Positions 1 to 64,000 of a stretch of DNA of 64,000 nt are shown piece after piece. Position 1 is the first letter of the stretch. Each line of letters opens with the position of its first letter. Source of the stretch: Allorhodopirellula heiligendammensis (GTDB lineage: Bacteria > Planctomycetota > Planctomycetia > Pirellulales > Pirellulaceae). The translations under genes were made by a program, and so were the position numbers. A model generated the notes under the pieces. It was not told the origin of the DNA. It saw only the letters and a program-made list of their open reading frames with translations, and searched no databases. The stretch spans positions 2,501,700 to 2,565,699 of the forward strand of contig NZ_SJPU01000001.1 of the NCBI RefSeq assembly GCF_007860105.1. The letters run 5' to 3'.

Positions 1-2
1 AT

Positions 3-1055
3 GATCTGGATCCCGAGGCCGGAATTGTTCCGCTCGACGATTATCAACTCGCTTCGCGTTTGTCGTACCTGTTGTGGGCGACGTTGCCCGACGACGAGCT
101 GATGGAGCTCGCTGATTCTGCAACGCTTCACCAACCATCGATTTTAAAAACGCAAGTCAAACGCATGCTCGAGGATCCGCGATCCCGGGCACTCTTTGAC
201 GGTTTCGGTGCCCAGTGGCTGGGACTGGGAGATTTGGATCGCAAGGTGTTTGATCCGGCGAAGTTCCCCGAGATGACCGGTCCCATGCGGACGGCGATGT
301 ACGACGAAGCTCGCCTGTATTTTGAAAGCATCGTCCGCGAGAACCAGAGTATCGCGAGTTTCATCGATAGCGATTACACCTACCTCAATGAAGATCTCGC
401 GTCCATCTATGGAATGGATGAAACCGTCACGGGGGCTGAGATGCGGCGGGTGGCGTTAACCGATGATCACCGCGGCGGGATCTTGGGAATGCCCGGAGTG
501 CTCGCGGCGACATCCTTTCCGAACCGTACCAGCCCCGTGATCCGTGGCGTGTGGGTGCTCGAGCAAGTACTTGGAGAGGAAGTCCCGTCTGCGCCGCCTG
601 ACGTTCCGGCACTCGAGAAACAGGACCAGCAGTCGATCGCCAACCTATCCCTGCGCGAACGCACCGAGCTGCACCGCAGTGATCCTGTCTGCGCCAATTG
701 CCATCGTTTGCTCGACCCGATCGGGTTCGGACTCGAGAATTTCGATGCCATCGGCCGCTGGCGCGAACAGGACGAGAATGGCGAGCCGATCGACGCCTCG
801 GGTGAGCTTCCTGATGGGAGCCGTTTTTCAACTCCTCAGGAGTTGAAAGGTATGATCACCGGTCGGCTCGACGATTTTTCTCGAACATTGGTCGAGAAAA
901 TGTTAGCCTATGCGTTGTGCCGTTCGCTGGAGGGCTACGACGAAATTGTGGTCGATGAACTGATGCAGGAGATCGCCCAGGACGGCTACCACATGCAGAC
1001 GATCGTTACGGCGGTCGTCACCAGTTACCCCTTCACCCACCGTCGCACCGAGTAG
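3..1055 (+). CDS. DUF1592/DUF1588/DUF1585 planctomycete protein, 5'-truncated by the window edge
   Basis: The reading frame is open from base 3, where it already reads as [15 protein letters not shown], typical of the DUF1592 start, so the real N-terminus (often a signal peptide and cytochrome-like domain) lies outside the window. DUF1592 is followed by DUF1588 ([17 protein letters not shown]...PP, then [19 protein letters not shown]) and a DUF1585 end. The CxxCH-like CANCH motif recalls a haem-binding site. In planctomycetes this large exported protein is almost always followed by a DUF1552 gene, as it is here. The function of the pair is not established. Confidence 0.9.
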
Positions 1056-1103
1056 TCCCCCCCCATTCCCCCACCATATCCCCCATCCCACATCCCCCAT
1101 CCC

Positions 1104-1215
1104 ATATCAGCCGCACAGCGCTAGCTGCGGTTAACACCCGTTCCTCCCCACCCCACCCATTCCACCCACCCCCGTCTTATATCAGCCGCACAGCGCTAGC
1201 TGCGGTTAACACCCG
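1104..1215. repeat. Two direct copies of a ~37-bp palindromic intergenic repeat
   Basis: The same unit, beginning ATATCAGCCGCACAGCGCT and ending GCGGTTAACACCCG, occurs at about 1104-1140 and 1179-1215. Each copy has CCGCA/TGCGG ends around the self-complementary hexamers AGCGCT and GCTAGC, so it can form a small hairpin. The rest of the 1056-1455 gap is C-rich low-complexity sequence (CCCACCC/CCCATCCC runs) with no credible gene. The repeat looks like a dispersed REP-type element. Confidence 0.8.
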
Positions 1216-1455
1216 TGTCCCTCCCCACCCCACCCGTTCCTCCCCACCCCACCTGTTCTTCCCCCACCCATCCTCCGCCGCGCACCACCCTCCGGTTCCC
1301 ACCCACCCGGACATCACCGCATCGTCGGGCCGATCCTCGCGACCATGCCACCCGGCACGTTATCGGTCGGCGGTCATCGAATGCATCCGCCGCACACGAC
1401 GTGACGCCAGCGTTCCACCGGATGTCCTCCGCAACCCATTTTCCAAATCAATCCA

Positions 1456-2844
1456 ATGATCAGAAACAGCACCATTGATCGCCGTGCCTGCCTCAAAGGC
1501 GTGGGTGTTTCGCTCGCCCTGCCCCTGTTGGACACCATGGCGTGGGCGGACACCGGCACGATTGCCACTCCTCAGCCTCCCGTACGGCTGGGCTTCATGT
1601 ACATGCCGCACGGGGTGATCATGGACCAGTTCTGGCCCGCCGACGCGGCCAGCTTCTTGACGTCGCCACCGCCCGCCCTCGATGCCCTGCGACCGGTGCT
1701 CGACCAATGCCTGATGATGAAGGGAATTGCGGGCGTTCCCAACGGCCCGTTCAAAGGCGCGCCGCACGCACTCGAGCTATCGACATGGCTGACCGCCGCC
1801 CTGCCGTCCGCCGAGAAGCGGGACGAGATCAGTATCTCGATCTCTGCCGACCAGATCGCCGCCGGTGCCCTGGGCGCTTTCACCGCATTGCCCTCGCTGG
1901 AACTTGCCACGATGCCGCAGACGTGGAAGGAGAATCAGGCAGGTCTGAACGAGGCCTACTACTCGCACTGCAGTTTTCGCTCTCCCACCCAAGCCGTACC
2001 GGCGGAGACGAACCCCCGCAATGTGCTCAATCGCATGTTCCACAAGCAGGCACCCGGCGGCGGCCGCACGCCGACCGCCATGAGTCCGCTCGACCGCAAC
2101 ATGCTCGACTTGGTACTCGGGGGTGCCAATGATCTGCGGCGCACCCTGCCCGTCGCCGACCAGCGCAAACTCGACGAGTACTTGGACAGCGTTCGTTCGG
2201 TGGAACGGCGGATTGCCGCCATCGAACTGCGCCAGCAAGAGGCGGCATTGGAAAAGGCGGGAGTCCGGCCGAGCCGCCGGCGTGATTCCGATTCATCGCC
2301 GATCGAGATCAAGATTCCTGAGGGAGACCGGCGCAGCAAGTACATGCAAGTGATGTGCGACCTGAACGTGCTCGCATTCCAGACCGACACCACCCGCGTG
2401 TGCACTTATATTGGCTCGACGCCCAACGGTGTCTCCTATCCCGAACTCGGATTCAACGATCAGCATCACTCCACAACCCACCACAACAACGACGCCGAGA
2501 AAGTTCGCAAGGTGGCCGCGATCACGGCCTTCAACATCGAGCAGTTTGCCTACATGGTGAAGAAGATGCACAGCCTGCGAGAGGGCGACGGCACGCTGCT
2601 GGACAACTGCATCATGATGTGGGGATCGGGACTCGAAAACGGCGACAAGCACACGCGAGAAAACCTCCCCTTCATCATCGCCGGCAAGGGCGGCGGTACC
2701 ATCAAGACCGGACGCTTCTTGCCCGACGTGAAGGGCAATCAAGGCGATCTGCTGACCACGCTCGTGACCTGCGCCGGCGTCCCGCTCGGCCGCCCCATCG
2801 GAATCGCCACCAAACAAATCCCCGAGATCTCCGCCAACTCCTGA
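1456..2844 (+). CDS. DUF1552 family exported protein
   Basis: The 462-residue protein starts with a twin-arginine-like signal ([18 protein letters not shown]), suggesting Tat export. The body matches the DUF1552 family: [16 protein letters not shown] near the N-terminus, then [27 protein letters not shown] and a C-terminal [21 protein letters not shown] block. It is the usual downstream partner of the DUF1592 protein and is probably cotranscribed with it, although a 400-bp repeat-bearing gap separates them. The enzymatic role is unknown. The length is normal for the family. Confidence 0.9.
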
Positions 2845-2861
2845 GCACAGCGCCAACAAAA

Positions 2862-3242
2862 TCAAACCCAGCCACTACACCAGCTCAATTGAGGATCATC
2901 CGCCGGAAGCAGTATTTGGTCAAAGTCCTTCAGGAGCGTGACGGTCTGGCCGTGCAGGTCGTTCAGTGGAAGCTGCTGGGGCTGTTTCAAATCGCCCACT
3001 ATGCCGCACGAATAACGCTGAACGAGCGACGACCCGGCGCACGTCGCTTCCATGACGACGGCAGCGTTCGGATCCCAGGTTTGCTCCCCGAAATCAATTG
3101 CTGCGGTGAAGCTGCGAGGATCGCCATCGTCGACGGCGATCGCAACACAGTCGCGTGCGACGCGTTTCCTATCCTCCGGCCGGAGGTTTCGTTCGACGAC
3201 TCCGGCCGGCGAAAACCGTGGTGCGAACGGACGATCGTTCAC
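2862..3242 (-). CDS. Hypothetical protein
   Basis: An approximately 127-codon frame, bounded upstream by an in-frame TGA, with GTG or TTG as possible starts near 3242. The product (NDRPFAPRFSPAGVVERN..., RVARDCVAIAVDDG, FTAAIDFGEQTWDPNAAVVME, LLKDFDQILLPADDPQL) has ordinary protein composition and no transmembrane segment, and reads like a real cytoplasmic protein. I do not recognise the family. It could be an N-terminally shortened copy of a longer gene, because no ATG is available. It converges with the DUF1552 gene (17-bp gap). Confidence 0.5.
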   Translation of the reverse strand: MNDRPFAPRFSPAGVVERNLRPEDRKRVARDCVAIAVDDGDPRSFTAAIDFGEQTWDPNAAVVMEATCAGSSLVQRYSCGIVGDLKQPQQLPLNDLHGQTVTLLKDFDQILLPADDPQLSWCSGWV

Positions 3243-3403
3243 AAGGAAACACGGGCCAGCGGGATCAGCACGAATGCGAATCTCTCAGCTGGAGTCACGG
3301 CGACTCATGGCGTGAGTCTTTGGCACATCGCGTGAGTCGTTCGGAAATTTGCTGTTTTTTGAAAAGGCGCAGTGGCCGAGCCGAAACAGGCTCTCGAAGA
3401 AGT

Positions 3404-3607
3404 ATGGAAGTTTCCAAACTGGCATCACGAGTTCCGATTTTCCCGCTGTTCATTGCGGTGAGCTTGCTCGTCGGCTGGTTTATCCCTGGGTTCTATGCCT
3501 GGACCGACTCCGACCAGAGCCGCCCATCGCCGCTGCTGTGGAAGGTGCCGCTTTGGTCGGCGATTGCTTCCGCGGCGTTTTGTGTTGCTCTGCCGTGGTT
3601 GTCGTAG
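3404..3607 (+). CDS. Small two-helix membrane protein
   Basis: A 67-residue protein with two clear hydrophobic segments (IFPLFIAVSLLVGWFIPGF and WSAIASAAFCVALPWL) separated by a polar loop (AWTDSDQSRPSPLLWK). It starts with ATG at 3404 behind a purine-rich stretch (GAAGAAG). Hydrophobic patterning this regular is not expected of an antisense shadow. Its last ~115 bases overlap the 3' end of a minus-strand gene, and one of the two 3' ends is probably an artefact of a junction here. The function is unknown. Confidence 0.6.
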   Translation: MEVSKLASRVPIFPLFIAVSLLVGWFIPGFYAWTDSDQSRPSPLLWKVPLWSAIASAAFCVALPWLS

Positions 3608-4263
3608 CCGGCCGGTCGTTGGACTTGATAGCGACTCTTCTCGCCTTCGATGAATTCGCCGCGTTTCAGGTTTTCGCCACGGCGGACAACGAATGCCAGG
3701 ACGTCGCCTACGTCGTGCATCCACAACGCTGTCCCGCCACCACGGTGCCGATCGCGGTTGAACGTCGACAAGCGTTTCTCCATCGCATTGATGACGACCG
3801 TGGTAGGCAACTGAAACGGCATCGGTTTCTCGTGCCGATTCATGTAGTGGCGAAACGAACGCTGGCTGGTCGCGATCCGCTCGTAGTTCGATCGTCGCAG
3901 CAATTCGGGATGCCTCATCCACGTTCGCATCGCCAGGTCCGCCGGCGTTAATTCGTCGTCGGTTGGCAGCGGAATGCCGGCTTTGGAATAGGCCAAGATC
4001 AAGGACTCCATTCCTCGATCGTTGGCGACTTCGTCGATGTGGAATTGAGCTTCGATCAGTTCGCTGGGAGCGGACCGCGTCGGTGTCCTCAGCAGACGTG
4101 CGAGCTTTTTGAATTGGTCTTCGTCGAAACTGGTGTCGGCTGAGATCGTGAAATTCCGCGCGACGAAGTAGTCGGAGAACGGCAGCAGAAAGTCGCGAAG
4201 TAGATCGAGGTCGACAGATCCGAAGTCATTGTTGAGGAAACTCGGTGATCGGAAAGCAGGCAT
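3493..4263 (-). CDS. Hypothetical protein of the island, 3' end possibly run into host DNA
   Basis: About 256 residues from ATG at 4263 (MPAFRSPSFLNNDF). It is soluble and charged, with a region ALWMHDVGDVLAFVVRRGE near the C-terminus; I do not recognise the family. It lies directly downstream of the HTH/recombinase pair on the same strand, so it is probably island-borne. Its last ~35 codons are antisense to the small membrane protein gene, which suggests the island-host junction is near 3605 and that the natural C-terminus was lost. Confidence 0.55.
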   Translation of the reverse strand: MPAFRSPSFLNNDFGSVDLDLLRDFLLPFSDYFVARNFTISADTSFDEDQFKKLARLLRTPTRSAPSELIEAQFHIDEVANDRGMESLILAYSKAGIPLPTDDELTPADLAMRTWMRHPELLRRSNYERIATSQRSFRHYMNRHEKPMPFQLPTTVVINAMEKRLSTFNRDRHRGGGTALWMHDVGDVLAFVVRRGENLKRGEFIEGEKSRYQVQRPAGYDNHGRATQNAAEAIADQSGTFHSSGDGRLWSESVQA

Positions 4264-4415
4264 TTGGGACTCATGAAAAATCAGCTTTAGCGATGAACAT
4301 CCTTGGGGAATGGCGAGGCGGCTAGCGTTTGCTAGCAAACTCCGTGCTCCTGTTTATCAGACACATGTCCCGTGACACGTTTGGTCCATCGCCACCAGAA
4401 AATTCTTCGCAGCCC

Positions 4416-4817
4416 TTACGACCGGTCCGGTTTTGACGGTGGGTCAGACCGCAATTCAGCCCACAAAACACGTTGCTTTTTCCAGTCCATTTCCATCGTC
4501 AGCGGTCGCAGAAGTTTTTCCGAGATTTGCGGCTTGCCCTTCTTCATCCGAGGCAGGAACAGCAGCTCTTCCTGAATATCGGGAGCAAGCAATGTCAGGC
4601 TGAGGATCTGCGAAACCCGAGGCTGCGACACATGACCGATCTCCGCAATGTGCTGCAGTCCCGTCGCCCGCCCGGATCGCAACAACTCGTCAAACCGAAT
4701 CGCCAACGCCATCAGCCGCGTGATTCGCGGCAGCGTGCCCGGAACAGCTTCCTTCTCGTCGACGATTTTGTGACGACGCGATGTCGTCACCGCGATCGTC
4801 TTGCGAACCGTAATCAT
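4416..4817 (-). CDS. Small helix-turn-helix protein paired with a serine recombinase
   Basis: About 133 residues, starting MITVRKTIAV at ATG 4817, which overlaps the recombinase stop (ATGA). The middle carries a helix-turn-helix-like segment, GLQHIAEIGHVSQPRVSQIL, followed by LTLLAPDIQEELLFLP. Small proteins of this kind are commonly encoded immediately after large serine recombinases in genomic islands, and the 4-base overlap implies translational coupling. A role as a DNA-binding accessory factor is inferred. The gene looks intact although its partner is truncated. Confidence 0.7.
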   Translation of the reverse strand: MITVRKTIAVTTSRRHKIVDEKEAVPGTLPRITRLMALAIRFDELLRSGRATGLQHIAEIGHVSQPRVSQILSLTLLAPDIQEELLFLPRMKKGKPQISEKLLRPLTMEMDWKKQRVLWAELRSDPPSKPDRS

Positions 4818-5395
4818 GCTACCGACTCCTCGCACTCTTCAACGAGCGCGTTGATCGCCGTCGGGTGGTACGAGATCGCCATTGAACCGGCATCGGGATC
4901 GTGGACAACTCTCGCGACGAGCAGCTCGACAAGGTGAACCCGTTCTTTCGCCGTCAGCGAAGCCCAAACCACTTTGAAGTCCGACATCGCAATGTCGATG
5001 TCGAGCCGCGAAAGTTGGCGGGCGGCAACTTGTTTCAATTTTTCCGTCGCGACAACAACATCGGCTTCCGCCTTTGCAATCCGGGATTTCAAGTCCTCGA
5101 CTCGGATATCGTTCAGGTTCTCGAACACTTCGTGCTTCAGTATTCGTTGAACCTCCTCGGTGTCCCGGTTGACTTGAGCTTTTAACTGAGCCAGGAGCGT
5201 TTCAACTTCGGCTTGCTCTTTATCAAGCAATGCCTTCGATCCTTGGAACACCGCGTCACGCAAGCCTTGGTCATCAACAACCACTCGGAGTTCATCGACG
5301 ACCGCGGCTTCGATCATTGCGGCTGAGACCGACCCCATCTCACAAGCATCGGCCCCACTCTTCACCGTCGTTTGGCAAGCGTAATAGCATTGTAA
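4814..5395 (-). pseudogene. C-terminal remnant of a large serine recombinase
   Basis: Only the end of the protein remains: a zinc-ribbon-like piece (CYYACQTTVKSGADACEM), the long coiled coil (LDKEQAEVETLLAQLKAQVN...) and the terminal SLTAKERVHLVELLVARVVHDP...ISYHPTAINAL, all typical of large serine integrases. The catalytic N-terminal domain with the nucleophilic serine and most of the recombinase domain are absent. Upstream, the frame runs into the cysteine desulfurase sequence at about 5385-5395. It cannot be catalytic. It was probably the mobility gene of this island. Confidence 0.85.
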
Positions 5396-6332
5396 GCAGA
5401 CCTTCACCATCGGCACCAAGAAATGCGATGTTGCTGATGTGTGGCAATCTGCTCTCTCGATTACCATTTACCGAGACGCCTTTCAATGATTCAAGGAGCA
5501 TAGTCTCAAATCGATCTCGAAGACCCGAGATGTGCTCACTCCATGCTCGACGGTTCTGTGACGCCAAGCGACATGCCTCACCAAGTCCAACGATGCAGGG
5601 TACATTCAGCGTGCCAGGCCGGATTCCCTTTTCCTGGCCACCGCCGTACAGTCGCGGATCAATTGATTTTGCCTTTCCCAAGTCGCGAATATACAACGCC
5701 CCCGCTCCCTTGGGGCCATAAAACTTGTGCGCGGAAAGGGTCAGCAATGAGACGTGAACCGCTTCAACATCAATCGCCACTTTTCCTGCTGCCTGAGCTG
5801 CATCACAGTGGACCGGAATGCCTAGTTCACCGCAGATGGATGCAATCTCTGCGACCGGGTGTATCGTGCCGATTTCGTTGTTGCCCCACATTATTGAAAC
5901 GAGCGCGGTATCGTCACGAATCGAATTTCTCAACTCGTCGAGGTCAATGTTTCCAAACTCATCAACATTCAAATAGGTGACCTGCCATCCTTCGCTTTCA
6001 AGATGGCGACATGGCTCGAGAACCGCGGAGTGCTCGGTAGCCTGAGTAATGATGTGGCGTTTGCCTGGCGGCTGCTTAGATGCCAAGCCAAGGATTGCCA
6101 AATTATTTGCCTCAGTTGCCCCGCTGGTCCAAACAATTTCGTTGGGAATACAGTTAATCAAAGTGGCAACTGCTTCACGGGCTTGCCTAATCGCTCGCTG
6201 CACAACGCCACCTACGGCCTCGTGCGGCGTCCCTGGATTTCCAAAGTTCTCGGTGAAAAAGGGAAGCATGGCTGCAAGCACGCTTGAGTCCAGCCGAGTC
6301 GTGGAACAGTTGTCTAGGTATATTGGTTGCAC
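5340..6332 (-). pseudogene. dndA: DndA/IscS-type cysteine desulfurase, 3'-truncated
   Basis: Fold-type I PLP enzyme: MQPIYLDNCSTTRLD start, FTENFGNPGTPHE, WTSGATEANNLAI, ATEHSAVLEP, GNNEIGTIHPV, HCDAAQAAGKV and the PLP lysine in SAHKFYGPKGAGALY. The family is about 380-400 residues. Here recognisable sequence stops after ADGEGLL (near residue 312) and the frame then reads the neighbouring recombinase in another frame, so the mobile loop with the catalytic cysteine is lost. The DndA assignment rests partly on the divergent neighbour; a general IscS/NifS homologue is the alternative. Confidence 0.75.
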
Positions 6333-6370
6333 GATGGGTCCTTGACGGTTTCTTTGCAGCGTGTTGAAGA

Positions 6371-6610
6371 ATGACGAATCATCGCCGAGACATCAAGGAT
6401 GCGTGTGCGAGACCGGACGCAAAGACATCCAACGCGCTGTGGCTACACAAAGAGGCGGTGCCATCGCTTGTGCCTCTCCTTCGTGTCTACGAGGGCTGTG
6501 CGCGAGCGTACATTGGGGCAATGGATGACATGAATATCGTCAAGTTGCATAGATACTCAGGCAAGTTGTCGTACATGTCATGTGACTCGTTTGATGACGA
6601 TGCGCTGCAG
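6371..6610 (+). pseudogene. N-terminal fragment resembling the Dnd-associated putative methyltransferase
   Basis: From ATG 6371 the protein reads NALWLHKEAVPSLVPLLRVYEGCARAYIG, then NIVKLHRYSGKLSYM and CDSFDDD. I recognise this pattern (LLRxYEGCARAYxG...IxKLHR...VSYL) from the DNA phosphorothioation-associated putative methyltransferase, usually found beside dnd genes. After about 6600 the frame is antisense to the phage gene, so the rest has been deleted. It is divergent from the cysteine desulfurase with a 38-bp gap, as expected for a dnd locus. The family call is from memory of motifs and needs checking. Confidence 0.5.
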
Positions 6611-7351
6611 AACCTCACACTCCTCATCGTTCGCCGCGAACCATTGGCCACGATGTTTCTCGCTACGGTTCTGCAGCGAGCGAATCGAGGCTTCGATGTC
6701 TCGTTCGACGGAGATGATTCGCAGTGAATCGCCCAGCCCCGCGTGAAGGTGATTCACGAAGCGACATAGGTGCGGATACTTTGCGCCGGAGACCGTCTTG
6801 TCTCGATTGGCTTCCGATTTGCGACTGACGATCCACGACTTGAGCATTTGAGTCAGTTGGTCGTCGCTGACGTTCGGGTCCGTCGCCGGGAAACGCATCA
6901 CCTTTTCGCAAAGCTGTGCCAATCCGACTTCTTCGAGTAACCAATCGACGATGGTGTCAATGTTTCGGCGGCAACCTTCGGCACCCCAGTCGTTCATCGT
7001 GTCGACGCGGGTTTCGCAGTTGCACGTTTCGCTTGGCTTGGCAAACCAAGCGATCATCTTTTTAAGTTCGTTGCCTGGGCCGGGCCGGTAGCTGCTCATC
7101 TTCAGCGTCGCCGGCATCGGGTCTTCGTCCGGCATGTAGTTGCGAAGCAGTGCTTCCAACTCGGTGATGTCTTGTTTGCGTCGCTTCTTGTTGACCAATG
7201 CCATGCCAATCGTGACGACGTTGATCGCGCACGGGTTGTCGTTGGTCTGGCACGCGTTACAGGCGGTTGGCGTGGTTTGCACCCGACAGCCAGCGAGTTG
7301 GCATGCCACTTCGCATTGGTTGTCGGGCGTTAGATGTGGGCAATGCATCAT
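6578..7351 (-). pseudogene. Chimera: Cys-rich phage protein joined to the C-terminal half of a sulfotransferase-like protein
   Basis: The N-terminal part is Cys-rich (CPHLTPDNQCEVACQLAGC, CNACQTNDNPC), then GPGNELKKMIAWF and CNCETRVDTMNDWG...NIDTIVDWLLEE, a layout seen in uncharacterised phage and planctomycete proteins. From about residue 141 (GLAQLCEKVMRFPATD) it changes to the C-terminal half of phage sulfotransferase-like proteins (GAKYPHLCRFVNHLHAGLG, LRIISVERDIEASIRSL). The PAPS-binding N-terminal loop expected of a sulfotransferase is missing, and the 3' end stops at the Dnd joint. The likeliest explanation is a deletion fusing two former neighbours. Both halves are family guesses. Confidence 0.45.
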
Positions 7352-7427
7352 GCTGTCATCCCCGCTACTGCTCCATCGAATGAACCGGACGAACTGGGTG
7401 GATCGCCGGGGTCTTCACAATCACTGC

Positions 7428-8509
7428 TCACCAGTTCCCACCCTTTTGCATCTCGACGCGATTGGCTTCGATCTGCTCCTTACGTTTCGATCGGCGACGT
7501 TGACGCTCAACAATTGCTTGCTGGCGTTGTTGTTCCTCGGCGGCATCTGCCGCACGAGTGTCAGCGTCGATCTTCGCCATTTCGACATCGACGTTGATGT
7601 CATCGTCGAACAGACCTTTGAGTTTGATCCATGCTTTTTTCAGGAACCCGACGGTCGAATTCCACATCGACTTCACTTGACCAACGAACACGGTCCATGT
7701 GTCGGCAAGGTAGCCGCGGCGACCTCACCGAGAATGTCGACCAGTGAGCGAGCGTTGCCTTTGGCATCTTTCGTCGTGACGCCAAATATGGTTTTGAACT
7801 TTTCGGATTCCGCGGCACTGATCGTCAGAAGCCGGCGCATCGCATTACCGGCAGACGAGCCTTGAATGCCCATATTGCCAAGCGTTCCGAGAATCGCGAG
7901 CGTCTCTTCAAGGCTCATGTTCGCATCAGCGGCGACGGGGCCGGCATAGGACAACGCTTCGCCGAGAGACTCCACCGTGTTGAATGACTTGTTCGCCGCT
8001 GCGGTCAATCCATCGGCAACCCGTGTCGCCTCGCCGGCCTCCATTCCGAACTGACGAATGGTCGCTGCCATGATGCCAGACGCCTGAGTCGCGTCGGTGC
8101 CAGTCGCGCGAGCCATGTTCATCACAGCGGCTGTCATCTTCTCGATCTGGTCCGGCTTGAAACCGGCACGCCCAAGCTCGGTCATCAACGATGCGACTTC
8201 GCTGGCGGAGTAACTGGTGGTTGCTCCGAGCTTCTTTGCCGTATTGCGCAGCGACTCAAGCTGCGATCCGGTCGCTTGCGTGATCGCGGCGACGCCCCGC
8301 ATTGCGTCATCGAAGTTGGAGAAGATAGCGACGCTGCCTGCTAGTGGTGCCGCAGCGGCCGCGCCGAGTCCCATCAGTTTGGTGCCGAGCAACCGCGTTG
8401 ACGCACCGAACGATTCCAATCGCTTTTGAGCTGACCGCAGACCCTTCACGAATGCTGCATCCTTGGTCAGCAGTTCGACGTAGGCGGATCCGGCGCGGAC
8501 TTGGGACAT
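7428..8509 (-). pseudogene. Phage tail tape measure protein, internally deleted and frameshifted
   Basis: The N-terminal 270 residues (from ATG 8509) are typical of TP901-type tape measures: AGSAYVELLTKDAAFVKGLRSAQKRL, FDDAMRGVAAITQATGSQLE, SMTELGRAGF-like and GNAMRRLLTISAAESEKF, ending GEVAAAT. Then an unrelated short tail (LPTHGPCSLVK) leads to a stop. In a shifted frame just beyond, 7691-7428 continues as VKSMWNSTVGFLKKAWIKLKG and a charged coiled coil, recognisable as a later part of a tape measure. Siphoviral tape measures are usually over 600 residues; here about 360 codons remain in two frames, so a large middle segment is gone. Confidence 0.8.
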
Positions 8510-8820
8510 GGAGAATCGTTCTCACGGGGTTGGAATCTTGCGTTGAGAAGATGTGCGACTTGTTCAACAGTGGCTTTCACCGGAACGGACCGCGTGACCG
8601 TGTAGGGATTGAAGTCATCCGGCTTGAACGGCTTTCGCCGACGCTTGCGATCGCGATTGATTTCGGCCGTTAGTGCCATCACGCTGCTGGCGATATGCCA
8701 GTCGTGTTGGCGTTTCGCTTCGGCCATTTGCACGAGGTGGCGGAGCGTCAGTGGTCCGGGGTCGACTCCGATGATGCCGGCGAGTCGGATGATGAGTCGT
8801 TCAACGTCGGCACCGCGAGT
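8467..8820 (-). CDS. Tail assembly chaperone extension (T-like), probably made by -1 frameshifting
   Basis: This frame encodes ERLIIRLAGIIGVDPGPLTL, then RHLVQMAEAKRQHDW and FKPDDFNPY, a pattern I associate with small phage proteins located just before the tape measure gene. The conserved part begins upstream of the only ATG (8727, MAEAKRQ), and no ATG, GTG or TTG is available in this frame before it, while the preceding chaperone gene overlaps it in the 0 frame. That is the arrangement of G/GT proteins produced by a -1 frameshift. It ends at 8467, overlapping the tape measure start by 43 bases. Confidence 0.55.
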   Translation of the reverse strand, partial: TRGADVERLIIRLAGIIGVDPGPLTLRHLVQMAEAKRQHDWHIASSVMALTAEINRDRKRRRKPFKPDDFNPYTVTRSVPVKATVEQVAHLLNARFQPRENDSPCPKSAPDPPTSNC

Positions 8821-9248
8821 TTGCGTTCCAGATCCTCCACAATCCGGTCCACCAAGTTCGGATCGTCCAGCCGTTTCTCGATCGCTGCCAATCCCCGCGC
8901 CTCGATCATCTTCTGTTTGTCGGCCGCCTTCCGCAGAAGACGGCGTCGGGACTCCGGGAAGTACGCGACCAACGCATCCACCAATGCCTTGCACGCTTCG
9001 TCGATCGAGTCACCGGCCAGGCCCTCGGCGAACGCGTCGTCGTCGACGTCCTGTTGATCGGCTTGCGGTTTGCAGATCGCGAACAACACGTCGCCGAGCA
9101 ATAACGGATCGTTGGAAAGTCGTGTAACCAAGTCGCCGTCGATCGCATCGAGCAATCGTACGTCGGTGAGAGCCTTCACGCGGCGAAGTGTGGTGTTGTC
9201 GATGTCGACGATCCAGACTCGTCCGCGACGATCAATGAATTTCTGCAT
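8748..9248 (-). CDS. Tail assembly chaperone (G-like)
   Basis: The 166-residue protein starts MQKFIDRRGRVWIVDIDNTTLRRVKAL, with acidic helical middle (DVDDDAFAEGLAGDSIDEACKALVDALVAYFPE) and a Ser/Asp-rich tail. Position decides the call: it sits between the tail tube gene and the tape measure and overlaps an extension frame, as tail assembly chaperones do. Such proteins bind the tape measure during tail assembly and are not in the virion. It is separated from the tail tube gene by two inserted plus-strand genes. Confidence 0.6.
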   Translation of the reverse strand: MQKFIDRRGRVWIVDIDNTTLRRVKALTDVRLLDAIDGDLVTRLSNDPLLLGDVLFAICKPQADQQDVDDDAFAEGLAGDSIDEACKALVDALVAYFPESRRRLLRKAADKQKMIEARGLAAIEKRLDDPNLVDRIVEDLERKLAVPTLNDSSSDSPASSESTPDH

Positions 9249-9371
9249 GTAAATCCCACCTTTGGTTCGTAGAGCGATACAATTGTTCTATTGCAAAAAT
9301 CACTGAAGGCATTAGTCGTAGGGTTTCCCAACTCACTTTGTCGCTACACTCACGCGGATTCAATTAACCGA

Positions 9372-9629
9372 ATGGAAGGCCCAATCGAAATTACGGAATC
9401 AGTGTTTTGTATGTTTCTCGCACGAGTACGCAGCGGACGGTTTGACGCCGATGATTGGCAACTTCACGCCATGCAAAGCTACACTGATTACCCGCGTATC
9501 GAAGCTGCGCGGAAACGCCTTGTGCAAACTGCGGTATGGCAGGGCCAATCACCAGATTTCCTGATACCGCCTGGTCTAGCTCAGGCGGCCCAAGACATTT
9601 TGGTTTCGCTCGACCCGAACTACGCATGA
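9372..9629 (+). CDS. Hypothetical protein, plus-strand insert in the tail operon
   Basis: 85 residues from ATG 9372 (MEGPIEITESVFCMFLARVR), with a soluble mixed alpha pattern, WQLHAMQSYTDYPRIEAARKR and a C-terminal PPGLAQAAQDILVSLDPNYA. It is not recognised. It lies on the opposite strand to all surrounding tail genes, with noncoding DNA on both sides, so it has the position of a moron-type gene with its own promoter. The longer frame from 9291 is less likely because the upstream codons look noncoding. Confidence 0.5.
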   Translation: MEGPIEITESVFCMFLARVRSGRFDADDWQLHAMQSYTDYPRIEAARKRLVQTAVWQGQSPDFLIPPGLAQAAQDILVSLDPNYA

Positions 9630-9766
9630 CTTGGTTACTGGGTGACTTCGATACTATCTGAAAAGGTGCTAAATCTTGGTTCGCAAGTAGATCCACTTGA
9701 CCTTATACGGATACAGTAGTTGGTTCCTCGCTTCGGCTAAGATCGCCGTCGATAAGATCACCCCAA

Positions 9767-10180
9767 ATGCATAGGCTTCGCTCTGTGTTTAATAACCCAG
9801 CCTTTGAGATGTTTAATAGTCGAGCCATTGAGGACGACGCTCCGGTCCGCCGCGCAGTTCGGGAATTGATAAATCGACTCCAACGTGATCGTGATGCAGT
9901 TATTACGCTGCGACGAAATGCGAATGGGTTATCGCTCGTTAGCAGTAATGGTGAAAGTCTTCCTGTCTTTGTAGGGCCAGAGCTCGCCGAACGAGTGCTG
10001 ATTCGATTGCGTTTGATGGCTGACATCGACATGCGGCATCCCGGACTTGTCCATGGGATCTATGAACTTCAGCAGGAGAGCGGAGAAGCAATTCTGTCGA
10101 TTCGAAGTAACCGAACATCAACCCTTGATGAGGTTTCAGTGACATTTGATAAATTCGGCTCCGAGCGGATGTTGTCCTAG
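9767..10180 (+). CDS. Protein resembling the N2/pre-ATPase part of GspE-type secretion ATPases
   Basis: 137 residues. APVRRAVRELINRLQRDRDAV, then RRNANGLSLVSSNGESLPV, then a segment RLRLMADIDMRHPGLVHGIY that resembles the RLKxMAxLDIxExRxPQDGR block of GspE/PilB proteins, followed by ILSIRSNRTSTLDEVSVTF where those proteins have IDIRVSTxPTxxGE. No Walker A or B motif follows, so it is at most the non-catalytic half. It is a second moron-like plus-strand gene between the tail tube and chaperone genes. The similarity is weak, and convergence is possible. Confidence 0.45.
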   Translation: MHRLRSVFNNPAFEMFNSRAIEDDAPVRRAVRELINRLQRDRDAVITLRRNANGLSLVSSNGESLPVFVGPELAERVLIRLRLMADIDMRHPGLVHGIYELQQESGEAILSIRSNRTSTLDEVSVTFDKFGSERMLS

Positions 10181-10189
10181 GTTCTCTTG

Positions 10190-10600
10190 TTATGCCCCAC
10201 TTCCGACGTTCATTCCGCCGCCTGACGCCGATTGGGTTGGTTTCAAGGTGACGTCGGCCGACACTACTTCTTCGAGGTTTTGATTGACATTGAAGTTCAT
10301 CACCTCACACGTCAGCGTCAGCGAACCACCAGCATCTGAAATGCCAACGTCCGTCGGCGTTCCGCTGCTCCACAGTCCCTGCAGCATCCCGAAAGCCGTG
10401 TCGCCGTTCTTATTAAGCACAGTGAATTCGATGGAAGCGTCTTTCAGTGTCCCGACTGTCGCTCGCCAGCCGTTGTTGTCACGAGTCGATGCGTCGGCTT
10501 CGGCTTTTTCGAGATTGACCGTCAAGTCCTTGACGTTTTTGATCTCGGCCCCGTCGATGGTCAGGACGGCATCGAGACCGAGTTTCACTTCTGCTGACAT
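10190..10600 (-). CDS. Putative major tail tube protein
   Basis: 136 residues: MSAEVKLGLDAVLTIDGAEIKNVKDLTVNL, ASTRDNNGWRATVGTLKDASIEFTVL, then a beta-rich middle and a Gly/Ser/Ala tail. The pattern (a constant identified by an ID, 'ADASTRDNNGWRAT', followed by alternating beta strands) fits TP901-1-type tail tube proteins, and it sits between the HK97-gp10-like gene and the chaperone as tail tube genes do. The length is normal. The function (polymerising into the tail tube) is inferred from family and position. Confidence 0.65.
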   Translation of the reverse strand: MSAEVKLGLDAVLTIDGAEIKNVKDLTVNLEKAEADASTRDNNGWRATVGTLKDASIEFTVLNKNGDTAFGMLQGLWSSGTPTDVGISDAGGSLTLTCEVMNFNVNQNLEEVVSADVTLKPTQSASGGGMNVGSGA

Positions 10601-10627
10601 GTTTCGATTCCATCATGGGTCGAGAGA

Positions 10628-11185
10628 CTATTTCACCGAGTCACGCCAGAACTTTGGCAGGCGACCTTGGTTGGCGATGAGGGCTGGTTTCATGAACGGG
10701 CGAGCGGGATATCGGCGTGGCTTGGTCGCACCGCGGCGTTCGTTCTCTTCTTCAATCAGTCGTGTGGCTCGGTTGGCTTGAGCGACCGTCACCAACTTGA
10801 TGCGGGCGAACTTGCCGGGCTGTTTCGCACGGATCGGCCCGTGTTCGCCAACGCGGAACCGATGACGCTTCAGTTTGCGTCGCTTGGTAACAACGCCACC
10901 GAATTCGTGCAGGTTCCACAACCGGCCAGCGATTTCGTTGACCGGACCGATGACGGCTTGTTCGCGTTCGCGGTCCACTTCGTAGCGGAGCACGCGACGC
11001 AGCATTCCGGTCGGCGAACTTGGTGGCGATCCTGGGTTGGATGGTTTTTTGCGTTTGCGGATGGATCGTTTGGCGGTCATCCGGATGGTGCCGGCCGCAT
11101 GATTCATGCTTTTGAAGGTCGCTTGGTTAACCTTCTTTTTCAGTTGGCCCGGTGTGAATCGCACACGAGCCCTGATGTGCATCAT
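10628..11185 (-). CDS. HK97 gp10-like head-tail joining / tail completion protein
   Basis: 185 basic residues: FTPGQLKKKVNQATFKSMNHA, AKRSIRKRKKPSNPGSPPSSP, LRRVLRYEVDREREQAVIGP, a HEFGG motif and the terminal YPARPFMKPAL. The Gly/Pro/Ser-rich loop and the ARPFM-x-PAL end are the hallmarks of the HK97-gp10 family. It overlaps the upstream gene by 4 bases, so it is translationally coupled. It is expected to act at the head-tail interface. Confidence 0.7.
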   Translation of the reverse strand: MMHIRARVRFTPGQLKKKVNQATFKSMNHAAGTIRMTAKRSIRKRKKPSNPGSPPSSPTGMLRRVLRYEVDREREQAVIGPVNEIAGRLWNLHEFGGVVTKRRKLKRHRFRVGEHGPIRAKQPGKFARIKLVTVAQANRATRLIEEENERRGATKPRRYPARPFMKPALIANQGRLPKFWRDSVK

Positions 11186-11625
11186 TTCGCCAGCTCAAAC
11201 GTCAACGTCAGCAGGCTTGTGAATTGATTGAACTGCGTCCAATGTTCGGAAGAGTAGAGAACTGAATTCTCGACCTTGACGCAGCGGGCTGCCACGAATG
11301 AATTGAGCCTTTTGAGCCGGAAGTAGTCGGCCAGCTCTTCAACAAAGAACACCAGCGGGTCGATCTCTTTGGCATCGCCCTTGCTGAACTTCTTTTGGAC
11401 TGCGACGTCGATCGTGGCGTGATACTTGTTCGACGCTCGATCGAGAGGCAGGTATTCAACCTCGCGAGGCACCACGGTGACTCGCAATTCCTTCATGTCT
11501 TCGAGATCGAAGTTGGGAACGTAGAGGCGCTGGGCCGAAAGGTTTGTCTTGCTAAAGTCGCCAGCGTTGATTTCCGCGACGACGCTTTCGGCAATCTGAA
11601 TGACGGTTGCGGGCGTTGCTGTCAT
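11182..11625 (-). CDS. Phage hypothetical protein, possible tail terminator
   Basis: 147 residues, MTATPATVIQIAESVVAEINAG, VPNFDLEDMKELRVTVVPRE, TIDVAVQKKF, FFVEELADYF and a closing beta stretch LLTLTFELAK. The alternating beta pattern VTVVPRE...IDVAV resembles tail-terminator/minor tail U-like proteins, and the position between a neck protein and the gp10-like protein fits that role, but the family is not certain. It overlaps both neighbours by 4 bases (ATGA). Confidence 0.5.
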   Translation of the reverse strand: MTATPATVIQIAESVVAEINAGDFSKTNLSAQRLYVPNFDLEDMKELRVTVVPREVEYLPLDRASNKYHATIDVAVQKKFSKGDAKEIDPLVFFVEELADYFRLKRLNSFVAARCVKVENSVLYSSEHWTQFNQFTSLLTLTFELAK

Positions 11626-12002
11626 GTGATCGTGTCAACCAGTTTAGTGTGGATGCGGAGCTTGACGCGGAAGGGGTCGCTGTATCGCCACGGGGGTTCG
11701 TTGCCAATGGACATCAGCTCGTAAACGAAGGTTGTGTCGCCATCGGTTTCGAGAATGCGATCGCCGCGGCGAGGCCAGGTGCCGATGGCGGATTGCAGCA
11801 AGTCCTTCGTGTTAATCAGAAAGTCGCGGACTTGGGCTCGGGTGATGACACCGTCACCGTCATCCTGCTCGTATTCTGATTTTCCAATCGTGGCGGACAG
11901 CTCGACGGAGACATCGTCACGCTGATACACGACGTCTCGCGAGGCTTGCTTGGTCAGCTTCTCCGCTAACCAAGACTGCCCGCGTTGCAGCATGTCGCTC
12001 AC
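11622..12002 (-). CDS. Phage hypothetical protein, possible head completion/neck protein
   Basis: The probable start is GTG at 12002, which overlaps the upstream stop as GTGA; the longer frame would run through the upstream gene. The product (MLQRGQSWLAEKLTKQASRDVVYQRDD, LINTKDLLQSAIGTWPRRGDRI, FVYELMSIGNEPPWRYSDPFRVKLRIHTKLV) has the 'ML..G..WL...L......VTY.RG' beginning and 'EPPWRYSD' end I associate with phage neck/stopper-type proteins. The role is inferred from position. Confidence 0.55.
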   Translation of the reverse strand: MSDMLQRGQSWLAEKLTKQASRDVVYQRDDVSVELSATIGKSEYEQDDGDGVITRAQVRDFLINTKDLLQSAIGTWPRRGDRILETDGDTTFVYELMSIGNEPPWRYSDPFRVKLRIHTKLVDTIT

Positions 12003-12289
12003 GATTTGCGTGCCGCGGGTTTCGCTGGGGCTTTCAACAGCGTCGAAGCCTTGTCGCTCAACTCGTCCAGCCACGCTTCGTTGGATCGGCGTTGATACTC
12101 GCTGGCGATTGCTTCGGATTCCTCCTGCAATTGCTGCTCGCGCAGATTGACTGGCTGCGCCGGCGAATGGAACGGATTGATAACGCTGGTTGATTGTGCG
12201 TTGTCCTTGTCGCGTTTCTTCGATGGCAACAAGGCGACGGCAATCAACAGCAACACCACCACAGTTGCGATTCCGGTTAGTAACGTCAT
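11999..12289 (-). CDS. Small single-pass membrane protein
   Basis: 96 residues with one N-terminal transmembrane helix (LLTGIATVVVLLLIAVALLPS) followed by a charged, helical cytoplasmic-type region (REQQLQEESEAIASEYQRRSNEAWLDELSDKASTLL). It follows two other envelope-type genes in the same operon and precedes head-tail genes. It could be a membrane component of a lysis or surface function. No family is recognised. Confidence 0.5.
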   Translation of the reverse strand: MTLLTGIATVVVLLLIAVALLPSKKRDKDNAQSTSVINPFHSPAQPVNLREQQLQEESEAIASEYQRRSNEAWLDELSDKASTLLKAPAKPAARKS

Positions 12290-12293
12290 TAGT

Positions 12294-13247
12294 TCACATG
12301 CCTCGCTTGATGAGAATGAATCCGAGTAGAAAGACAGCCAGCACGATCATCGCGATCGTTGCCAGTTCGCCTGCCGATGCCCAAAGCAAGGCATTACGAG
12401 TTTCGTTTGCCCTATCGAACAACAGATCGCGAGGACTGTCACGATCTCGGTCGCGATCGAACGGACGCCAGTTGTCGGATGGCTCAACCGGACAGTAACC
12501 GTCGGGACAATCCTCGGAGTTGAGTTGTAAATTGGGTGAGATCGCGTCGTCCCACGAATAGCCCCTTGTTTTCAACGCACCGGTCTTCTGGGCCTGCCGA
12601 GTCTGTTGATAGAGTTGGTAGCCCTGGCGAAGATCGGCGTAGAGTTCGGCCGCAGTGGCGGGTAGCATGGCTCGGCCCGCGGCGTGAACGTGTCCGCCAG
12701 TGTTGTCTTGAAACAGCACGACGGGAAACTGTTCGACAGGGACGATGCTCGCGAACCTGGTTTGATAGAGTGCGTTGCCAGACGTGTAGACTTGGAAATC
12801 ACAGTCGTTTCGCAGCTTGTATAACTTCGGATCGCGATTAAACCAATCAAGCAGTTGCTTGCTCTTGGAATCACTGCCGATGAACAAAGCAATTTGATAC
12901 TTCTTCGTCGTTGGCTGAGGCTGGGGTGCAGCAATCGGCAATGAAGGTTGAGGTGCGATTGCCGGCGAATAGATCGTCGTCGGTTCGCACGTCGGACAAA
13001 TCGACACCGACTGTTGTTTGATTTCGCCTTGAGCACTCAGGTTTACTGACTGTGGCTCGTCAAACTTCTCGATCCTACCAACGCGTGGAGCGGGCGAGAC
13101 CGCATTGGGTACATTCCATTTGTCGTCCTCGGGCTGGACGGTCGGACATGGTCGCAATGCCGTGAACACTCCGCCTAGTAAGAGTGCGTGAATGATCGCC
13201 AGGGCGACAAGACCGACGCTCAATCGAATCCGAATTCCATCGTTCAT
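12294..13247 (-). CDS. Two-pass envelope protein with a possible thioredoxin-like domain
   Basis: 317 residues: an N-terminal helix (VGLVALAIIHALLLGGVFTAL), a proline-rich periplasmic linker with a CPTC motif, a globular region QIALFIGSDSKSKQLLDWFN...VEQFPVVLFQDNTGG with the strand-cisPro-strand feel of thioredoxin folds, an Asp/Arg-rich linker (FDRDRDRDSPRD) and a C-terminal helix (IAMIVLAVFLLGFILI). It overlaps the upstream lipoprotein gene by 4 bases. The thioredoxin comparison is tentative, and the CPTC motif lies outside that region. Confidence 0.5.
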   Translation of the reverse strand: MNDGIRIRLSVGLVALAIIHALLLGGVFTALRPCPTVQPEDDKWNVPNAVSPAPRVGRIEKFDEPQSVNLSAQGEIKQQSVSICPTCEPTTIYSPAIAPQPSLPIAAPQPQPTTKKYQIALFIGSDSKSKQLLDWFNRDPKLYKLRNDCDFQVYTSGNALYQTRFASIVPVEQFPVVLFQDNTGGHVHAAGRAMLPATAAELYADLRQGYQLYQQTRQAQKTGALKTRGYSWDDAISPNLQLNSEDCPDGYCPVEPSDNWRPFDRDRDRDSPRDLLFDRANETRNALLWASAGELATIAMIVLAVFLLGFILIKRGM

Positions 13248-13849
13248 TGAATCACCTCATAACTTCGATAGGGCAAGGAGCTGGCCGGGTCGTCGAGAAC
13301 CGTGAGTGCGAATCCGCCATAGCCAGCCCAAAGGCGAACGAACTGCTCGCGTGGTGTGAGTTCAAAGCGGCCGGGATAGTTGTTGTCGAGAATCGCGGCG
13401 TATTGCCGGCCATCCCGATTGACCCAGCCGACGAAAGTGCAGCAGTGGGCCGGCTTCCACCACAGAATCGCTCCGCGCCGAGTGGCCGTTGCCCAATCAA
13501 GGAATCGTGGGTCGGCTTTGACGGTGTAGCTGTAGTCGATGTCGGCAGCGTCGAGTCGGCTTCGCAATCGCGAGTCCCATTCGCCATCGCTGTAGGTGGC
13601 ACGCCAGCGTTCGCCAAGTTCGTACTCATTGAGCCAACGCAGATGGTTCACCAGCGAGGCGTGGACGCAGCTGCCCTGGTTGAGCTTGCCGGTCCAATTG
13701 CGTTGATGCAGCTTGTTGGGCAAGTTCGCGGCGGGTTGCTCCGGCGCGGGGGCCGGGAGCGGTCGCACCTGAACAGGTTGTTCGGGCAAACAGCCGCTTG
13801 CCAGACACAGGACACACGCGGCGATGATGGCTCGCAGTGTTGCGTTCAT
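13244..13849 (-). CDS. Exported lipoprotein resembling a cysteine peptidase
   Basis: From ATG 13849 the protein begins with a lipoprotein signal (MNATLRAIIAACVLCLASGC), then a proline-rich linker and a globular domain. That domain has LNQGSCVHASLVNHLRWLN (possible nucleophile Cys), KPAHCCTFVGW (possible His) and AILDNNYPG (possible Asp/Asn), in the order seen in papain-like and C39-like peptidases. No specific family was assigned. Position inside the head operon suggests an envelope-acting phage product, for example a lysis or surface enzyme. Confidence 0.5.
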   Translation of the reverse strand: MNATLRAIIAACVLCLASGCLPEQPVQVRPLPAPAPEQPAANLPNKLHQRNWTGKLNQGSCVHASLVNHLRWLNEYELGERWRATYSDGEWDSRLRSRLDAADIDYSYTVKADPRFLDWATATRRGAILWWKPAHCCTFVGWVNRDGRQYAAILDNNYPGRFELTPREQFVRLWAGYGGFALTVLDDPASSLPYRSYEVIQ

Positions 13850-13863
13850 GCAGTGAGTGCTCC

Positions 13864-14217
13864 TTAACTCTTGAAAATGACCCAAAGGATCGGGTTGATT
13901 TGTTCGACCGTTGCAACGAAGCGAATGGGCAGTCCGCACATCACTTCCGACTTCAAGTACAACGGCTTCGATGGATTGAATAGTTTGCTGCCCGTCTTGG
14001 ACGAGCGAACGTAGTAACCGAGCTGGACGACTTCCTTGTCGGGAAGTAAAGCTTGAACTCGCCACGTCGCTTCAGTTGAAGCGACGGCGATGCAGAGGCA
14101 AGTTGCGAACGGGGATGCCCGAAGCCACTGGCTGGTCTTTCGGTCTTCGGCAAGCACCAGACGTTCGATCGCCTTGGCCCGGTCGGCCGTTACCTGGCTG
14201 ATCGACGCCATGACCAT
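13864..14217 (-). CDS. Phage hypothetical protein
   Basis: 117 residues: ISQVTADRAKAIERLVLAEDRKTSQWLRASPF, then a beta-rich middle (LPDKEVVQLGYYVRSSKTGSKLFNPSKPLYL) and C-terminal FVATVEQINPILWVIFK. ATG at 14217 or 14211. It follows the DUF2190 gene by 2 bases in the head operon. It is not recognised; by position it may be an accessory head protein. Confidence 0.45.
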   Translation of the reverse strand: MVMASISQVTADRAKAIERLVLAEDRKTSQWLRASPFATCLCIAVASTEATWRVQALLPDKEVVQLGYYVRSSKTGSKLFNPSKPLYLKSEVMCGLPIRFVATVEQINPILWVIFKS

Positions 14218-14219
14218 CC

Positions 14220-14549
14220 TTATTGACTAAGTCGAACACGAACGATGGGTGTGTTGGTGCCAGCGGAAAGCACGGCTTTGCCGAGCAACTTGTTGCCGGT
14301 CGCAGTCGTGACCGATTGGCCAGCGGTCGCGTCCCAGTAAACCTTGGCACCGGCCGACACCGAGATCGCGGGATCTTTCGCGACATCAAAGACGCCCTCG
14401 ACGCTGATCGCACCGAGTACGTTGGCTTTGATGTCGTGTTTGGTGATGCCAACCAATTCGCCTTGCACGACGACACTACCGGCCGGGAGATCGGCGTCGG
14501 GCGTGTAGTCGACGGCCGCTCCCTCTTGAACAAAATCTGCTGTATTCAT
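14220..14549 (-). CDS. DUF2190 capsid-associated protein
   Basis: 109 residues: FVQEGAAVDYTPDADLPAGSVVVQGELVGIT, LGAISVEGVFDVAKD, KVYWDATAGQSVTT and a beta end. This is the DUF2190 pattern found next to major capsid genes, often described as a head fibre or decoration protein. It is normally immediately after the capsid gene; here a PP-loop ATPase gene is inserted between them. Confidence 0.8.
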   Translation of the reverse strand: MNTADFVQEGAAVDYTPDADLPAGSVVVQGELVGITKHDIKANVLGAISVEGVFDVAKDPAISVSAGAKVYWDATAGQSVTTATGNKLLGKAVLSAGTNTPIVRVRLSQ

Positions 14550-14602
14550 GACATTCCTTTTGAAAATTGATACGTGACAGTCGAGACTGAATCCTTACCG
14601 GC

Positions 14603-15352
14603 TCACCAGTCGATGCAGGTGTCGCAGATTGGTGATTGCGTATCGTCGAAAAGCTTTAGTTGCGACGCGTCTGCCGCAACGAGGCTCCTCCACGACCATG
14701 ACCGACCAAGTCCCTTTACTGTTGTGATTTTTCCACTTTCAAGTGCGGCATCTTCCATTTCCACCGCCCTTGCGAATAGCGATGGATTGTCTTTGCTCAA
14801 CTGAATGACTTCCCTCTTCTTCATCGCTGGACAGAAGAAGCATGCAGATTTGACGGGAACGGGAATACCTCCACATCGAATGGCTTCAACGCAGTCTTCT
14901 TGATCCCATCGCCAATCAATGAGAGGAAAAGAAACATCGTTTCGCTGATTCAGCGTCCTCTCGGCTCGTTTACGTTCGCCGAAGTGAATGCCGACAAGCC
15001 AAACAACATTCTCATGCCCTAGTTGTTTTGCCCATCGTCTTTGAGGTCGAATCTTAAACCGCTCGCTGCATGACCCGAATCCGAAAGCTTTTCCTGGAAG
15101 AGTGTCACGAGCGATGCAATCATCTTCTAATCCATTCCCCTCTCTAACAGTTGTTATCTTTGGAAAACCCTTCGATCTCAGCCAAGACTGCATTCGCTCA
15201 AGGTGGTCGTAGGTCTCCGGCTTCTCACCACCAGTATCTGCAAAAAGGATATGGTCTGGCGGCTCACCGCGTTCCTCAAGGCCGACGAGCATCGCCGTTG
15301 AGTTTACTCCTCCGCCAAAGCTGACGACGGAGCAAGTGTGTTCCATACTCAT
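14603..15352 (-). CDS. PP-loop ATPase of the PAPS-reductase-like family
   Basis: 249 residues. The nucleotide loop SFGGGVNSTAML (variant of SGGxDS) lies at residues 10-21, followed by ILFADTGGEKPETYDHLERM and TVREGN. There are Cys residues late in the protein (SACFFCPAMKKRE and CDTCIDW) that could bind a metal. Relatives include phage 'PAPS reductase' proteins and DndC, which adenylate substrates in sulfur transfer or nucleic acid modification. It interrupts the capsid-DUF2190 order, so it looks like a cargo gene. The substrate is unknown, and it should not be assumed to reduce PAPS. Confidence 0.8.
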   Translation of the reverse strand: MSMEHTCSVVSFGGGVNSTAMLVGLEERGEPPDHILFADTGGEKPETYDHLERMQSWLRSKGFPKITTVREGNGLEDDCIARDTLPGKAFGFGSCSERFKIRPQRRWAKQLGHENVVWLVGIHFGERKRAERTLNQRNDVSFPLIDWRWDQEDCVEAIRCGGIPVPVKSACFFCPAMKKREVIQLSKDNPSLFARAVEMEDAALESGKITTVKGLGRSWSWRSLVAADASQLKLFDDTQSPICDTCIDW

Positions 15353-15401
15353 TGTGTTGTTTTGATTTCACTAAGTGCTTTGTTTTGCATCAGCGAGTTA
15401 C

Positions 15402-17417
15402 CTACGCTTCGCCAGTAACCTTCACGGCAGCGCGGTAATCTTGCGAGTTCACACCAAAGTCGATGTACGAGCGGAAACCCATGCCCAGCATGTTCGGTGG
15501 CATTTCGACTCGTTCGATCACCGGCGTACGACGACCATTGAGGAACACAATCTCGAACGCCGGCAGGATGTTGGGATTGGCGAACAGATACCAAGCCTTG
15601 CCACTCGCGCCGGTGTAGTACGAATCCGATAAATGCGGTGTGCTGATGACGCGGTACTTGTTGCGGTGGGGGTTGTCGACCGGGATTTTGGTCGGCGAAC
15701 CTTGAGCGTCGATCATCAACTGTGCCGAACCCATCAGCAGTTCCGCTTCGGTTTCCAGCTCGACCGGAACAACCAAGTACTCGGGCCGAATGTTGATCGG
15801 CTTTTGATCCTTCGGCTTGTTGCCAGGACCAGCCTTCTGCTTGCGGAAAGTCGTCTTGGCAACCGTCAAACTGTCGGGACCGAACTTCGTGTCGGTTCCG
15901 GACAACAAGTTGCCATTGCCGCCGGTGAAGAACCCAGCGTTCTTGAGCAACAGCGTGAAGAACAGATCGTCGATCGACTCGGCACCCGATCGTCCCATTT
16001 GACGTGGGATGTCCATGAATGCCGACAAGTCATCGTTGATGATGTCCTGTCGAGTCAGCATCAAGATCTGACCGTAAGTGTCAGCCTTGTTGCTGTACTT
16101 CTGCTCGGACAACTTTCCGTGCTTCAACTCGCCGTCGGGTGCAACTTGCTCGAACCCGCCAGTACCCAGCAAACGGTAACGCGAGACTTCCTTGAAGTCC
16201 GACACGGTTCCCACGCTACAGAGATCAAAGGCGGCGATCGGCGTGTTGGTGTAGGCCGCCAACAGCGTCTTGTTCATCACGTTTTCGAGGATGCTCGGCA
16301 GGCTCATGGTCGAGAAGCCGGCACGGATCGTCGCAGTACCGTCACCGAAAACACGTGGAACGTCGATGCCTTCCATGCGAGCGCATTCTGCGACCAGTTC
16401 TTTCAAACCGATGTGTCGCATCGGATCAGCCTGGTTCAAAGTGCGTTCACCGTAGCTGGCCAGCAGCGTCTTTTCGTCGATACCGACGGACAAACAAGCC
16501 GCGGCTTCCAAGATTTCGCGGGTGAATCCAGGTTTCGACGTGCCGGATTCAGGAGCCTTCGGTCGTTCGCTTCGTAGCACAGTCAACTCCGTCTTCGTGA
16601 CGCTCCATCCTTGTTCGATTGCATCGGCTTCGATCGACGCATGTTTGTTGTCACACACCATGCGAATGCCGGCGATGCGACGAGATTCACGAGCAGCTTC
16701 AGCTCGCATTTCAGCGACAGGAGAATTCGCAGGTTTGGATTGCGTCTTTGGCTTCGTGCTCATATTCAAACTTGCGTTGACGGGTTCAAGGTCGTCTGTG
16801 TCTTCATCCGTGTCGCTGGGATCATCGCCCTCGGCGTAGTTGCCGGCAGCGACGCGAGCCTCGGTATCGTCGTCGGCACCCAAAGCGACGAACGAAACCT
16901 CGCCCAGCGTTGACTTGCGAGCGACATAGACTGGCCCTTTGAATTCGCGACTGTTTACGTTCGCCGTTTTGCCTTCAGGAATGAAAACAACCTTGTCGGC
17001 ACTCGCACCCAGCGAGGCTTGCCACGGGAAACCGTTCTCGCTGGTCGCGATCACTTCTTGAGCTGTAGCACCCACGCCCGAGATCACGCCGGCGACTTCG
17101 AGCGATTTGTCGGTGATCGCAATGTCGTCGGTGTGTCCAACAATGCTGCCGCGATCGTGGTCTTTCAAAATTGGACGCGACTTGCGTGTCACTCGCATGC
17201 CGGCCAAGTCGACAACGACTGGATAAGGCCAACCGCCGAGCCGCATCACACCGCCGGTGTATGCGGTCATCGAGAACTTACGCAGCGAAGGCTTGCCTTC
17301 TTCTGGCGTTTCGGCCGCGGCGAGCGTGATCGTCGCCGCATCGTCACAAACGATTCGTAGCGAACTTGGGACGGATTCGGCGTCGGCTTCAAGCGGCGCG
17401 TGCTGTGTCTTCGGCAT
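15402..17417 (-). CDS. Prohead protease-major capsid fusion protein
   Basis: About 671 residues from ATG 17417. The N-terminal domain (FSMTAYTGGVMRLGGWPYPVVVDL, ILKDHDRGSIVGHTDD, ASLGASADKVVFIPEG, STLGEVSFVALGADDDT) is a phage prohead protease/U35-type domain. A linker rich in Asp and Pro follows. Then a capsid domain: FSTMSLPSILENVMNKTLLAAY, SRYRLLGTGGFEQVAPDGELKHG, YGQILMLTRQDIINDDLSAF, similar to Mu gpT-like capsids. The protease would cut itself and the scaffold during maturation. The start overlaps the portal stop by 29 bases. Confidence 0.85.
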   Translation of the reverse strand: MPKTQHAPLEADAESVPSSLRIVCDDAATITLAAAETPEEGKPSLRKFSMTAYTGGVMRLGGWPYPVVVDLAGMRVTRKSRPILKDHDRGSIVGHTDDIAITDKSLEVAGVISGVGATAQEVIATSENGFPWQASLGASADKVVFIPEGKTANVNSREFKGPVYVARKSTLGEVSFVALGADDDTEARVAAGNYAEGDDPSDTDEDTDDLEPVNASLNMSTKPKTQSKPANSPVAEMRAEAARESRRIAGIRMVCDNKHASIEADAIEQGWSVTKTELTVLRSERPKAPESGTSKPGFTREILEAAACLSVGIDEKTLLASYGERTLNQADPMRHIGLKELVAECARMEGIDVPRVFGDGTATIRAGFSTMSLPSILENVMNKTLLAAYTNTPIAAFDLCSVGTVSDFKEVSRYRLLGTGGFEQVAPDGELKHGKLSEQKYSNKADTYGQILMLTRQDIINDDLSAFMDIPRQMGRSGAESIDDLFFTLLLKNAGFFTGGNGNLLSGTDTKFGPDSLTVAKTTFRKQKAGPGNKPKDQKPINIRPEYLVVPVELETEAELLMGSAQLMIDAQGSPTKIPVDNPHRNKYRVISTPHLSDSYYTGASGKAWYLFANPNILPAFEIVFLNGRRTPVIERVEMPPNMLGMGFRSYIDFGVNSQDYRAAVKVTGEA

Positions 17418-18882
17418 TGTCTTCCGTGACCTTGGTTGAGGGTTGAGGTTGAGTTTCATCGCTGGCCGACAGACCAAGCTCACGCATCAGCGACACTTCT
17501 TTGGCACGCTGTTTGAGTTCCGTCTCCCAATCACGCCCCTGCCGCGCAAATTCGATGGCCAGAGTAGTCGTATGATTCGAGAGCCGGATCTTTTGGGCAT
17601 TGGCTTCTTTGGCGGGATCGACATGCTCGTGACCATCCCAGAACCATTGGTGCTCGAACGTTGAGTCGAGTGTGCGAAGCGAATTGGGCAGATAGCCCTC
17701 GATGAGAATGGCCTCGCGAAGCCAAGCATTCAAAACGCGATCCAGAACGACGCGAGCAAGTTGGGTTTGCTCAACACGGATCGACTTGAAGTAGGTTTGG
17801 TGATCGAGTCGCCCACTGGCGTAGTTGTAACCCGACGAATTCCCCGCGGCGACGTTGAAAGGCATGTTCAAACAACGAGCGATCTCGTTGAGAATCTCCT
17901 TCTTAAACTCGGCGTAAGTGGTCGAAGGTTGCTCCGACTTCATTTGAGCCATCTTCCAGCCGCCGGGCATCGTGAGCAGCATTCGCTTTTCAAGCTCGAT
18001 CGGCTCGAACGGTTCAGCGGAATCTGCTTCACCATTTGCCGGAGCGTCGGTGTACAGGATGCCGGCGAACTCGGCGGCAGTTTCAGCAGCGGCAAGTACG
18101 GCAAGCGTGAACCGGCGTAGTTGTGCGAAGAGAGGCAACGCCGGCGTGATGTCGGGGATACCGCGAATCTGACCCGGTCGATCGCAACGGAAGTAGTGCA
18201 ACACAGCGGCGGCCGGCACCGTATCGAATTCTTCGTCAATCGTGAACGTAACATCGCCAGGATGTTCCCGAAGCACGTCGTAGCTGAGAGGGTTTCCGTC
18301 GGCATCAAACTTAATGCCGTCGATGTATCGTGCGCGGTCAGCGACCAAGGTCGGCGAGGCAACTTGGTCGGCTTCGATCAACCGCACGTCGAGCTTCACG
18401 GTTGATGCAACTCGTTCGTTGCTGGTCAGTAAACCAAACGATTCACCGTCTGAAACGCGAGCCAGCCGCATAGTCCGCAGCTTTTCCGCCAGGCCGACCG
18501 CTTCCGCCCAAGCAAAGAATTCCGCTTCAACGAAACGATTCGCGGCATCATCCGGCGTCAGCATTTGCAAACGTGGCCCAGTGCCCACGACATCATTCGC
18601 CAGCGTTAACGTGATCCCGCGAGCGTAGCTGTTATTGGCGACCTCGTAACGCGACCGATTGCGAAGTGTTCGACGCACATCGGGGCTATTCGCTGTAGCG
18701 GACGACAAACCATCGGCTCGAGACCAATGTTTCATGTTGTCGAGCGTCGTATTCGCAGCGTCGTACTTCGCACGAAGCCGCGAAAAGAAGGGCTGCCGGG
18801 GTGAGCGTCCCAGCGCGGATGAAGAGCGGGAAGCTCCGCTGCGCCATGCTTGCTCGATAATCCCTGACAAACGCTGCAACAT
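17389..18882 (-). CDS. Lambda-family phage portal protein
   Basis: 497 residues: ASRSSSALGRSPRQPFFSRL, AKYDAANTTLDNMKHW, RNRSRYEVANNSYARGITLTLANDVVGTGPRL, FAWAEAVGLAEKLRTMRLARVSDGESFGLL, GQIRGIPDITPALPLFAQLRRF, MPFNVAAGNSSGYNYASGRLDHQ. These are hallmarks of the lambda-type portal (dodecameric channel for DNA packaging). Length and order (after the small gpW-like gene, before protease-capsid) are normal, and the gene appears intact. Confidence 0.9.
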   Translation of the reverse strand: MLQRLSGIIEQAWRSGASRSSSALGRSPRQPFFSRLRAKYDAANTTLDNMKHWSRADGLSSATANSPDVRRTLRNRSRYEVANNSYARGITLTLANDVVGTGPRLQMLTPDDAANRFVEAEFFAWAEAVGLAEKLRTMRLARVSDGESFGLLTSNERVASTVKLDVRLIEADQVASPTLVADRARYIDGIKFDADGNPLSYDVLREHPGDVTFTIDEEFDTVPAAAVLHYFRCDRPGQIRGIPDITPALPLFAQLRRFTLAVLAAAETAAEFAGILYTDAPANGEADSAEPFEPIELEKRMLLTMPGGWKMAQMKSEQPSTTYAEFKKEILNEIARCLNMPFNVAAGNSSGYNYASGRLDHQTYFKSIRVEQTQLARVVLDRVLNAWLREAILIEGYLPNSLRTLDSTFEHQWFWDGHEHVDPAKEANAQKIRLSNHTTTLAIEFARQGRDWETELKQRAKEVSLMRELGLSASDETQPQPSTKVTEDNAEDTARAA

Positions 18883-18944
18883 CCGTGTTTTGATCCTATT
18901 GCCGTCCCCGGCAGCCCTGTGCTCATCGCAAACCGAAAGAAAGA

Positions 18945-19142
18945 TCAGCCAGCCGACGGCGGCACGATCTTGTTAAAACGCAATCCACGATTCGGCTTAC
19001 GAACCGCGTCCTTGCCAGCGAGGTGTTTGTCCGCAGCAATCTGCTCAGTCAGCTTGTGCTGCTCAACGGACCCCGCATCGCCCGAAGCCTTCGCAGGCCC
19101 CGTAGCGTTCTCGCGGATTTCGTCATCGAGATCATCAGCCAT
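18945..19142 (-). CDS. Small conserved phage protein upstream of portal (gpW-position)
   Basis: 65 residues: DDLDDEIRENATGPAKASGDAGSVEQHKLTEQIAADKHLAGKDAV and a basic tail RGLRFNKIVPPSAG. The 'GPA..SGDAGSV.QH.L..QI.AD.YL' pattern recurs in small phage proteins between terminase and portal, so I take it as real. A head-completion or gpW-like role is inferred from position. The portal gene begins 62 bases downstream. Confidence 0.7.
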   Translation of the reverse strand: MADDLDDEIRENATGPAKASGDAGSVEQHKLTEQIAADKHLAGKDAVRKPNRGLRFNKIVPPSAG

Positions 19143-19274
19143 CGCCGGAACTCACTCGCACGCAAACAAACGTCCCTCTCAGGGTTACTTAGGCGAAGCG
19201 AGCGATAGGTGAACCAGAAAATTAAAGCCACAGGATGATCGTGGCCTATCTGGGATCGAAATGGTAGCACGTCG

Positions 19275-20210
19275 CTAAACCTTGTACTTGTTCCAGTACA
19301 GCGAGTTAAAGCATGTGCGAACCTTCTTGTGCAGATCCAATTCCGTGATACCCACGTTGATTTCGTGTCGAGTAGCGTCCTTGACTCGGTAGCGGTTGGT
19401 TAGGAACTTAAGTATCGCGGATTCGTAGGAAGTGTGGCTTGAAAGACGTGATGGATGATCATCAGCACAAAGTGAGTGATGAATCGCCATGAATATCATA
19501 CCTTCTGGGCCAAAAGAACTGACGATAAACGTGTCAATGCACTTCGCGATCTTGTAGTACACGGCAGCTGCCAGAATCGCATGTTTGGGCTGCAGGGCGA
19601 TGATTTCGTCGGCCCTAAAGACGGGCCAATCTGGAAGCAACGTGTTGGACTGGGAGAATGGCCAATTGTTATTGCATTTCGCCATTTCCTCGCTGTCCGC
19701 AAGTTCAACCAGTCGTTTGTTGGCGTAGCTTTCGCGGTGCACGATGCAATTTCGACATTCTTGGAAGAACTCAAAAAGCGATTCGTATTCTGCAAATAGA
19801 TCGAAACTGCAACCAATTGTCTTGCAGAATTGTGAAAGTGAAAGGTTCCTGTTTTCATCGTTTGTTTTCCCTTCCAATGATCCGATTCCGCGGTGATGCC
19901 GCCAGCGATCCACTTCACCTCGAGTCAGAGTTAAGTAGTTTTCAAAGGAGCCATATGCTTGGACAATCGACATTCGAGCAAGAGAAAACTCTGCTTCAGA
20001 AAACGTCGCAGGTATATCGTCTGACCATACAAATCCCCATGGCTCCACAGGGCGTTTCAGCATTCCCTTCGTCGGGTGCTCTTTTTCGTTGGAAACGACC
20101 GGTTCGGCTATTTTGAATGATAGAGCCGAGAGTTTCACTACGTCGTTGAGTGCCTCGTGGGTTCTATAGAATCGAGAAAACGGTTCCGTGCACGCTTTCA
20201 ACATATCCAT
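19275..20210 (-). CDS. Putative HEPN-domain protein inserted in the packaging operon
   Basis: 311 residues, helical and soluble. A conserved-looking stretch YESLFEFFQECRNCIVHRES contains R153-N-C-I-V-H158, the RX4-6H motif of HEPN ribonucleases, in the right context (helix with a preceding aromatic/acidic run). HEPN proteins include RNases of toxin and anti-phage systems. The gene separates terminase from portal, where no such gene is needed, and its codon use and lower GC differ from its neighbours, so it looks acquired. There is no obvious MNT antitoxin beside it. A structural HEPN-like protein without RNase activity is the alternative. Confidence 0.5.
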   Translation of the reverse strand: MDMLKACTEPFSRFYRTHEALNDVVKLSALSFKIAEPVVSNEKEHPTKGMLKRPVEPWGFVWSDDIPATFSEAEFSLARMSIVQAYGSFENYLTLTRGEVDRWRHHRGIGSLEGKTNDENRNLSLSQFCKTIGCSFDLFAEYESLFEFFQECRNCIVHRESYANKRLVELADSEEMAKCNNNWPFSQSNTLLPDWPVFRADEIIALQPKHAILAAAVYYKIAKCIDTFIVSSFGPEGMIFMAIHHSLCADDHPSRLSSHTSYESAILKFLTNRYRVKDATRHEINVGITELDLHKKVRTCFNSLYWNKYKV

Positions 20211-20398
20211 CTTATCATCACTTAGATTCGCACTTTTTCAGGTTTAGTATTGAATTCTACCGGAGAGGCCGATCGCAACAAGCTAGCTGAATACAGCGGC
20301 CGAAACCGAACCGAAGCACTCTCGTATGACTTCGCCAAATCAAGCCGAGGCGTTACGGGACCGCTCTCCAAACAATTTCGCGTGGACGAACTATTGGC

Positions 20399-22657
20399 CT
20401 ATCTTCTCTTTCGTTGTTGGAGCTCTTTGAAACTGACGCGTTCTCGCAGGATTGCGGCTTGGTTATCGGTGCCGAACAACAGCGATCCTTGCATCGACGC
20501 GGCGACGGCAGTGCCTACTAGGCAGTCGAGCCAGTGGTTGTCGGGTTGCTCGGGGCGGGCTTTCCATTCGTCGACGGTTCGGCCGCGGCCTTCGGTTTTG
20601 ATGAAGTACTCGGCGGTGATTTGCTCGGCGAACATTCGGTGTTGCTCGGCGCGATCGCCGAAGACGGACAGGCAGCCTCGGTCGCCCATGGCGACGGCGA
20701 GTCGGGCGTGTGTGAAGGACTTCCACCAGTTTGTGTCGTAGATGACGTGGCGGATCGCTCGCTTTCCGTGGACCGAGGGGACTCGCCAGTTGAGGCCGAT
20801 GCGATCGCCGGGTCGGCGTTTGTATTCGCTGAAGGGACTGGACGACGCGCCGACAAAGCGACCGTGGGACGGAAGTAGGATCGAGGCGTGAGGGCTTTGT
20901 CGGCAGAATTGGTAGACGACGTTGGTGGAGTGGCCCCAGTTGGCGTCGATGAGGCAGCGTTCTATCTTCATTGCCGCGCCGTCGTCACGCTGCCATTCTC
21001 GGCCGAGTAGATCGGCGGTCAGAGCTTCCATCCCGGCGTAAAGCGAGCCTTCGAGGCCGGTGCCTTCGGTCGCGAGGGTGTGACGCGCGTCGCGGAGCGT
21101 GAAGTACGGGCGCTTTTGGTCGGGGAATGAACCGTAGTCGACGATGTAGCCGGTGAAGTCGTCGTCCCACGCGGCGACGACATAGAAAAGCAGTTTTCCT
21201 TGGACGTCGATGAACGCGGTGAGGTGATTGGCGGCGATGGGGACGCAGCACCGCTCCATTCCGTTGGACTTTTCCGCGACTTGCTCGGCGGTGAGTTGGT
21301 CGGCGTCGACGGTTTCGGCTGGCAACGGTTCGTTTTGGTACTCGGCGAAGAACGCGGCTTCGTCTTGAAGCTTCAAATTCATCGCGTGTTGGATCGCGGA
21401 TAGCTCGTCGTGGTTGAAACGCTCTTTCCACGCGACGTCGGCACCTTCGTCCATCGCTGCCTTGTTCTTGCGATAGAACTCGGTGCCGGCCGCTCCGCCA
21501 TCGCCGGCACGCAAACCTTCGCTGCGAATCTCGGCATAGCGTTCCCACAAGGTTTCGTTGGTGGGGAACGAGTTGACCATTCGCGTTCGCGAGCCATTCC
21601 ACTCAGGGTGCTTGTCGCGGTCGAGAATGTTGTCGGCCATGTCGCCGGGGCGAATGACCGTGCAGGGCATAATGCCGGAGATCTTATTTCCTGGGCCGGC
21701 GAGCCCGAGCACCGCGCCGGCGAGGATTGCTTCGCGGTTGGCACACTGCGATAGCGAGCGAGCGGACTCGTCGGTTTGCGGATCGTCGAGAACAACTAGG
21801 GACGGCCGAACGGTCTTGCCGTCGGGGCGTTTGAACTTCATGCCGCGGATTCGGCCAGTGAGGCCAGCGACTTTGATGATCGCGCCGCTGGCTTTGCTGC
21901 CTTCGATACTGGGCAGGACTACTTCTTTCGCGGTCCAACCAATTTGCGTGCGTTTTCCTTGGTGCAGTTGTCCGTTGGCTCGGTTGGCGATTCCGTCGAG
22001 GGCTTGGATGGGAAAGCAGACCTCGGGGTAGTCGGCCAAGAGTAGATCGTTGCCGTCTAGTTCGGTCTTAATGGATTCGAGCATGTCGCAGGCGTGACCT
22101 TCGTCGCTGCCGATCAAGCATACGAAGTCGCGATAGCCGTTGAGGACCGCCCAAATGCATGCGACTTCGGCCAGCGAACTCTTGCCGCTGCCTCGGGCCA
22201 TTGCGAGCGAGAACAAACCGCCTCGAACGACGGCTTCTTCGATCTTGTTGATGACCGCGATGTGATCCGGCGACCACGAGAGATGGAACGTCAGCGAGAA
22301 GTAGGCTTCGCAGAAGTATCGGAAACTGTCGGCGGCTTTTGCTTTCCGATCGGGGTCGGAGATCGGTGGAAGCTCGCCGATGTCGCGGCCGGCGAGTGAC
22401 TTCGCTGCGTTTCGTTCGCGCGAGTAGTCCTTGTGCTTTTCGTAGGCATCGGTGTCGTCGGCTTTCGGTCGGTGGCGGTCTTCGATCAGCAGGCCGGCGA
22501 ACTTCAAAAGGTGAACGCTTTTGCCGTCACCGATGCGATGACCTGCTCGCGTTCGATAGCGGTGGAGTTGTCGTTCGTTGATGACTTCGCCGAGCGGCGT
22601 GCTGTTGAGTAGCCGGCAACACTCGCTCGGTCGTAGTTTCGCTGGGTCAAGTTGCAC
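20399..22657 (-). CDS. Terminase large subunit
   Basis: About 752 residues from GTG at 22657 (VQLDPAKLRPSECCRLL), which overlaps the upstream gene; the longer frame to 22738 reads through that gene. The ATPase domain has Walker A ARGSGKSS at residues 154-161 and Walker B SLVVLDDPQTD, and a C-terminal nuclease-type region with Asp residues (TAFIDVQGKLLFYVVAAWDDD, YIVDYGSF, CLIDANWGHS). The layout resembles the phage terminase gpA/large-subunit group. It drives DNA packaging and headful or site-specific cutting. It looks intact. Confidence 0.9.
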   Translation of the reverse strand: MQLDPAKLRPSECCRLLNSTPLGEVINERQLHRYRTRAGHRIGDGKSVHLLKFAGLLIEDRHRPKADDTDAYEKHKDYSRERNAAKSLAGRDIGELPPISDPDRKAKAADSFRYFCEAYFSLTFHLSWSPDHIAVINKIEEAVVRGGLFSLAMARGSGKSSLAEVACIWAVLNGYRDFVCLIGSDEGHACDMLESIKTELDGNDLLLADYPEVCFPIQALDGIANRANGQLHQGKRTQIGWTAKEVVLPSIEGSKASGAIIKVAGLTGRIRGMKFKRPDGKTVRPSLVVLDDPQTDESARSLSQCANREAILAGAVLGLAGPGNKISGIMPCTVIRPGDMADNILDRDKHPEWNGSRTRMVNSFPTNETLWERYAEIRSEGLRAGDGGAAGTEFYRKNKAAMDEGADVAWKERFNHDELSAIQHAMNLKLQDEAAFFAEYQNEPLPAETVDADQLTAEQVAEKSNGMERCCVPIAANHLTAFIDVQGKLLFYVVAAWDDDFTGYIVDYGSFPDQKRPYFTLRDARHTLATEGTGLEGSLYAGMEALTADLLGREWQRDDGAAMKIERCLIDANWGHSTNVVYQFCRQSPHASILLPSHGRFVGASSSPFSEYKRRPGDRIGLNWRVPSVHGKRAIRHVIYDTNWWKSFTHARLAVAMGDRGCLSVFGDRAEQHRMFAEQITAEYFIKTEGRGRTVDEWKARPEQPDNHWLDCLVGTAVAASMQGSLLFGTDNQAAILRERVSFKELQQRKRR

Positions 22658-22853
22658 GTCGGGTCTCCTGGAGTAGCCACGCGACGTAGGCGACCACGTT
22701 GAGCGTTCCGTCGGCGTTGGTCGGTGCGCCAGCGGCAACGTCGGCCTCGATTTGCTCGGGCGTGATTCGCGTTTGGTAGGCGTTACTGATCGCGGTCGCG
22801 GCGTCTTTGATCGGCAGCGAGTTAATCGTCACTGCTTTGCGTTTGTCTTCCAT
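22647..22853 (-). CDS. Small phage protein upstream of terminase
   Basis: 68 residues: VTINSLPIKDAATAISNAYQTRITPEQIEADVAAGAPTN, ADGTLNVVAYVAWLLQE. Its end overlaps the terminase GTG start (11 bases), implying coupling. The pattern 'AYxTxIxxExxEADxxAGAPxNxDGTxNxxxYxAWL' resembles small phage proteins located at the small-terminase position, so a DNA-recognition role is possible but not shown. It is the first gene of the late minus-strand operon. Confidence 0.65.
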   Translation of the reverse strand: MEDKRKAVTINSLPIKDAATAISNAYQTRITPEQIEADVAAGAPTNADGTLNVVAYVAWLLQETRRAT

Positions 22854-23020
22854 GACTGCTCTTGATTGGAGGGCTTCGCGACACGCCGCACACGTTGGCG
22901 ACTGTCGCGAATGTTTGCATGTTTGGCGTGGTTAGCCGCATGTTTTTGGACGCCACGTTGGCCCAAAACTGGCCGCGTGTTGGCGTCCAAGAAAACATGC
23001 GAAATCATTCAAAACGTTGG
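22854..23020. promoter_or_regulatory. Divergent control region with nested inverted repeats
   Basis: This region between the late operon (leftward) and the early array (rightward) has a perfect 9-bp inverted repeat TTCGCGACA (22875-22883) / TGTCGCGAA (22903-22911), an AAACATGCAAA box in reverse orientation at 22914-22924, and a larger imperfect inverted repeat with ~18-20-bp arms at 22938-22955 and 22981-23000 (arms begin GCATGTTTT and end with TTGGACGCCA). The dyads have the spacing of an operator region for a phage regulator; an origin of replication is another possibility. Confidence 0.6.
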
Positions 23021-23063
23021 GCAGACTTCGCTTGATGTGTTCCGAAACCCATGGCTCATGTGT
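22938..23063 (+). promoter_or_regulatory. Leader module copy 1 (upstream of the amidoligase gene)
   Basis: It consists of the inverted repeat at 22938-23000, an ATGCGAA box at 22997, and the conserved block GCAGACTTCGCTTGATGTGT (23021-23040) to CCCATGGCTCATGTGT (ends 23063). CTTG lies 34 bp after the ATGC of the box. The ATG of the first gene is 65 bp beyond the end of the block, preceded by CGGAGACCCAACC. Confidence 0.75.
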
Positions 23064-23127
23064 CACACGCGGCCGGCAAAACGCCACGCGAAACACAACT
23101 ACCTAGCCACCCTTCGGAGACCCAACC

Positions 23128-23985
23128 ATGCACGCCAACGACATCGCCTTCGGTATCGAAATCGAAACCCACCTGCCCGGAAACGACACCACGCCGATCG
23201 GCGGATACCACAACGGCTTGCCAGTAGCTTGGCTGCCCGAAGGCTGGAAAGCAGAACGCGATAGCAGCATCCGCACACCGATCGGACGCAAGAATGCCGA
23301 GTTCGTATCGCCTATCCTTCGCGGCTACGACGGACTTCAAACCGTAGAGCGAGCGGTCGACGCGATCAAAGCACGCGGGGCTCGCGTTAACGAAAGCCGC
23401 GGCCTTCACATTACGATTACCTGGAACGGCGACGCGGCCGCCTTGGCTCGGCTGATAAGCCTGATCGGAAACCACGAGCGAGCCATCTACGCTTCGACGG
23501 GAACCAAGCGACGCGAACGCAACACTTGGGCGAAGCAAATCAAGAGCTACGGCAACAAAGACGCAGCCAAGCGAAACTGCGAAGCCGACCGCTACCACCT
23601 TTTGAACTTGACACACCTTGCTCGCGGCCGAAACCGGATCGAGATTCGAGCCTTCGCCGGCACGCTCAACAAAACCAAACTGCTCGGCTACATCCAAATG
23701 GTACTGGGCTTGGCCGAGCTGGCCTTGACCACGCGACGCTGCAGCGGATGGGACTACACCAAGCGGCCTGGCACCAAGAGCTGCTGGGACCGCAACGGCG
23801 CGGGCGAAGGCGAAACGGAACTGAACCGCTTGTACTATCGCCTTGGCTGGACCATCGGCTGGCGTAAAGGAGCCCTTCGCACCAAACGATACGGCGAGCT
23901 TTCGGCCGGCGAACAAACCTGCGATTGGAAACCGGTCAAGAAGAAGCTTTTGCAAATGGCTCGCAAGTACGACCAAGCGGTTTAA
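23128..23985 (+). CDS. Amidoligase-type protein (COOH-NH2 ligase family)
   Basis: 285 residues. FGIEIETHLPG at the N-terminus, LPEGWKAERDSSIRTPIG, AEFVSPILRGYDG, GARVNESRGLHITITW, then DRYHLLNLTHLARGRNRIEIRAFAGTLN. These fit the putative amidoligase enzyme family (GIEIE, E-D-S-S, EfvSPil, GLHiHi, EfRxFxGT), an ATP-dependent group thought to form amide bonds between amino acids or peptides and proteins. The substrate is unknown. It is the first gene behind leader copy 1 and stands alone before a terminator. RBS CGGAGA. Confidence 0.75.
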   Translation: MHANDIAFGIEIETHLPGNDTTPIGGYHNGLPVAWLPEGWKAERDSSIRTPIGRKNAEFVSPILRGYDGLQTVERAVDAIKARGARVNESRGLHITITWNGDAAALARLISLIGNHERAIYASTGTKRRERNTWAKQIKSYGNKDAAKRNCEADRYHLLNLTHLARGRNRIEIRAFAGTLNKTKLLGYIQMVLGLAELALTTRRCSGWDYTKRPGTKSCWDRNGAGEGETELNRLYYRLGWTIGWRKGALRTKRYGELSAGEQTCDWKPVKKKLLQMARKYDQAV

Positions 23986-24012
23986 ACGGCCGGCCAACAT
24001 CTTTCCTTCAAC

Positions 24013-24041
24013 GCCGCGACCCTCACCGCGGCTTTTCTTTT
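24013..24041 (+). terminator. Rho-independent terminator after the amidoligase gene
   Basis: Stem GCCGCG (24013-24018) / CGCGGC (24027-24032), 8-base loop, followed by TTTTCTTTT. It is 28 bases after the gene's stop codon and ends unit 1. Confidence 0.75.
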
Positions 24042-24148
24042 GCGCGTTGGTTTCCTTCCGAACCGTTTGCTTCAAAACGTTGGCGTTTTCTGGCGCACGT
24101 GTCGCGTCGTTCGCATAAGTAACCCTAAGGGGCCGAGTGTTTCGCGGA

Positions 24149-24261
24149 CGCCGACACGAGGCCTTTGTGGGGCACGTCGGCGAGATCGAGAAACATGCAA
24201 AAAGACTGCAAATTGCAGGGCGAATGCGCTTGCTGTGTCTCGAATACCATGGCTCATGTGT
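24149..24261 (+). promoter_or_regulatory. Leader module copy 2
   Basis: Inverted repeat CGCCGAC (24149-24155) / GTCGGCG (24176-24182) enclosing ACGAGGCC, then ATGCAAA (24195), then CTTGCTGTGT (from 24229) to ACCATGGCTCATGTGT (ends 24261). The ATGC box to CTTG distance is 34 bp, as in copy 1. The first gene starts 45 bp after the block. Confidence 0.75.
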
Positions 24262-24306
24262 GTCATCGCAAGACGAATTTCCCTTCCTACCTACGGAGAC
24301 CCAACG

Positions 24307-24582
24307 ATGACGATCGACGCCCTGATCGAACTGCTGAGCGAGTACCGCGAACAACACGGGCCGGACGCCGAAGTGCGTTTGATGACGCAAGAGAACTGGC
24401 CCTTTGAAAACCGAATCGCCGGCATCACCAGCGGCTCGGAGATGAACGAGGCCAGCGAGGAAGACCCCAGCGAATACTTCGACAACCAAGACGTAGCGGA
24501 AGACGCGATCGTCTACATCGTCGAAGGCGGGCAGATTTGCTACGGCAGCAAGCGAGCCTGGGAAACCTGCCGCGATTGCTAG
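24307..24582 (+). CDS. Small acidic hypothetical protein
   Basis: 91 residues: MTIDALIELLSEYREQHGPDAEVRLMTQ, then acidic loop (EMNEASEEDPSEYFDNQDVAED) and AIVYIVEGGQICYGSKRAWE. The 'LIELLSEYREQHGPDAEVRLMTQ.NWP' beginning is common in small planctomycete proteins of unknown function. The ATG follows CGGAGACCCAACG. First gene of unit 2. Confidence 0.6.
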   Translation: MTIDALIELLSEYREQHGPDAEVRLMTQENWPFENRIAGITSGSEMNEASEEDPSEYFDNQDVAEDAIVYIVEGGQICYGSKRAWETCRDC

Positions 24583-24614
24583 CCGCGGGCCTTTGTCAGC
24601 AGGGCCTTTCCAAC

Positions 24615-24650
24615 GCGGGCTTCGCTCGAAGCCCGCTTCCTTTCCTTTTT
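24615..24650 (+). terminator. Rho-independent terminator or attenuator in unit 2
   Basis: Perfect stem GCGGGCTTCG (24615-24624) / CGAAGCCCGC (24627-24636) with a 2-base loop, then TTCCTTTCCTTTTT. It sits between the two genes of the unit, 20 bases before the next ATG, so expression of that gene would need readthrough or another promoter. Confidence 0.75.
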
Positions 24651-24669
24651 CAAACCGAGAGACACAACC

Positions 24670-24879
24670 ATGGCCAACGCCAAACTCGAACACGCCTATA
24701 CCGCCGCGCACATTCAAGCTCTCACGCTGCTGGAAGACCTGCACGAATCGGTCGAAGACTTGCCGGCACCAGGTAGCGAAACCGCGCCGTTGAATTGGGA
24801 GCACGTCGGTTCCTTGCAGCATCTTTGCGAACAGCTCCGCGAATTGAAGGAACATTTCGGTAAAAACTTTCGAGCCTGA
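24670..24879 (+). CDS. Small hypothetical protein
   Basis: 69 residues, helical: MANAKLEHAYTAAHIQALTLLEDL, VEDLPAPGSETAPLNWEHVGSLQHLCEQLRELKEHFG. No family is recognised. RBS ACCGAGAGA upstream. It lies downstream of a terminator-like hairpin and before leader copy 3. Confidence 0.5.
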   Translation: MANAKLEHAYTAAHIQALTLLEDLHESVEDLPAPGSETAPLNWEHVGSLQHLCEQLRELKEHFGKNFRA

Positions 24880-24901
24880 ATTCGCCACACGTTCGGGAGT
24901 T

Positions 24902-24987
24902 ATGCGAGTTCTGGAAAAACGTTTGAAAACATTTCCAGAACTCGCCGAGATTCGCTTGATGTGTTTTGAAAACCATGGCTCATGTGT
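24902..24987 (+). promoter_or_regulatory. Leader module copy 3, with a 14-bp perfect inverted repeat
   Basis: Arms GCGAGTTCTGGAAA (24904-24917) and TTTCCAGAACTCGC (24932-24945) overlap an ATGCGAG box at 24902. The block CTTGATGTGT (24955) to ACCATGGCTCATGTGT (ends 24987) follows. The box-CTTG distance is 53 bp, one to two helical turns longer than in the other copies. The next gene begins 51 bp after the block. Confidence 0.75.
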
Positions 24988-25038
24988 CTTAACGCCCAAC
25001 GGCAAAACGTAACCAACCTTTCCACCGGAGAACAAACC

Positions 25039-25293
25039 ATGGCCATGAACGAAACCCAAAAGGCCCGCGCCGAAGCCCTTGCCCCGCTCTTCCGAAACAT
25101 GGACGCGCATACCGCCCAGGAGATTCGCGAGAGCTACTACCGCATCGCCGAAAACCTTCGGCCCTTGGTAAACGCCCTTGAGATTGCCGACCTCGACCAC
25201 GGCGGACCGGCCGGCCCGCTGCTCGAAGAACACTACATCTTTTGCGAGCTGCTGGAAAAGCTCGACAAGAGCGTTTTGGGGGCGGTCCTGTAA
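25039..25293 (+). CDS. Small hypothetical protein
   Basis: 84 residues: MNETQKARAEALAPLFRNMDAHTAQEIRESYYRIAENLRPLV, helical, ending LLEEHYIFCELLEKLDKSVLGAVL. No recognised family. RBS CCGGAGAACAAACC before ATG 25039. First gene of unit 3. Confidence 0.5.
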   Translation: MAMNETQKARAEALAPLFRNMDAHTAQEIRESYYRIAENLRPLVNALEIADLDHGGPAGPLLEEHYIFCELLEKLDKSVLGAVL

Positions 25294-25398
25294 ACCGAAG
25301 CCGAAACGCCAGCACGGAGGCTTGGCGTAGCGGCGGGTGGTACCCGTCGCCTGACGATGGCAGCCAACCACGAACCTTTCCCTTTCGGAGAACGAACG

Positions 25399-25914
25399 AT
25401 GAAGAAGGCAGACGTAAAAGTAGGCGGCGAGTATTACGCCAACGTGACCAACAAGAAGGTCGTCGTACGAATCGACTCGACCAACACGGCTGGCGGCTGG
25501 AACGCCACGAACCTTACCACCAACAAGAAGGTGCGGATCAAGACGGCTCAGCGGTTGCAAGGCAAAGCACGAGCGACGACGTCGGCCAGTGCGGCCGGCG
25601 AAACGCGAGCCCGCAAACGAGTCGCGAAGAAGACGAACGACGGCGACGCGGCGAGTGCGGCGGCGACGGCAGGCGACAAGAAGCTCTCGTGTATTGAGGC
25701 GGCTTTGAAAGTCCTTGGCGAAACCGAGGAAACGATGAACGCCCAGGAAATGATCGCCGCGATGACGGACGCCGGCTATTGGACGAGCCCCGGAGGCAAG
25801 ACGCCTCACGCGACTTTGTACTCGGCGATTCTTCGCGAGCTTGCTAAGGGCGACGACAGCCGTTTTATCAAAGTCGAACGCGGTCGCTTCGCCGCGCGAG
25901 CGCAAGGGAATTGA
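25399..25914 (+). CDS. HARE-HTH domain protein
   Basis: 171 residues from ATG 25399 (RBS CGGAGAACGAACG). The N-terminal 50 residues form a small beta domain (VKVGGEYYANVTNKKVVVRIDS), followed by an Ala/Thr/Lys-rich linker and a C-terminal HARE-HTH winged helix: LSCIEAALKVLGETEETMN, AQEMIAAMTDAGYWTSPGGK, TLYSAILREL, FIKVERGRFA. HARE-HTH domains occur in nucleic acid-associated proteins, including restriction enzymes. A regulator or DNA-binding role is inferred. It could act on the repeated leaders around it, but nothing in the sequence shows that. Confidence 0.7.
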   Translation: MKKADVKVGGEYYANVTNKKVVVRIDSTNTAGGWNATNLTTNKKVRIKTAQRLQGKARATTSASAAGETRARKRVAKKTNDGDAASAAATAGDKKLSCIEAALKVLGETEETMNAQEMIAAMTDAGYWTSPGGKTPHATLYSAILRELAKGDDSRFIKVERGRFAARAQGN

Positions 25915-25917
25915 GCC

Positions 25918-26151
25918 ATGAAGCACTTTTACGACCTGCGGACCGTCGAGGACTTGGAAGACGGTGAAACTGCGACGCCGGAGCCCGACGTGAGATACGA
26001 ACTGCGGTCGATCCGCAACGAGATGATTGACGCCGGGCCGGTGCGTGACGTCATACGACGCGGCGACGCCCTGTACGCCAGAACGAACGATGGCGAATCC
26101 TTTCCGGTGACGGGTCCGGACTCGCACGTTCTGGTACCGATCGGCTTGTAG
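25918..26151 (+). CDS. Small hypothetical protein
   Basis: 77 residues: MKHFYDLRTVEDLEDGETATPEPDVRYELRSIRNEMIDAG, then VIRRGDALYARTNDGESFPVTGPDSHVLVPIGL. No family recognised. ATG 25918 lies 3 bases beyond the preceding stop. Third gene of unit 3. Confidence 0.55.
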   Translation: MKHFYDLRTVEDLEDGETATPEPDVRYELRSIRNEMIDAGPVRDVIRRGDALYARTNDGESFPVTGPDSHVLVPIGL

Positions 26152-26188
26152 CCGGCCGGATGATCCCTCTCGGCGAAGCTTCGCCGAC

Positions 26189-26220
26189 AACGCCCGACGT
26201 TTGCAACGTGCGGGCGTTTT
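26189..26220 (+). terminator. Rho-independent terminator ending unit 3
   Basis: Stem-loop ACGCCCG...ACGTT / AACGT...CGGGCGT (26190-26217, one bulge) followed by TTTT. A separate perfect palindrome TCGGCGAAGCTTCGCCGA lies just before it (26169-26187). Confidence 0.65.
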
Positions 26221-26257
26221 GTCGTGACGGGAAACACAACGCCGACCTTCCCAACGA

Positions 26258-26369
26258 CGCGACACGAGGCCACGTCGCGGCATATTAGGCGTGCCAAAAA
26301 AGTATGCGAATTCTGACGCGTGTTTCGCAGACTTCGCTTGATGTGTTTGGAAAGTCATGGCTCATGTGT
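26258..26369 (+). promoter_or_regulatory. Leader module copy 4
   Basis: Inverted repeat CGCGAC (26258-26263) / GTCGCG (26274-26279) enclosing ACGAGGCC as in copy 2, then ATGCGAA (26304), then GCAGACTTCGCTTGATGTGT (26327) to GTCATGGCTCATGTGT (ends 26369). The box-CTTG distance is 33 bp. The next gene begins 40 bp after the block. Confidence 0.75.
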
Positions 26370-26409
26370 GGTTGTACGAACGGTTTTCAAACACGAACGG
26401 AGAAACGAA

Positions 26410-26643
26410 ATGGCAAAGATTGAAACGCTCGCCGCGCGGCCGGTCGAACCGGCAGCGGCTTACGACAACGCTCACCAAATTTCACGCGACCTGCTGCAAC
26501 ACATCGAGTTGCAACTCGACCGAATGATTCGGCCGGACAACAAGGCCTTGCGATGGACGCACGTGCGAGCGTTGAACTTGGTCAACGCTCAGCTTTCGGA
26601 AGTCGCCGCGCTGGTCGACGAAACCAACAACGCTCGCAACTAG
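26410..26643 (+). CDS. Small hypothetical protein
   Basis: 77 residues: MAKIETLAARPVEPAAAYDNAHQISRDLLQHIELQLDRM, then WTHVRALNLVNAQLSEVAALVDETNNARN; helical. RBS CGGAGAAACGAA. First gene of unit 4. The downstream gene follows after 11 bases. Confidence 0.55.
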   Translation: MAKIETLAARPVEPAAAYDNAHQISRDLLQHIELQLDRMIRPDNKALRWTHVRALNLVNAQLSEVAALVDETNNARN

Positions 26644-26654
26644 GAATCAAAACG

Positions 26655-26870
26655 ATGAGAACAAACCTCAAGGCGGGCGACCGCGTGCGGCTGCTTTCGA
26701 TGACCGACGACCCCGATCCGATTCCCGCCGGCACCACCGGAACGGTGGCCGGCGTCTATCCGCTAAGCGATTGGACGCAAGTCGATGTCGACTGGGACAA
26801 CGGCCGGTCGCTGATGCTTTCCATTCCCCCGGACGTCGTCGAGCGACTGCCGGCCGACAAAACGAACTAA
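26655..26870 (+). CDS. DUF4314-like small protein
   Basis: 71 residues: NLKAGDRVRLLSMTDDPDPIPAGTTGTV, WTQVDVDWDNGRSLMLSIPPD. This is the short SH3-like DUF4314 pattern (GDRVRL..M..DP.PI..GT.GTV...D....V.WDNG), found in phage and plasmid proteins. The function is unknown. ATG 26655 is 11 bases after the previous gene, in an operon. Confidence 0.75.
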   Translation: MRTNLKAGDRVRLLSMTDDPDPIPAGTTGTVAGVYPLSDWTQVDVDWDNGRSLMLSIPPDVVERLPADKTN

Positions 26871-26882
26871 GGAGCAACCACC

Positions 26883-27203
26883 ATGTCCACACGAGCGACG
26901 ATCGCCGTCCGCCGCGCCGACCGAACGTATGCAGCGGTCTACCTTCACTACGACGGTTACCCAGAACACACCGGAGCACTTTTGATGGCCAACTACCAAA
27001 CGACTGAAGAAGCGGAAACCTTGATCGACGGCGGCGACATCCGCTGCTTGGACGCCGAGTTGGGCGAGGCCGAGCGTTTTGCCGACGGTGACCCACCAGC
27101 GGTTCTGCCAACACACGATTCGCTGCTGGACTTTGCAAGGAACTGCGGTGCTCGTTTCGTCTATGTCTTTGACGACGGAGCTTGGTCCTACAAGGAACTC
27201 TAG
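26883..27203 (+). CDS. Small hypothetical protein
   Basis: 106 residues: MSTRATIAVRRADRTYAAVYLHYDGYPEH, then GALLMANYQTTEEAETLIDGGDIRCLDAE, ending with a helical FARNCGARFVYVFDDGAWSYKEL. The 'RATIAVR...A.YLHYDGYPEHTG..L' pattern recurs in phage proteins of unknown function. Last gene of unit 4; it converges with the minus-strand operon at 27261. Confidence 0.65.
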   Translation: MSTRATIAVRRADRTYAAVYLHYDGYPEHTGALLMANYQTTEEAETLIDGGDIRCLDAELGEAERFADGDPPAVLPTHDSLLDFARNCGARFVYVFDDGAWSYKEL

Positions 27204-27260
27204 ACACAAAGATTCTCCTTTCCTCATTTCTGTGAATATTTGTCGCACGTCACCCGTTGA

Positions 27261-27548
27261 CTATGAGGATGCCGAGAACGCGTGGTCGGCGTGAGCCTCC
27301 AGTCGCACGACCGTTTCGCAGTTCTGTCCGTGCCGGCCGATCACCTCGACGGTGCAATGAGCCGGCAGGGTCGTTCGCAACTCCTTTGCGATATCCTCTT
27401 GGCACATCGCTTTCCCGCGAACGAGATCAGCCATCTCCTCGATATCCTCTACCCGGACGAAGCGATCGGTGGTGACTCGTAGCGTGTAGTAATCCCAGAC
27501 GCTGTTGATGGGACAGCGTCCGTGGATCGTCGTTTCGTGTGTATTCAT
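27261..27548 (-). CDS. Hypothetical protein
   Basis: 95 residues: NTHETTIHGRCPINSVWDYYTLRVTTDRFVRVEDIEEMADLVRGK, then a polar end. The ATG overlaps the stop of the upstream TGT-like gene (ATGA), so it is coupled to it. The family is not recognised; the phrase 'IHGRCP.N..WDYY' recalls small phage proteins. Confidence 0.55.
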   Translation of the reverse strand: MNTHETTIHGRCPINSVWDYYTLRVTTDRFVRVEDIEEMADLVRGKAMCQEDIAKELRTTLPAHCTVEVIGRHGQNCETVVRLEAHADHAFSASS

Positions 27549-28303
27549 TCAGCTTCCAGTTCAAAAAAAGTTTGAGTTTCAGTAACGGGGGTCCAGACGC
27601 TCGGCGAGCGAGTGGCTTCAATTCTCGATGCGATAACCTCGCGCCGTTGCGCCTGCGTTGGCGGCTTGTACATGCCGAAGCGAACAAGCAGTTGGCTGTT
27701 TTGAGCAACGTTGGTGCTGTCGGCAGAATGAAATGGATAGCGAGCTACGATTGCTGAATCCAACATGCGTAGTCCGTGCAGCCTTGCTTTTGGCCTTCCA
27801 TGCTCATCGCACAGAACACCCATCGCGTCAGACATGCGGCGGTTCCAACGTTCGGTTTTCGGCTTGGCGTATTCTCCGCTGCTTCCTAGAGCGATGACGG
27901 TCCAATCGTCGACAAGCCTTGCAAGTCGCCGGAGCGATTCATTCAGGTGCCAAACGGGAACTCCAAAACGCCCCACTGCTGAACAACCGAATTCTTCAAT
28001 GAGCCGATCGTTCTCCTCTTCAGTACCGTCGATGACATCCGGTATGAACGCGAAGTCGAAACGCGGATTGCGACACCACGCTTCTACCCATGCGTAGTAG
28101 GGCGACCAGTCAGCGATTGGTTTTCCGGTTTTCCACGCTGAAAAAGCACCATTGTCAAGACAAAAACCAGTGCTGGCCTCAGCGACGATTGGCAAGTCCT
28201 CCTCGCGGCCAAAAGGCACCAAGAAATGCCGGTTGCCCGTAGCGATAAAGCGTGCAACCGAGTCGCGAGTTCCGCCCAAGGGGGTACCGTGATAGTGTCG
28301 CAT
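27545..28303 (-). CDS. TIM-barrel protein resembling tRNA-guanine transglycosylases (DpdA-type?)
   Basis: 252 residues: MRHYHGTPLGGTRDSVARFIATGNRHF, STGFCLDNGAFSAWKTGKPIADW, YAWVEAWCRNPRFDFAFIPDVIDGTEEEN, VPVWHLNESLRRL, ALGSSGEYAKP, LHGLRM, SADSTNVAQN. The alternating strand-helix pattern with Asp at FIPDVIDG and the SADST motif resemble phage proteins I associate with DpdA/TGT-type enzymes, which put 7-deazaguanine into DNA. No TGT zinc motif is visible and the protein is short, so this is tentative. It lies in an operon with a DNA methylase. Confidence 0.45.
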   Translation of the reverse strand: MRHYHGTPLGGTRDSVARFIATGNRHFLVPFGREEDLPIVAEASTGFCLDNGAFSAWKTGKPIADWSPYYAWVEAWCRNPRFDFAFIPDVIDGTEEENDRLIEEFGCSAVGRFGVPVWHLNESLRRLARLVDDWTVIALGSSGEYAKPKTERWNRRMSDAMGVLCDEHGRPKARLHGLRMLDSAIVARYPFHSADSTNVAQNSQLLVRFGMYKPPTQAQRREVIASRIEATRSPSVWTPVTETQTFFELEAE

Positions 28304-28310
28304 TGGCTGG

Positions 28311-29050
28311 TTACCGCATCTTCTCCTCTCGCGGTTTCATCGCGATCGGTGATTCGCCGGTACGTTCCAACACTGCCGGTTTGCCGGTGAAGCGTTGGTA
28401 GCGGTCGACGATCACGTCGCAGTACGGCGGATCGAGCTCCATCAAGAACGCCTTGCGTCCGGTTTGCTCGGCCGCGATCAATGTCGATCCGCTGCCGCCG
28501 AACAGGTCCAGCACGTTCTCGCCCTTGCGGCTTGAGTACTGCATCGCTGTCACGGCGAGTTCCGCCGGCTTGCCGGTGAGATGCTCCAACTGTTGTGGCG
28601 GAATCTTCTTGACATGCCAAAGGTCGGTGGCGTTGTTCGGCCCAAAGAACTTGTGGCCGGCTCCTTCACGCCAACCATAGAACGCCCACTCATGTCCCGA
28701 CATAAAATCTTTTCGATTGATGACCGGGTGCATCTTGTCCCAGATGATGGTCTGCGAAAGATACAGCCCGCTGGCCGCCAGTGCCGGCGGATAGCAGCCG
28801 ATGTTGGAGAACCCGCCCCAGATGTAGAAGCAGCGACCCGGTTGCAACACGCGGCCGATGTGGCCGAACCAGGCGGCGAGCAATCTCTTGAACTCATCGT
28901 CACTGACTTTGTCGTTGGCGAGCACGCGATCCTTGGCACGCATCTTCTTGCTGCCCGCTTTCGTCTTGCCTTCACCAGCCGGGAACGAACTATTGCCGGC
29001 CGCGATTGCGTTCTTGCTTCGAGGTTCCACATTGACGTTGTACGGCGGGT
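28311..29050 (-). pseudogene. DNA methylase (N4/N6 type), 5'-truncated at the prophage end
   Basis: Motif IV DPPYNV lies at the start of the surviving frame; the C-terminal half has the AdoMet motif DLFGGSGSTLIAAEQTGRKAFLMELDPPYCDVIVDRYQR. The middle FYIWGGFSNIGCYPPAL, WDKMHPVINRKDFMSGHEWAFYGW fits phage DNA methylases. The residues before TDPPY (frame to 29138) do not look like a methylase and overlap a sigma factor fragment, so the N-terminal segment (about 40 residues or more) is missing. Catalytic motifs remain, but translation start and folding are doubtful. Confidence 0.75.
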
Positions 29051-29206
29051 CGGTATCCGCTGGCGCACTCCGCGCGTGGTGAACTTCTGCTGAGGGTCGG
29101 TCGCACACCAGACGCGATCGAATCCCTTGAAAAGGCACTTGCGTTGACCGAACAGGTGTCCGAGAAACGTTTTCTCGTAAAGAAACTCAAAGAATTGCGG
29201 GCGTGA
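29051..29206 (+). pseudogene. C-terminal fragment of an ECF42-type sigma factor
   Basis: In plus frame: RYPLAHSARGELLLRVGRTP, then [20 protein letters not shown], then [10 protein letters not shown] and a stop. This is the TPR-like C-terminal extension (DUF6596-type: 'LL.RLGR..EA...Y.RAL.L......R.FL..RL..L') of ECF42 sigma factors. The rest has been replaced by prophage DNA at about 29047-29051. The following YCII-type genes are the usual neighbours of ECF42 factors. Confidence 0.7.
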
Positions 29207-29325
29207 TGAGTTCGCATTTATCTTCGGGCAAGAATATTCGGAAAATGTTCACGAGGCTGTCGATTCGGTACGCCGCCATTCGACTAGATGACATTAAACC
29301 CAAAAAACAATCCCCGGAGATCAAC

Positions 29326-29712
29326 ATGAAGTTTATATGCCTTGGCTATTCCGATCATTCCAAGTTCGCAGCGATGTCAGAGGCCGAAATGGGCGCACTG
29401 ATGGAGGAATGCTTTGCCTATGACGACATCCTACGCCAGGGTGGTCACTTCGCCGGCGGAGAAGCTTTGCAAGCCGCCGATCAAGCGGTCACGTTGCGAC
29501 ACCGAAACGGGAAAGCAGAAGCGACAGATGGGCCGTACGCTGAAACCAAAGAGCAACTTGGCGGCATCTTGATTCTCGAAGCCAAAAACATGGCCCACGC
29601 TGTGGAACTGATGTCCAAGCATCCGGGAGTGAAAGTGGGGCCGTTTGAGATTCGTCCTGCCGACGAAACAATCAACGCGATGATCGAAGCACGAAACCAA
29701 TCAACCAACTAA
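29326..29712 (+). CDS. YCII/DGPF domain protein
   Basis: 128 residues from ATG 29326: [78 protein letters not shown]. The [13 protein letters not shown] motif defines the DGPF/YCII group. These genes accompany ECF42 sigma factors; the function (possible small-molecule binding or redox sensing) is not settled. First of a four-gene operon behind the sigma fragment. Confidence 0.85.
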
Positions 29713-29741
29713 CCTTCAGTCAAGAACAAGAGTCGCAAACA

Positions 29742-30587
29742 ATGAGAGTCATGGTCATCGTGAAAGCATCGCCAAGTTCCGAAGCAGGCGAGATGCCCAG
29801 CACGGAACTGCTCGAAGCAATGGGCAAATACAATGAGGAACTCGTCAAAGCAGGCATCATGAAATCCGGCGACGGGCTAAAGCCGAGTTCGACAGGTTTG
29901 CGAGTACGATTCCGCGGCAACGAGCGAATCGTTACCGACGGACCGTTCGCGGAAACGTCTGAATTGATCGCTGGCTACTGGTTGTGGGAAGTCGCTTCGA
30001 TGGACGAAGCTGTCGAGTGGGTAAGGCGATGCCCCAATCCGATGAATGAAGAGTCTGACATCGAGATTCGCCAGTTCTATGAAATGGACGATTTTTCAGA
30101 GAACGATCCTGAAGGGAAAGTCGCTGCGCACGAAGACGAACTGCGGACCTCCGTCGTCATGCAGGACAGCACGCTCGCCCCATATCTTTTTTTTGCAGGT
30201 CGCTGTGACGAAGCACTTGCGTTTTACAAACAAGCACTCGGAGCAAACGTCGCGTTTCTGATGCGTTTCAATGAAAGTCCCGATGGCGTTCCCGAGGGAA
30301 TGCTTCAAAATGGTTTTGAAGACAAAGTCATGCACGCGACCGTCCATATCGGCAAACTGACTGTCATGTGTTCAGACGGGTGCGATGACAAGTCCAGTTT
30401 TGACGGATTTCGGCTGGCGTTATCGCTTCCGTCAGAGGATGGCTGTACTCGCGTTTTTGATTCGCTTGCTCAAGGTGGGAGTGTCGACATGCCGCTCACC
30501 AAAACGTTCTGGTCGCCGCTCTACGGCATGGTCACCGACAAGTTTGGCGTTGGCTGGATGGTGATGGTGCCTGGGGAACCTCACTAG
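29742..30587 (+). CDS. YCII-PhnB/glyoxalase fusion protein
   Basis: 281 residues. The N-terminal 130 residues are YCII (RVMVIVKASPSSEAG, IVTDGPFAETSELIAGYWLWEV). After a short linker, LAPYLFFAGRCDEALAFYKQALGA, HATVHIGKLTVMCSDGC and FWSPLYGMVTDKFGVGWMV form a PhnB-like vicinal oxygen chelate domain. YCII and PhnB-like genes are commonly adjacent in ECF42 loci; here they are one polypeptide. The function is unknown. Confidence 0.85.
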   Translation: MRVMVIVKASPSSEAGEMPSTELLEAMGKYNEELVKAGIMKSGDGLKPSSTGLRVRFRGNERIVTDGPFAETSELIAGYWLWEVASMDEAVEWVRRCPNPMNEESDIEIRQFYEMDDFSENDPEGKVAAHEDELRTSVVMQDSTLAPYLFFAGRCDEALAFYKQALGANVAFLMRFNESPDGVPEGMLQNGFEDKVMHATVHIGKLTVMCSDGCDDKSSFDGFRLALSLPSEDGCTRVFDSLAQGGSVDMPLTKTFWSPLYGMVTDKFGVGWMVMVPGEPH

Positions 30588-30640
30588 CGAATAACTCTCA
30601 GCAATGAAGGCACAGTTCAATTGAAAATTGGGAACAGAAT

Positions 30641-31150
30641 ATGAGCGACTTATCCATAACCGATCCGCAGCAAGACGAAGCCGAAATTCGACGTCTGATG
30701 AAAGAATGGTCAGCGGCACTCGAAGCCAAAGACGTTGATGCGTTGACCAAAGACTATGACCCTAACGCGGTTTTGTTCGACGCGTGCCCGCCGTACAAGA
30801 CCATCGGCGTTGCAGGAATCAAGCAGGTTTGGCAGAACTGTCTGCCGTATTTTCCTGAAACGTTCAAGTCGGAGCATCGTGACGTGCAGGTTCACGTCGA
30901 CGGAAATACAGCTTTCGTCTATGGCGTGCATCACTTCGTGCCGACGCCCGCCGATCACCCCTGCGGAATGACGTGGATGCGCATCTCTGTTGGATACCGC
31001 CGAATCGCAGGGGAATGGAAAGTTGTCCATGAACATGTGTCGATCCCATTCAATCCGATGAACGGGCAAGCCTGGTACATCACTGACCCGGATGATCTCG
31101 AGATGCCGGACTACTCGGCAGAGGCCGGCACCGAAGGAACCGAGAAATGA
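30641..31150 (+). CDS. SnoaL-like / NTF2-fold protein
   Basis: 169 residues: DEAEIRRLMKEWSAALEAKDVDAL, YDPNAVLFDACPPYKTIGV, then IKQVWQNCLPYFPETFKSE, FVYGVHHFVPTPADHPCGMTWMRISVGYRRIAGEWKVVHEHVSIPF. This is a typical SnoaL/DUF4440 cone fold (helix-turn-helix then beta sheet ending W-KVVHEH). Such proteins are frequent partners of ECF42 sigma factors. It overlaps the next gene by 4 bases. Confidence 0.8.
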   Translation: MSDLSITDPQQDEAEIRRLMKEWSAALEAKDVDALTKDYDPNAVLFDACPPYKTIGVAGIKQVWQNCLPYFPETFKSEHRDVQVHVDGNTAFVYGVHHFVPTPADHPCGMTWMRISVGYRRIAGEWKVVHEHVSIPFNPMNGQAWYITDPDDLEMPDYSAEAGTEGTEK

Positions 31151-31500
31151 AGTACATGCTGCTAATCTACGGATCGGAAGACTGCTGGACGGAAGACGAA
31201 CGCAAGGAGTGCATGATCGAGTCGATGTCAATCTGCGATGAACTGGAGGCCCAAGGCAAATGGATCGCCTCTTCGCCGCTTCACTCAGTCCAAACAGCGA
31301 CGAGCGTCCGAGTCCGAGACGGTCGAAGGCAAATCACAGACGGTCCGTTTGCGGAAACGACCGAGCAACTGGGTGGCTATTACATCATCGACGTCGAGAA
31401 TCTCGACGAAGCTATCGCCATCGCCGCCAGACTTCCGCCAGCAAAAAAAGGCACGGTGGAGATTCGGCCAGTCTTCCCGCTGCCCGAGTTGCCACGATAA
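31147..31500 (+). CDS. YCII/DGPF domain protein
   Basis: 117 residues: MKYMLLIYGSEDCWTEDERKECMIESM, DGRRQITDGPFAETTEQLGGYYIIDVENLDEAIAIAARLP, ending GTVEIRPVFPLPEL. The DGPFAETTEQLGG motif is intact. ATG overlaps the upstream stop (ATGA), so it is coupled. Fourth gene of the operon. Confidence 0.9.
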   Translation: MKYMLLIYGSEDCWTEDERKECMIESMSICDELEAQGKWIASSPLHSVQTATSVRVRDGRRQITDGPFAETTEQLGGYYIIDVENLDEAIAIAARLPPAKKGTVEIRPVFPLPELPR

Positions 31501-31868
31501 ACAAGGACACGACATCGTCGTAGATCGGGGTTAGTACAGACAAAGCTGATTCAGAAGTGCACTGAAGTTCTGAACCAGTTTCGGATGTCGCGAAAACGAG
31601 TGGAGTTTTGGGGAAGCCAAGAAAATGGTTCTTGTCGCAGTTCTCCGTCTAGGAGTACGCAGGAATCGTTGACCACTTTCTTCCGATAGCACTCTGGGAC
31701 TTCATAACCTTGAGGTCAAATAGTACAGAGACAAGAGAGACCTTTGGCCGAGATCGGCCCAGAGACCGTTTCGCCGGCGGTCGGATAGTACTTTTCCAGA
31801 GACACTCTGAGAGATCTCTGCGGATTGGTCGATGACGTAAGTCCTTACCAGACAAGCGGTAAAACACG

Positions 31869-31907
31869 AAAAAAGCCGGCGCCGGTCCATGGGACCAACG
31901 TCGGCTT
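31869..31907 (-). terminator. Rho-independent terminator after tRNA-fMet
   Basis: On the minus strand a hairpin AAGCCG...CGGCTT (outer) with an inner GGTCC/GGACC pairing is followed by TTTTTT (31869-31874 as A's on the plus strand). It lies about 46 bases past the tRNA 3' end. The rest of the 31501-31953 interval shows no gene. Confidence 0.75.
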
Positions 31908-31953
31908 GTTCGATAACCCGACGGTCGGAGTAAACCGAAGGGTCTAATTGAAG

Positions 31954-32027
<74 letters not shown>

Positions 32028-32352
32028 GTATGATGTAGACACACCGGTGGTTCCTGGGTTCACTTGAGTCTCACCTTTTTAACGAAGAGTCTCGCTGTGT
32101 TCCGCAGGCGGTTTGTCTGGGCCAGAAGATGGCGGATGGAGCGATTGTTGTCAACGGCGGATGGAGGCTTGCGGCAAAAGTTTTTTGATTCGTCGCCGCG
32201 CCGCTCATTTTACTGGGGTAAACTTGACGGAGTGGTCTCGTCTGAGTTCTCCTGTTACGTTCGAACCGCTGTGAGACAGCGACTCACCTTTTTCTGATCC
32301 CTTGAACTCCTAAAGGCGTGCCCCCCGCTCATGGCGGGGTTGCTGGTTTTTT
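32028..32352. other. Intergenic, no gene recognised
   Basis: 325 bases between the tRNA and the next gene. The plus-strand frames are short and patternless. It probably contains the tRNA promoter (minus strand) and the promoter of the gene at 32353, but no clear boxes stand out. Confidence 0.5.
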
Positions 32353-34170
32353 ATGTCCATGCCCCATTCGGATCCTCCTTCGGCATCAAGTTCAGGCGAT
32401 TTAACGCCGGTGCCATCGAATTCGGGCATGGTGGATCCTCCCCAGCCGCCACCGGTGCCACTACCGCCGCCGCAACAGGGACATCCGGCATCAGCCACAC
32501 CGGCGCCGCGAACTGCTGGACCGCGTCAGCCACCTCCACCTCCACCTCCACATCCTCCACCTCCACGGGCGACGTTGCCGCCGGTTGCAGCTCCCACGGC
32601 GATGCCGGGAGGGACACAGAAGAAGCGTCCGGCCACGCCAGAGAGCTCTCGCCGGGCGGCGCAGTCGATCGACAATAGTCAGCGTTCGCGGTGGCGGGGA
32701 GAAGTGCCGAAGGAGCCGCCTGCCCGCACGGGGGAGAAGCATCTTGCGGGGCGGCCAGCGGAGCGTACCGACGAGGACAGCGAGGACGACGAATTGCTCA
32801 CGCCGGTCCGCAAGTCGATTCCGGCTTGGTTGGTGAGCATGATCATTCACATCGCGTTGTTATTAGCCCTCGCCCTGTGGACGTTGCCGGTCAGTGACGG
32901 CATTCGCACGTTAGTGCTGGAGTTTGGAGAGGCTGCCGAGACCGAATCCGTGGATCTGAAGGAGTACTCGCTCGAGAGTTCCAATTCAGATGTGATTCAG
33001 GAAAACACGGAGCAGGAGACCGAGGAGCCTGTTGATCTCGACGTTGAATCGCTCATCGAAGCGATCGAGATCGCCGAGCCCACCGAGATGATACCGGTCG
33101 AACCCGGCGAGACATCGATGGAAATTGAGATCAAACCGATGTTTGGTGGGCGTCGGGGAGCCATGAAGGCGGCATTGTTGGCGATGGACGGAAGCCCGGC
33201 GACCGCCAATGCTGTCGAACTGGGCCTGAAATGGCTGGCCCGCCAACAGCGGAAAGATGGTTCATGGAGCCTCCGCGGACCGTATGACGATGGTTCGTAC
33301 CAAGAAAACACGACCGCTGCGACCGCCATGGCGATGCTCGCGTTTCAGGGTGATGGCAACACGCATCGGGAAGGCCCGTACGCGCAAACTGTGGAGAGGG
33401 GCCTGAAGTATTTGTTGAACAAACAGTCGAAACGCGATGGTTTTTTTGCTGCCGGTGAGCCCGATCGCCAGCAATCCTACGCTCACGCGCAAGCCACGAT
33501 CGCCCTGTGTGAGCTATACGGCATGACGCAGGATTCGTTGCTGCGTCAGGCCGCCGAAGCGGCGGTGCAGTTTTCCGTGCGCGCTCAGTCGCAGTCCGGT
33601 GGGTGGCGATACCAACCGCGCAGCGACTCGGATCTGTCAGTGACGGGATGGTACGTGATGGCTCTCGTCAGTGCTCAATCGGCAGGGATTCATGTCGAGC
33701 ATTCGACCTTGGCGGCGATCCAGGCCTATCTCGACCGGGTCTCTGTCGAGGATGGCGCGGGCTATTGTTACCAAGAGGGACGGCCGGCGAGTCAGACGAT
33801 GACGGCTGAAGGCTTGCTGTGCCGCCAATATTTAGGATGGTCACGCGAACGTGAGCCGATGGCGATCGGCCTTAACACGCTGGTTCAAGATTGGCCAATC
33901 AACCGCGATGCGATGAATGTCTATTACTGGTACTACGGCACGCAGGCGATGCATCACTTCGGCGGTTCCGGCTGGACGATTTGGAATAACAATATGAAAC
34001 AGGTGTTGCCGGCGATGCAGGTCAAGCGTGGCAATGAGGCGGGAAGTTGGTCGCCGCAAGCGGATGAATATGGCAACGCGTCGGGACGACTCTACACGAC
34101 TTGTTTCTGTATCTATTGCCTGGAAGTTTATTATCGCCACCTGCCGCTGTACAAAATGGGGGCGGAGTGA
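32353..34170 (+). CDS. Proline-rich membrane protein with prenyltransferase/squalene-cyclase-like barrel
   Basis: 605 residues. N-terminal 130 residues are Pro/Ser-rich (PPQPPPVPLPPPQQGHP, PPPPPPHPPPPRATLPPVA) and presumably cytoplasmic. A transmembrane helix SIPAWLVSMIIHIALLLALALWTLPV follows, then an acidic linker and an alpha/alpha barrel with repeats of GLKWLARQQRKDGSWSLRG, TAMAMLAFQGDGNTH, GLKYLLNKQSKRDGFF, QSGGWRYQPRSDSD. Such barrels occur in squalene-hopene cyclases, but the catalytic DXDD motif is not evident, so it may be a binding or structural domain. ATG 32353 or 32359. Confidence 0.8.
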   Translation: MSMPHSDPPSASSSGDLTPVPSNSGMVDPPQPPPVPLPPPQQGHPASATPAPRTAGPRQPPPPPPPHPPPPRATLPPVAAPTAMPGGTQKKRPATPESSRRAAQSIDNSQRSRWRGEVPKEPPARTGEKHLAGRPAERTDEDSEDDELLTPVRKSIPAWLVSMIIHIALLLALALWTLPVSDGIRTLVLEFGEAAETESVDLKEYSLESSNSDVIQENTEQETEEPVDLDVESLIEAIEIAEPTEMIPVEPGETSMEIEIKPMFGGRRGAMKAALLAMDGSPATANAVELGLKWLARQQRKDGSWSLRGPYDDGSYQENTTAATAMAMLAFQGDGNTHREGPYAQTVERGLKYLLNKQSKRDGFFAAGEPDRQQSYAHAQATIALCELYGMTQDSLLRQAAEAAVQFSVRAQSQSGGWRYQPRSDSDLSVTGWYVMALVSAQSAGIHVEHSTLAAIQAYLDRVSVEDGAGYCYQEGRPASQTMTAEGLLCRQYLGWSREREPMAIGLNTLVQDWPINRDAMNVYYWYYGTQAMHHFGGSGWTIWNNNMKQVLPAMQVKRGNEAGSWSPQADEYGNASGRLYTTCFCIYCLEVYYRHLPLYKMGAE

Positions 34171-34227
34171 GAGCAGGGGAGTGAGAACAGCGGATAGGGG
34201 GAGCAGGAGGACGCTGGCCGGTTGGTG

Positions 34228-35301
34228 TCAGGAGGCGGTTGTTGCGAGAAGCCAGTCGACAGCCGCTTGGACTTCACCTCGATGTTGTTCTTCGATCGCC
34301 CCACTATGACCGAGCTCGGCGAGCATGACGACGCGGTGCGCTCCGCGGTAGGCTTCGTGGATGCCGCGTTGCAAGTGTGGAGGCACAAGCTCATCGTGTT
34401 CCGACATTAAAAACACCGCGGGCAAATTGCATTTCGCAGCGTTCGCGCGGGCATTGAGTGTCTCGGGCAAGTGGGCCACGAGGCGTTGCATCCACGATCG
34501 GGAGGCATAGCGGTCGGCCACCCCGAGGATCGTGTTGGCTAGGTCAGGCGGATTTCTTAGCCACAGCAGGCAGTTGTCCACGTCCAGGTTCGGTGGCTGC
34601 CACTGCGGCAACCGCGCCGCGAGCGAGAGTGCGGGCAGGCAACCGAGACTGTTTCCGCACAACCAGATCTGAGTTCGCGAACCACCACGCGCACCGACGA
34701 CTTGGGAGGCGAATTCTTCTGCGGCAGGAACCAGCTTTGCGAGGCTGGCCCGCCCGCCGCTACGGCCGTATCCCGGTGGATTCCATGTCCAGACCTCGTA
34801 GTGCTGACCCGGTTCAACTGAATTTGCCGACCGTGGTGAGCAGCCACTCGTCGTGTCGTCCTTCTCCGACCGACCACTCGACGGGTCAGGCTGGCCGGGG
34901 AGGTCGTTAGTCAGTCGAGCCGCGATTAGGTTGGCGGGAAACGGTGACGATCGCTCAGCACGCCCTGCAGTACCGGGGAACTTGATGAGGAGTGTTGCGG
35001 GGTGCGGGACGCTCGACCAGTCCGTGAGCTCGGTGGCGTCCTTGGGAATCTTAGACGAGAGCGCCGCATCACCGGTCAAGTTAGTGGCCACAAACGTTTC
35101 CAGATTCGTCGTTTGCTTGGAGCCTGGCAGGTGAAGTGGCAGGTTACACCGTGTTTGTTCGCCGGGATCGATGATGTGCATGGATGGGCGCAGCACACAG
35201 CGGTCGAGAAAACGATTTCTCAGGGAGGAGAGTGGACGGATGATCGGTTTAACGTCAGGTTGGAGTGAAGGATGTGATTGAAGGGGCAGATGCTTCTGCA
35301 T
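34228..35301 (-). CDS. Alpha/beta hydrolase
   Basis: 357 residues. The N-terminal 110 residues are unusual and low-similarity; the hydrolase fold begins around WTWNPPGYGRSGGRASLAK. The nucleophile elbow is LCGNSLGCLPAL (GxSxG variant GNSLG), the likely Asp is in MSEHDELVPPHL and the His in LAELGHSGAIEE. Substrate unknown. It converges with the upstream proline-rich gene. The start is ATG at 35301. Confidence 0.8.
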   Translation of the reverse strand: MQKHLPLQSHPSLQPDVKPIIRPLSSLRNRFLDRCVLRPSMHIIDPGEQTRCNLPLHLPGSKQTTNLETFVATNLTGDAALSSKIPKDATELTDWSSVPHPATLLIKFPGTAGRAERSSPFPANLIAARLTNDLPGQPDPSSGRSEKDDTTSGCSPRSANSVEPGQHYEVWTWNPPGYGRSGGRASLAKLVPAAEEFASQVVGARGGSRTQIWLCGNSLGCLPALSLAARLPQWQPPNLDVDNCLLWLRNPPDLANTILGVADRYASRSWMQRLVAHLPETLNARANAAKCNLPAVFLMSEHDELVPPHLQRGIHEAYRGAHRVVMLAELGHSGAIEEQHRGEVQAAVDWLLATTAS

Positions 35302-35474
35302 CGTATCTCATTTTAGGCTCGTCCGACGGAAGCGTGCAGCGGAGGTCCTCTCGACATAGGTCAAGTGTCCAATGATGGCTGGTATGTGAGCTCCACTGAC
35401 AGTAGAGTCGCAGGACCGCGCCCTCTGCGACAATTAGCTAGATCCGTTTGAGCTCAGTTGGGCCGAGCCAGCGT

Positions 35475-36470
35475 TCATTGAATATGAATGCTGTAGAGTG
35501 TGTGACCCGCGGTGACAAAGAGTGTTTTTCCGTCGTCGCCCCCAAAAGTGCAATTTGTGACCACGTCTTGCGGAATCGGAATGAAGTTCAACAAGCCCTT
35601 GCCGCTCGGATCGATCACGTACACGCCAGCTTCGTAAATTCTCGGAACTTCGGTGGGCTGCGCGTCGAAGTTCAGGCCAGCGGTAACGTAAAGATTTCCC
35701 TGGGGACCGACGCACATGCCATCCGGCCCCCGATCGACGCCCAGTTCTGTTCTCCAGTCGAACAGTTCCTTTTGGCTCACAGGATCCACACTCCCATCGG
35801 CCTTCAAATCGAACCGCCACAATTTGCGGTTGCCACGCTTGCGATTGTCGTTGTCGGCAACAAACAGAAACTTCTCGTCGGCGGAGATCGCGATGCCGTT
35901 TGGACGATGCACCTCGGAGGCAAGAATTTGCGTCACCGCTCCATCGGGATCGATTCGATAGACGCCTTCGATCGGACTGCCATCGGCGGCAAAGATTTCC
36001 ATCCCATCCTGTTGACCGTATCGAGGATCGGTAAAGTAAATCCGTCCTTGAGAATCCACGGTGACGTCATTGGGCGAGTTATATTTTTTGCCGTTGAAGT
36101 CGCTGGTGAGAATTGTGATGGTTCCATCAAGTTCAGTCCGCGTCACGCGCCGCGAGTCACGCCCGCCTTCGCAGGCGATAAGCCGTAACTGCTGGTCAAA
36201 AGCGAGACCATTGGCATCGCCCGAAGGCGTGCGATAGACGCTCAAACTGCCGCTCGCATCACGGCGCATGATTCGATGGTTGGTCGTATCGGTGAAGTAC
36301 ACGCTATTGGTGGGCTGGTGCCAGGCCGGCCCCTCGGTGAAGGCGACATTCGCTTCGATCTTGAGACCGCTGCGGTCACCATCGGCAATAATTTGCAATT
36401 CTCGCTCTGATTGAGCATGCGCGGAACTCGAGATTGCCAGGGCGACAGCAAGGGCGACGGTAACTTTCAT
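35475..36470 (-). CDS. SMP-30/gluconolactonase-like exported protein
   Basis: 331 residues with a signal peptide (MKVTVALAVALAISSSAHAQ). Six-bladed beta-propeller repeats: VAFTEGPAWHQPTNSVYFTDT, PSGDANGLAFDQQLRLIACEGG, YNSPNDVTVDSQGRIYFTDPRYG, HRPNGIAISADEKFLFVADN, GPDGMCVGPQGNLYVTAG. The EGPxW, NDxxxDxxGxIYFTDP and DG motifs match gluconolactonases; metal residues would be E, N and D of those. Likely acts on sugar lactones from polysaccharide breakdown; it sits at the edge of the fucosidase/sulfatase locus. Confidence 0.85.
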   Translation of the reverse strand: MKVTVALAVALAISSSAHAQSERELQIIADGDRSGLKIEANVAFTEGPAWHQPTNSVYFTDTTNHRIMRRDASGSLSVYRTPSGDANGLAFDQQLRLIACEGGRDSRRVTRTELDGTITILTSDFNGKKYNSPNDVTVDSQGRIYFTDPRYGQQDGMEIFAADGSPIEGVYRIDPDGAVTQILASEVHRPNGIAISADEKFLFVADNDNRKRGNRKLWRFDLKADGSVDPVSQKELFDWRTELGVDRGPDGMCVGPQGNLYVTAGLNFDAQPTEVPRIYEAGVYVIDPSGKGLLNFIPIPQDVVTNCTFGGDDGKTLFVTAGHTLYSIHIQ

Positions 36471-36806
36471 TCAAGGGGCCTTCAGAGTACGAGCGATCAC
36501 GGCCCGGAATAGGCGTCGTGCAGAGTTTGAGGACGAGGACCGAACGATGGCGGTCGCGTTGGTAAGAGTGACCAGGGTAAGCGGTGTGAATCCAGCGATC
36601 AATATTTCTGGTGCTCTTCGTGTCGTAATTCATCAATCCCATGTCGCAAATGCAGGTTGAACGAGGCGACCGTTCCGATGACAATCATCCCCCAAGGCGT
36701 GAGACGCCGCGATGGCTGATGCATTCGGGGTAGGTTCACCATTTCGCAGTCACAGGCTGCGACGCATTCTCTTGGCACTCGAAACATTGGTTGGACGCCC
36801 ACCTCG

Positions 36807-38180
36807 ATGAATCATAACTGTTTACGCGTTCTCGTTGGTTTGGCCGCTGCACTCCACTTCGGTGCGATCCCCAGCACCCGGGGAGCGGAGCGTCCCAACA
36901 TTGTCGTCTTCGTCGCCGACGATATGGGCTGGGGTGACTCAGCGACCTACGGCAATGAACTGATTCAAACGCCAAACATGGACAAACTCGCGGCGGAGGG
37001 TGTGAAGTTCACGCAATGCTACTCGGCGTGCGGTGTGTGTTCCCCGTCACGTTCAGCAATTCTCACAGGCAGGACCCCTTATCGTAATGGAGTCTGGCGG
37101 CATTTATCGGGAAACCATGAAGCTCACCTGCGCGTGAGCGAGGTTACTTTCCCCGAGTTATTAAAAGAGGTTGGATACGAAACCTGCCACGTCGGCAAGT
37201 GGCACCTGCTGTCGAGACAGCAGTTTAACAATCCAGAGTTTCCAAACCCCAGTGACCATGGCTACGACTACTGGATGTACACCCAGAACAACGCGATCCC
37301 AAGCCACAAGAATCCGAATAACTTTGTTCGCAACGGAGTGCCTATCGGCGAGCTCGAAGGCTACTCTGCTCAGCTGGTCGCCGGTGAAGCGAAGCATTGG
37401 TTAAAAGACATTCACGATCCGCAAAAGCCTTTCGCGATGACGGTTTGGGTGCATGAACCTCACTCGCCCATTGCTACGGACCCGCGTTTTGAGTCGCTGT
37501 ACGAGGGGCATCCCAATCGCAAGTACATGGGCAATATCACACAACTGGACGATGCATTGGGGATGGTGATGGATGCGTTGGACGCACAGGGCGTTAGTGA
37601 AAACACGCTGCTTTTTTTCACATCAGACAATGGGCCTGTGCCAGCGTATGGAGGCGTGACAGGCGGCTTGCGGGGAAACAAGCGTAGCGATCATGAGGGC
37701 GGTATTCGCGTGCCTGGCTTGGCACGCTGGCCGGGACATATCGAGCCTGGCACGACCAGCGACGTGCCCGTGGTTGGCACCGACATCTTCGCCACTGTTT
37801 TGGACATCGTCGGCATCCCGCTGCCCACTGATCGCACGATCGACGGCGTCAGTATGCTGCCTGCGTTTGCAAACGAACCCGTGGAACGGAAGGTCCCGCT
37901 ATTTTGGCGAACCCATGTATCCTCGCCGGAAGATCGCGTTGCCATGCGGATCGGTGACTGGAAAATTGTCGGTGATGAAACGCTGACGAAGTTTGAACTG
38001 TTTGACATCGAGAAGGACTGGCAAGAAAAGAACGATCTCGCTGCCAAGATGCCTGAGAAAATGGATGAGATGAAGAGCGTTCTTTTCAAGGTGTGGGCAG
38101 ACATCGAAGAGGAAGGCCCCAACGAGTGGTGGGAGAACGAGCGTCAGAAACCTGCCCGAGGCGGGAAGCTGAACTATTAG
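36807..38180 (+). CDS. Sulfatase (formylglycine type)
   Basis: 457 residues with a signal peptide (LRVLVGLAAALHFGAIPSTRG). RPNIVVFVADDMGWGD (metal-binding Asp), CGVCSPSRSAILTGRTP with the C-x-P-S-R formylglycine site, NGVWRHL, HVGKWHL, FFTSDNGP, GLRGNKRSDHEGGIRVPG. All active-site elements appear intact. Activation requires a formylglycine-generating enzyme, not seen here. Probably removes sulfate from a sulfated polysaccharide. Confidence 0.9.
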   Translation: MNHNCLRVLVGLAAALHFGAIPSTRGAERPNIVVFVADDMGWGDSATYGNELIQTPNMDKLAAEGVKFTQCYSACGVCSPSRSAILTGRTPYRNGVWRHLSGNHEAHLRVSEVTFPELLKEVGYETCHVGKWHLLSRQQFNNPEFPNPSDHGYDYWMYTQNNAIPSHKNPNNFVRNGVPIGELEGYSAQLVAGEAKHWLKDIHDPQKPFAMTVWVHEPHSPIATDPRFESLYEGHPNRKYMGNITQLDDALGMVMDALDAQGVSENTLLFFTSDNGPVPAYGGVTGGLRGNKRSDHEGGIRVPGLARWPGHIEPGTTSDVPVVGTDIFATVLDIVGIPLPTDRTIDGVSMLPAFANEPVERKVPLFWRTHVSSPEDRVAMRIGDWKIVGDETLTKFELFDIEKDWQEKNDLAAKMPEKMDEMKSVLFKVWADIEEEGPNEWWENERQKPARGGKLNY

Positions 38181-38364
38181 GGAGTCGCCTCAACGCGATT
38201 CGTTCTCTCCATTCGACATCATGCCGTGACAGGTGATGACGAGTTGAATCGTGGGCGGATGGATATCCGGCCTGACCGCAGTCCCGCCCCATATTGCTGA
38301 TCGGGTAACTGCCACTCCATACCGGCCATAAGACCCAACTCAAAACTCTGGAGATATAAACGGA

Positions 38365-40824
38365 ATGATGAGAAGTTCTGATAGGCAGTACCAAATGCAC
38401 CGAACACTTTTTACCCTCTTGATGTTTGGCTTGATTGCTACGGGGTCATCTTTTGCGGCCGGGCATGAGGCGGACGAAAGCAATAACTCGGAGGCAGATC
38501 AAGCGTTCACCGATGAGGCGGCTGCTCCGGCGCAACCGCTGAAACTCTGGTACGAGCAACCGGCAACTCGATGGACGGAGGCATTGCCGATCGGCAACGG
38601 ACGTCTTGGTGCCATGGTGTTTGGTGGCATTGAGTTGGAGCGTCTTCAACTCAATGAAGATACGCTCTGGACGGGAGGTCCTCACAACTACGACAATCCC
38701 GAGGCTTTCGGGCACCTCGCCACGGTTCGCACCCTGCTCGAGCAGGAGGAGTATGGAAAAGCCGAAGCAGCCGCGCAGGAGATGTTGGGACGTCCGAAAT
38801 ATCAAGCGGCCTACCAGCCACTGGGCAACCTCTTTGTAAAGTTCCCCCACGGTGATTCATCACGCGATTATCGGCGAGAATTGGATCTTGCCAACGCAGT
38901 CAGCACCGTCAGCTATCGAGTCGGTGAGGCCCGTTTCACACGAACGGTTTTCGCGTCGCATCCTGACGAAGCCATCGTCATGCATCTCGAATGTGACAAG
39001 CCGGGGCAAATCACGTTCGATCTGTCCATCGAGAGCCCCCATTGCTTTGAAACTCGAACACGGGCGGGCGACACCCTGGTGATGACTGGCCAAGTCGCGC
39101 CGCGTGGGGAAAGCAAGCTAAGCGGGGCAAGAAGCCTGATTGGCCCGTGGGATGGCCCTGGATTGAAATTCGCCGCCCAAGTCAACGTGAAAGCCGAGGG
39201 CGGAACCGTGATACCACGTGACGGAATGATGTCGGTCCACAATGCGGATGCGGTCACGATCTGTTACTCAGCGGCAACCAGCTTCGTCAATCACCAGGAC
39301 ACCAGCGGCGATCCGCTGGCAGCGGTGGGAAAATATCTTTCGGATGTGGAGGGGAAGTCCTACGACCAACTGTATCAGCGACACGTTGACGATTACTCAC
39401 CGTTGTTCAGTCGCGTTGCGATTGATCTCGATGCGGGGGCGGCCGCGTCACTGCGGACGGATGAACTGAAACGTGAGACGGCCGACGAAGCTGCCCAACG
39501 TCATTTAACCGAACTGGTATTCCAGTATGGCCGCTATCTGATGATTGCTGGTTCGCGTCCAGGCACCCAGCCACTGAATTTGCAAGGAATCTGGAACAAC
39601 GAATTCGACCCGCCGTGGGGGAGCAAGTACACGATCAACATCAATACCGAAATGAACTATTGGGTCGCCGAAGTCGGCAACTTGAGCGAATGCCACGAGC
39701 CGCTGCTGCGTATGATTGGTGAACTGCAAACGCCAGGCAAGGCGACTGCGGAAACTCATTACCGTGCTAGTGGTTGGATGGTGCATCACAATACGGATTT
39801 GTGGCGTGGCACGGCTCCAGTAGATGGTGCGCAGTGGGGGATGTGGCCGATGGGCGGTGCTTGGCTCTGCCAACATCTTTGGGAGCACTACCTTTATACC
39901 GGCGACAACCAACATCTGCAGAACTCTTACCCGATTCTCAAAGGTGCTGCCGAATTTTTCCTGGATGCCCTGGTTGAGAACGAGGAAGGATACCTGATTA
40001 CGTCGCCATCGCTTTCGCCCGAACATAGCCATGGAGGCGGTACGAGAGACGGGCTGAGTGTTGGCCGGGCTGGAGTCTCGCTGTGCGCAGGGCCCACCGT
40101 CGATCTTCAAATTCTTCGCGACCTATTCGCCAACTGCATCGCCGCCGCAGAGATTCTGGATATCGATTCTGAGTTGCGATCGCGGCTGATCGAAACACGA
40201 TCGAGACTGGCGCCCATGAAAATTGGTCGCCATGGTCAGCTTCAAGAATGGTCGGTCGATTGGGACAACCCCCAGGATCAACACAGTCACGTGTCGCACA
40301 TGTATGGACTGTTTCCCAGCAGTCAAATCAACCCGCGCGACACACCGGCGTTATTCGAGGCGGCGCGGACCTCTATGATTCATCGCGGATTCTCGGGTGG
40401 TTGGTCTGGTGCTTGGCGTATCGCGTTGTGGGCGCGGTTGGGTGATGGAGAGCGGGCACTGACGGCATTGACTGAGCATGTGATGCCGCGGTTAGGAGCA
40501 AACTTATTTAACGGCGGGGAAAAGTTTCAAATCGACGCCAACTTTGGCGCGACCGCTGGCATCGCTGAGATGCTTTTGCAGAGCCACAATGATGAACTCC
40601 ACCTGTTGCCAGCCTTGCCCGAGGCGTGGCCTCGCGGTTCGGTGAGCGGACTGCGGGCCCGCGGTGGATTTGAAGTCGATATCACGTGGCGGGAGGGCAA
40701 GCTAACCAACGCCACGATTCTCTCGCTCAACGGAAATCCGATCGTCGTTCGGTTTGGCGACGAAATCCGAAAGATGGATACTCAGAGAGGCCAAGTGATA
40801 AGAATTGAGCCATTCGAAGACTGA
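38365..40824 (+). CDS. GH95 alpha-L-fucosidase
   Basis: 819 residues with a signal peptide ([20 protein letters not shown]). [49 protein letters not shown], the (a/a)6 barrel with [73 protein letters not shown] and the C-terminal [31 protein letters not shown]. These are classic GH95 motifs (inverting alpha-1,2-L-fucosidase). ATG 38365 or 38368, with GGAGATATAAACGGA upstream. It ends TGATG with the next gene. Confidence 0.9.
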
Positions 40825-42374
40825 TGAACACACCAAGAGCCAACCCCAATCCGAACGCAAATTCAATGAATCATATCAATCGAATTTTAGCCAGTTTGTT
40901 CGCCATCGGTATCCTCAGTGGAGCGTCGGTGGCTGAGGAGATCGCGCCAACGTGGCAGTCGATGGCGGAACATTACAATGTTCCCCAATGGTTCCAGGAC
41001 GGCAAAATCGGCGTCTGGTTTCATTGGGGGATTTCGTCGGCTGCGGATGAGAATCGGCCCAATGATGGATCGCATTACGGGCGTCGCATGTACTCCGTTG
41101 TCCCAGATGATTACACGGGCACGATGGGCATGTCCGAGACATTGACCAAGTGGCACACCGAACGCTACGGGCATCCATCGGAGTTTGGCTATGAGGATTT
41201 GATCCCGATGTTCAAGGCTGAAAATTGGGATCCAGATGCCCTCGTTCAATTTGTAAAAGAGAACGGGGCGCGTTTTATCATGCCGGTGGCCTGCCACCAC
41301 GACAATTTCGACATGTATGATTCCTTCCATCCCTGGAATTCAGTCAAGATGGGCCCGAAGCGGGATACACTGCAGCAATGGAAGGAAGCGGCGCGCAAAC
41401 ATGGGCTGAAGTTCGGTGTTTCGACGCACCTCTACTGGTCCCCACGCTTCTTTGCAAATGCACGCAAATACCAGAAACCGGGGACTCCCGAGTGGACATT
41501 GTTTAATATGGATTTCGACCCTCAGGGTTACGCCAGTCAGGATAGCTGGAACGAGCATTGGTATGCGCGCTGTTGGGAGATCATTGAGAAGTATGATCCG
41601 GACATGTTCAACAACGATGCTCCGTTCCCGAACGAGCAGGAGTCGGGCGGCAAGAGTCTTGGCGTGAAGTTGTTCTCATCGTTCATTAATCGCGATCTCG
41701 AGGAGGACGATGGCTCGCAAACGGTTGTTTTCTCGTGCAAGGATGCGAGTGTCGACCGGGCAGCGTTCACCTACAATCTCGAGCGGGGGGCCGCGGGGGA
41801 TATCAAACCGGAGCCATGGATTTGGGCCACCGATCTTTCGGGTGGGTGGTTCTATCGCAAGACTGCCGTGAATCGAATGAGCATTCCGGTCATGGTCGGC
41901 AACGCAGTCGACGCCATCAGCAAAAACGGCGTGGTCATGCTCAATGTCGCGCTCAAGGGAGACGGCACAATTCCCGAAAACCAAGCAGCCTACCTCACGG
42001 CGTTCGGTGATTTTCTCAAGACGTGTGGCGAGGGCATCTACGGATCGCGTCCGTGGAAGACCTTCGGCGAAGGACCCCTGGTGGTGAGAGATGGCCGGCA
42101 GGGCGAAAACCGCAAGGAATTCTCACAAAAAGATATCCGCTTCACTACCAAGGACGGTGTCTTGTACGCATTTGTCTTGGCACCACCGACCGAGGACATT
42201 GTGATCAAGACACTCGCCAGCGGTGGAGTGCTCGAAAACGAGATCGCTGGGATCGGCATGATGGGCAGCGATGAGGAAATTCACTGGACGCAATCCACAA
42301 CTGGTCTCACGATCACTCTGCCGACTGATCTGCCTGACACGTTGGTGGTTGGCTTTGAGATTCAGTTAAAGTGA
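40824..42374 (+). CDS. GH29 alpha-L-fucosidase
   Basis: 516 residues. Signal peptide near NHINRILASLFAIGILSGASVA, catalytic TIM-barrel start WFQDGKIGVWFHWGISSAADENRPNDGSHYGRRMY, HHDNFDMYDSFHPWNSVKMGP, and the C-terminal beta region (GVLYAFVLAPPTEDIVIKTL). ATG overlaps the GH95 stop by one base (TGATG), so the two fucosidases are translationally coupled. GH29 enzymes retain configuration and remove alpha-L-fucose. Confidence 0.85.
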   Translation: MNTPRANPNPNANSMNHINRILASLFAIGILSGASVAEEIAPTWQSMAEHYNVPQWFQDGKIGVWFHWGISSAADENRPNDGSHYGRRMYSVVPDDYTGTMGMSETLTKWHTERYGHPSEFGYEDLIPMFKAENWDPDALVQFVKENGARFIMPVACHHDNFDMYDSFHPWNSVKMGPKRDTLQQWKEAARKHGLKFGVSTHLYWSPRFFANARKYQKPGTPEWTLFNMDFDPQGYASQDSWNEHWYARCWEIIEKYDPDMFNNDAPFPNEQESGGKSLGVKLFSSFINRDLEEDDGSQTVVFSCKDASVDRAAFTYNLERGAAGDIKPEPWIWATDLSGGWFYRKTAVNRMSIPVMVGNAVDAISKNGVVMLNVALKGDGTIPENQAAYLTAFGDFLKTCGEGIYGSRPWKTFGEGPLVVRDGRQGENRKEFSQKDIRFTTKDGVLYAFVLAPPTEDIVIKTLASGGVLENEIAGIGMMGSDEEIHWTQSTTGLTITLPTDLPDTLVVGFEIQLK

Positions 42375-42419
42375 TCTGCGTAGGATCTTTCGTTAACACT
42401 GCCACGTCCAAAACTTAAA

Positions 42420-42516
42420 GCCTATCCGAAAAGGGGTCTGACCCTTTGGAGGCGAGTCATTTTATACCGCTCTTACCGGCCTCTACGGAGAGGGTCAGCC
42501 CCCTTTTCGGATAGGC
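42420..42516. repeat. 97-bp near-perfect palindrome (MITE or terminator-like)
   Basis: The outer arms are GCCTATCCGAAAAGGGG (42420 on) and CCCCTTTTCGGATAGGC (ends 42516), extending inward with CTGACCCT / AGGGTCAG. The centre (GGCGAGTCATTTTATACCGC) is unpaired. It sits between the GH29 gene and the GH117/43-like gene, so it may act as a terminator; equally it may be a mobile nonautonomous repeat. Confidence 0.8.
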
Positions 42517-42537
42517 TCTTACCCATTGAACATTACG

Positions 42538-43554
42538 ATGCAAGCCACTCTCGCCGCTGTGAATTTAGTAAAAAGCTTTCGTGTCCGTCGAAACCTGCTG
42601 AAAACCACAGCGCTCCTATGTGCGTTCATCCCGATCTCGGCGATGGTCCACGCACAGGATCGCGGGTCGGTGAATGTGACCCACGCGTCGCTGCAGGGCA
42701 TTGGTGCTGAGAAAGGCGTCATGCGGCGAGACCCAAGCGACATCATCAAGGTGGGTGAATTGTTTTACGTGTGGTATTCCAAAGGAGAGATTTCTCCTGG
42801 GTACGATGCAACGGTGTGGTACGCGACGTCAGCCGACGGTCGAATGTGGACCGAGAAGGGACAGGCACTGGCGAAAGGATCAAAGGGTGATTGGGACGGC
42901 GCGAGCGTCTTCACCCCCAACATCCTAGTTGCCGAAGGACGCTACTGGCTGTTCTACACGGGGACTTCCAAGCCATTCAAACAGCCGTTTAGCCCGGACT
43001 CCAAAATCGGCATCGCAGTGTCGGATTCACCCGATGGCCCTTGGCAACGATTGCCAACCAATCCAGTTTTAAAGAACAGTGACAATTTGAGTGACTTTGA
43101 CAGTCATCTGGTTGACGATGCATGTCTGATCACTCGCGATGGAGCCTATTGGTTGTACTACAAGGGGCGGCAAATGGGGAAAGGTCCCGGTCAGACACAG
43201 ATGGGGTTGGCCGTCGCAGAGCAGCCGCAGGGACCGTATGTGCGGCATGCGTCGAACCCCGTGATTCCGGGCAATCACGAAGTATTGGTCTGGCCCCAGG
43301 GTACAGGAGTGGCCGCCATGATTGGAACAACGGGTCCGAAGACGATCACGAACACCATCCAGTATGCAGAAGATGGAACCCATTTCGCAAAGACTCATGA
43401 TGTGACCAATGGTCCCTGGGCGGGCGGCGCGTATCGTCCTGAAGCGTTCACGCAGAGCGGCGAGGGCAAGCTTCCTCAGTGGGGTGTCGAAATTGGGAAG
43501 GCTAAAGGACATCTGCCATTCATCAGTCGGTTCGATGTCAAAGAAGTCGAATGA
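42538..43554 (+). CDS. GH117/GH43-like five-bladed propeller hydrolase
   Basis: 338 residues from ATG 42538, with a signal peptide (TTALLCAFIPISAMVHA). VMRRDPSDIIKVGELFYVWYSKG, WYATSADGRMWTEKGQAL, VFTPNILVAEGRYWLFYTG, VDDACLITRDGAYWLYYKG are propeller strands with the acidic RDPSD site of GH117 and GH43-type enzymes. The exact family (GH117 anhydro-galactosidase or a GH43 relative) is not certain. It lies in the fucosidase/sulfatase locus, so a role in breaking down a marine-type polysaccharide is inferred. Confidence 0.75.
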   Translation: MQATLAAVNLVKSFRVRRNLLKTTALLCAFIPISAMVHAQDRGSVNVTHASLQGIGAEKGVMRRDPSDIIKVGELFYVWYSKGEISPGYDATVWYATSADGRMWTEKGQALAKGSKGDWDGASVFTPNILVAEGRYWLFYTGTSKPFKQPFSPDSKIGIAVSDSPDGPWQRLPTNPVLKNSDNLSDFDSHLVDDACLITRDGAYWLYYKGRQMGKGPGQTQMGLAVAEQPQGPYVRHASNPVIPGNHEVLVWPQGTGVAAMIGTTGPKTITNTIQYAEDGTHFAKTHDVTNGPWAGGAYRPEAFTQSGEGKLPQWGVEIGKAKGHLPFISRFDVKEVE

Positions 43555-43661
43555 CGGGATCGCAAGAGGTGGGCAGTGAAGTGTCCGCAATATGAATTAT
43601 TTAACTGAACAGCTTGCCCCAGGCAGCACATCACGAACGCGACAATGAAAGTATCATATTT

Positions 43662-45062
43662 ATGAAAACCATCATCTTGCTGTCCTCTGTTTGCCTCTTC
43701 GCGTTCAGCGCTGTGGCACAGATCGGGGTTGCCGCCGAGCGGCCAAATATTGTGATCTTCCTGGCGGATGATCTGGGATACTGCGATCTGTCCGGTTTTG
43801 GCAGCCCGGCTGTGCAAACGCCCAACCTGGATCGACTTTCCGACGAGGGATTGCGATTCTCAAACTTTTACGCGGGGTCAGCCGTCTGCTCACCCACGCG
43901 GGCGTCGGTACTAACGGGCCGCTACCCTTTAAGGTTTGGAATCACGAAGCATTTCAATGACAGGGACGGTTGGCTGCCCGAATCGGCCACGACAATTGCT
44001 GAGCTATTGAAAGGAGCCGGGTACAACACAGCCCACGTGGGCAAGTGGCATTTAGGTGGATTGCACGTTGACGACGACGGCGTCCGGCGCACGGATCAAC
44101 CTGGGCCGCGTCAGCACGGATTCGATACCTACCAAACGCAAATCGAGCAGCAGCCCCTGCGTGGTCGCATGGGTCGCGAGCGAACGCTGTTTCGCCAAGG
44201 CGGTACGGTGCTGATGCGAGATGATCAGAAGATCAGCCCAGACGCCCCCTATTACTCGAAACACCTAACCGACGCTAACGGTGACTTTGCGCTGGAGTTG
44301 ATCGACAAGCTGTCCGCCGATGGGCAGCCATTTTTCTTGAACTTGTGGTGGCTGGTGCCTCACAAACCCTACGAACCGGCACCGGAACCTCATTGGAGCG
44401 CAACCCAGGCAGACGGCATCACCGATGATCAACACCGTTTTCGTTCGATGATCGCGCACATGGACAGCAAAGTAGGTGAGATTCTCACCAAGCTCGATGA
44501 ACTCGGTATCGCTGACAATACCTTGGTGTTGTTCACCAGCGATAATGGAGCCGCCTTTGAGGGAAACATTGGCGAGTTAAAGGGTGGAAAAACGGATCTT
44601 CACGACGGTGGCATTCGAGTACCCATGTTCGTTCGCTGGCCGGCGGCGATTTCGCCAGGCAAGTCCGACGCGTTCGGGCATTCGAACGATTTGCTGCCGA
44701 CAATCTGCGACGCGGCGGGCATCAAATTGCCAGCTGATTTACCGATCGATGGGCTCAGTCTGTTGCCACACATGAAGGGCGGCCCTCCCCCAAGCGATGA
44801 GATACGCGGTGACGTATTTTGGCAACTCGATCTCTACAAAGGCCTGCAACGTCACTACCCGAAGCCGAAACCGTACGCGACCGAGGTCGTCAAACGAGGG
44901 AAGTGGAAGCTGTTAGCCAAGAGCGGTCAGGCGGTCGAACTATTCGACATCGAATCCGATCCAAACGAGTTGAACAATGTCATGAAGGAGCACCCCGAGT
45001 TAGTTGCGTCGATGTCCGCTCAGCTAAGAAAATGGCTTCGGGAAGATCGCGTCACGCAGTAA
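43662..45062 (+). CDS. Sulfatase (formylglycine type)
   Basis: 466 residues from ATG 43662, signal peptide MKTIILLSSVCLFAFSAVA. RPNIVIFLADDLGYCDLSGFG, SAVCSPTRASVLTGRYPLRFG with C-x-P-T-R, HVGKWHLGG, LFTSDNGAAFEGNIGELKGGKTDLHDGGIRVP. All sulfatase elements are present. It lies in the same orientation as the preceding glycosidase and probably belongs to the same locus, removing sulfate from the polysaccharide. Confidence 0.9.
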   Translation: MKTIILLSSVCLFAFSAVAQIGVAAERPNIVIFLADDLGYCDLSGFGSPAVQTPNLDRLSDEGLRFSNFYAGSAVCSPTRASVLTGRYPLRFGITKHFNDRDGWLPESATTIAELLKGAGYNTAHVGKWHLGGLHVDDDGVRRTDQPGPRQHGFDTYQTQIEQQPLRGRMGRERTLFRQGGTVLMRDDQKISPDAPYYSKHLTDANGDFALELIDKLSADGQPFFLNLWWLVPHKPYEPAPEPHWSATQADGITDDQHRFRSMIAHMDSKVGEILTKLDELGIADNTLVLFTSDNGAAFEGNIGELKGGKTDLHDGGIRVPMFVRWPAAISPGKSDAFGHSNDLLPTICDAAGIKLPADLPIDGLSLLPHMKGGPPPSDEIRGDVFWQLDLYKGLQRHYPKPKPYATEVVKRGKWKLLAKSGQAVELFDIESDPNELNNVMKEHPELVASMSAQLRKWLREDRVTQ

Positions 45063-45580
45063 TCCGAACGTCTCCGGAAGCAGAGTTCATCGTTCACCCC
45101 ACGCAAGCAAACCTTGTGGTGATGTGAGTTTTTGGTCCATCCGGGTTCTATCGGGCATCACTCAAGTATCCGCTAAGTTTCATTCATAAGCGTCTTTGGT
45201 GAAGCAAGATCCGCCGGGGACCGTGGGCACCGATGGCGTACTGGTTATGCAGAGGCTCGCGGGCGACACCACCAGCTCGACCGCTTGCGCGTCTCGGCTC
45301 ATCAAGTCCATGCGATACGAGCTTGACGCCGTTTTCCCCGGCCCTGCGAGTCGTTCCCCGGCCTGCGAGTCGACTGTCACCGCAACTCCCACACAAATTA
45401 TCGTTAGGCACCTGAGTTTAGGCCTAGAAAACCACCGTCGAACGCGTCCGTCAAACGAGCCACAGGCAGCCTGAGCAAAGCAACTTTCAGCAGATGGCGC
45501 GCGCCATCCGGTATCAGATGCACCGGGAGGCTTGCGCCGCGCTGCGAATACACAGATGCAGGGAGCTGGTCCCGAGCCCG
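45063..45580. other. Intergenic, no convincing gene
   Basis: 518 bases between a sulfatase and the convergent EboE-like gene. Open frames on both strands exist (e.g. minus 45180-45602) but their products are patternless and cysteine-scattered, and no ribosome binding site supports them. A short direct repeat (CTGCGAGTCGT/CCTGCGAGTCGA, 45346-45372) is the only structure seen. Confidence 0.5.
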
Positions 45581-46828
45581 TTACAGCAACTCGTTCAGCC
45601 AATCGAGTTCGTGAGCGATGTCAACGGCGAGGTCACCCGAACGCATGTCTTCGGGTAAGACCGACCAAGCGTACGTTTCGACTTCGAGGTGCCCCGTGAA
45701 TTCGAGGGGACGTTTGTTCCGAGACGATCCCTTTACCGGCGATGCGGAAAGCTGCTCGACGGCGTCGAGGGTCTCGGCGATTTGATCTTGGGTCGTTCGC
45801 AGGTGACCAAACTTTTGCATAAAAATCGGCACATGAAAATGGATGACCCAGCGTTGATCGGTGACTGGGGTGTGCGTCATCTGATCGAGCAGCTCGGGTA
45901 GGTCTTCAGCCAATTCGAAGCTACCGTCGGCGAGCAGCCGGCCGGTCTGGTGCAGATAGCGATCTTCGGCAAAGGATCGCAACTGTTGAAGCGTCGCCTC
46001 GTGGTCGGCAGCATCGATCGACTGCCAGTCGGCGACCACAGCGCTACTGATTTGAATCTTACCGAGCACGATACCCGCATCGGCGTAACGCTGCAGCGTC
46101 TTGCGTTGGTCTTCCATCATCACGGCGGAGTGACAGACGTCATGACAGACACCGATGTATCGCCGATGGGTGGGATCAGGGAGTTGGGTTTCGAACCACT
46201 CGACGAGTTGGTCGGCGCGTTCGAGGAGGCATCCAGGTTCCGGTTCGATAGCGACGATGATTCGCTTGCCCGTTCGATTTTCCAGCATGCGAAGATCTTC
46301 GGCCAAGCGTCGGAAGTTAGTGCCGGCATGATGCACCTCTTCTTCGCTAGCATCGCGTAGACGCAATTCGCGGTCATTCGATTCGTGTTCGTCAACCTGC
46401 TTGGGCCAGCCGATCGGCAGGGTACTGATCGTGCCCGTGGTCGTCTTCTCAGGTAGCAACTCGGCGAGCACCTTGGCGAGATCGCGGGTGTAGGCGACAC
46501 GCTCATCGGTCCACCACGTTGGTTGATACACGTCGTGTTTGACGCGTTCTTTATGGAAGTCTTCGAAGGGGAAGCCATTGATCGTATAAGCGAGCAGCTT
46601 ATTTTGCGCGATCGCCTTGACCAGTGGTGGCATGCCATGTCGACGCAGAGTGGTGCAGGCGGCGCGGGGAAGCCACAGTCCGACGCCGAGTCGGCCATCA
46701 GCCTGGCGAATGCGTCCAACTTCAGCGGAGATGTTTTTGAGGGTGTCGCAGATCTGCGGCACCTCGGTGCCGGCGTGAATATTGGTGCAATAACCCAGAG
46801 TCCAGTGGGAGCGTGGATCGGATGGCAT
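45581..46828 (-). CDS. eboE: EboE-like metabolite traffic protein
   Basis: 415 residues, TIM-barrel like: LGYCTNIHAGTEVPQI start, LGVGLWLPRAACTTL, LAYTINGFPFEDFHKERVKHDVYQPTWW, RTGKRIIVAIEPEPGCLLERADQL, RYIGVCHDVCHSAVMMEDQ, QISSAVVADW, HFHVPIFMQKFG. The 'GYCTNIH' and 'CHD.CH.AV' features fit EboE of eustigmatophyte-bacterial Ebo operons (xylose-isomerase-like fold). The other ebo genes are not in this window. The function in bacteria is unsettled. Confidence 0.75.
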   Translation of the reverse strand: MPSDPRSHWTLGYCTNIHAGTEVPQICDTLKNISAEVGRIRQADGRLGVGLWLPRAACTTLRRHGMPPLVKAIAQNKLLAYTINGFPFEDFHKERVKHDVYQPTWWTDERVAYTRDLAKVLAELLPEKTTTGTISTLPIGWPKQVDEHESNDRELRLRDASEEEVHHAGTNFRRLAEDLRMLENRTGKRIIVAIEPEPGCLLERADQLVEWFETQLPDPTHRRYIGVCHDVCHSAVMMEDQRKTLQRYADAGIVLGKIQISSAVVADWQSIDAADHEATLQQLRSFAEDRYLHQTGRLLADGSFELAEDLPELLDQMTHTPVTDQRWVIHFHVPIFMQKFGHLRTTQDQIAETLDAVEQLSASPVKGSSRNKRPLEFTGHLEVETYAWSVLPEDMRSGDLAVDIAHELDWLNELL

Positions 46829-47038
46829 GGAGAATATACTACCTTCGTCGGAATGGTTGCCGTAGCGAATGGTGCAGAGTGTTCCGCTATGAGGATGTAG
46901 AGCGTAAACTGCCGAGCCCAGCTTGTCGCCCCGGCAACTGTTTTTCCAGTATCGCTGCTGGCTCAGCGACAGCAGCGGTGCCCGATGCTGGGCGGCACTC
47001 GGCTCCGTATTTACCTCCAGCTACGACACGTTTCCAAC

Positions 47039-48295
47039 ATGGCACACCTCACTGCGGAAATCATTTCAATTGGCGATGAAATGATCAGCGGCGCTCGGCT
47101 CGATACCAATACCGCATGGCTCAGTCGGCGGTTGGCGGAGCTGGGAGTGGAGGTGCATTTCCACAGCACAGTAGGCGACACGCTTGCGCACAATGTCGAC
47201 GTGTTCCGGATTGCCGTGCAGCGTGCGGACCTTGTGATTGCGACCGGCGGACTCGGTCCAACTCAGGACGACCTCACGCGAGAGGCGATCGCCGAATCGA
47301 TCGGGGTCCCCCTGCAGTTTGATCCTGATTCGCTGGCGCATATCGAAGCCCTGTTTAGCAGACGCGGTCGTGAAATGCCCGAGCGGAATCGCAGTCAAGC
47401 GATGTTTCCAGTGGGTGCCACGCCGATTTTCAACCCCCAGGGCACCGCACCCGGCGTCGATATCGTGGCCTCACGTGCAGATGGCACCACGTCACGAATT
47501 TTTGCACTACCGGGTGTGCCAGCGGAAATGAAAACGATGTTTGATGAGACCGTGGGACCTGCCATCTTGTCAGGTGGTCAGGGTGGACAGTTCATCCGCC
47601 ACAGCGTGATGAAGTTCTTTGGTGTCGGCGAGAGTGAAATGGAGGCTCGCTTAGGCGACATGATTTCGCGGACGCGGCAACCGCGTGTCGGCATCACTGT
47701 CAGTGCGGCGACGATCTCGCTGCGTATCAGCGCGACGGCCGATCATGTGGCGAAGTGCGAATCCATGATTGCGGCAACGCGCGAGGACATCATGGAGCGG
47801 GTGGGGGAACTGTATTTCGGTGACGGCGAGACTTTCGAACAGCAGCATGCCGTGGATGCGATCTTGCGCCGCCGAAAGGAGCGACTCTGCGTGGTCGAAC
47901 TCGGTCATGCAGCACCGTTGGGGAACTGGTTTGCGGCGATCGGTGATTCTCCGGTGCTGGCAGGCGGATTGTCGTTGGTAGGACTGGATGAGCTGCGCCG
48001 GTTTGCAGGGAGCGAACATGCCGATGCGACGTTACAGGAGTGCATTGAGACGGTTCGGCAGCGTTTCTCGGCGGAATGGTTATTGTTAGTCGACGCGTAC
48101 CCGGACCTCCACCAACTCGAGCAAAACGCGATACCCGAATCGTCTATTACCTTTTCGGTCAGCCATCCCGATGGCCGCTGGACGTCGAAGACGGAATCGA
48201 TCGGCGGGCACCCCAGCATCGTGCACCCGCGAATCGCCAAGGCGGGGCTGCGGTACCTGCGTCAGTGTTTCGCGAACCCGACCGGCGAGCAATAG
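47039..48295 (+). CDS. cinA: CinA family protein (competence/damage-inducible protein A)
   Basis: 418 residues from ATG 47039. N-terminal MoCF domain: AEIISIGDEMISGARLDTNTAWLSRRL, LVIATGGLGPTQDDLTREAIAESIG, MFPVGATPIFNPQGTAPGVDI, FALPGVPAEMKTMFDE. Usually this continues into a PncC/CinA nicotinamide-nucleotide amidase domain; here the C-terminal third (LCVVELGHAAPLGNWFAAIG) lacks the TAESCTGG motif, so that activity is probably lost. Divergent from eboE across 210 bp. Confidence 0.85.
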   Translation: MAHLTAEIISIGDEMISGARLDTNTAWLSRRLAELGVEVHFHSTVGDTLAHNVDVFRIAVQRADLVIATGGLGPTQDDLTREAIAESIGVPLQFDPDSLAHIEALFSRRGREMPERNRSQAMFPVGATPIFNPQGTAPGVDIVASRADGTTSRIFALPGVPAEMKTMFDETVGPAILSGGQGGQFIRHSVMKFFGVGESEMEARLGDMISRTRQPRVGITVSAATISLRISATADHVAKCESMIAATREDIMERVGELYFGDGETFEQQHAVDAILRRRKERLCVVELGHAAPLGNWFAAIGDSPVLAGGLSLVGLDELRRFAGSEHADATLQECIETVRQRFSAEWLLLVDAYPDLHQLEQNAIPESSITFSVSHPDGRWTSKTESIGGHPSIVHPRIAKAGLRYLRQCFANPTGEQ

Positions 48296-48473
48296 CAGCG
48301 AGTGGGCATCCAATAGCAGCGAGAGGGCACCGCCTTCCTGACGCGGCGAGCTTCATTGTTGACGAACATTGCCAGAGAGAGGCGGGTGCGGATCGCGTGA
48401 CGAGCCCGCAAGTCCGAGCACGGCTACGAATCTCAAGGGCTCTGCAAGCACGCGATTCTCAAACGCTTGGTAC

Positions 48474-49247
48474 TCACCAGGAGAGATTGTCCCACTGCCT
48501 CTCGAGTTCGCGTGAACGCACGCGGTTCCACGCGACCGGAGGGGGACAGACGAAGGTCATCGGCTCGCGGCGGGTGGGATGTTCAATCGTCAGTTGCATG
48601 CTGTGCAGAGCAATCCCGGTCGGCCACTCGGTTTGGCTACCGTACTTGCGGTCGCCGAGGATGGGCCACCCGCGAGCGGCCAGCTGCACCCGGATTTGAT
48701 GTTTGCGTCCTGTCAGCGGAGCGACCGCCAGAACGCTGCTGTGGTCACTGGTGGTAAGCGTTTGAAACAACAGAGACGCGGGCTTGGCATCGTCCCTCGA
48801 CGCCTGAGCCGCTCGCATGCGATGGGCGGCATCGTCCTTGTAGAGATGATCGTCGAGCCGACCGTTCGCTGCCAGAGGCGCTGCACGGTGCGGTTCGGCT
48901 CGCACCACGGCCAGGTACGTTTTACGGATCGACGGTGGCGTCAAGCGGTCGCGTGAGGCTGGTTTGGACGTTGCCGCATTGAGGCGTTGGGCATGGTCAG
49001 CGAACTGGGTATTCAGACGCGCCGCCGCTTTGCTGGTGCGGGCGAGCACGATCACCCCTGACACAAGCGAATCCAAGCGGCTGACGATGCCGACGTACAC
49101 GCCGTGCGGCTTGTCGTACTTCTGCTTGAGGTATGCCGCCGCGAGACTATGGAGTGTTGTGCGGTCGCCATCGCCCATCGTGGCCAGTCCGGCGGGTTTG
49201 TTGACGACGAGCAGATGATTGTCTTCGTAGAGTACGTTGAGTTTCAT
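48474..49247 (-). CDS. RluA-type pseudouridine synthase
   Basis: 257 residues: LNVLYEDNHLLVVNKPAGLAT, GVYVGIVSRLDSLVSGVIVLARTSKAAARL with the RLD-x3-SG catalytic motif (Asp), IRKTYLAVV, LTGRKHQIRVQLAARGWPILGDRKYG. No S4 domain, as in RluA/C-family proteins lacking it. It probably isomerises uridines in rRNA or tRNA. It converges with cinA. Confidence 0.85.
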   Translation of the reverse strand: MKLNVLYEDNHLLVVNKPAGLATMGDGDRTTLHSLAAAYLKQKYDKPHGVYVGIVSRLDSLVSGVIVLARTSKAAARLNTQFADHAQRLNAATSKPASRDRLTPPSIRKTYLAVVRAEPHRAAPLAANGRLDDHLYKDDAAHRMRAAQASRDDAKPASLLFQTLTTSDHSSVLAVAPLTGRKHQIRVQLAARGWPILGDRKYGSQTEWPTGIALHSMQLTIEHPTRREPMTFVCPPPVAWNRVRSRELERQWDNLSW

Positions 49248-49333
49248 TTTTTCCCTACGTGACCTGTGATTTGAACTAGAATAGTTTGCTGTCCCCGACT
49301 TCTGCCTCGCCCCACTCTTCAGTTTCGCCCCCC

Positions 49334-49594
49334 ATGATCCTTTTCATCTGCTGGGTTGTCTTTGTACTCGTCCTGATCATCGCGTTCACGGTGGCAGCTG
49401 TCTTAGAGAGCCGCGGACGGGAATCGTCTGCGGTCGCCGAGGAACCTACCGACAGTAGTTACGAGGACAGCGAAGCAACGGAAGAGGGCGAAGTGGTCGA
49501 AGAATTCGAGGCAGTTGAGGAATTCTCCGAGTTTCCTGCCGAAGGTGGCGAGCCCGCAGACGACTTCGCAGCGTTTGACGAAGAGTTCAAATAA
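49334..49594 (+). CDS. Small single-pass membrane protein with acidic tail
   Basis: 86 residues from ATG 49334: MILFICWVVFVLVLIIAFTVA membrane helix, then an extremely acidic tail (EPTDSSYEDSEATEEGEVVEEFEAVEEF, GEPADDFAAFDEEFK). The longer frame from 49286 adds a patternless Ser/Pro stretch. No family recognised. It is divergent from the RluA-type gene. Confidence 0.6.
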   Translation: MILFICWVVFVLVLIIAFTVAAVLESRGRESSAVAEEPTDSSYEDSEATEEGEVVEEFEAVEEFSEFPAEGGEPADDFAAFDEEFK

Positions 49595-49607
49595 GGAGAC
49601 CGGTCAC

Positions 49608-50087
49608 TCAGGACTCGGATTCATCCCCGCGCCAGGTGGGACGTTTGCGGCGTGCACGGGGATGGTGGAATACAATCTCATAGGGCGAGTCGCTCGCCTT
49701 GAGTTTCCGACCGGCGGGCCGATGGGTAGGCCGCACGACCTTGGCACGCAGTTTCTTCGTCTCTTCGTAGTGATCGTCGTCGAGTTCGAACTCAACGTAC
49801 ATTTCATTTTGAGCGACGATGCGCGGGTCAGACTCCCACGCCATCTTGTGGAAAAAGACATCTTCGCGGAAGTCTTCGGCGCGAATGAAACCGAATTCAC
49901 CATCATCGCGAATGTACTTAATCTCACCCAGCCGTTTTTTCTGAATCCGAAACGGCTTTTTTTTGACTTCATCGTCGCCGTCACGGGAGCGACCTTGCGA
50001 GGAAAAGCCAGAGAGCGGGCGATCAGACACAGGTGAATTTACTGAAATGATGGGAACGGAGGATGGCGGTGCCGAGCGAGTCGACAC
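49608..50087 (-). CDS. Cold-shock-domain protein
   Basis: 159 residues. After an N-terminal polar stretch, KKRLGEIKYIRDDGEFGFIRAEDFREDVFFHKMAW matches the cold-shock domain (RNP1-like GEFGFI, RNP2-like DVFFH), followed by VEFELDDDHYEETKKLRAKVVRP and a basic C-terminal tail RARRKRPTWR. It probably binds single-stranded nucleic acids. GTG start at 50087. Confidence 0.8.
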   Translation of the reverse strand: MSTRSAPPSSVPIISVNSPVSDRPLSGFSSQGRSRDGDDEVKKKPFRIQKKRLGEIKYIRDDGEFGFIRAEDFREDVFFHKMAWESDPRIVAQNEMYVEFELDDDHYEETKKLRAKVVRPTHRPAGRKLKASDSPYEIVFHHPRARRKRPTWRGDESES

Positions 50088-50106
50088 CGCACTGTCACCC
50101 TAAATC

Positions 50107-50850
50107 TTAGTTGAGGAGATGGGAGTCGGCAACGTGCGATGCCCCCACCCACCTTGATAGGCTGCCCGCGGTGGCAGAGCGAATCAATTGAGGCCACAAC
50201 CACTCGTCAGCGGTCGACAAGATCTCGTTGGTCGCACGCACGCGGTGCCACACCCCTCCTTCGATCTCGTGGGTCAGCTGTTGCTGAGTCCATCCGAGGT
50301 GGCCGACGATCAATCGGTAGGGAACGGGTTGTTCCGCCTGCATCAAAGCCTCGAGATGATCCCGTTGAGCGGCAACGAACACGCCTTCACCCGCTTCGGC
50401 TTCGGCGAGATGGGGCGCCCCGTGCACCGCGACCACAGGACCGGAGAGCGGGCCACCAAAATACAGCGACTTCCCTAGTAAGAATTTACCTGCATCGGGA
50501 TCGTCCGCTGGCCCTACAAATGCAACCGTGTGCTGCATCGCACCGGGAGGATCAGTCAGTTCGTCGCCCGAACTGACGTGTTCGTTGACATTCGTAACCT
50601 CACTCGTGTCTGCGTTTTCATCGCTGAATAGGGATTCCAACCGAGATGAGCTCGGTTTCGGAGCCATCGTCGGATCCGCACCGGCAATATTTGGGGGGGA
50701 TGCCTGGAATAGTTGCATGGGTCGATTGAGCATAACCCCAACCGCCGTCTCCTCGTCTTCGTAAACGAGCAAACACACGCCGCGATTGAGAATGGTGCCA
50801 TCGACTTCCGTCGTCGCCACCAGTAAATCACCCACTTGAGAATTACGCAC
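50107..50850 (-). CDS. YqgE/AlgH family protein (DUF179)
   Basis: 247 residues. SQVGDLLVATTEVDGTILNRGVCLLVYEDEETAVGVMLNRPMQ, YFGGPLSGPVVAVHGAPHLAEAEAGEGVF, YRLIVGHLGWTQQQLTHEIEGGVWHRV. These are the DUF179 motifs (LNRP, GGP, GW..GQL..E). A central insert of ~60 residues is longer than usual. GTG start. The function is unknown in most bacteria; AlgH was named in Pseudomonas. Confidence 0.85.
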   Translation of the reverse strand: MRNSQVGDLLVATTEVDGTILNRGVCLLVYEDEETAVGVMLNRPMQLFQASPPNIAGADPTMAPKPSSSRLESLFSDENADTSEVTNVNEHVSSGDELTDPPGAMQHTVAFVGPADDPDAGKFLLGKSLYFGGPLSGPVVAVHGAPHLAEAEAGEGVFVAAQRDHLEALMQAEQPVPYRLIVGHLGWTQQQLTHEIEGGVWHRVRATNEILSTADEWLWPQLIRSATAGSLSRWVGASHVADSHLLN

Positions 50851-51023
50851 GTTAAAACCTCGCTCTGTTAAGAAAAATGCCTCTTAAGTCACCTTGGCAG
50901 CCGCTTAAGAAGCGATTCCCATAAGAGGCAAGTGGCGCGCCAAAGTGCTCATTTTTCACGAAATCCTCTGCAGGTATTCCATCCTGGGGGGCGTCCCTCA
51001 CACTGTCTCCGCCGGCGAAACAC

Positions 51024-51767
51024 ATGACTTCCCCCTCCCACGACGAATCTTCTGCCGCTCGAATTGATCAGATGCGGCGCGATTACACACTCGGTGGCCT
51101 CCGCAAACAGGACGTCAGCACGGACCCCATGGTTCAATTTGAGCTGTGGTTTCGCCAAGCGACGGGACGAAATACCGTCGACTCAGGTGCCACGGGCGAG
51201 TCGCGGTCGCCGACGGCAGGCCTGCCGGAATGGGTGGAGCCCAATGCGATGACCCTGTCCACGGCGAGCCCCGCTGGCGAGGTAACCAATCGCACGGTCC
51301 TGCTCAAAGGCATCACGGACCGTCATTTCGTTTTCTACACCAGTTACGAATCCACCAAGGGCCGCCAGATCGCAGCAAACCCGCTCGTGAGCTTGTGTTT
51401 TTTCTGGCCGCACCTGCAACGCCAAGTGCTGGTCAGTGGGCGAGCGGAGCAAACCGACCGGGAATCATCGGCCGCCTATTTTCATTCGCGTCCGCGCGAT
51501 AGCCAACTCGGAGCGCACGCCAGCTCGCAGTCATCGACGATCGAGTCTCGCGAAGTGCTCGAGCAGCGGATGGAGGAACTTGCGGCGCGGTACCCCGTGG
51601 GCACCACCGTGCCGCTGCCTGAGCGATGGGGGGGATATGCTGTCGAGCCGAGCAAAATCGAGTTTTGGCAGGGTCGCACCAATCGGCTCCATGACCGGAT
51701 CGTATACACACGCCCGTTCGATTCGCCGTCCGAAACACCATGGGAAATCTCACGGCTGTCGCCTTAG
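51024..51767 (+). CDS. pdxH: Pyridoxamine 5'-phosphate oxidase
   Basis: 247 residues: IDQMRRDYTLGGLRKQDVSTDPMVQFELWF, EPNAMTLSTASPAGEVTNRTVLLKGI, HFVFYTSYESTKGRQIAANPLVSLCFFWPHLQRQVLVSGRAEQ, YFHSRPRDSQLGAHASSQS, PERWGGYAVEPSKIEFWQGRTNRLHDR. These cover the FMN and PLP sites of PdxH, which makes pyridoxal phosphate. It appears complete, with ~30 extra residues compared with E. coli. Confidence 0.95.
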   Translation: MTSPSHDESSAARIDQMRRDYTLGGLRKQDVSTDPMVQFELWFRQATGRNTVDSGATGESRSPTAGLPEWVEPNAMTLSTASPAGEVTNRTVLLKGITDRHFVFYTSYESTKGRQIAANPLVSLCFFWPHLQRQVLVSGRAEQTDRESSAAYFHSRPRDSQLGAHASSQSSTIESREVLEQRMEELAARYPVGTTVPLPERWGGYAVEPSKIEFWQGRTNRLHDRIVYTRPFDSPSETPWEISRLSP

Positions 51768-51866
51768 GATCGAGCGATGACGTTCGCGAGCCGGTCGGCG
51801 ATTGACTACCCGACCGGCTCCTCCCAACGAAACTGGCGCCCCATCCGAACAGGCGTCCCATCCAAA

Positions 51867-52967
51867 CTAGCCAGTTGCGTGCTGCTGGACCCACACGGGA
51901 TGCTGGCGGATGGCAGCCACCATCTCCCCTACCAGTTCCTCACTCGGCCGCTCGGTGTCGTCCCCGCCCTGGTGGGTGGTGATGAACCGCAGTTCGCCCA
52001 TGGAACGGAACCAGGTTTCTTGGCGCCGGGCCAGTCGGCGGGTGTGAAAGAGCACCTGCTGAGCAACCGGCAACCAATCCGGTGCAACGGTTGGATCGGC
52101 AATCCAGGTTTGGAACTCTTCGCTCGTGAGCACCTCGCGGTAACCGACGGCGGTGCCTGCGGTTTTTGAAAGGACCGGATAGTCCTCCGTCAGCGCACGA
52201 ATTTCATCGAGCAATCCACCGGCAAACATTCGCTCCACGCGACTCTCAATTCTCCGGTGCAACACGCTGCGCGGCGTTTGGAGTGCGAAAACGAGTCCCG
52301 CCTCAGGTGATTGTTCGATGTCGAACTGTTGCTGCCGATGACTAATCGGGGTTCCGGTTTGGCGAGCAAACTCGAGCGCCCGTATCATTCGTCGCACGTC
52401 GTGAGGTTCAATTCGAGCGGCCGAGATGGGATCGACTTGCTGCACTCGCTGATGCAGTGCGGCGGTGCCGTACTGTTGCACATCCCGCATCACGGCGTCG
52501 CGAAACGCTTCATCGGCAGGCGGCCCTGGGTCGAATCCACGCAGAATTGCTTTGAGATACATTGGGGTGCCGCCCACAAACATCGGCCGATTTCCGCGCT
52601 GGTGGATTTGGTCGACCAGGTTATGGGCGGCAGTCAAGTATTCAGCAACGCTTGTTTCCTGATCTGGTTCGACGACGTCAATCAAATGATGGACGACGCT
52701 GCGCTGCTCATCTGCCGAAGGTTTGGCCGTCCCGATATCCATCCGCCGGTAGACGGCGATGGAGTCGAGCGAAATGATTTCGATCTCGGGCGCCCTCGCC
52801 GATGGATGTCCGGTCGTTGCAATCGGTACATCCCGCATAGCAATCGCAACCTGCACCGCGAGTGTTGTTTTTCCTGACGCGGTTGGCCCCGTCAGCACGA
52901 GTGCGCGATTAAAAAGTGGCGGAAAGCACGCTATTTCAGCGGGCGAAGTCGATGGCTTGGGCGTCAT
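51867..52967 (-). CDS. miaA: tRNA dimethylallyltransferase
   Basis: 366 residues from ATG 52967 (MTPKPSTSPAEIACFPPL); the longer frame adds a patternless segment that overlaps the next gene's promoter. RALVLTGPTASGKTTLAVQV P-loop, ISLDSIAVYRRMDIGTAKPS, VHHLIDVVEPDQETSVAEY, MFVGGTPMYLKAILRGFDPGPPAD, IRALEFARQTGTPIS. MiaA adds dimethylallyl to A37 of tRNAs reading UNN codons. Confidence 0.95.
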   Translation of the reverse strand: MTPKPSTSPAEIACFPPLFNRALVLTGPTASGKTTLAVQVAIAMRDVPIATTGHPSARAPEIEIISLDSIAVYRRMDIGTAKPSADEQRSVVHHLIDVVEPDQETSVAEYLTAAHNLVDQIHQRGNRPMFVGGTPMYLKAILRGFDPGPPADEAFRDAVMRDVQQYGTAALHQRVQQVDPISAARIEPHDVRRMIRALEFARQTGTPISHRQQQFDIEQSPEAGLVFALQTPRSVLHRRIESRVERMFAGGLLDEIRALTEDYPVLSKTAGTAVGYREVLTSEEFQTWIADPTVAPDWLPVAQQVLFHTRRLARRQETWFRSMGELRFITTHQGGDDTERPSEELVGEMVAAIRQHPVWVQQHATG

Positions 52968-53082
52968 GGAAGCCAAGTGAATTGTCCAGTTCAGGTATCG
53001 CGCATGTGCTAGAATGAAGCGCTCGTTCAAGAAGAGGACGCTCAGTGTTGTACAGCGGCCCGGTTTGGGAAAGGGGATTTGC

Positions 53083-53646
53083 ATGGGCATGACTTATTTT
53101 CGTCGCTACCGCATGGAACTGAACCTACGAGGATTCCGTGCCCAGTGGGACCGGGAGGCTCTCGAGGCGGCGGGGTATCAATTCGTAGGTTATGACGAAG
53201 GGTTAATCCGCGATCATGCCCAAGCCAAGTATCAGAGTTTCCGCAGCGAGATCGACGCGGATGTGTTTCCCTGCCTGGGCCGCCGCGATGGATGTTTACG
53301 TCTGATGCGTGAGATCACGTCCCGCGCGACCTTCGTTCCGGGATCGACGTGGCTGCTGCGGTACCACGATCGACCGGGGGGGCGTGGAATGCCAGTGGGA
53401 ACCATTCAGGGGTTGGAGGCGGAGGGCTGGGGCGTCATTCAAAACATTGGCGTGATCACTGAGCATCGCGGCCGTGGCTTGGGGCGTTTGCTGATCAATC
53501 GAGCAGCCACCGGGTTCCAGGCCGCTGGGATCGAGAAGATGCATTTAGAGGTGACGACCGCGAACACCGCCGCAATTCGGCTCTACGAGCAGATCGGCTT
53601 CCAGCGTGCCCAGGTCGTTTACAAGGCGTGCGAAGTGGTGGGATAG
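53083..53646 (+). CDS. GNAT family N-acetyltransferase
   Basis: 187 residues, ATG 53083 (MGMTYFRRYRMELNL). IQNIGVITEHRGRGLGRLLINRA is motif A (QxxGxG/A), followed by HLEVTTANTAAIRLYEQIGFQRAQVVYK (motif B). N-terminal half is FRAQWDREALEAAGYQFVGYDEG. Substrate unknown. Divergent from miaA across about 115 bp. The longer frame from 53014 has no supporting RBS. Confidence 0.8.
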   Translation: MGMTYFRRYRMELNLRGFRAQWDREALEAAGYQFVGYDEGLIRDHAQAKYQSFRSEIDADVFPCLGRRDGCLRLMREITSRATFVPGSTWLLRYHDRPGGRGMPVGTIQGLEAEGWGVIQNIGVITEHRGRGLGRLLINRAATGFQAAGIEKMHLEVTTANTAAIRLYEQIGFQRAQVVYKACEVVG

Positions 53647-53855
53647 CTACTCTAGAAAGCGTCCAATTCGATGCGACTGACCTCGGTCGACGGTGGATTC
53701 CGCGATCTGGCGGACGCGGCCTCTGGACACGGCTTCTGGCGGCGGCACTGCGCGGCGTTGGAATCTCACACGTTGCGTTTTCGGCAATAGTTTCTAAGTT
53801 AGGGGGCTGACCGACACGTCAACCGCCCCTCTGCACTCGCGAGACCCCCACCGCC

Positions 53856-55196
53856 ATGAAACGGCACGCCCTCACCACCCTACTGCTTCTGGTCGCCCCC
53901 ACACTCATCCCCACGGTGGGCTGTCGCCACGAGACTGCGTCGACGGCGCCGCAACAGGATAAAGCGAGCGAAAAGTCAGTTTCATCCAGTCAGCCTGCTG
54001 CTGTAGCGCCAACACCGGATTCGCCTGAGGCCGTCAGCGCGATCGAGGAGGCGGGGTTCTCCGTTAGCAAGAACAAGGCAGGGTTCGTCGTCGAGATCAG
54101 CGGTGGAAACGATAACGTTGACGACGTGCTGGCGCAACTCGGTGGCGTGCCCAACGTCGAGAGCCTCGCTCTGATCGGCCCGACCGTGGACGATGACGGC
54201 ATGGAGAATCTGGCCAAGCTCACCAAGCTCCAGCGGCTCGACCTGACCGGTGCTGCGATCAGCGACAAATCGCTCGAAACGGTTGGCAAGTTGAAGAATC
54301 TGGTAGCTCTGCAGCTCCGTCGCACGGCGGTGACCGACGATGGACTCGCTAATTTGACGGAGCTGAAAAAACTCCGAGCCCTCGATCTGCGAAATACCAA
54401 CATCGGTGATGGCGGCATGGCACCGCTGACCAAACTCGATGCCCTCGAAGACCTGCAATTGGAAAAATCCCAGGTCACTGACAAAGGACTGGTTCAACTC
54501 GCTCCACTGAAGTTGAAGGCGATCAATTTTAATTACTGCACTACGATCAGTAATGACACAATGGCCGTGCTCGGCAAAATGCCCACGCTGGCATCGCTGC
54601 AAGGTGACTACTCCAAGGTGGATGACAAAGGCTTGGAAATGATCAAGGGGCTGAAAAACCTCAAGCGACTGCGGCTGCGAGGTTGTGACGTTACTGGCGC
54701 CGGACTGGAGCACATCAAATCCAACAAGAATCTGTCGCGAGTGGAGCTGCGAGATTCATCCTTAGATCGCCAGGGTCTGGAGATTCTCTCTGCGATGCCG
54801 TCGATCACATTTCTGGACATGAGCGAGTGCCGTCTGGCGCAGCCGGAGGACATTGCGTTGCTCGGTAAGCTCAAGGGGCTGACCTACCTCGGTTTGTGGG
54901 AAACGGCGACGAATGATGAGACGCTCGCCGCCTTTGGTGATCTGACCAAGCTCACCGAACTCAATCTCAAATCGGCGTCGGTGGGCGACGAATCGCTGCC
55001 CGCATTGAAGAAGATGACCAGTCTCGAACGGCTCAATGTTGCCGGCACCCTGTTCACCGACGAAGCATTTTTGGAGCTGGGTAATCTGCCGAGCTTGAAA
55101 TATCTGAACGTTGCCAACACCAGCATCGGCTTCGACACGATTGACGAATTGGCTGAGTCGCACGAGGGACTCGAAGTCGTCGAGTTTGAAAACTGA
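53856..55196 (+). CDS. Leucine-rich-repeat lipoprotein
   Basis: 446 residues. Lipoprotein signal (LLLLVAPTLIPTVGC, Cys 23), Ser/Ala/Pro linker, then a run of leucine-rich repeats such as LTKLQRLDLTGAAISDKSLETVG, LKNLVALQLRRTAVTDDGLAN and LTKLTELNLKSASVGDESLPAL. Each is 23-26 residues with L-x2-L-x-L and the planctomycete 'T-V/I-D/G-D-G/E-L/S' feature. Such proteins are probably surface or periplasmic binding scaffolds. The ligand is unknown. Confidence 0.85.
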   Translation: MKRHALTTLLLLVAPTLIPTVGCRHETASTAPQQDKASEKSVSSSQPAAVAPTPDSPEAVSAIEEAGFSVSKNKAGFVVEISGGNDNVDDVLAQLGGVPNVESLALIGPTVDDDGMENLAKLTKLQRLDLTGAAISDKSLETVGKLKNLVALQLRRTAVTDDGLANLTELKKLRALDLRNTNIGDGGMAPLTKLDALEDLQLEKSQVTDKGLVQLAPLKLKAINFNYCTTISNDTMAVLGKMPTLASLQGDYSKVDDKGLEMIKGLKNLKRLRLRGCDVTGAGLEHIKSNKNLSRVELRDSSLDRQGLEILSAMPSITFLDMSECRLAQPEDIALLGKLKGLTYLGLWETATNDETLAAFGDLTKLTELNLKSASVGDESLPALKKMTSLERLNVAGTLFTDEAFLELGNLPSLKYLNVANTSIGFDTIDELAESHEGLEVVEFEN

Positions 55197-55266
55197 GTAT
55201 CGCAAGCTCGGTCCGCCGCGGCCGCAGTCATGCGTCGTGGCGTTTTCTGCAGGAAATGTCGAAAGT

Positions 55267-55812
55267 ATGAATACAAAATCTCGCCGGCCAAACGATGAGG
55301 ATCTGTCACTGCCCGCGCACCGGGCGCTGGTAGATCGAGTGGACGGCGAATGCGTTTTGAAAGTACTCGCCGATCAACTCGATTGGATGTGCAATCTCGA
55401 GGGTTCGTTATCCGCGGAGCTGGTCGACTGTGTCCATGCACCCTACACGTGGACGGTGCGTCAGGTCGTCGAGCACTGTGTTGACGCCGAGCGGATTTTT
55501 GGTGAACGGATGCTGCGGATTGCTGCAGGAGACCCGACAGATCTACCCGCCTGGGATGAGAATGCATACGCCGACGCCCAATTTGGATTGGGTGACCTCG
55601 GTGACTTGATCAGCGAACTGGGGAACCTCCGACAGGCCAATCTGTTGCTGCTCGGCCGCATCGTCCCGGCCGCATGGGACCGGGTTGGCTGCGTCGATTC
55701 GCACCCCATCACGCCTCGCGGGATCGCGTGGTTGACCGCCGGACACCTGCAACACCACTTCGAAATCATCGAGCGACGGTGTGAAATTTCTCCGCAGCGT
55801 TCACCCGTTTGA
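55267..55812 (+). CDS. DinB-superfamily protein
   Basis: 181 residues from ATG 55267: LKVLADQLDWMCNLEGSLSAELVD, PYTWTVRQVVEHCVDAERIFGERMLRIAAGDPTDLPAWDENAY, GDLISELGNLRQANLLLLGRI, WDRVGCVDSHPITPRGIAWLTAGHLQHHFEIIERR. His residues at VVEHCVDAE and AGHLQHH form the four-helix-bundle metal site of DinB/YfiT proteins. Function unknown. Confidence 0.8.
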   Translation: MNTKSRRPNDEDLSLPAHRALVDRVDGECVLKVLADQLDWMCNLEGSLSAELVDCVHAPYTWTVRQVVEHCVDAERIFGERMLRIAAGDPTDLPAWDENAYADAQFGLGDLGDLISELGNLRQANLLLLGRIVPAAWDRVGCVDSHPITPRGIAWLTAGHLQHHFEIIERRCEISPQRSPV

Positions 55813-55848
55813 ACTCTGTGATCCCCAGCCCGATGAACGGCGTTTTCC

Positions 55849-56835
55849 ATGATCGACGCTCGACCGACCAAGTCGTTCAACATGACCGCCGCAACGCTCC
55901 GTCGCCGTGTCGTTCAACGCCCTGAAGTGGCGGGGGTGCGGCAACAGATGTACGACATCATCTTTGAAGCCGACACGCCCGCGGGCAGAGCCTTCGACAT
56001 CGGGCTCCTGATCGCGATCATAGCGAGTGTGGTGTTGGTTTCCATCGAAACTCTGCCGCAATACTCAGGAATTCAGACCGCCGTCTCGCATGGCGAACTG
56101 ATCAACACCGGCGAAGCCGCGCCAGAGGCGATGCCGCTGTGGCTGCCGGTCGGTGAATGGCTGCTAACGATCTTGTTCACCGTGGAATACGCTGCGCGGT
56201 TGTCGTGCGTACGTCACCCCATGCGATATGCCAAGAGTTTTTGGGGGATTGTCGATCTACTCAGTATCCTGCCCAGCTACATGGTGTTCTTCGTTGGGAA
56301 TTCCGCGAAGTCGTTTGCGATTCTCCGGAGTATCCGGCTGCTGCGCGTGTTTCGAGTGTTAAAACTATGGCGGATGATGAGCCAGGCCGACGAGCTGGCC
56401 GACGCCGTGTGGCGAAGTCGCGACAAAATTATCGTATTTTTGTCTGTGGTATTGGTGGCTGTGACGATTAGCGGTGCGTTGATGTATCACATCGAGACCG
56501 TGATGGTGGACGATCCACAGGACAGTGATTTCACATCCATCCCGCAGTCCATGTATTGGGCAATCGTGACGATGACGACGGTCGGGTACGGGGATGTGGT
56601 AGCGCACACCACGATTGGTAAGATTATTTCCGCTGCCTTGATTCTTCTGGGCTACAGTTTGATTATCGTGCCCACAGGTTTCGTCAGCGCCGAGTTGTCG
56701 CAGCAGATGTCCGGCAATAAAATCGTTTTGCTTCCGTGCCCCCAGTGTGGTGGCTTGCGTCATCGCAGCGATGCCGACTATTGCTATCGCTGCGGGGCTC
56801 ATTTGGAGCATCCCCCTGACCCTGTCCAGGATTAA
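55849..56835 (+). CDS. Voltage-gated potassium channel (6TM) with a C-terminal zinc ribbon
   Basis: 328 residues. S1 FDIGLLIAIIASVVLVSIETLP, S2 LLTILFTVEYAARLSCVRHP, S3 FWGIVDLLSILPSYMVFFVG, S4 AILRSIRLLRVFRVLKLWRM (five Arg/Lys at every third position), S5 IIVFLSVVLVAVTISGALMYHIE, pore MYWAIVTMTTVGYGDVVAHT with TVGYGD selectivity filter, S6. The C-terminus CPQCGGLRHRSDADYCYRCGAHLEHP forms a CxxC...CxxC zinc ribbon, an unusual addition. It should be a homotetrameric K+ channel. Confidence 0.9.
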   Translation: MIDARPTKSFNMTAATLRRRVVQRPEVAGVRQQMYDIIFEADTPAGRAFDIGLLIAIIASVVLVSIETLPQYSGIQTAVSHGELINTGEAAPEAMPLWLPVGEWLLTILFTVEYAARLSCVRHPMRYAKSFWGIVDLLSILPSYMVFFVGNSAKSFAILRSIRLLRVFRVLKLWRMMSQADELADAVWRSRDKIIVFLSVVLVAVTISGALMYHIETVMVDDPQDSDFTSIPQSMYWAIVTMTTVGYGDVVAHTTIGKIISAALILLGYSLIIVPTGFVSAELSQQMSGNKIVLLPCPQCGGLRHRSDADYCYRCGAHLEHPPDPVQD

Positions 56836-56928
56836 GCCAGCCTGCTGCTCTTAGCGTGCGGTCTTCCTCCGGATTACGCCGATCTCTTCTCATTTCTGTA
56901 TTCATCCTCACCCTGAACCCTCCCTCTT

Positions 56929-57732
56929 ATGCCAATTGCAGTGAAGTGCGGCTGTGGTAAACAGCTCAACGTTCGTGATGAACTCGCCGGCAAGGCGATC
57001 AAGTGTCCCGGGTGCGGGAATGCCGTGAAAGTCGTCGCTGGAGGCGCACCAGCGAAACCGCGAGCCGCAGCGGCCGCGCGTCCTGCTGCCCCGAGCCCCC
57101 GACCGGCACCCACTCCGGCCCGTTCAGAGTTGGATGATCTATTCGCCGAAGAGGGCATGGATCGCGACATGGGTGCGATTTGCCCGGCCTGCCGCAAAGA
57201 GTTACCCCCCGGTGCGGTGCTCTGCACGAAATGCGGTTACAACCTGCAGACGGGCGAGCGTTTTGACGGGCACAAGGTGGCTGGCGTCGACATCGACAAG
57301 GGGACGATGGCCCTCGACAAAGCCGAGCGGGACATGGATGAGGCCAAACGTCTGCAGCAAGAAATGATCGGAAAATCAGGCATGCCCGCCTGGATGCTGG
57401 CATTGATCCTGTTCATTCTGGCCAGCGCGATGGGGATTGCTGTGTTGGCGGTCAACGCGTCACGGCGTGAGGAGGCGGTGGCGTTCAAGCCCATGCAGAT
57501 GTTTATGAACCTGGGGGGATCAGCATTTCTACTGGTGGCCCTCGGTGCCGCGTTGAGCTTGATTACTGTCGCGTTTCGCTCGGATACCAAACAGGGCTTG
57601 CTGTCGTTGACGATCTTGTATCTGTTCGTGTTCCCGTTCAAGCATGGGAAAGGCACTTGGAAAATTCTGGCCGTGGCGGTGCTATCCGGTGGGATCGCAG
57701 GTGCGTTCTTCTACGGCGCGTCTCGCATGTAG
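56929..57732 (+). CDS. Zinc-ribbon and membrane protein
   Basis: 267 residues. N-terminal zinc ribbon KCGCGKQLNVRDELAGKAIKCPGCGN, an Ala/Pro linker, a second CPACRKELPPGAVLCTKCGY ribbon, then helical region (LDKAERDMDEAKRLQQEM), and three membrane helices (MPAWMLALILFILASAMGIAVLA, FLLVALGAALSLITVAF, VAVLSGGIAGAFFYG). This combination is common in planctomycetes. Function unknown. Its 3' end overlaps the convergent gene by 22 bases. Confidence 0.75.
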   Translation: MPIAVKCGCGKQLNVRDELAGKAIKCPGCGNAVKVVAGGAPAKPRAAAAARPAAPSPRPAPTPARSELDDLFAEEGMDRDMGAICPACRKELPPGAVLCTKCGYNLQTGERFDGHKVAGVDIDKGTMALDKAERDMDEAKRLQQEMIGKSGMPAWMLALILFILASAMGIAVLAVNASRREEAVAFKPMQMFMNLGGSAFLLVALGAALSLITVAFRSDTKQGLLSLTILYLFVFPFKHGKGTWKILAVAVLSGGIAGAFFYGASRM

Positions 57733-58256
57733 ACAACGTTAAAGTGTTGTCTCTGGGGCCGCGCGTCGCCGGAGGATTGCCGTGGTCCGAACGCCCCGTG
57801 ATCGATCACGCGGCCTTGCGGAGGACTCATTCCCGGCAGTTCGACAACGCAGTGGTCATCACTCCAGGCAGCACCTAGCTCCCCGGAGTCGTCGACGACG
57901 CCATCGCCATTATCGTCCCAGTCCGCCCAACCGGGCGCGCGATCGCGGCCAGGCGTGATCCAGATGGGCAGATCCGGATCCCAGACGTCGGTCCCTGTCG
58001 CGACGATTTGCGGGGCACCACGGGAGGTCGACCGTTGATCGGCAACACTCGCAAACGAAATCCTCCAGCGCTCCTGGGAGGGCGAGACCGGACTGCGCGG
58101 GAGCGGATCGCACTGGCTCTGCGCCTCACGGCGGACACGATCGGCGAGGTCAGTCGTGTTGGGAACGCCTGCGGCGAGCCACAACGCCCGCCAAACCGCC
58201 AGCGCACCGATGATCGCGAGCGTGATTCCATTCCAGTTCATCACAATGCCGTTCAC
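57711..58256 (-). CDS. Hypothetical protein with N-terminal membrane helix
   Basis: 181 residues: MNWNGITLAIIGALAVWRALWL hydrophobic start, then a polar body with DWDDNGDGVVDDSGELG, a calcium-binding-like (dockerin-type) Asp-rich loop, and a beta-like tail. The start ATG overlaps the upstream stop by 4 bases (ATGA), so it is coupled with the coiled-coil gene. No family recognised. Confidence 0.55.
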   Translation of the reverse strand: MNGIVMNWNGITLAIIGALAVWRALWLAAGVPNTTDLADRVRREAQSQCDPLPRSPVSPSQERWRISFASVADQRSTSRGAPQIVATGTDVWDPDLPIWITPGRDRAPGWADWDDNGDGVVDDSGELGAAWSDDHCVVELPGMSPPQGRVIDHGAFGPRQSSGDARPQRQHFNVVYMRDAP

Positions 58257-59965
58257 TCGCCCTTACGGAAGCTGTCAAAGTACTGTTGCGTTTGATCACG
58301 CTCATCTCGAGGCAACAGCTGATCGTCCAGCGGATCCCCCTCCTCGCTCATCGACGCCTCGATCACGTTCTTAATCGTTTCCCGGGTAATGCCCTTGCGG
58401 TTGGGGCCATCGGCGAAGCCTGCAATCACCGCGCGACCGCGTTTGACATCCCCCTGAACCCGGGTGTCATAGGAGTTCGTGTCCTGATCCTCATCAGCGT
58501 TGTCGCCGGGACCAGGCCCCTCTCCGTGTCCCGCCTTCAAACCGCCGCCTGCCCCCGGGTTCATGCACTGCTCACAGCCTTGGCCGTTACAATTTTGGCA
58601 ATTCATCTGGCCTTTGGACTGCGCAAGATCATTGAGGGTAGATTGCAGGTCCTCGAGTTCACTCATGTCGCTCTGCATGCCTTCGAGTTCCTCACTCATC
58701 GCTTGCATGGCCTCGGCGGCAGCGTCCGAGTCGCCTTGCTGCATAGCCTCAGCGGCATTTTGCAGGGCCTCCGCCATATTCTGCATTTGTTGCATCTGTG
58801 TATCGGCGGCCTGCGCGCTGTTGAGTTTCTCCTGTAACTTGGCCGCGTCTTCGCTGCGTCCTTCGCGTTTGGCCTGATCGATCTGCTGCTGCAGTTGTTG
58901 CTTCTTCTGCTCATGCTGTTGCGCGGCCGCATTCATTTGCTTGGCGAGCTGGTTCGCTTGGCTGGCGAGTTTCTCTTTTTCTTGTTCACTCAGTTTACCG
59001 TCTTTGAGTTTCTCAGCGAGTTTCTGTAGTTCCTCGGCTGCTTTTCCGAAATCGCCCCGCTGAATCTGACTAGCGATCTTCTGGGCGGGACCGCCATCGA
59101 TCCCCTTCATTTGCGACAACGCGTCGCGAATTTTGTCGGGTGAACCAATCCGGTCCTGGCGGGCTTCGATTTGCTCTTTGATGTCATTGAGCTGGATTAA
59201 TGCATCTTTACGGCTGAGCGATTTGCTGTCGGTGATTTTGTCGAGTTTCTGCTCCATGTTTTCAAATAGCTCCATCGCCTCCTTGAGTCCTTTGGCCTCG
59301 GATGTGCGGCGCTGCGCGGACACTCGCTTCTTCAATTCAGTGGCCACGGCTTTGACCTGTTGGACTTCCGCGCTATCAACCGACTCGGCAACTTGCTCAG
59401 CCGAATGGATCGCAGGCTGAACCACGCCGATCATGACGGCCAATATCGGCAACACCGATAACGGCAACCAAACCGCACGGCCGGCCCGCAAGGGAAAACG
59501 GTCCGCAATCCGCAACGCCCCGGCGCGGTGAGCCGCATCTTCGCGAAGGGCCGCAGCGAGGGGCGGCTGTCTGGGATCATTCCCAGCGACGGCAAGCGAA
59601 CTGCTCAGACGCTCGCCCAGCCCGAAACGATGATCGACTTCCGCAGCAACGTCTGCGATCGAGGGAGCTCGCCACCACGCATATAGCCCGGCCGCCGCCA
59701 CGGCCACGGCGAGCGAGCCCAGCACCCAGGCACTCATCCACTGTGTTGGACTGACCGCCGCAGCAGCGTCCTCGGACGGTGACATTCCCAATGCCGCCGT
59801 GATCTCGGAGAGCGGGACAATGGCCATCGCGCCAATCGCCACGGTGCTGATCAACAACGCTACAAACAGGGTCACATTCAGTGCGCGGCCCATCTGAGCT
59901 AAGATCAGACGACGCCGAGCGCTGTGTACTTTCGATAAGACAACTGCGTTGAGTTCGGCAGACAT
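58253..59965 (-). CDS. Membrane and coiled-coil protein (DUF4175-like region)
   Basis: 570 residues from ATG 59965 (MSAELNAVVL); the longer frame uses GTG at 59980. Membrane helices at VTLFVALLISTVAIGAMAIVPL, AWVLGSLAVAVAAAGLYAWW and WLPLSVLPILAVMIGVV, followed by a very long coiled coil (LKDGKLSEQEKEKLASQANQLAKQMNAAAQQHEQKKQQLQQQIDQ and on) and a Cys-rich short loop CQNCNGQGCEQCMNPG, then a tail. The initial part resembles DUF4175-type membrane proteins. It may organise a membrane complex. Function unknown. Confidence 0.65.
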   Translation of the reverse strand: MSAELNAVVLSKVHSARRRLILAQMGRALNVTLFVALLISTVAIGAMAIVPLSEITAALGMSPSEDAAAAVSPTQWMSAWVLGSLAVAVAAAGLYAWWRAPSIADVAAEVDHRFGLGERLSSSLAVAGNDPRQPPLAAALREDAAHRAGALRIADRFPLRAGRAVWLPLSVLPILAVMIGVVQPAIHSAEQVAESVDSAEVQQVKAVATELKKRVSAQRRTSEAKGLKEAMELFENMEQKLDKITDSKSLSRKDALIQLNDIKEQIEARQDRIGSPDKIRDALSQMKGIDGGPAQKIASQIQRGDFGKAAEELQKLAEKLKDGKLSEQEKEKLASQANQLAKQMNAAAQQHEQKKQQLQQQIDQAKREGRSEDAAKLQEKLNSAQAADTQMQQMQNMAEALQNAAEAMQQGDSDAAAEAMQAMSEELEGMQSDMSELEDLQSTLNDLAQSKGQMNCQNCNGQGCEQCMNPGAGGGLKAGHGEGPGPGDNADEDQDTNSYDTRVQGDVKRGRAVIAGFADGPNRKGITRETIKNVIEASMSEEGDPLDDQLLPRDERDQTQQYFDSFRKGE

Positions 59966-60170
59966 TCGGATGGTTTCCACGCAGGGGGCGAGCGGTGTAG
60001 GCAGGGCGGCATGTCCGCCATCGTCACATTGTACCGAATATTGGCAATCGACGGCACGGGAATCGCTGGATTCACCCTGTTAGCGGTTACTCGTGAATCG
60101 CAGGGGAGACCTTGCGGTTACGATTGGGAACGCCTCCGCAACGCTGCATCATCCTTACTGACAAGAATTT

Positions 60171-60656
60171 ATGACTACCCCGCCTGTCACCGAACATGTT
60201 CCGCCGAAGGCCGATGCGACGTCGCTGCCGGACCCCAGCTCGCATCCGGATCGGGACGTGGTGATTTTCGACGGCAAGTGCAACGCGTGTCAATTAGCTG
60301 CCCGAAGGATGCACCAACTGGACATCGGTGAGGGGCGTCTCGCCTTCCTATCGCTGCATGATGAGCGAGTTGCCCAACTCTATCCTGACCTGAACTACGA
60401 CGATTTAATGGCACAGATGTACGTCGTCGATACCGATGGGAATCGCCACGGGGGCGCCGACGCAGTGCGATATCTGTCTCGTCGGTTGCCGCTATTGTGG
60501 CCCACCGCACCGCTGTTGCATGTCCCCGGTACTGCGAGCCTGTGGCGGTGGATGTACCGCGTGGTGGCAAAAAATCGGTATTGGATCTCGACCAAGTTCT
60601 TCGGCACCAAAGACGCCTGTGAGTCCGGAACCTGCTCGATTCACTACGACAAATAA
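60171..60656 (+). CDS. DCC-family thiol-disulfide oxidoreductase (DUF393)
   Basis: 161 residues. VVIFDGKCNACQLAARRMHQLDIGEGRLAFLSLHDE contains the DGxCxxC motif at C38/C41; MYVVDTDGNRHGGADAVRYLSRRLPLLWPTAPLLHVPGTASLWRWMYRVVAKNRYWIS is the usual remainder. These short thioredoxin-fold proteins reduce or oxidise disulfides; the partner is unknown. The N-terminal ~20 residues are variable. Confidence 0.85.
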   Translation: MTTPPVTEHVPPKADATSLPDPSSHPDRDVVIFDGKCNACQLAARRMHQLDIGEGRLAFLSLHDERVAQLYPDLNYDDLMAQMYVVDTDGNRHGGADAVRYLSRRLPLLWPTAPLLHVPGTASLWRWMYRVVAKNRYWISTKFFGTKDACESGTCSIHYDK

Positions 60657-60855
60657 ACCGGCAACTCCCCGGTCCCCCCGGGTTGATGGTAGGTTTTGCG
60701 GGGGTGATCCAGATGTGACGATTTCGTGTGTGGATTTCGCACGCGAGATTTCGTGTGCGAGATTTTTCTGAAATCGCGGTGGAGTTACCCACAATAAGCC
60801 CGAACGAACCCGTGTTCGCTTCGCCAGCATCCTTGGCAACAAACGAAACGACTTC

Positions 60856-61479
60856 ATGCAAGTAGAGCACCTAGACACCAGTATCACGGAACGGGTTGAA
60901 GCGATCGTTCGCGAACGGATGGACGGACAGGCGGCCGGTCACGGGATGGATCATGTGCTGCGCGTGCTCGCGTCGGCACGAACGATCCAGGCCGATGCCG
61001 GCGGTGATTTGATGATCGTCGAACTGGCCGCGTTGCTACACGACGTGGGCGATGCCAAGTTCCATGAGGGCCGCGAACGGAGTGCTGAGTTTGCTCGTGA
61101 GATTTTGGGTGGGCTCGGTGCCGATGGGGATGTCATCGAGCATGTGGCTCACATCGTCGACAACATTTCGTTTCGCAAAGGTGTCGACGCGAGCGAACTA
61201 TCTCTGGAGGGCAAGATCGTACAGGACGCTGACCGGCTCGACGCGCTCGGAGCAGTTGGGATCGTGCGGACGATTGAATATGGTGCGGCATTTGGCCAGC
61301 CCTTCTATCTGCCTGATCCTGGCGATGCCAAGACAGGAGTGGGGCACTTTCACGACAAGCTGTTCAAGCTGAAGGATTTGCTCAATACGGCGGCCGCTCG
61401 GCGACTCGCCGAACAACGGGAGTCATTCATGCAAACGTTCTTGGATCAGTTCCTGCGTGAGTGCGGTGCGCGTGGCTGA
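60856..61479 (+). CDS. HD-domain phosphohydrolase
   Basis: 207 residues. AIVRERMDGQAAGHGMDHVLRVLASARTI, ELAALLHDVGDAKFHEG (HD), HVAHIVDNISFRKG, KIVQDADRLDALGAVGIVRTIEYGA. H..D pattern with a late D matches YedJ/PdeK-type HD hydrolases; likely acts on nucleotides. It converges with the GNAT gene and overlaps its 3' end by 57 bases. Confidence 0.85.
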   Translation: MQVEHLDTSITERVEAIVRERMDGQAAGHGMDHVLRVLASARTIQADAGGDLMIVELAALLHDVGDAKFHEGRERSAEFAREILGGLGADGDVIEHVAHIVDNISFRKGVDASELSLEGKIVQDADRLDALGAVGIVRTIEYGAAFGQPFYLPDPGDAKTGVGHFHDKLFKLKDLLNTAAARRLAEQRESFMQTFLDQFLRECGARG

Positions 61480-61977
61480 CGGCTTGGCATCGTCGCGGCT
61501 TCCGAGGTCGTGCAGTTCCATGACGAAATTGGTCATCTCGACGCCCTGACACGCGACCGTTTGTGCCGTGACAACCTGGAAACCTCGTGAGCGAAAAAAT
61601 GGCTTCGCCGTGATACTGGCGTGGGTCTGGATGAGCGTGATACCGTGCTGTTGGGCGGCTGATTCGATCGCATCCATCAACATGGTCGCGATGCCCTGGC
61701 GCTGGTGATCCGCAGACACAAATAGCCGATCCAAATATCCGCTGCGCGTCATGTCAGCAAATCCGACAATCACTCCGTGATGCTCGGCCACGTAAGCAAA
61801 GTTGTTCGCGAAGCGATGAAGCCACGATTCGCGATCCCGGCTCGCTGCGGCCCATGCATCCACTTGGCTAGGAGAGTAGTCACAGGAATTGACTCGCCGC
61901 ACCGTCTCATGGAAGAGTTGGCGACAGGGCTCACCATCGGCCGACACGAAATCACGAAGGTGCAGGGCTGGGTTCAT
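61423..61977 (-). CDS. GNAT family N-acetyltransferase
   Basis: 184 residues: LHLRDFVSADGEPCRQLFHETVRRVNSCDYSPSQVDAWAAAS, FVSADHQRQGIATMLMDAIESAAQQHGITLIQTHASITAKPFFRSRGF (motif A QRQGIA and motif B). Substrate unknown. The end overlaps the HD gene 3' end in a tail-to-tail arrangement. Confidence 0.8.
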   Translation of the reverse strand: MNPALHLRDFVSADGEPCRQLFHETVRRVNSCDYSPSQVDAWAAASRDRESWLHRFANNFAYVAEHHGVIVGFADMTRSGYLDRLFVSADHQRQGIATMLMDAIESAAQQHGITLIQTHASITAKPFFRSRGFQVVTAQTVACQGVEMTNFVMELHDLGSRDDAKPSATRTALTQELIQERLHE

Positions 61978-62412
61978 GGGGCGTCCTCGCGTTTACCGTG
62001 CGTTGTTCCAGTAGTCGCTTGCTTGGAAAAGTGGACTGATCCGACCGAAGCGTGCGCCGGAGGTTTTGGATGCAAGCCTCGAGGGTCGAATGATTCATCT
62101 GTGGGATAGAAGTGACAGTCTGACCGCAGCCAATCCGCTGTCAATTGTGGGCAGGCAAGTCGTTTCGAATCCTCGCCCCGTGGCGCGATGGCCTGCGGCG
62201 GGCAAAGCCATGAATCGTTACCGGGGCGCGGTCGACGCGGTCATAATTCATTATGATAGAGACGCTCCAACGGGAAGTGTCACCGGCTCAAACTCAGTCG
62301 GTCATGAACGGGCTGAACCGGGCCGATGAGCCCCAGGCGCGGCCAAATTGGCCTTCCCGATGAGAGCGGACCACTGATCAATCCATCACCACGTGAAAAC
62401 AGAGTAACCACG
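61978..62412. other. Intergenic, no gene recognised
   Basis: 435 bases. Frames such as plus 62066-62329 are not protein-like. The bacterioferritin promoter lies in the last part, with ACAGAGTAACCACG before its ATG. No repeats stand out. Confidence 0.5.
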
Positions 62413-62892
62413 ATGACGAAGACCCAGACGATCGAGAACCTCCAACGCGCGTTGTCGATGGAACTCACCGCCATGCACCAGTACCAGCTTCACGCCTGCG
62501 TGCTGGACGATTGGGGGATGGGTTTATTGGCGAGCAAGATGCGTGAAGAGTTGCAAGAGGAACTCGGGCATTCGGAGGAATTCCTGGTCCGCATCCTGTT
62601 CCTGAAAGGGGATCCGAAACTGGACATGGAGAAGACTCCAGTGCGGGCAACGACACTGAAGCAAATGTTTGAAACGGACCTTGCCGACGAGCAGGAAGCC
62701 ATCGAGTTTTATACAACAGCGTCCATCCAAGCGAGTGAAGACCGAGACATCGGCACCCGCCAACTCTTCGAGCGGATCGCCGTGGACGAAGAAGGCCACG
62801 CCAGTTGGCTGGAGCTGCAACTCGACCTACTCGAGCGCATGGGCGAACCCGCCTACATCGCCAAGCACATGTCGACCGACGCGTCCGAATAA
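62413..62892 (+). CDS. Bacterioferritin/ferritin-like protein
   Basis: 159 residues from ATG 62413. TKTQTIENLQRALSMELTAMHQYQLHACVLDDWGMGLLASKMREELQEELGHSEEFLVRILFLKGDPKL, TDLADEQEAIEFYTTASIQA, FERIAVDEEGHASWLELQL. The Glu/His diiron pattern (E..Q/H...EE..H, E..E..H) fits bacterioferritin-type four-helix bundles; a haem Met is not obvious. It probably stores or detoxifies iron. Confidence 0.85.
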   Translation: MTKTQTIENLQRALSMELTAMHQYQLHACVLDDWGMGLLASKMREELQEELGHSEEFLVRILFLKGDPKLDMEKTPVRATTLKQMFETDLADEQEAIEFYTTASIQASEDRDIGTRQLFERIAVDEEGHASWLELQLDLLERMGEPAYIAKHMSTDASE

Positions 62893-63254
62893 GCACAACA
62901 TACCAGCGATCCACGCCCCCACCCGCCCAGGCGTTCGCCCCCCCCGAACGCCGCACTACAACGTCAGAATTTTCGGCATGTACGATACATGCCGGCAAGC
63001 ATTTCAGCGTCTGCGCCAACTACCCGAAGCGTCGTGAGATCATTGGAACTGGCTGATCCTCATGTGGCCCAGTTGGCCCGCTGAGAATGATCCAATCTTT
63101 CCACATCTGTTCCACCTAGCTTTGGTTCACTTGGAACGGTGCTCCGGGACCGGCGTCCTTTGCCAAAGAGGGTTCGGCAGAAGGTCGCTGAGATCAAATC
63201 GGGCTCTTTCCCACGGCATGAGGACGAGGATCGAATTATCTCGAGAGTTGTCAG
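62893..63254. other. Intergenic, no gene recognised
   Basis: 362 bases between the ferritin-like gene and a convergent partial gene. C-rich in its first part. Only short patternless frames were seen. Confidence 0.5.
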
Positions 63255-64000
63255 TCAGCTCCAGGTTCCCTGGTGTTGGATAAGGTCTTTGAGCGAGAAG
63301 TACCCACCGTTGCCTTCAGCAGGACGCCAGAGGAAACCGTTCATGCCGTCGAAGCGAACTTTGTCACCCGATTCAAAGTGGAACCAAGCTCGACCTTTCG
63401 GATTCTCGGCGTCTTGGATTCTCGCTGAGTCAAGGCGAATCGAAAATGGTTTCTTCGTCGCTAGCAACCATTCCAGCAATCGCCACTCAGGCTCGGTTTC
63501 TAACGCAACTTCCGAAACGGATCTGGCCCGTTCCAGTCCCAGCCGCGTCGTCCAACGTCCTTGAGGCGGCATGTAGTCTTGAGCGGTGAACTCGATGTCA
63601 CGGTCCATTGGACGGATGGGGCTCAACCGATACAACACCATCATCTCGTTACGCCTCGCCGGCCAGGGAGTCGTGATCTCCGAACGCTCCACAAAATCGA
63701 ACGATCGAACGTCAGCCACAAGTCGGATGCCCGGATTGCCCAAGCTGGCCGGGGTGTAGATCGCTACTTGCTTGACGTGATGTTGACGCGGCTGTGTTTT
63801 GGCGTAGGGGTGGTAGTACAATCGCTCTGACACTACCCAATCGAGATGCTCCTGTGTTCCAGGTGAGCGCAGCGTTCCGATCAATACCGCTTCGCTGCCC
63901 GCGACCCGCCAATCTCTGGAACGCACGTCTGCCGAGTTCGCAATTGCTCGATCGGCCATCGACCATCCGCCTTGGCGAACCGCCGAGAGCAACCATCCTT
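63255..64000 (-). CDS. Partial hypothetical protein, 5' end outside the window
   Basis: The minus-strand frame stays open to the window edge (GWLLSAVRQGGWSM... before the first ATG/TTG), so the start is missing. The visible 245 residues (LIGTLRSPGTQEHLDWVVSERLYYHPYAKTQPRQHHVKQVAIYTPASLGNPGIRLVADVRSFDFVERSEITTPW, QDYMPPQGRWTTRLGLERARSVSEVALETEPEWRLLEWLL) are beta-rich then helical. I do not recognise it; restriction-nuclease-related proteins are one possibility. Confidence 0.6.
   Translation of the reverse strand, partial: GWLLSAVRQGGWSMADRAIANSADVRSRDWRVAGSEAVLIGTLRSPGTQEHLDWVVSERLYYHPYAKTQPRQHHVKQVAIYTPASLGNPGIRLVADVRSFDFVERSEITTPWPARRNEMMVLYRLSPIRPMDRDIEFTAQDYMPPQGRWTTRLGLERARSVSEVALETEPEWRLLEWLLATKKPFSIRLDSARIQDAENPKGRAWFHFESGDKVRFDGMNGFLWRPAEGNGGYFSLKDLIQHQGTWS

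Follow-up and report, generated by a model that had tools for sequence, protein, structure and literature searches.

Planctomycete prophages carry a strongly conserved promoter-like block ahead of many small genes, usually together with a gene for a HARE-HTH protein. What is new is a candidate reader of the block: the product of that gene, which may bind it. The preferred reading, to which we give about an even chance of being right, is that HARE-HTH factors serve a class of promoters specific to phages. The evidence comprises the sequence of the module, the distribution of its copies, their gene context, their co-occurrence with HARE-HTH genes, a joint switch of core and protein clade on one branch, and the fold predicted for the protein. 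We found little in the open-access literature on transcription control by planctomycete phages, and the module is not described in any title or abstract among those listed. If correct, the pairing provides a specific and testable factor-site pair across an order that comes in two natural specificities. It would also serve as a tag by which genomes and metagenomes can be screened for prophages of this kind, and would suggest what HARE-HTH proteins may do in phages.

Results

Four copies of one module in the window

The window is the whole 64,000-nucleotide stretch of DNA that was analysed. The features of the module region are the following.

22991..23071, + strand, module copy 1, type A; 33-mer at 23031-23063; with A/T tracts and the downstream region to +41
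23128..23985, + strand, unit 1 gene, putative amidoligase (PF12224)
24189..24269, + strand, module copy 2, type A; 33-mer at 24229-24261; CTTGC variant
24307..24582, + strand, unit 2 gene 1, small protein; family downstream of 26 collected modules
24670..24879, + strand, unit 2 gene 2, small protein
24915..24995, + strand, module copy 3, type A; 33-mer at 24955-24987
25039..25293, + strand, unit 3 gene 1, small protein; family downstream of 38 collected modules
25299..25369, + strand, hammerhead type II ribozyme (RF02276), downstream of unit 3 gene 1 and ahead of the HARE-HTH gene
25399..25914, + strand, unit 3 gene 2, HARE-HTH protein (PF05066), 171 aa; candidate module reader
25918..26151, + strand, unit 3 gene 3, small protein
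26297..26377, + strand, module copy 4, type A; 33-mer at 26337-26369
26410..26643, + strand, unit 4 gene 1, small protein; family downstream of 26 collected modules
26655..26870, + strand, unit 4 gene 2, DUF4314 protein
26883..27203, + strand, unit 4 gene 3, phage protein family phrog_1987

The four blocks lie where a preliminary description of this DNA had placed them, all on the + strand, and they share a 33-bp skeleton, CTTG[A/C]TGTGT-N9-CATGGCTCATGTGT. A pattern search of the window with this 33-mer returns four matches, one of them with a mismatch, and none in 100 shuffles. Two details of the earlier consensus have to be corrected. Measured to CCATGG, the spacer has a length of 8 nt (9 to CATGG), not 12, and the earlier N12 pattern has no match at up to 3 mismatches; CTTGA is not found in every copy, as copy 2 has CTTGC. 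The copies align over 71 nt with 69-72% identity to copy 1, and the match extends 38 nt upstream of CTTG. The start codons at 23128, 24307, 25039 and 26410 are separated from the block ends by 64, 45, 51 and 40 nt, in agreement with the 40-65 bp first reported, and the CGGAGA said to be shared by the genes is present ahead of all four unit starts.

The alignment columns of 132 copies show A/T tracts near -38, -28 and -17 in a fixed register. All three tracts occur in 94/170 modules versus 5/975 other starts, counted in windows that were chosen on the same data. As for their spacing, the power at 10-11 bp is equalled in 491 of 10000 column permutations, and the best single period is 12.5. The ATGCRAA box, described earlier as a conserved element, is not one; it falls in these tracts. 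Of the inverted repeat reported to flank each block, the sequence is not conserved, while the pairing of -45..-28 with -26..-1 is better than in re-paired controls. That pairing is also the top value of the re-pairing test (z 5.5). Terminators had been described for units 1, 2 and 3: we find terminator-like sites where unit 1 ends (24013-24032) and inside unit 2 (24615-24636), while the sites listed include none for the end of unit 3. Terminator-like sites in the region, both strands taken together, number 9 versus 7.4 +/- 3.0 in shuffles.

As had been suggested, the module does not look like a normal sigma-70 promoter: there are no sigma-70-like sites, with a TATAAT-like -10 hexamer 16-18 nt past a TTGACA-like hexamer, in 22600-27300 (0.8 in shuffles), and almost every one of the 132 copies has CTCATG at module positions 25-30. 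The sigma-54 pattern GG-N10-GC is not present either. There is a GG at positions 23-24, but positions 35-36 are mostly T and T/C, and by column counts in the same 132 copies the next conserved GC is at 40-41.

Distribution and gene context

Genes were called with a codon-usage caller trained on 16 window ORFs. Longest-ORF calling was discarded for its antisense artefacts in GC-rich DNA and contributes no gene counts. In its own 7.2-Mb genome the module has no copies beyond the four (up to 3 mismatches), and all four are inside the prophage, in a cluster that has the terminase/structural operon on one side and the replication genes on the other. The label 'early' of the preliminary description does not follow from this position. 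Random spread over the host genome outside phages, which the preliminary description had named as the sign of a mere dispersed repeat, is thus not seen. The search it proposed in planctomycete genomes and phages recovers related copies in 60/241 genomes of the family, and also in viral contigs. We collected 171 distinct copies, many of them in phage or prophage loci; the highest count for one record is 11 (record G250). The original suggestion of a phage-specific promoter or operator common to the gene units is well supported, since the collected copies precede genes within a narrow range of distances (median 45 nt) and are directed towards them, many belong to phage or prophage loci, and those of the window's own genome are confined to the prophage.

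A dispersed repeat without function in expression would also be repeated and mobile, as the module is. That reading is already contradicted and close to untenable: 156 of the 171 sites are upstream of a called gene on the same strand with a narrow distance to the start, and the core is conserved across the order while the flanks diverge.

We give a low probability to the module being an RNA element of the 5' leader rather than a promoter. It would account for the variable N9 pairing with the stretch after the core better than re-paired copies do (z 3.0, 0/300), and for a type B hairpin directly after the core (mean z -1.8; 8/17 below -2). However, the folding energy of the type A core is near that of shuffles (mean z -0.1 to -0.5), the strongest column-pair signals come without enrichment of standard pairs, the upstream A/T tracts keep a fixed register relative to the core, which fits DNA, and at E up to 5 the module is matched by no Rfam family. 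The sole exception at that threshold is a microRNA family with a weak match to the repeat ahead of copy 3. Two other candidates were tried and rejected. For an N4-type promoter hairpin (CATG-GCT-CATG), variants disrupt the dyad with no compensating change. For a conserved mini-ORF (ATG GCT CAT GTG), no synonymous variation was noticed in the core, which we therefore read as constraint at the nucleotide level.

The HARE-HTH protein accompanies the module

The second gene of unit 3 encodes a protein that matches PF05066 with 41.1 bits, above the cut-off of 25.9. Neither this gene nor the sister module and the ribozyme described below figure in the preliminary description. Its HARE domain is C-terminal (residues 98-167), behind a basic or barrel-like N-terminal part. 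The predicted fold is a DNA-binding winged helix, with weak fold matches, and the predicted recognition helix covers residues 136-148, of which position 137 would be the first. A phage collection gives no DNA match and a single protein match, restricted to residues 1-54, in Virus Rctr197k (KX853510).

HARE-HTH is found in 62 of the 241 family genomes, and 51 have both HARE-HTH and the module (OR 88). The terminase control for module co-occurrence has an OR of 33, and in genomes without that terminase the counts for module versus HARE-HTH are still 6/4/9/148. Outside the family, HARE-HTH is present in 8/8 module-bearing genomes versus 22/161 overall, and 14 of those 22 HARE-HTH genomes are without a type A module at 2 mismatches. 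Several small elements have the module directly ahead of the HARE-HTH gene; at two module loci (L104 and L108) HARE-HTH was not found. The co-occurrence partly reflects both riding on one element. Other phage genes match HARE-HTH in conservation: in the same records it is 75% for the methylase, 74% for the terminase and 68% for the HARE domain.

A different partner for the module would be a phage-encoded sigma-like factor (family 16), with HARE-HTH as a bystander or cofactor, which we regard as improbable. A sigma factor would account for the -35/-10 layout, and sigma-like genes are found in 6/7 long phage records (absent from the 30-kb one) and in 10/63 record groups. Of the seven sigma-like proteins tested, two pass the Sigma70_r2 cut-off and five miss it; one of the two is also just below the NCBIfam ECF cut-off (42.6 of 42.9). 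The sigma-like proteins diverge: in 9 records where identity in the HARE-HTH domain is 67%, theirs averages 27% and falls as low as 18%, while the module core hardly varies. The window prophage is also without the stretch that holds the sigma-like gene in G248, although this prophage is a remnant.

The ribozyme in unit 3, predicted from sequence (RF02276, 37.6 bits versus a cut-off of 37), is a recurrent neighbour: it stands ahead of the HARE-HTH gene in 23/28 sources searched (the window; 14/14 and 8/13 further loci). PMC3088659 places hammerhead type II ribozymes near prophage genes, with processing of long phage transcripts as a proposed role. Like the hammerheads described there, ours is above the RF02276 threshold and located between phage genes; unlike them, it is linked to one gene, HARE-HTH, across many phages.

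A sister module with a sister clade

A second HARE-HTH clade is mostly beside large serine recombinases and has a sister module, CTGGATG...GAGGTAACTGTGT. Module B is found at 16/19 loci of the D/E/Q protein clade versus 0/59 H/W loci. These groups are defined by residue 137 itself, so column 137 separates them by construction; two HARE matches without helix context and repeated domains were left out before the counts, and the type B loci were mostly reached via HARE matches. An independent count has HARE-HTH in 10/14 module B genomes, and the clade B protein of L110 matches PF05066 with 55.8 bits. The D/E/Q clade is one branch of the tree (support 100/97), and the switch of core and protein clade falls on that one branch. 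At four loci an A-type module lies close to a gene of the D/E clade, and at L013, L098 and L121 module A is ahead of HARE-D/E and module B ahead of the recombinase. The change from A to B counts as a single event in evolution, for which there is another explanation: module, regulator and recombinase may have been inherited together as a cassette.

Multi-operator phage repressors silence many units and hold their own level steady. The modules could likewise be operators of a HARE-HTH repressor, which would silence all prophage units at once and steady its own level; we consider this unlikely, though well short of negligible. The co-occurrence and the autoregulatory placement fit it equally, an element can have as many near-identical sites as G250 does, and the structural prediction goes no further than a DNA-binding fold. 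On the other hand, there is no conserved sigma-70 -10 in or beside the module for a repressor to block, conservation covers a long stretch that lacks symmetry and has a promoter-like geometry, and several variants disrupt the CATG-GCT-CATG dyad.

Proposed mechanism

In the promoter reading that we prefer, each block would be the core of a phage promoter of ~80 bp, in which A/T tracts in fixed register are followed by a -35-like CTTGMTG, then by a spacer of 17 bp that carries the TG of an extended -10, and finally by CATGGCTCATGTGTG, a core that hardly varies and takes the place of the normal -10. Transcription is predicted to start just past the core. The element would supply its own HARE-HTH winged-helix protein to read the core and let host RNA polymerase use the module promoters; encoded within its own regulon, this protein would therefore be self-controlled. 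The sister clade beside the large serine recombinases would read the sister core, GAGGTAACTGTGTG. Promoter function, start site, HARE-HTH binding, and activation rather than repression are all inferred.

A tentative and rather doubtful extension takes the HARE-HTH family as phage promoter-specificity factors with exchangeable cores, one or two pairs to an element. HARE-H would read module A and run the main small-gene regulon, and HARE-D/E would read module B and run the large serine recombinase. The two pairs at L013, L098 and L121 would then form a cascade timing integration or excision, and the ribozyme would cut out the HARE-H message when the HARE-H gene is not first in its unit.

Comparison with known systems

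T7-like promoters, L5 stoperators and phiC31 repeats are promoters or operators that occur in phages in multiple copies and have a phage factor of their own. Like them, the module is a short sequence in many copies that would define one regulon. Unlike them, it has so far been linked neither to a single-subunit polymerase, in a Pfam search of some of the phage genes, nor to a known repressor family, and a sister core accompanies a sister protein clade. Sigma-70 promoters may carry UP-like A tracts, and the module resembles such promoters in its TTGMTG at the -35 place, the 17-bp spacer to CTCATG, the TG at the extended -10 place, and the A/T tracts upstream; it differs in having ~14 nearly invariant bases instead of a TATAAT-like -10.

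HARE-HTH proteins include the RNA polymerase delta subunit of Firmicutes, which has an N-terminal HARE domain and then an acidic tail. ASXL1 is another protein with this domain. The HARE domain described here differs in being C-terminal and in being encoded by phages. The NCBIfam delta model has no match to the window protein and gives 16.5 of 42 bits for that of L110. HARE-HTH is the subject of Aravind and Iyer 2012, cited here through PMC11037411.

The analogy in the preliminary description was to mycobacteriophages, where the start-associated sequences (SAS/ESAS) of cluster K are described in PMC3203893 and PMC12699233. Only its general logic stands: as in those accounts, the module recurs at gene starts outside the structural module, in many near-identical copies that mostly share one direction. 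The analogy fails in sequence and start distance. SAS as defined in PMC3203893 is GGGATAGGAGCCC, immediately upstream of gene starts; the module has another sequence and ends about 45 nt before the start (40-64 in the window), and it is not a SAS by that definition. Unlike SAS as presented there, the module is tied to a specific protein family.

Module copies in the window and the state of the prophage

The preliminary description placed four leader blocks with an N12 spacer in the early-type gene cluster of the prophage. All four blocks are present at the places described; the spacer had to be corrected, as the N12 version gives zero matches at up to 3 mismatches and a version with N9 before CATGG matches four times. 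The corrected 33-bp pattern, CTTGATGTGT-N9-CATGGCTCATGTGT (the module, or type A), has no match in 100 shuffles, and the organism's own 7.18-Mb genome contains exactly the four window copies at up to 3 mismatches.

23031, 24229 (one mismatch), 24955 and 26337, + strand: the four module copies
25299-25369: hammerhead type II ribozyme, 37.6 bits (cut-off 37), some 30 nt 5' of the HARE-HTH gene
25399-25914: gene of the winged-helix HARE-HTH protein (PF05066), in unit 3

The products of the four units are an amidoligase (PF12224), uncharacterised small proteins, a DUF4314 protein and the HARE-HTH protein. Two genes converge with unit 4 at 27545-29108; one encodes a queuine tRNA-ribosyltransferase-like phage protein (phrog_887), the other an N6/N4 DNA methylase.

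Window positions 3170 to 29056 match a related record, G248. The prophage is a remnant: the window has no match to an approximately 8.4-kb stretch of that record (L071:5470-13911), which holds a sigma-like gene and genes resembling helicase and primase by reading, and the window recombinase is apparently reduced to a C-terminal piece (its zinc ribbon is just under the Pfam cut-off). This large serine recombinase piece (4814-6332) adjoins a gene for a class V aminotransferase that by reading resembles a cysteine desulfurase. The modules are intact, as is the reading frame of HARE-HTH.

Distribution of the module

The search of planctomycete genomes and phages proposed in the preliminary description recovers copies in both. 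Scanning for the exact core finds it in viral contigs (25 stretches) and in species genomes (21 stretches, all under planctomycete titles). In 23 viral records, selected because they contain the pattern, there are up to 11 copies per record (up to 3 mismatches). At up to 2 mismatches, the module occurs in 60 of 241 family genomes and 26 of 68 genera, with a patchy occurrence inside genera; a backwards control pattern hits three genomes, with one match each. An order sample has it in 24/196 genomes, including 8 of the 161 that lie outside the family.

Module anatomy

Positions are counted from CTTG, in 132 copies with full flanks collected at relaxed stringency (up to 6 of 24 positions). Conservation outside the search pattern includes G at -1 (128/132), A at 15 (113) and 16 (117), G at 19 (101), G34 (107) and TYAWCGC at 35-41. 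On the 5' side there are A/T tracts in fixed register near -38, -28 and -17. The three occur together in 94/170 modules versus 5/975 other gene starts, with windows picked on the same data; permuting columns equals their power at 10-11 bp in 491 of 10000 cases, and among single periods 12.5 is the best.

The module has sigma-70 spacing, with TTGMTG (2-7), a 17-bp spacer and CTCATG (25-30), and TG at 22-23 in the place of an extended -10. The module region of the window (22600-27300) has no sigma-70-like site, in agreement with the earlier statement that this is not an ordinary sigma-70 promoter.

Under a position matrix spanning -40 to +41, sites score above 14 and one shuffle per locus (about 1 Mb) at most -24. 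The collected loci contain 171 distinct matrix sites. A same-strand gene is called downstream of 156, at a median of 45 nt from the last T (5-95%: 36-63); for 10 of the other 15, the locus end is close enough to cut the gene. A core variant with one extra base occurs in L091, L092, L093, L112, L121 and the first modules of L019 and L025. In L091-L093 it accompanies one HARE-HTH clade (99/87), and elsewhere it stands beside other clades.

HARE-HTH as candidate reader

Across 63 record groups, the commonest gene family is HARE-HTH (52 groups; the runner-up has 39). In ten of the 11 groups lacking it the locus is truncated downstream of the module, and in the eleventh, L066, the gene is present on closer reading. 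A methylase family occurs in 38 of the 63. In several elements (e.g. L060, L064, L067) the module is immediately 5' of the HARE-HTH gene. HARE-HTH residues 1-54, the N-terminal part only, match Virus Rctr197k (KX853510 134270-134431; 52% identity, E 4e-8).

The hammerhead type II ribozyme precedes the HARE-HTH gene in 14/14 loci, 8/13 others and the window, that is in 23/28 sources, many of them related. It is absent from L033 and from L013, L052, L053 and L060, and in the latter four the module is directly before the gene.

Module and protein (profile A1, E up to 1e-10; 62 of the 241 family genomes) co-occur strongly: both in 51 genomes, module only in 9, protein only in 11, neither in 170 (OR 88). 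The window large terminase, as a control, gives 50/10/24/157 (OR 33), and in terminase-free genomes the module-HARE-HTH table is 6/4/9/148 (p 3e-5). Outside the family, 22/161 genomes have HARE-HTH, including 8/8 module genomes (P 3e-8); in the other 14 of the 22, matching with up to 2 mismatches shows no type A module.

Five of the nine module-only genomes were read: the contig stops shortly past the module in three (G011, G075, G100), and two (G029, G063) have no HARE-HTH within the stretch read. Among protein-only genomes, G006 and G015 have the module with one extra base (CATGGCTCCATGTGT), five (G153, G163, G164, G095, G240) carry the sister module B, G240 also an A-like one, and in three (G105, G192, G223) the contig begins within or adjoining the HARE-HTH gene. 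No module was found in G099.

A rival reader would be a phage sigma-like factor, a family found in 10/63 groups, including 6 of 7 long records; two of seven such proteins tested pass the Sigma70_r2 cut-off. These proteins are far more divergent than the HARE domain (mean identity 27% versus 67% in the same 9 records), which speaks against them as readers of a nearly invariant core. In the same comparison methylase (75%) and terminase (74%) equal HARE-HTH in conservation, and therefore conservation alone does not point to HARE-HTH.

Sister module B and the second HARE-HTH clade

Module B consists of CTGGATG, 13 or 14 variable bases and GAGGTAACTGTGTG; with 13 it has the 33-bp length of module A. 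Both share CTKGATG, GG at 23-24 and TGTGT at 29-33. With up to 2 mismatches allowed, 14/241 genomes contain it (control 0), and 10 of these have HARE-HTH. It precedes a second-clade HARE-HTH gene, an adjoining large serine recombinase, or both; recombinase domains were found in 3/3 neighbours tested.

Position 137 of 78 distinct HARE domains is D, E or Q in 19 (HARE-D/E) and H or W in 59 (HARE-H). Module B is in the loci of 16/19 HARE-D/E versus 0/59 HARE-H (p 6e-14, a statistic that ignores relatedness), and L111 and L116, two of the three HARE-D/E loci without it, are short ends of contigs. A recombinase is flagged in 14/19 versus 0/59 loci. The same recombinase cluster is also in four HARE-H phage records (G248, G251, G254, G258), none flagged for module B. 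The 19 domains form one branch (100/97; the alignment is short and many forks of the tree are unresolved), which makes the A-to-B switch a single event. In L013, L098 and L121, module A or a one-base variant precedes HARE-D/E and module B the recombinase; L112 has only an A variant.

Directly 3' of the type B core is an inverted repeat (L097, L098, L100, L109, L110, L117, L122, L123 and other B loci). Its sequence varies among loci with complementarity kept, and 8/17 fold clearly better than shuffles; it is possibly a hairpin at the transcript 5' end, or an operator.

Taken together, these results describe a genuine expression module that is linked to phages, spans the order and has a strong candidate reader. 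The module is likely a promoter, and the HARE-HTH protein is on balance the probable reader, acting as either activator or repressor.
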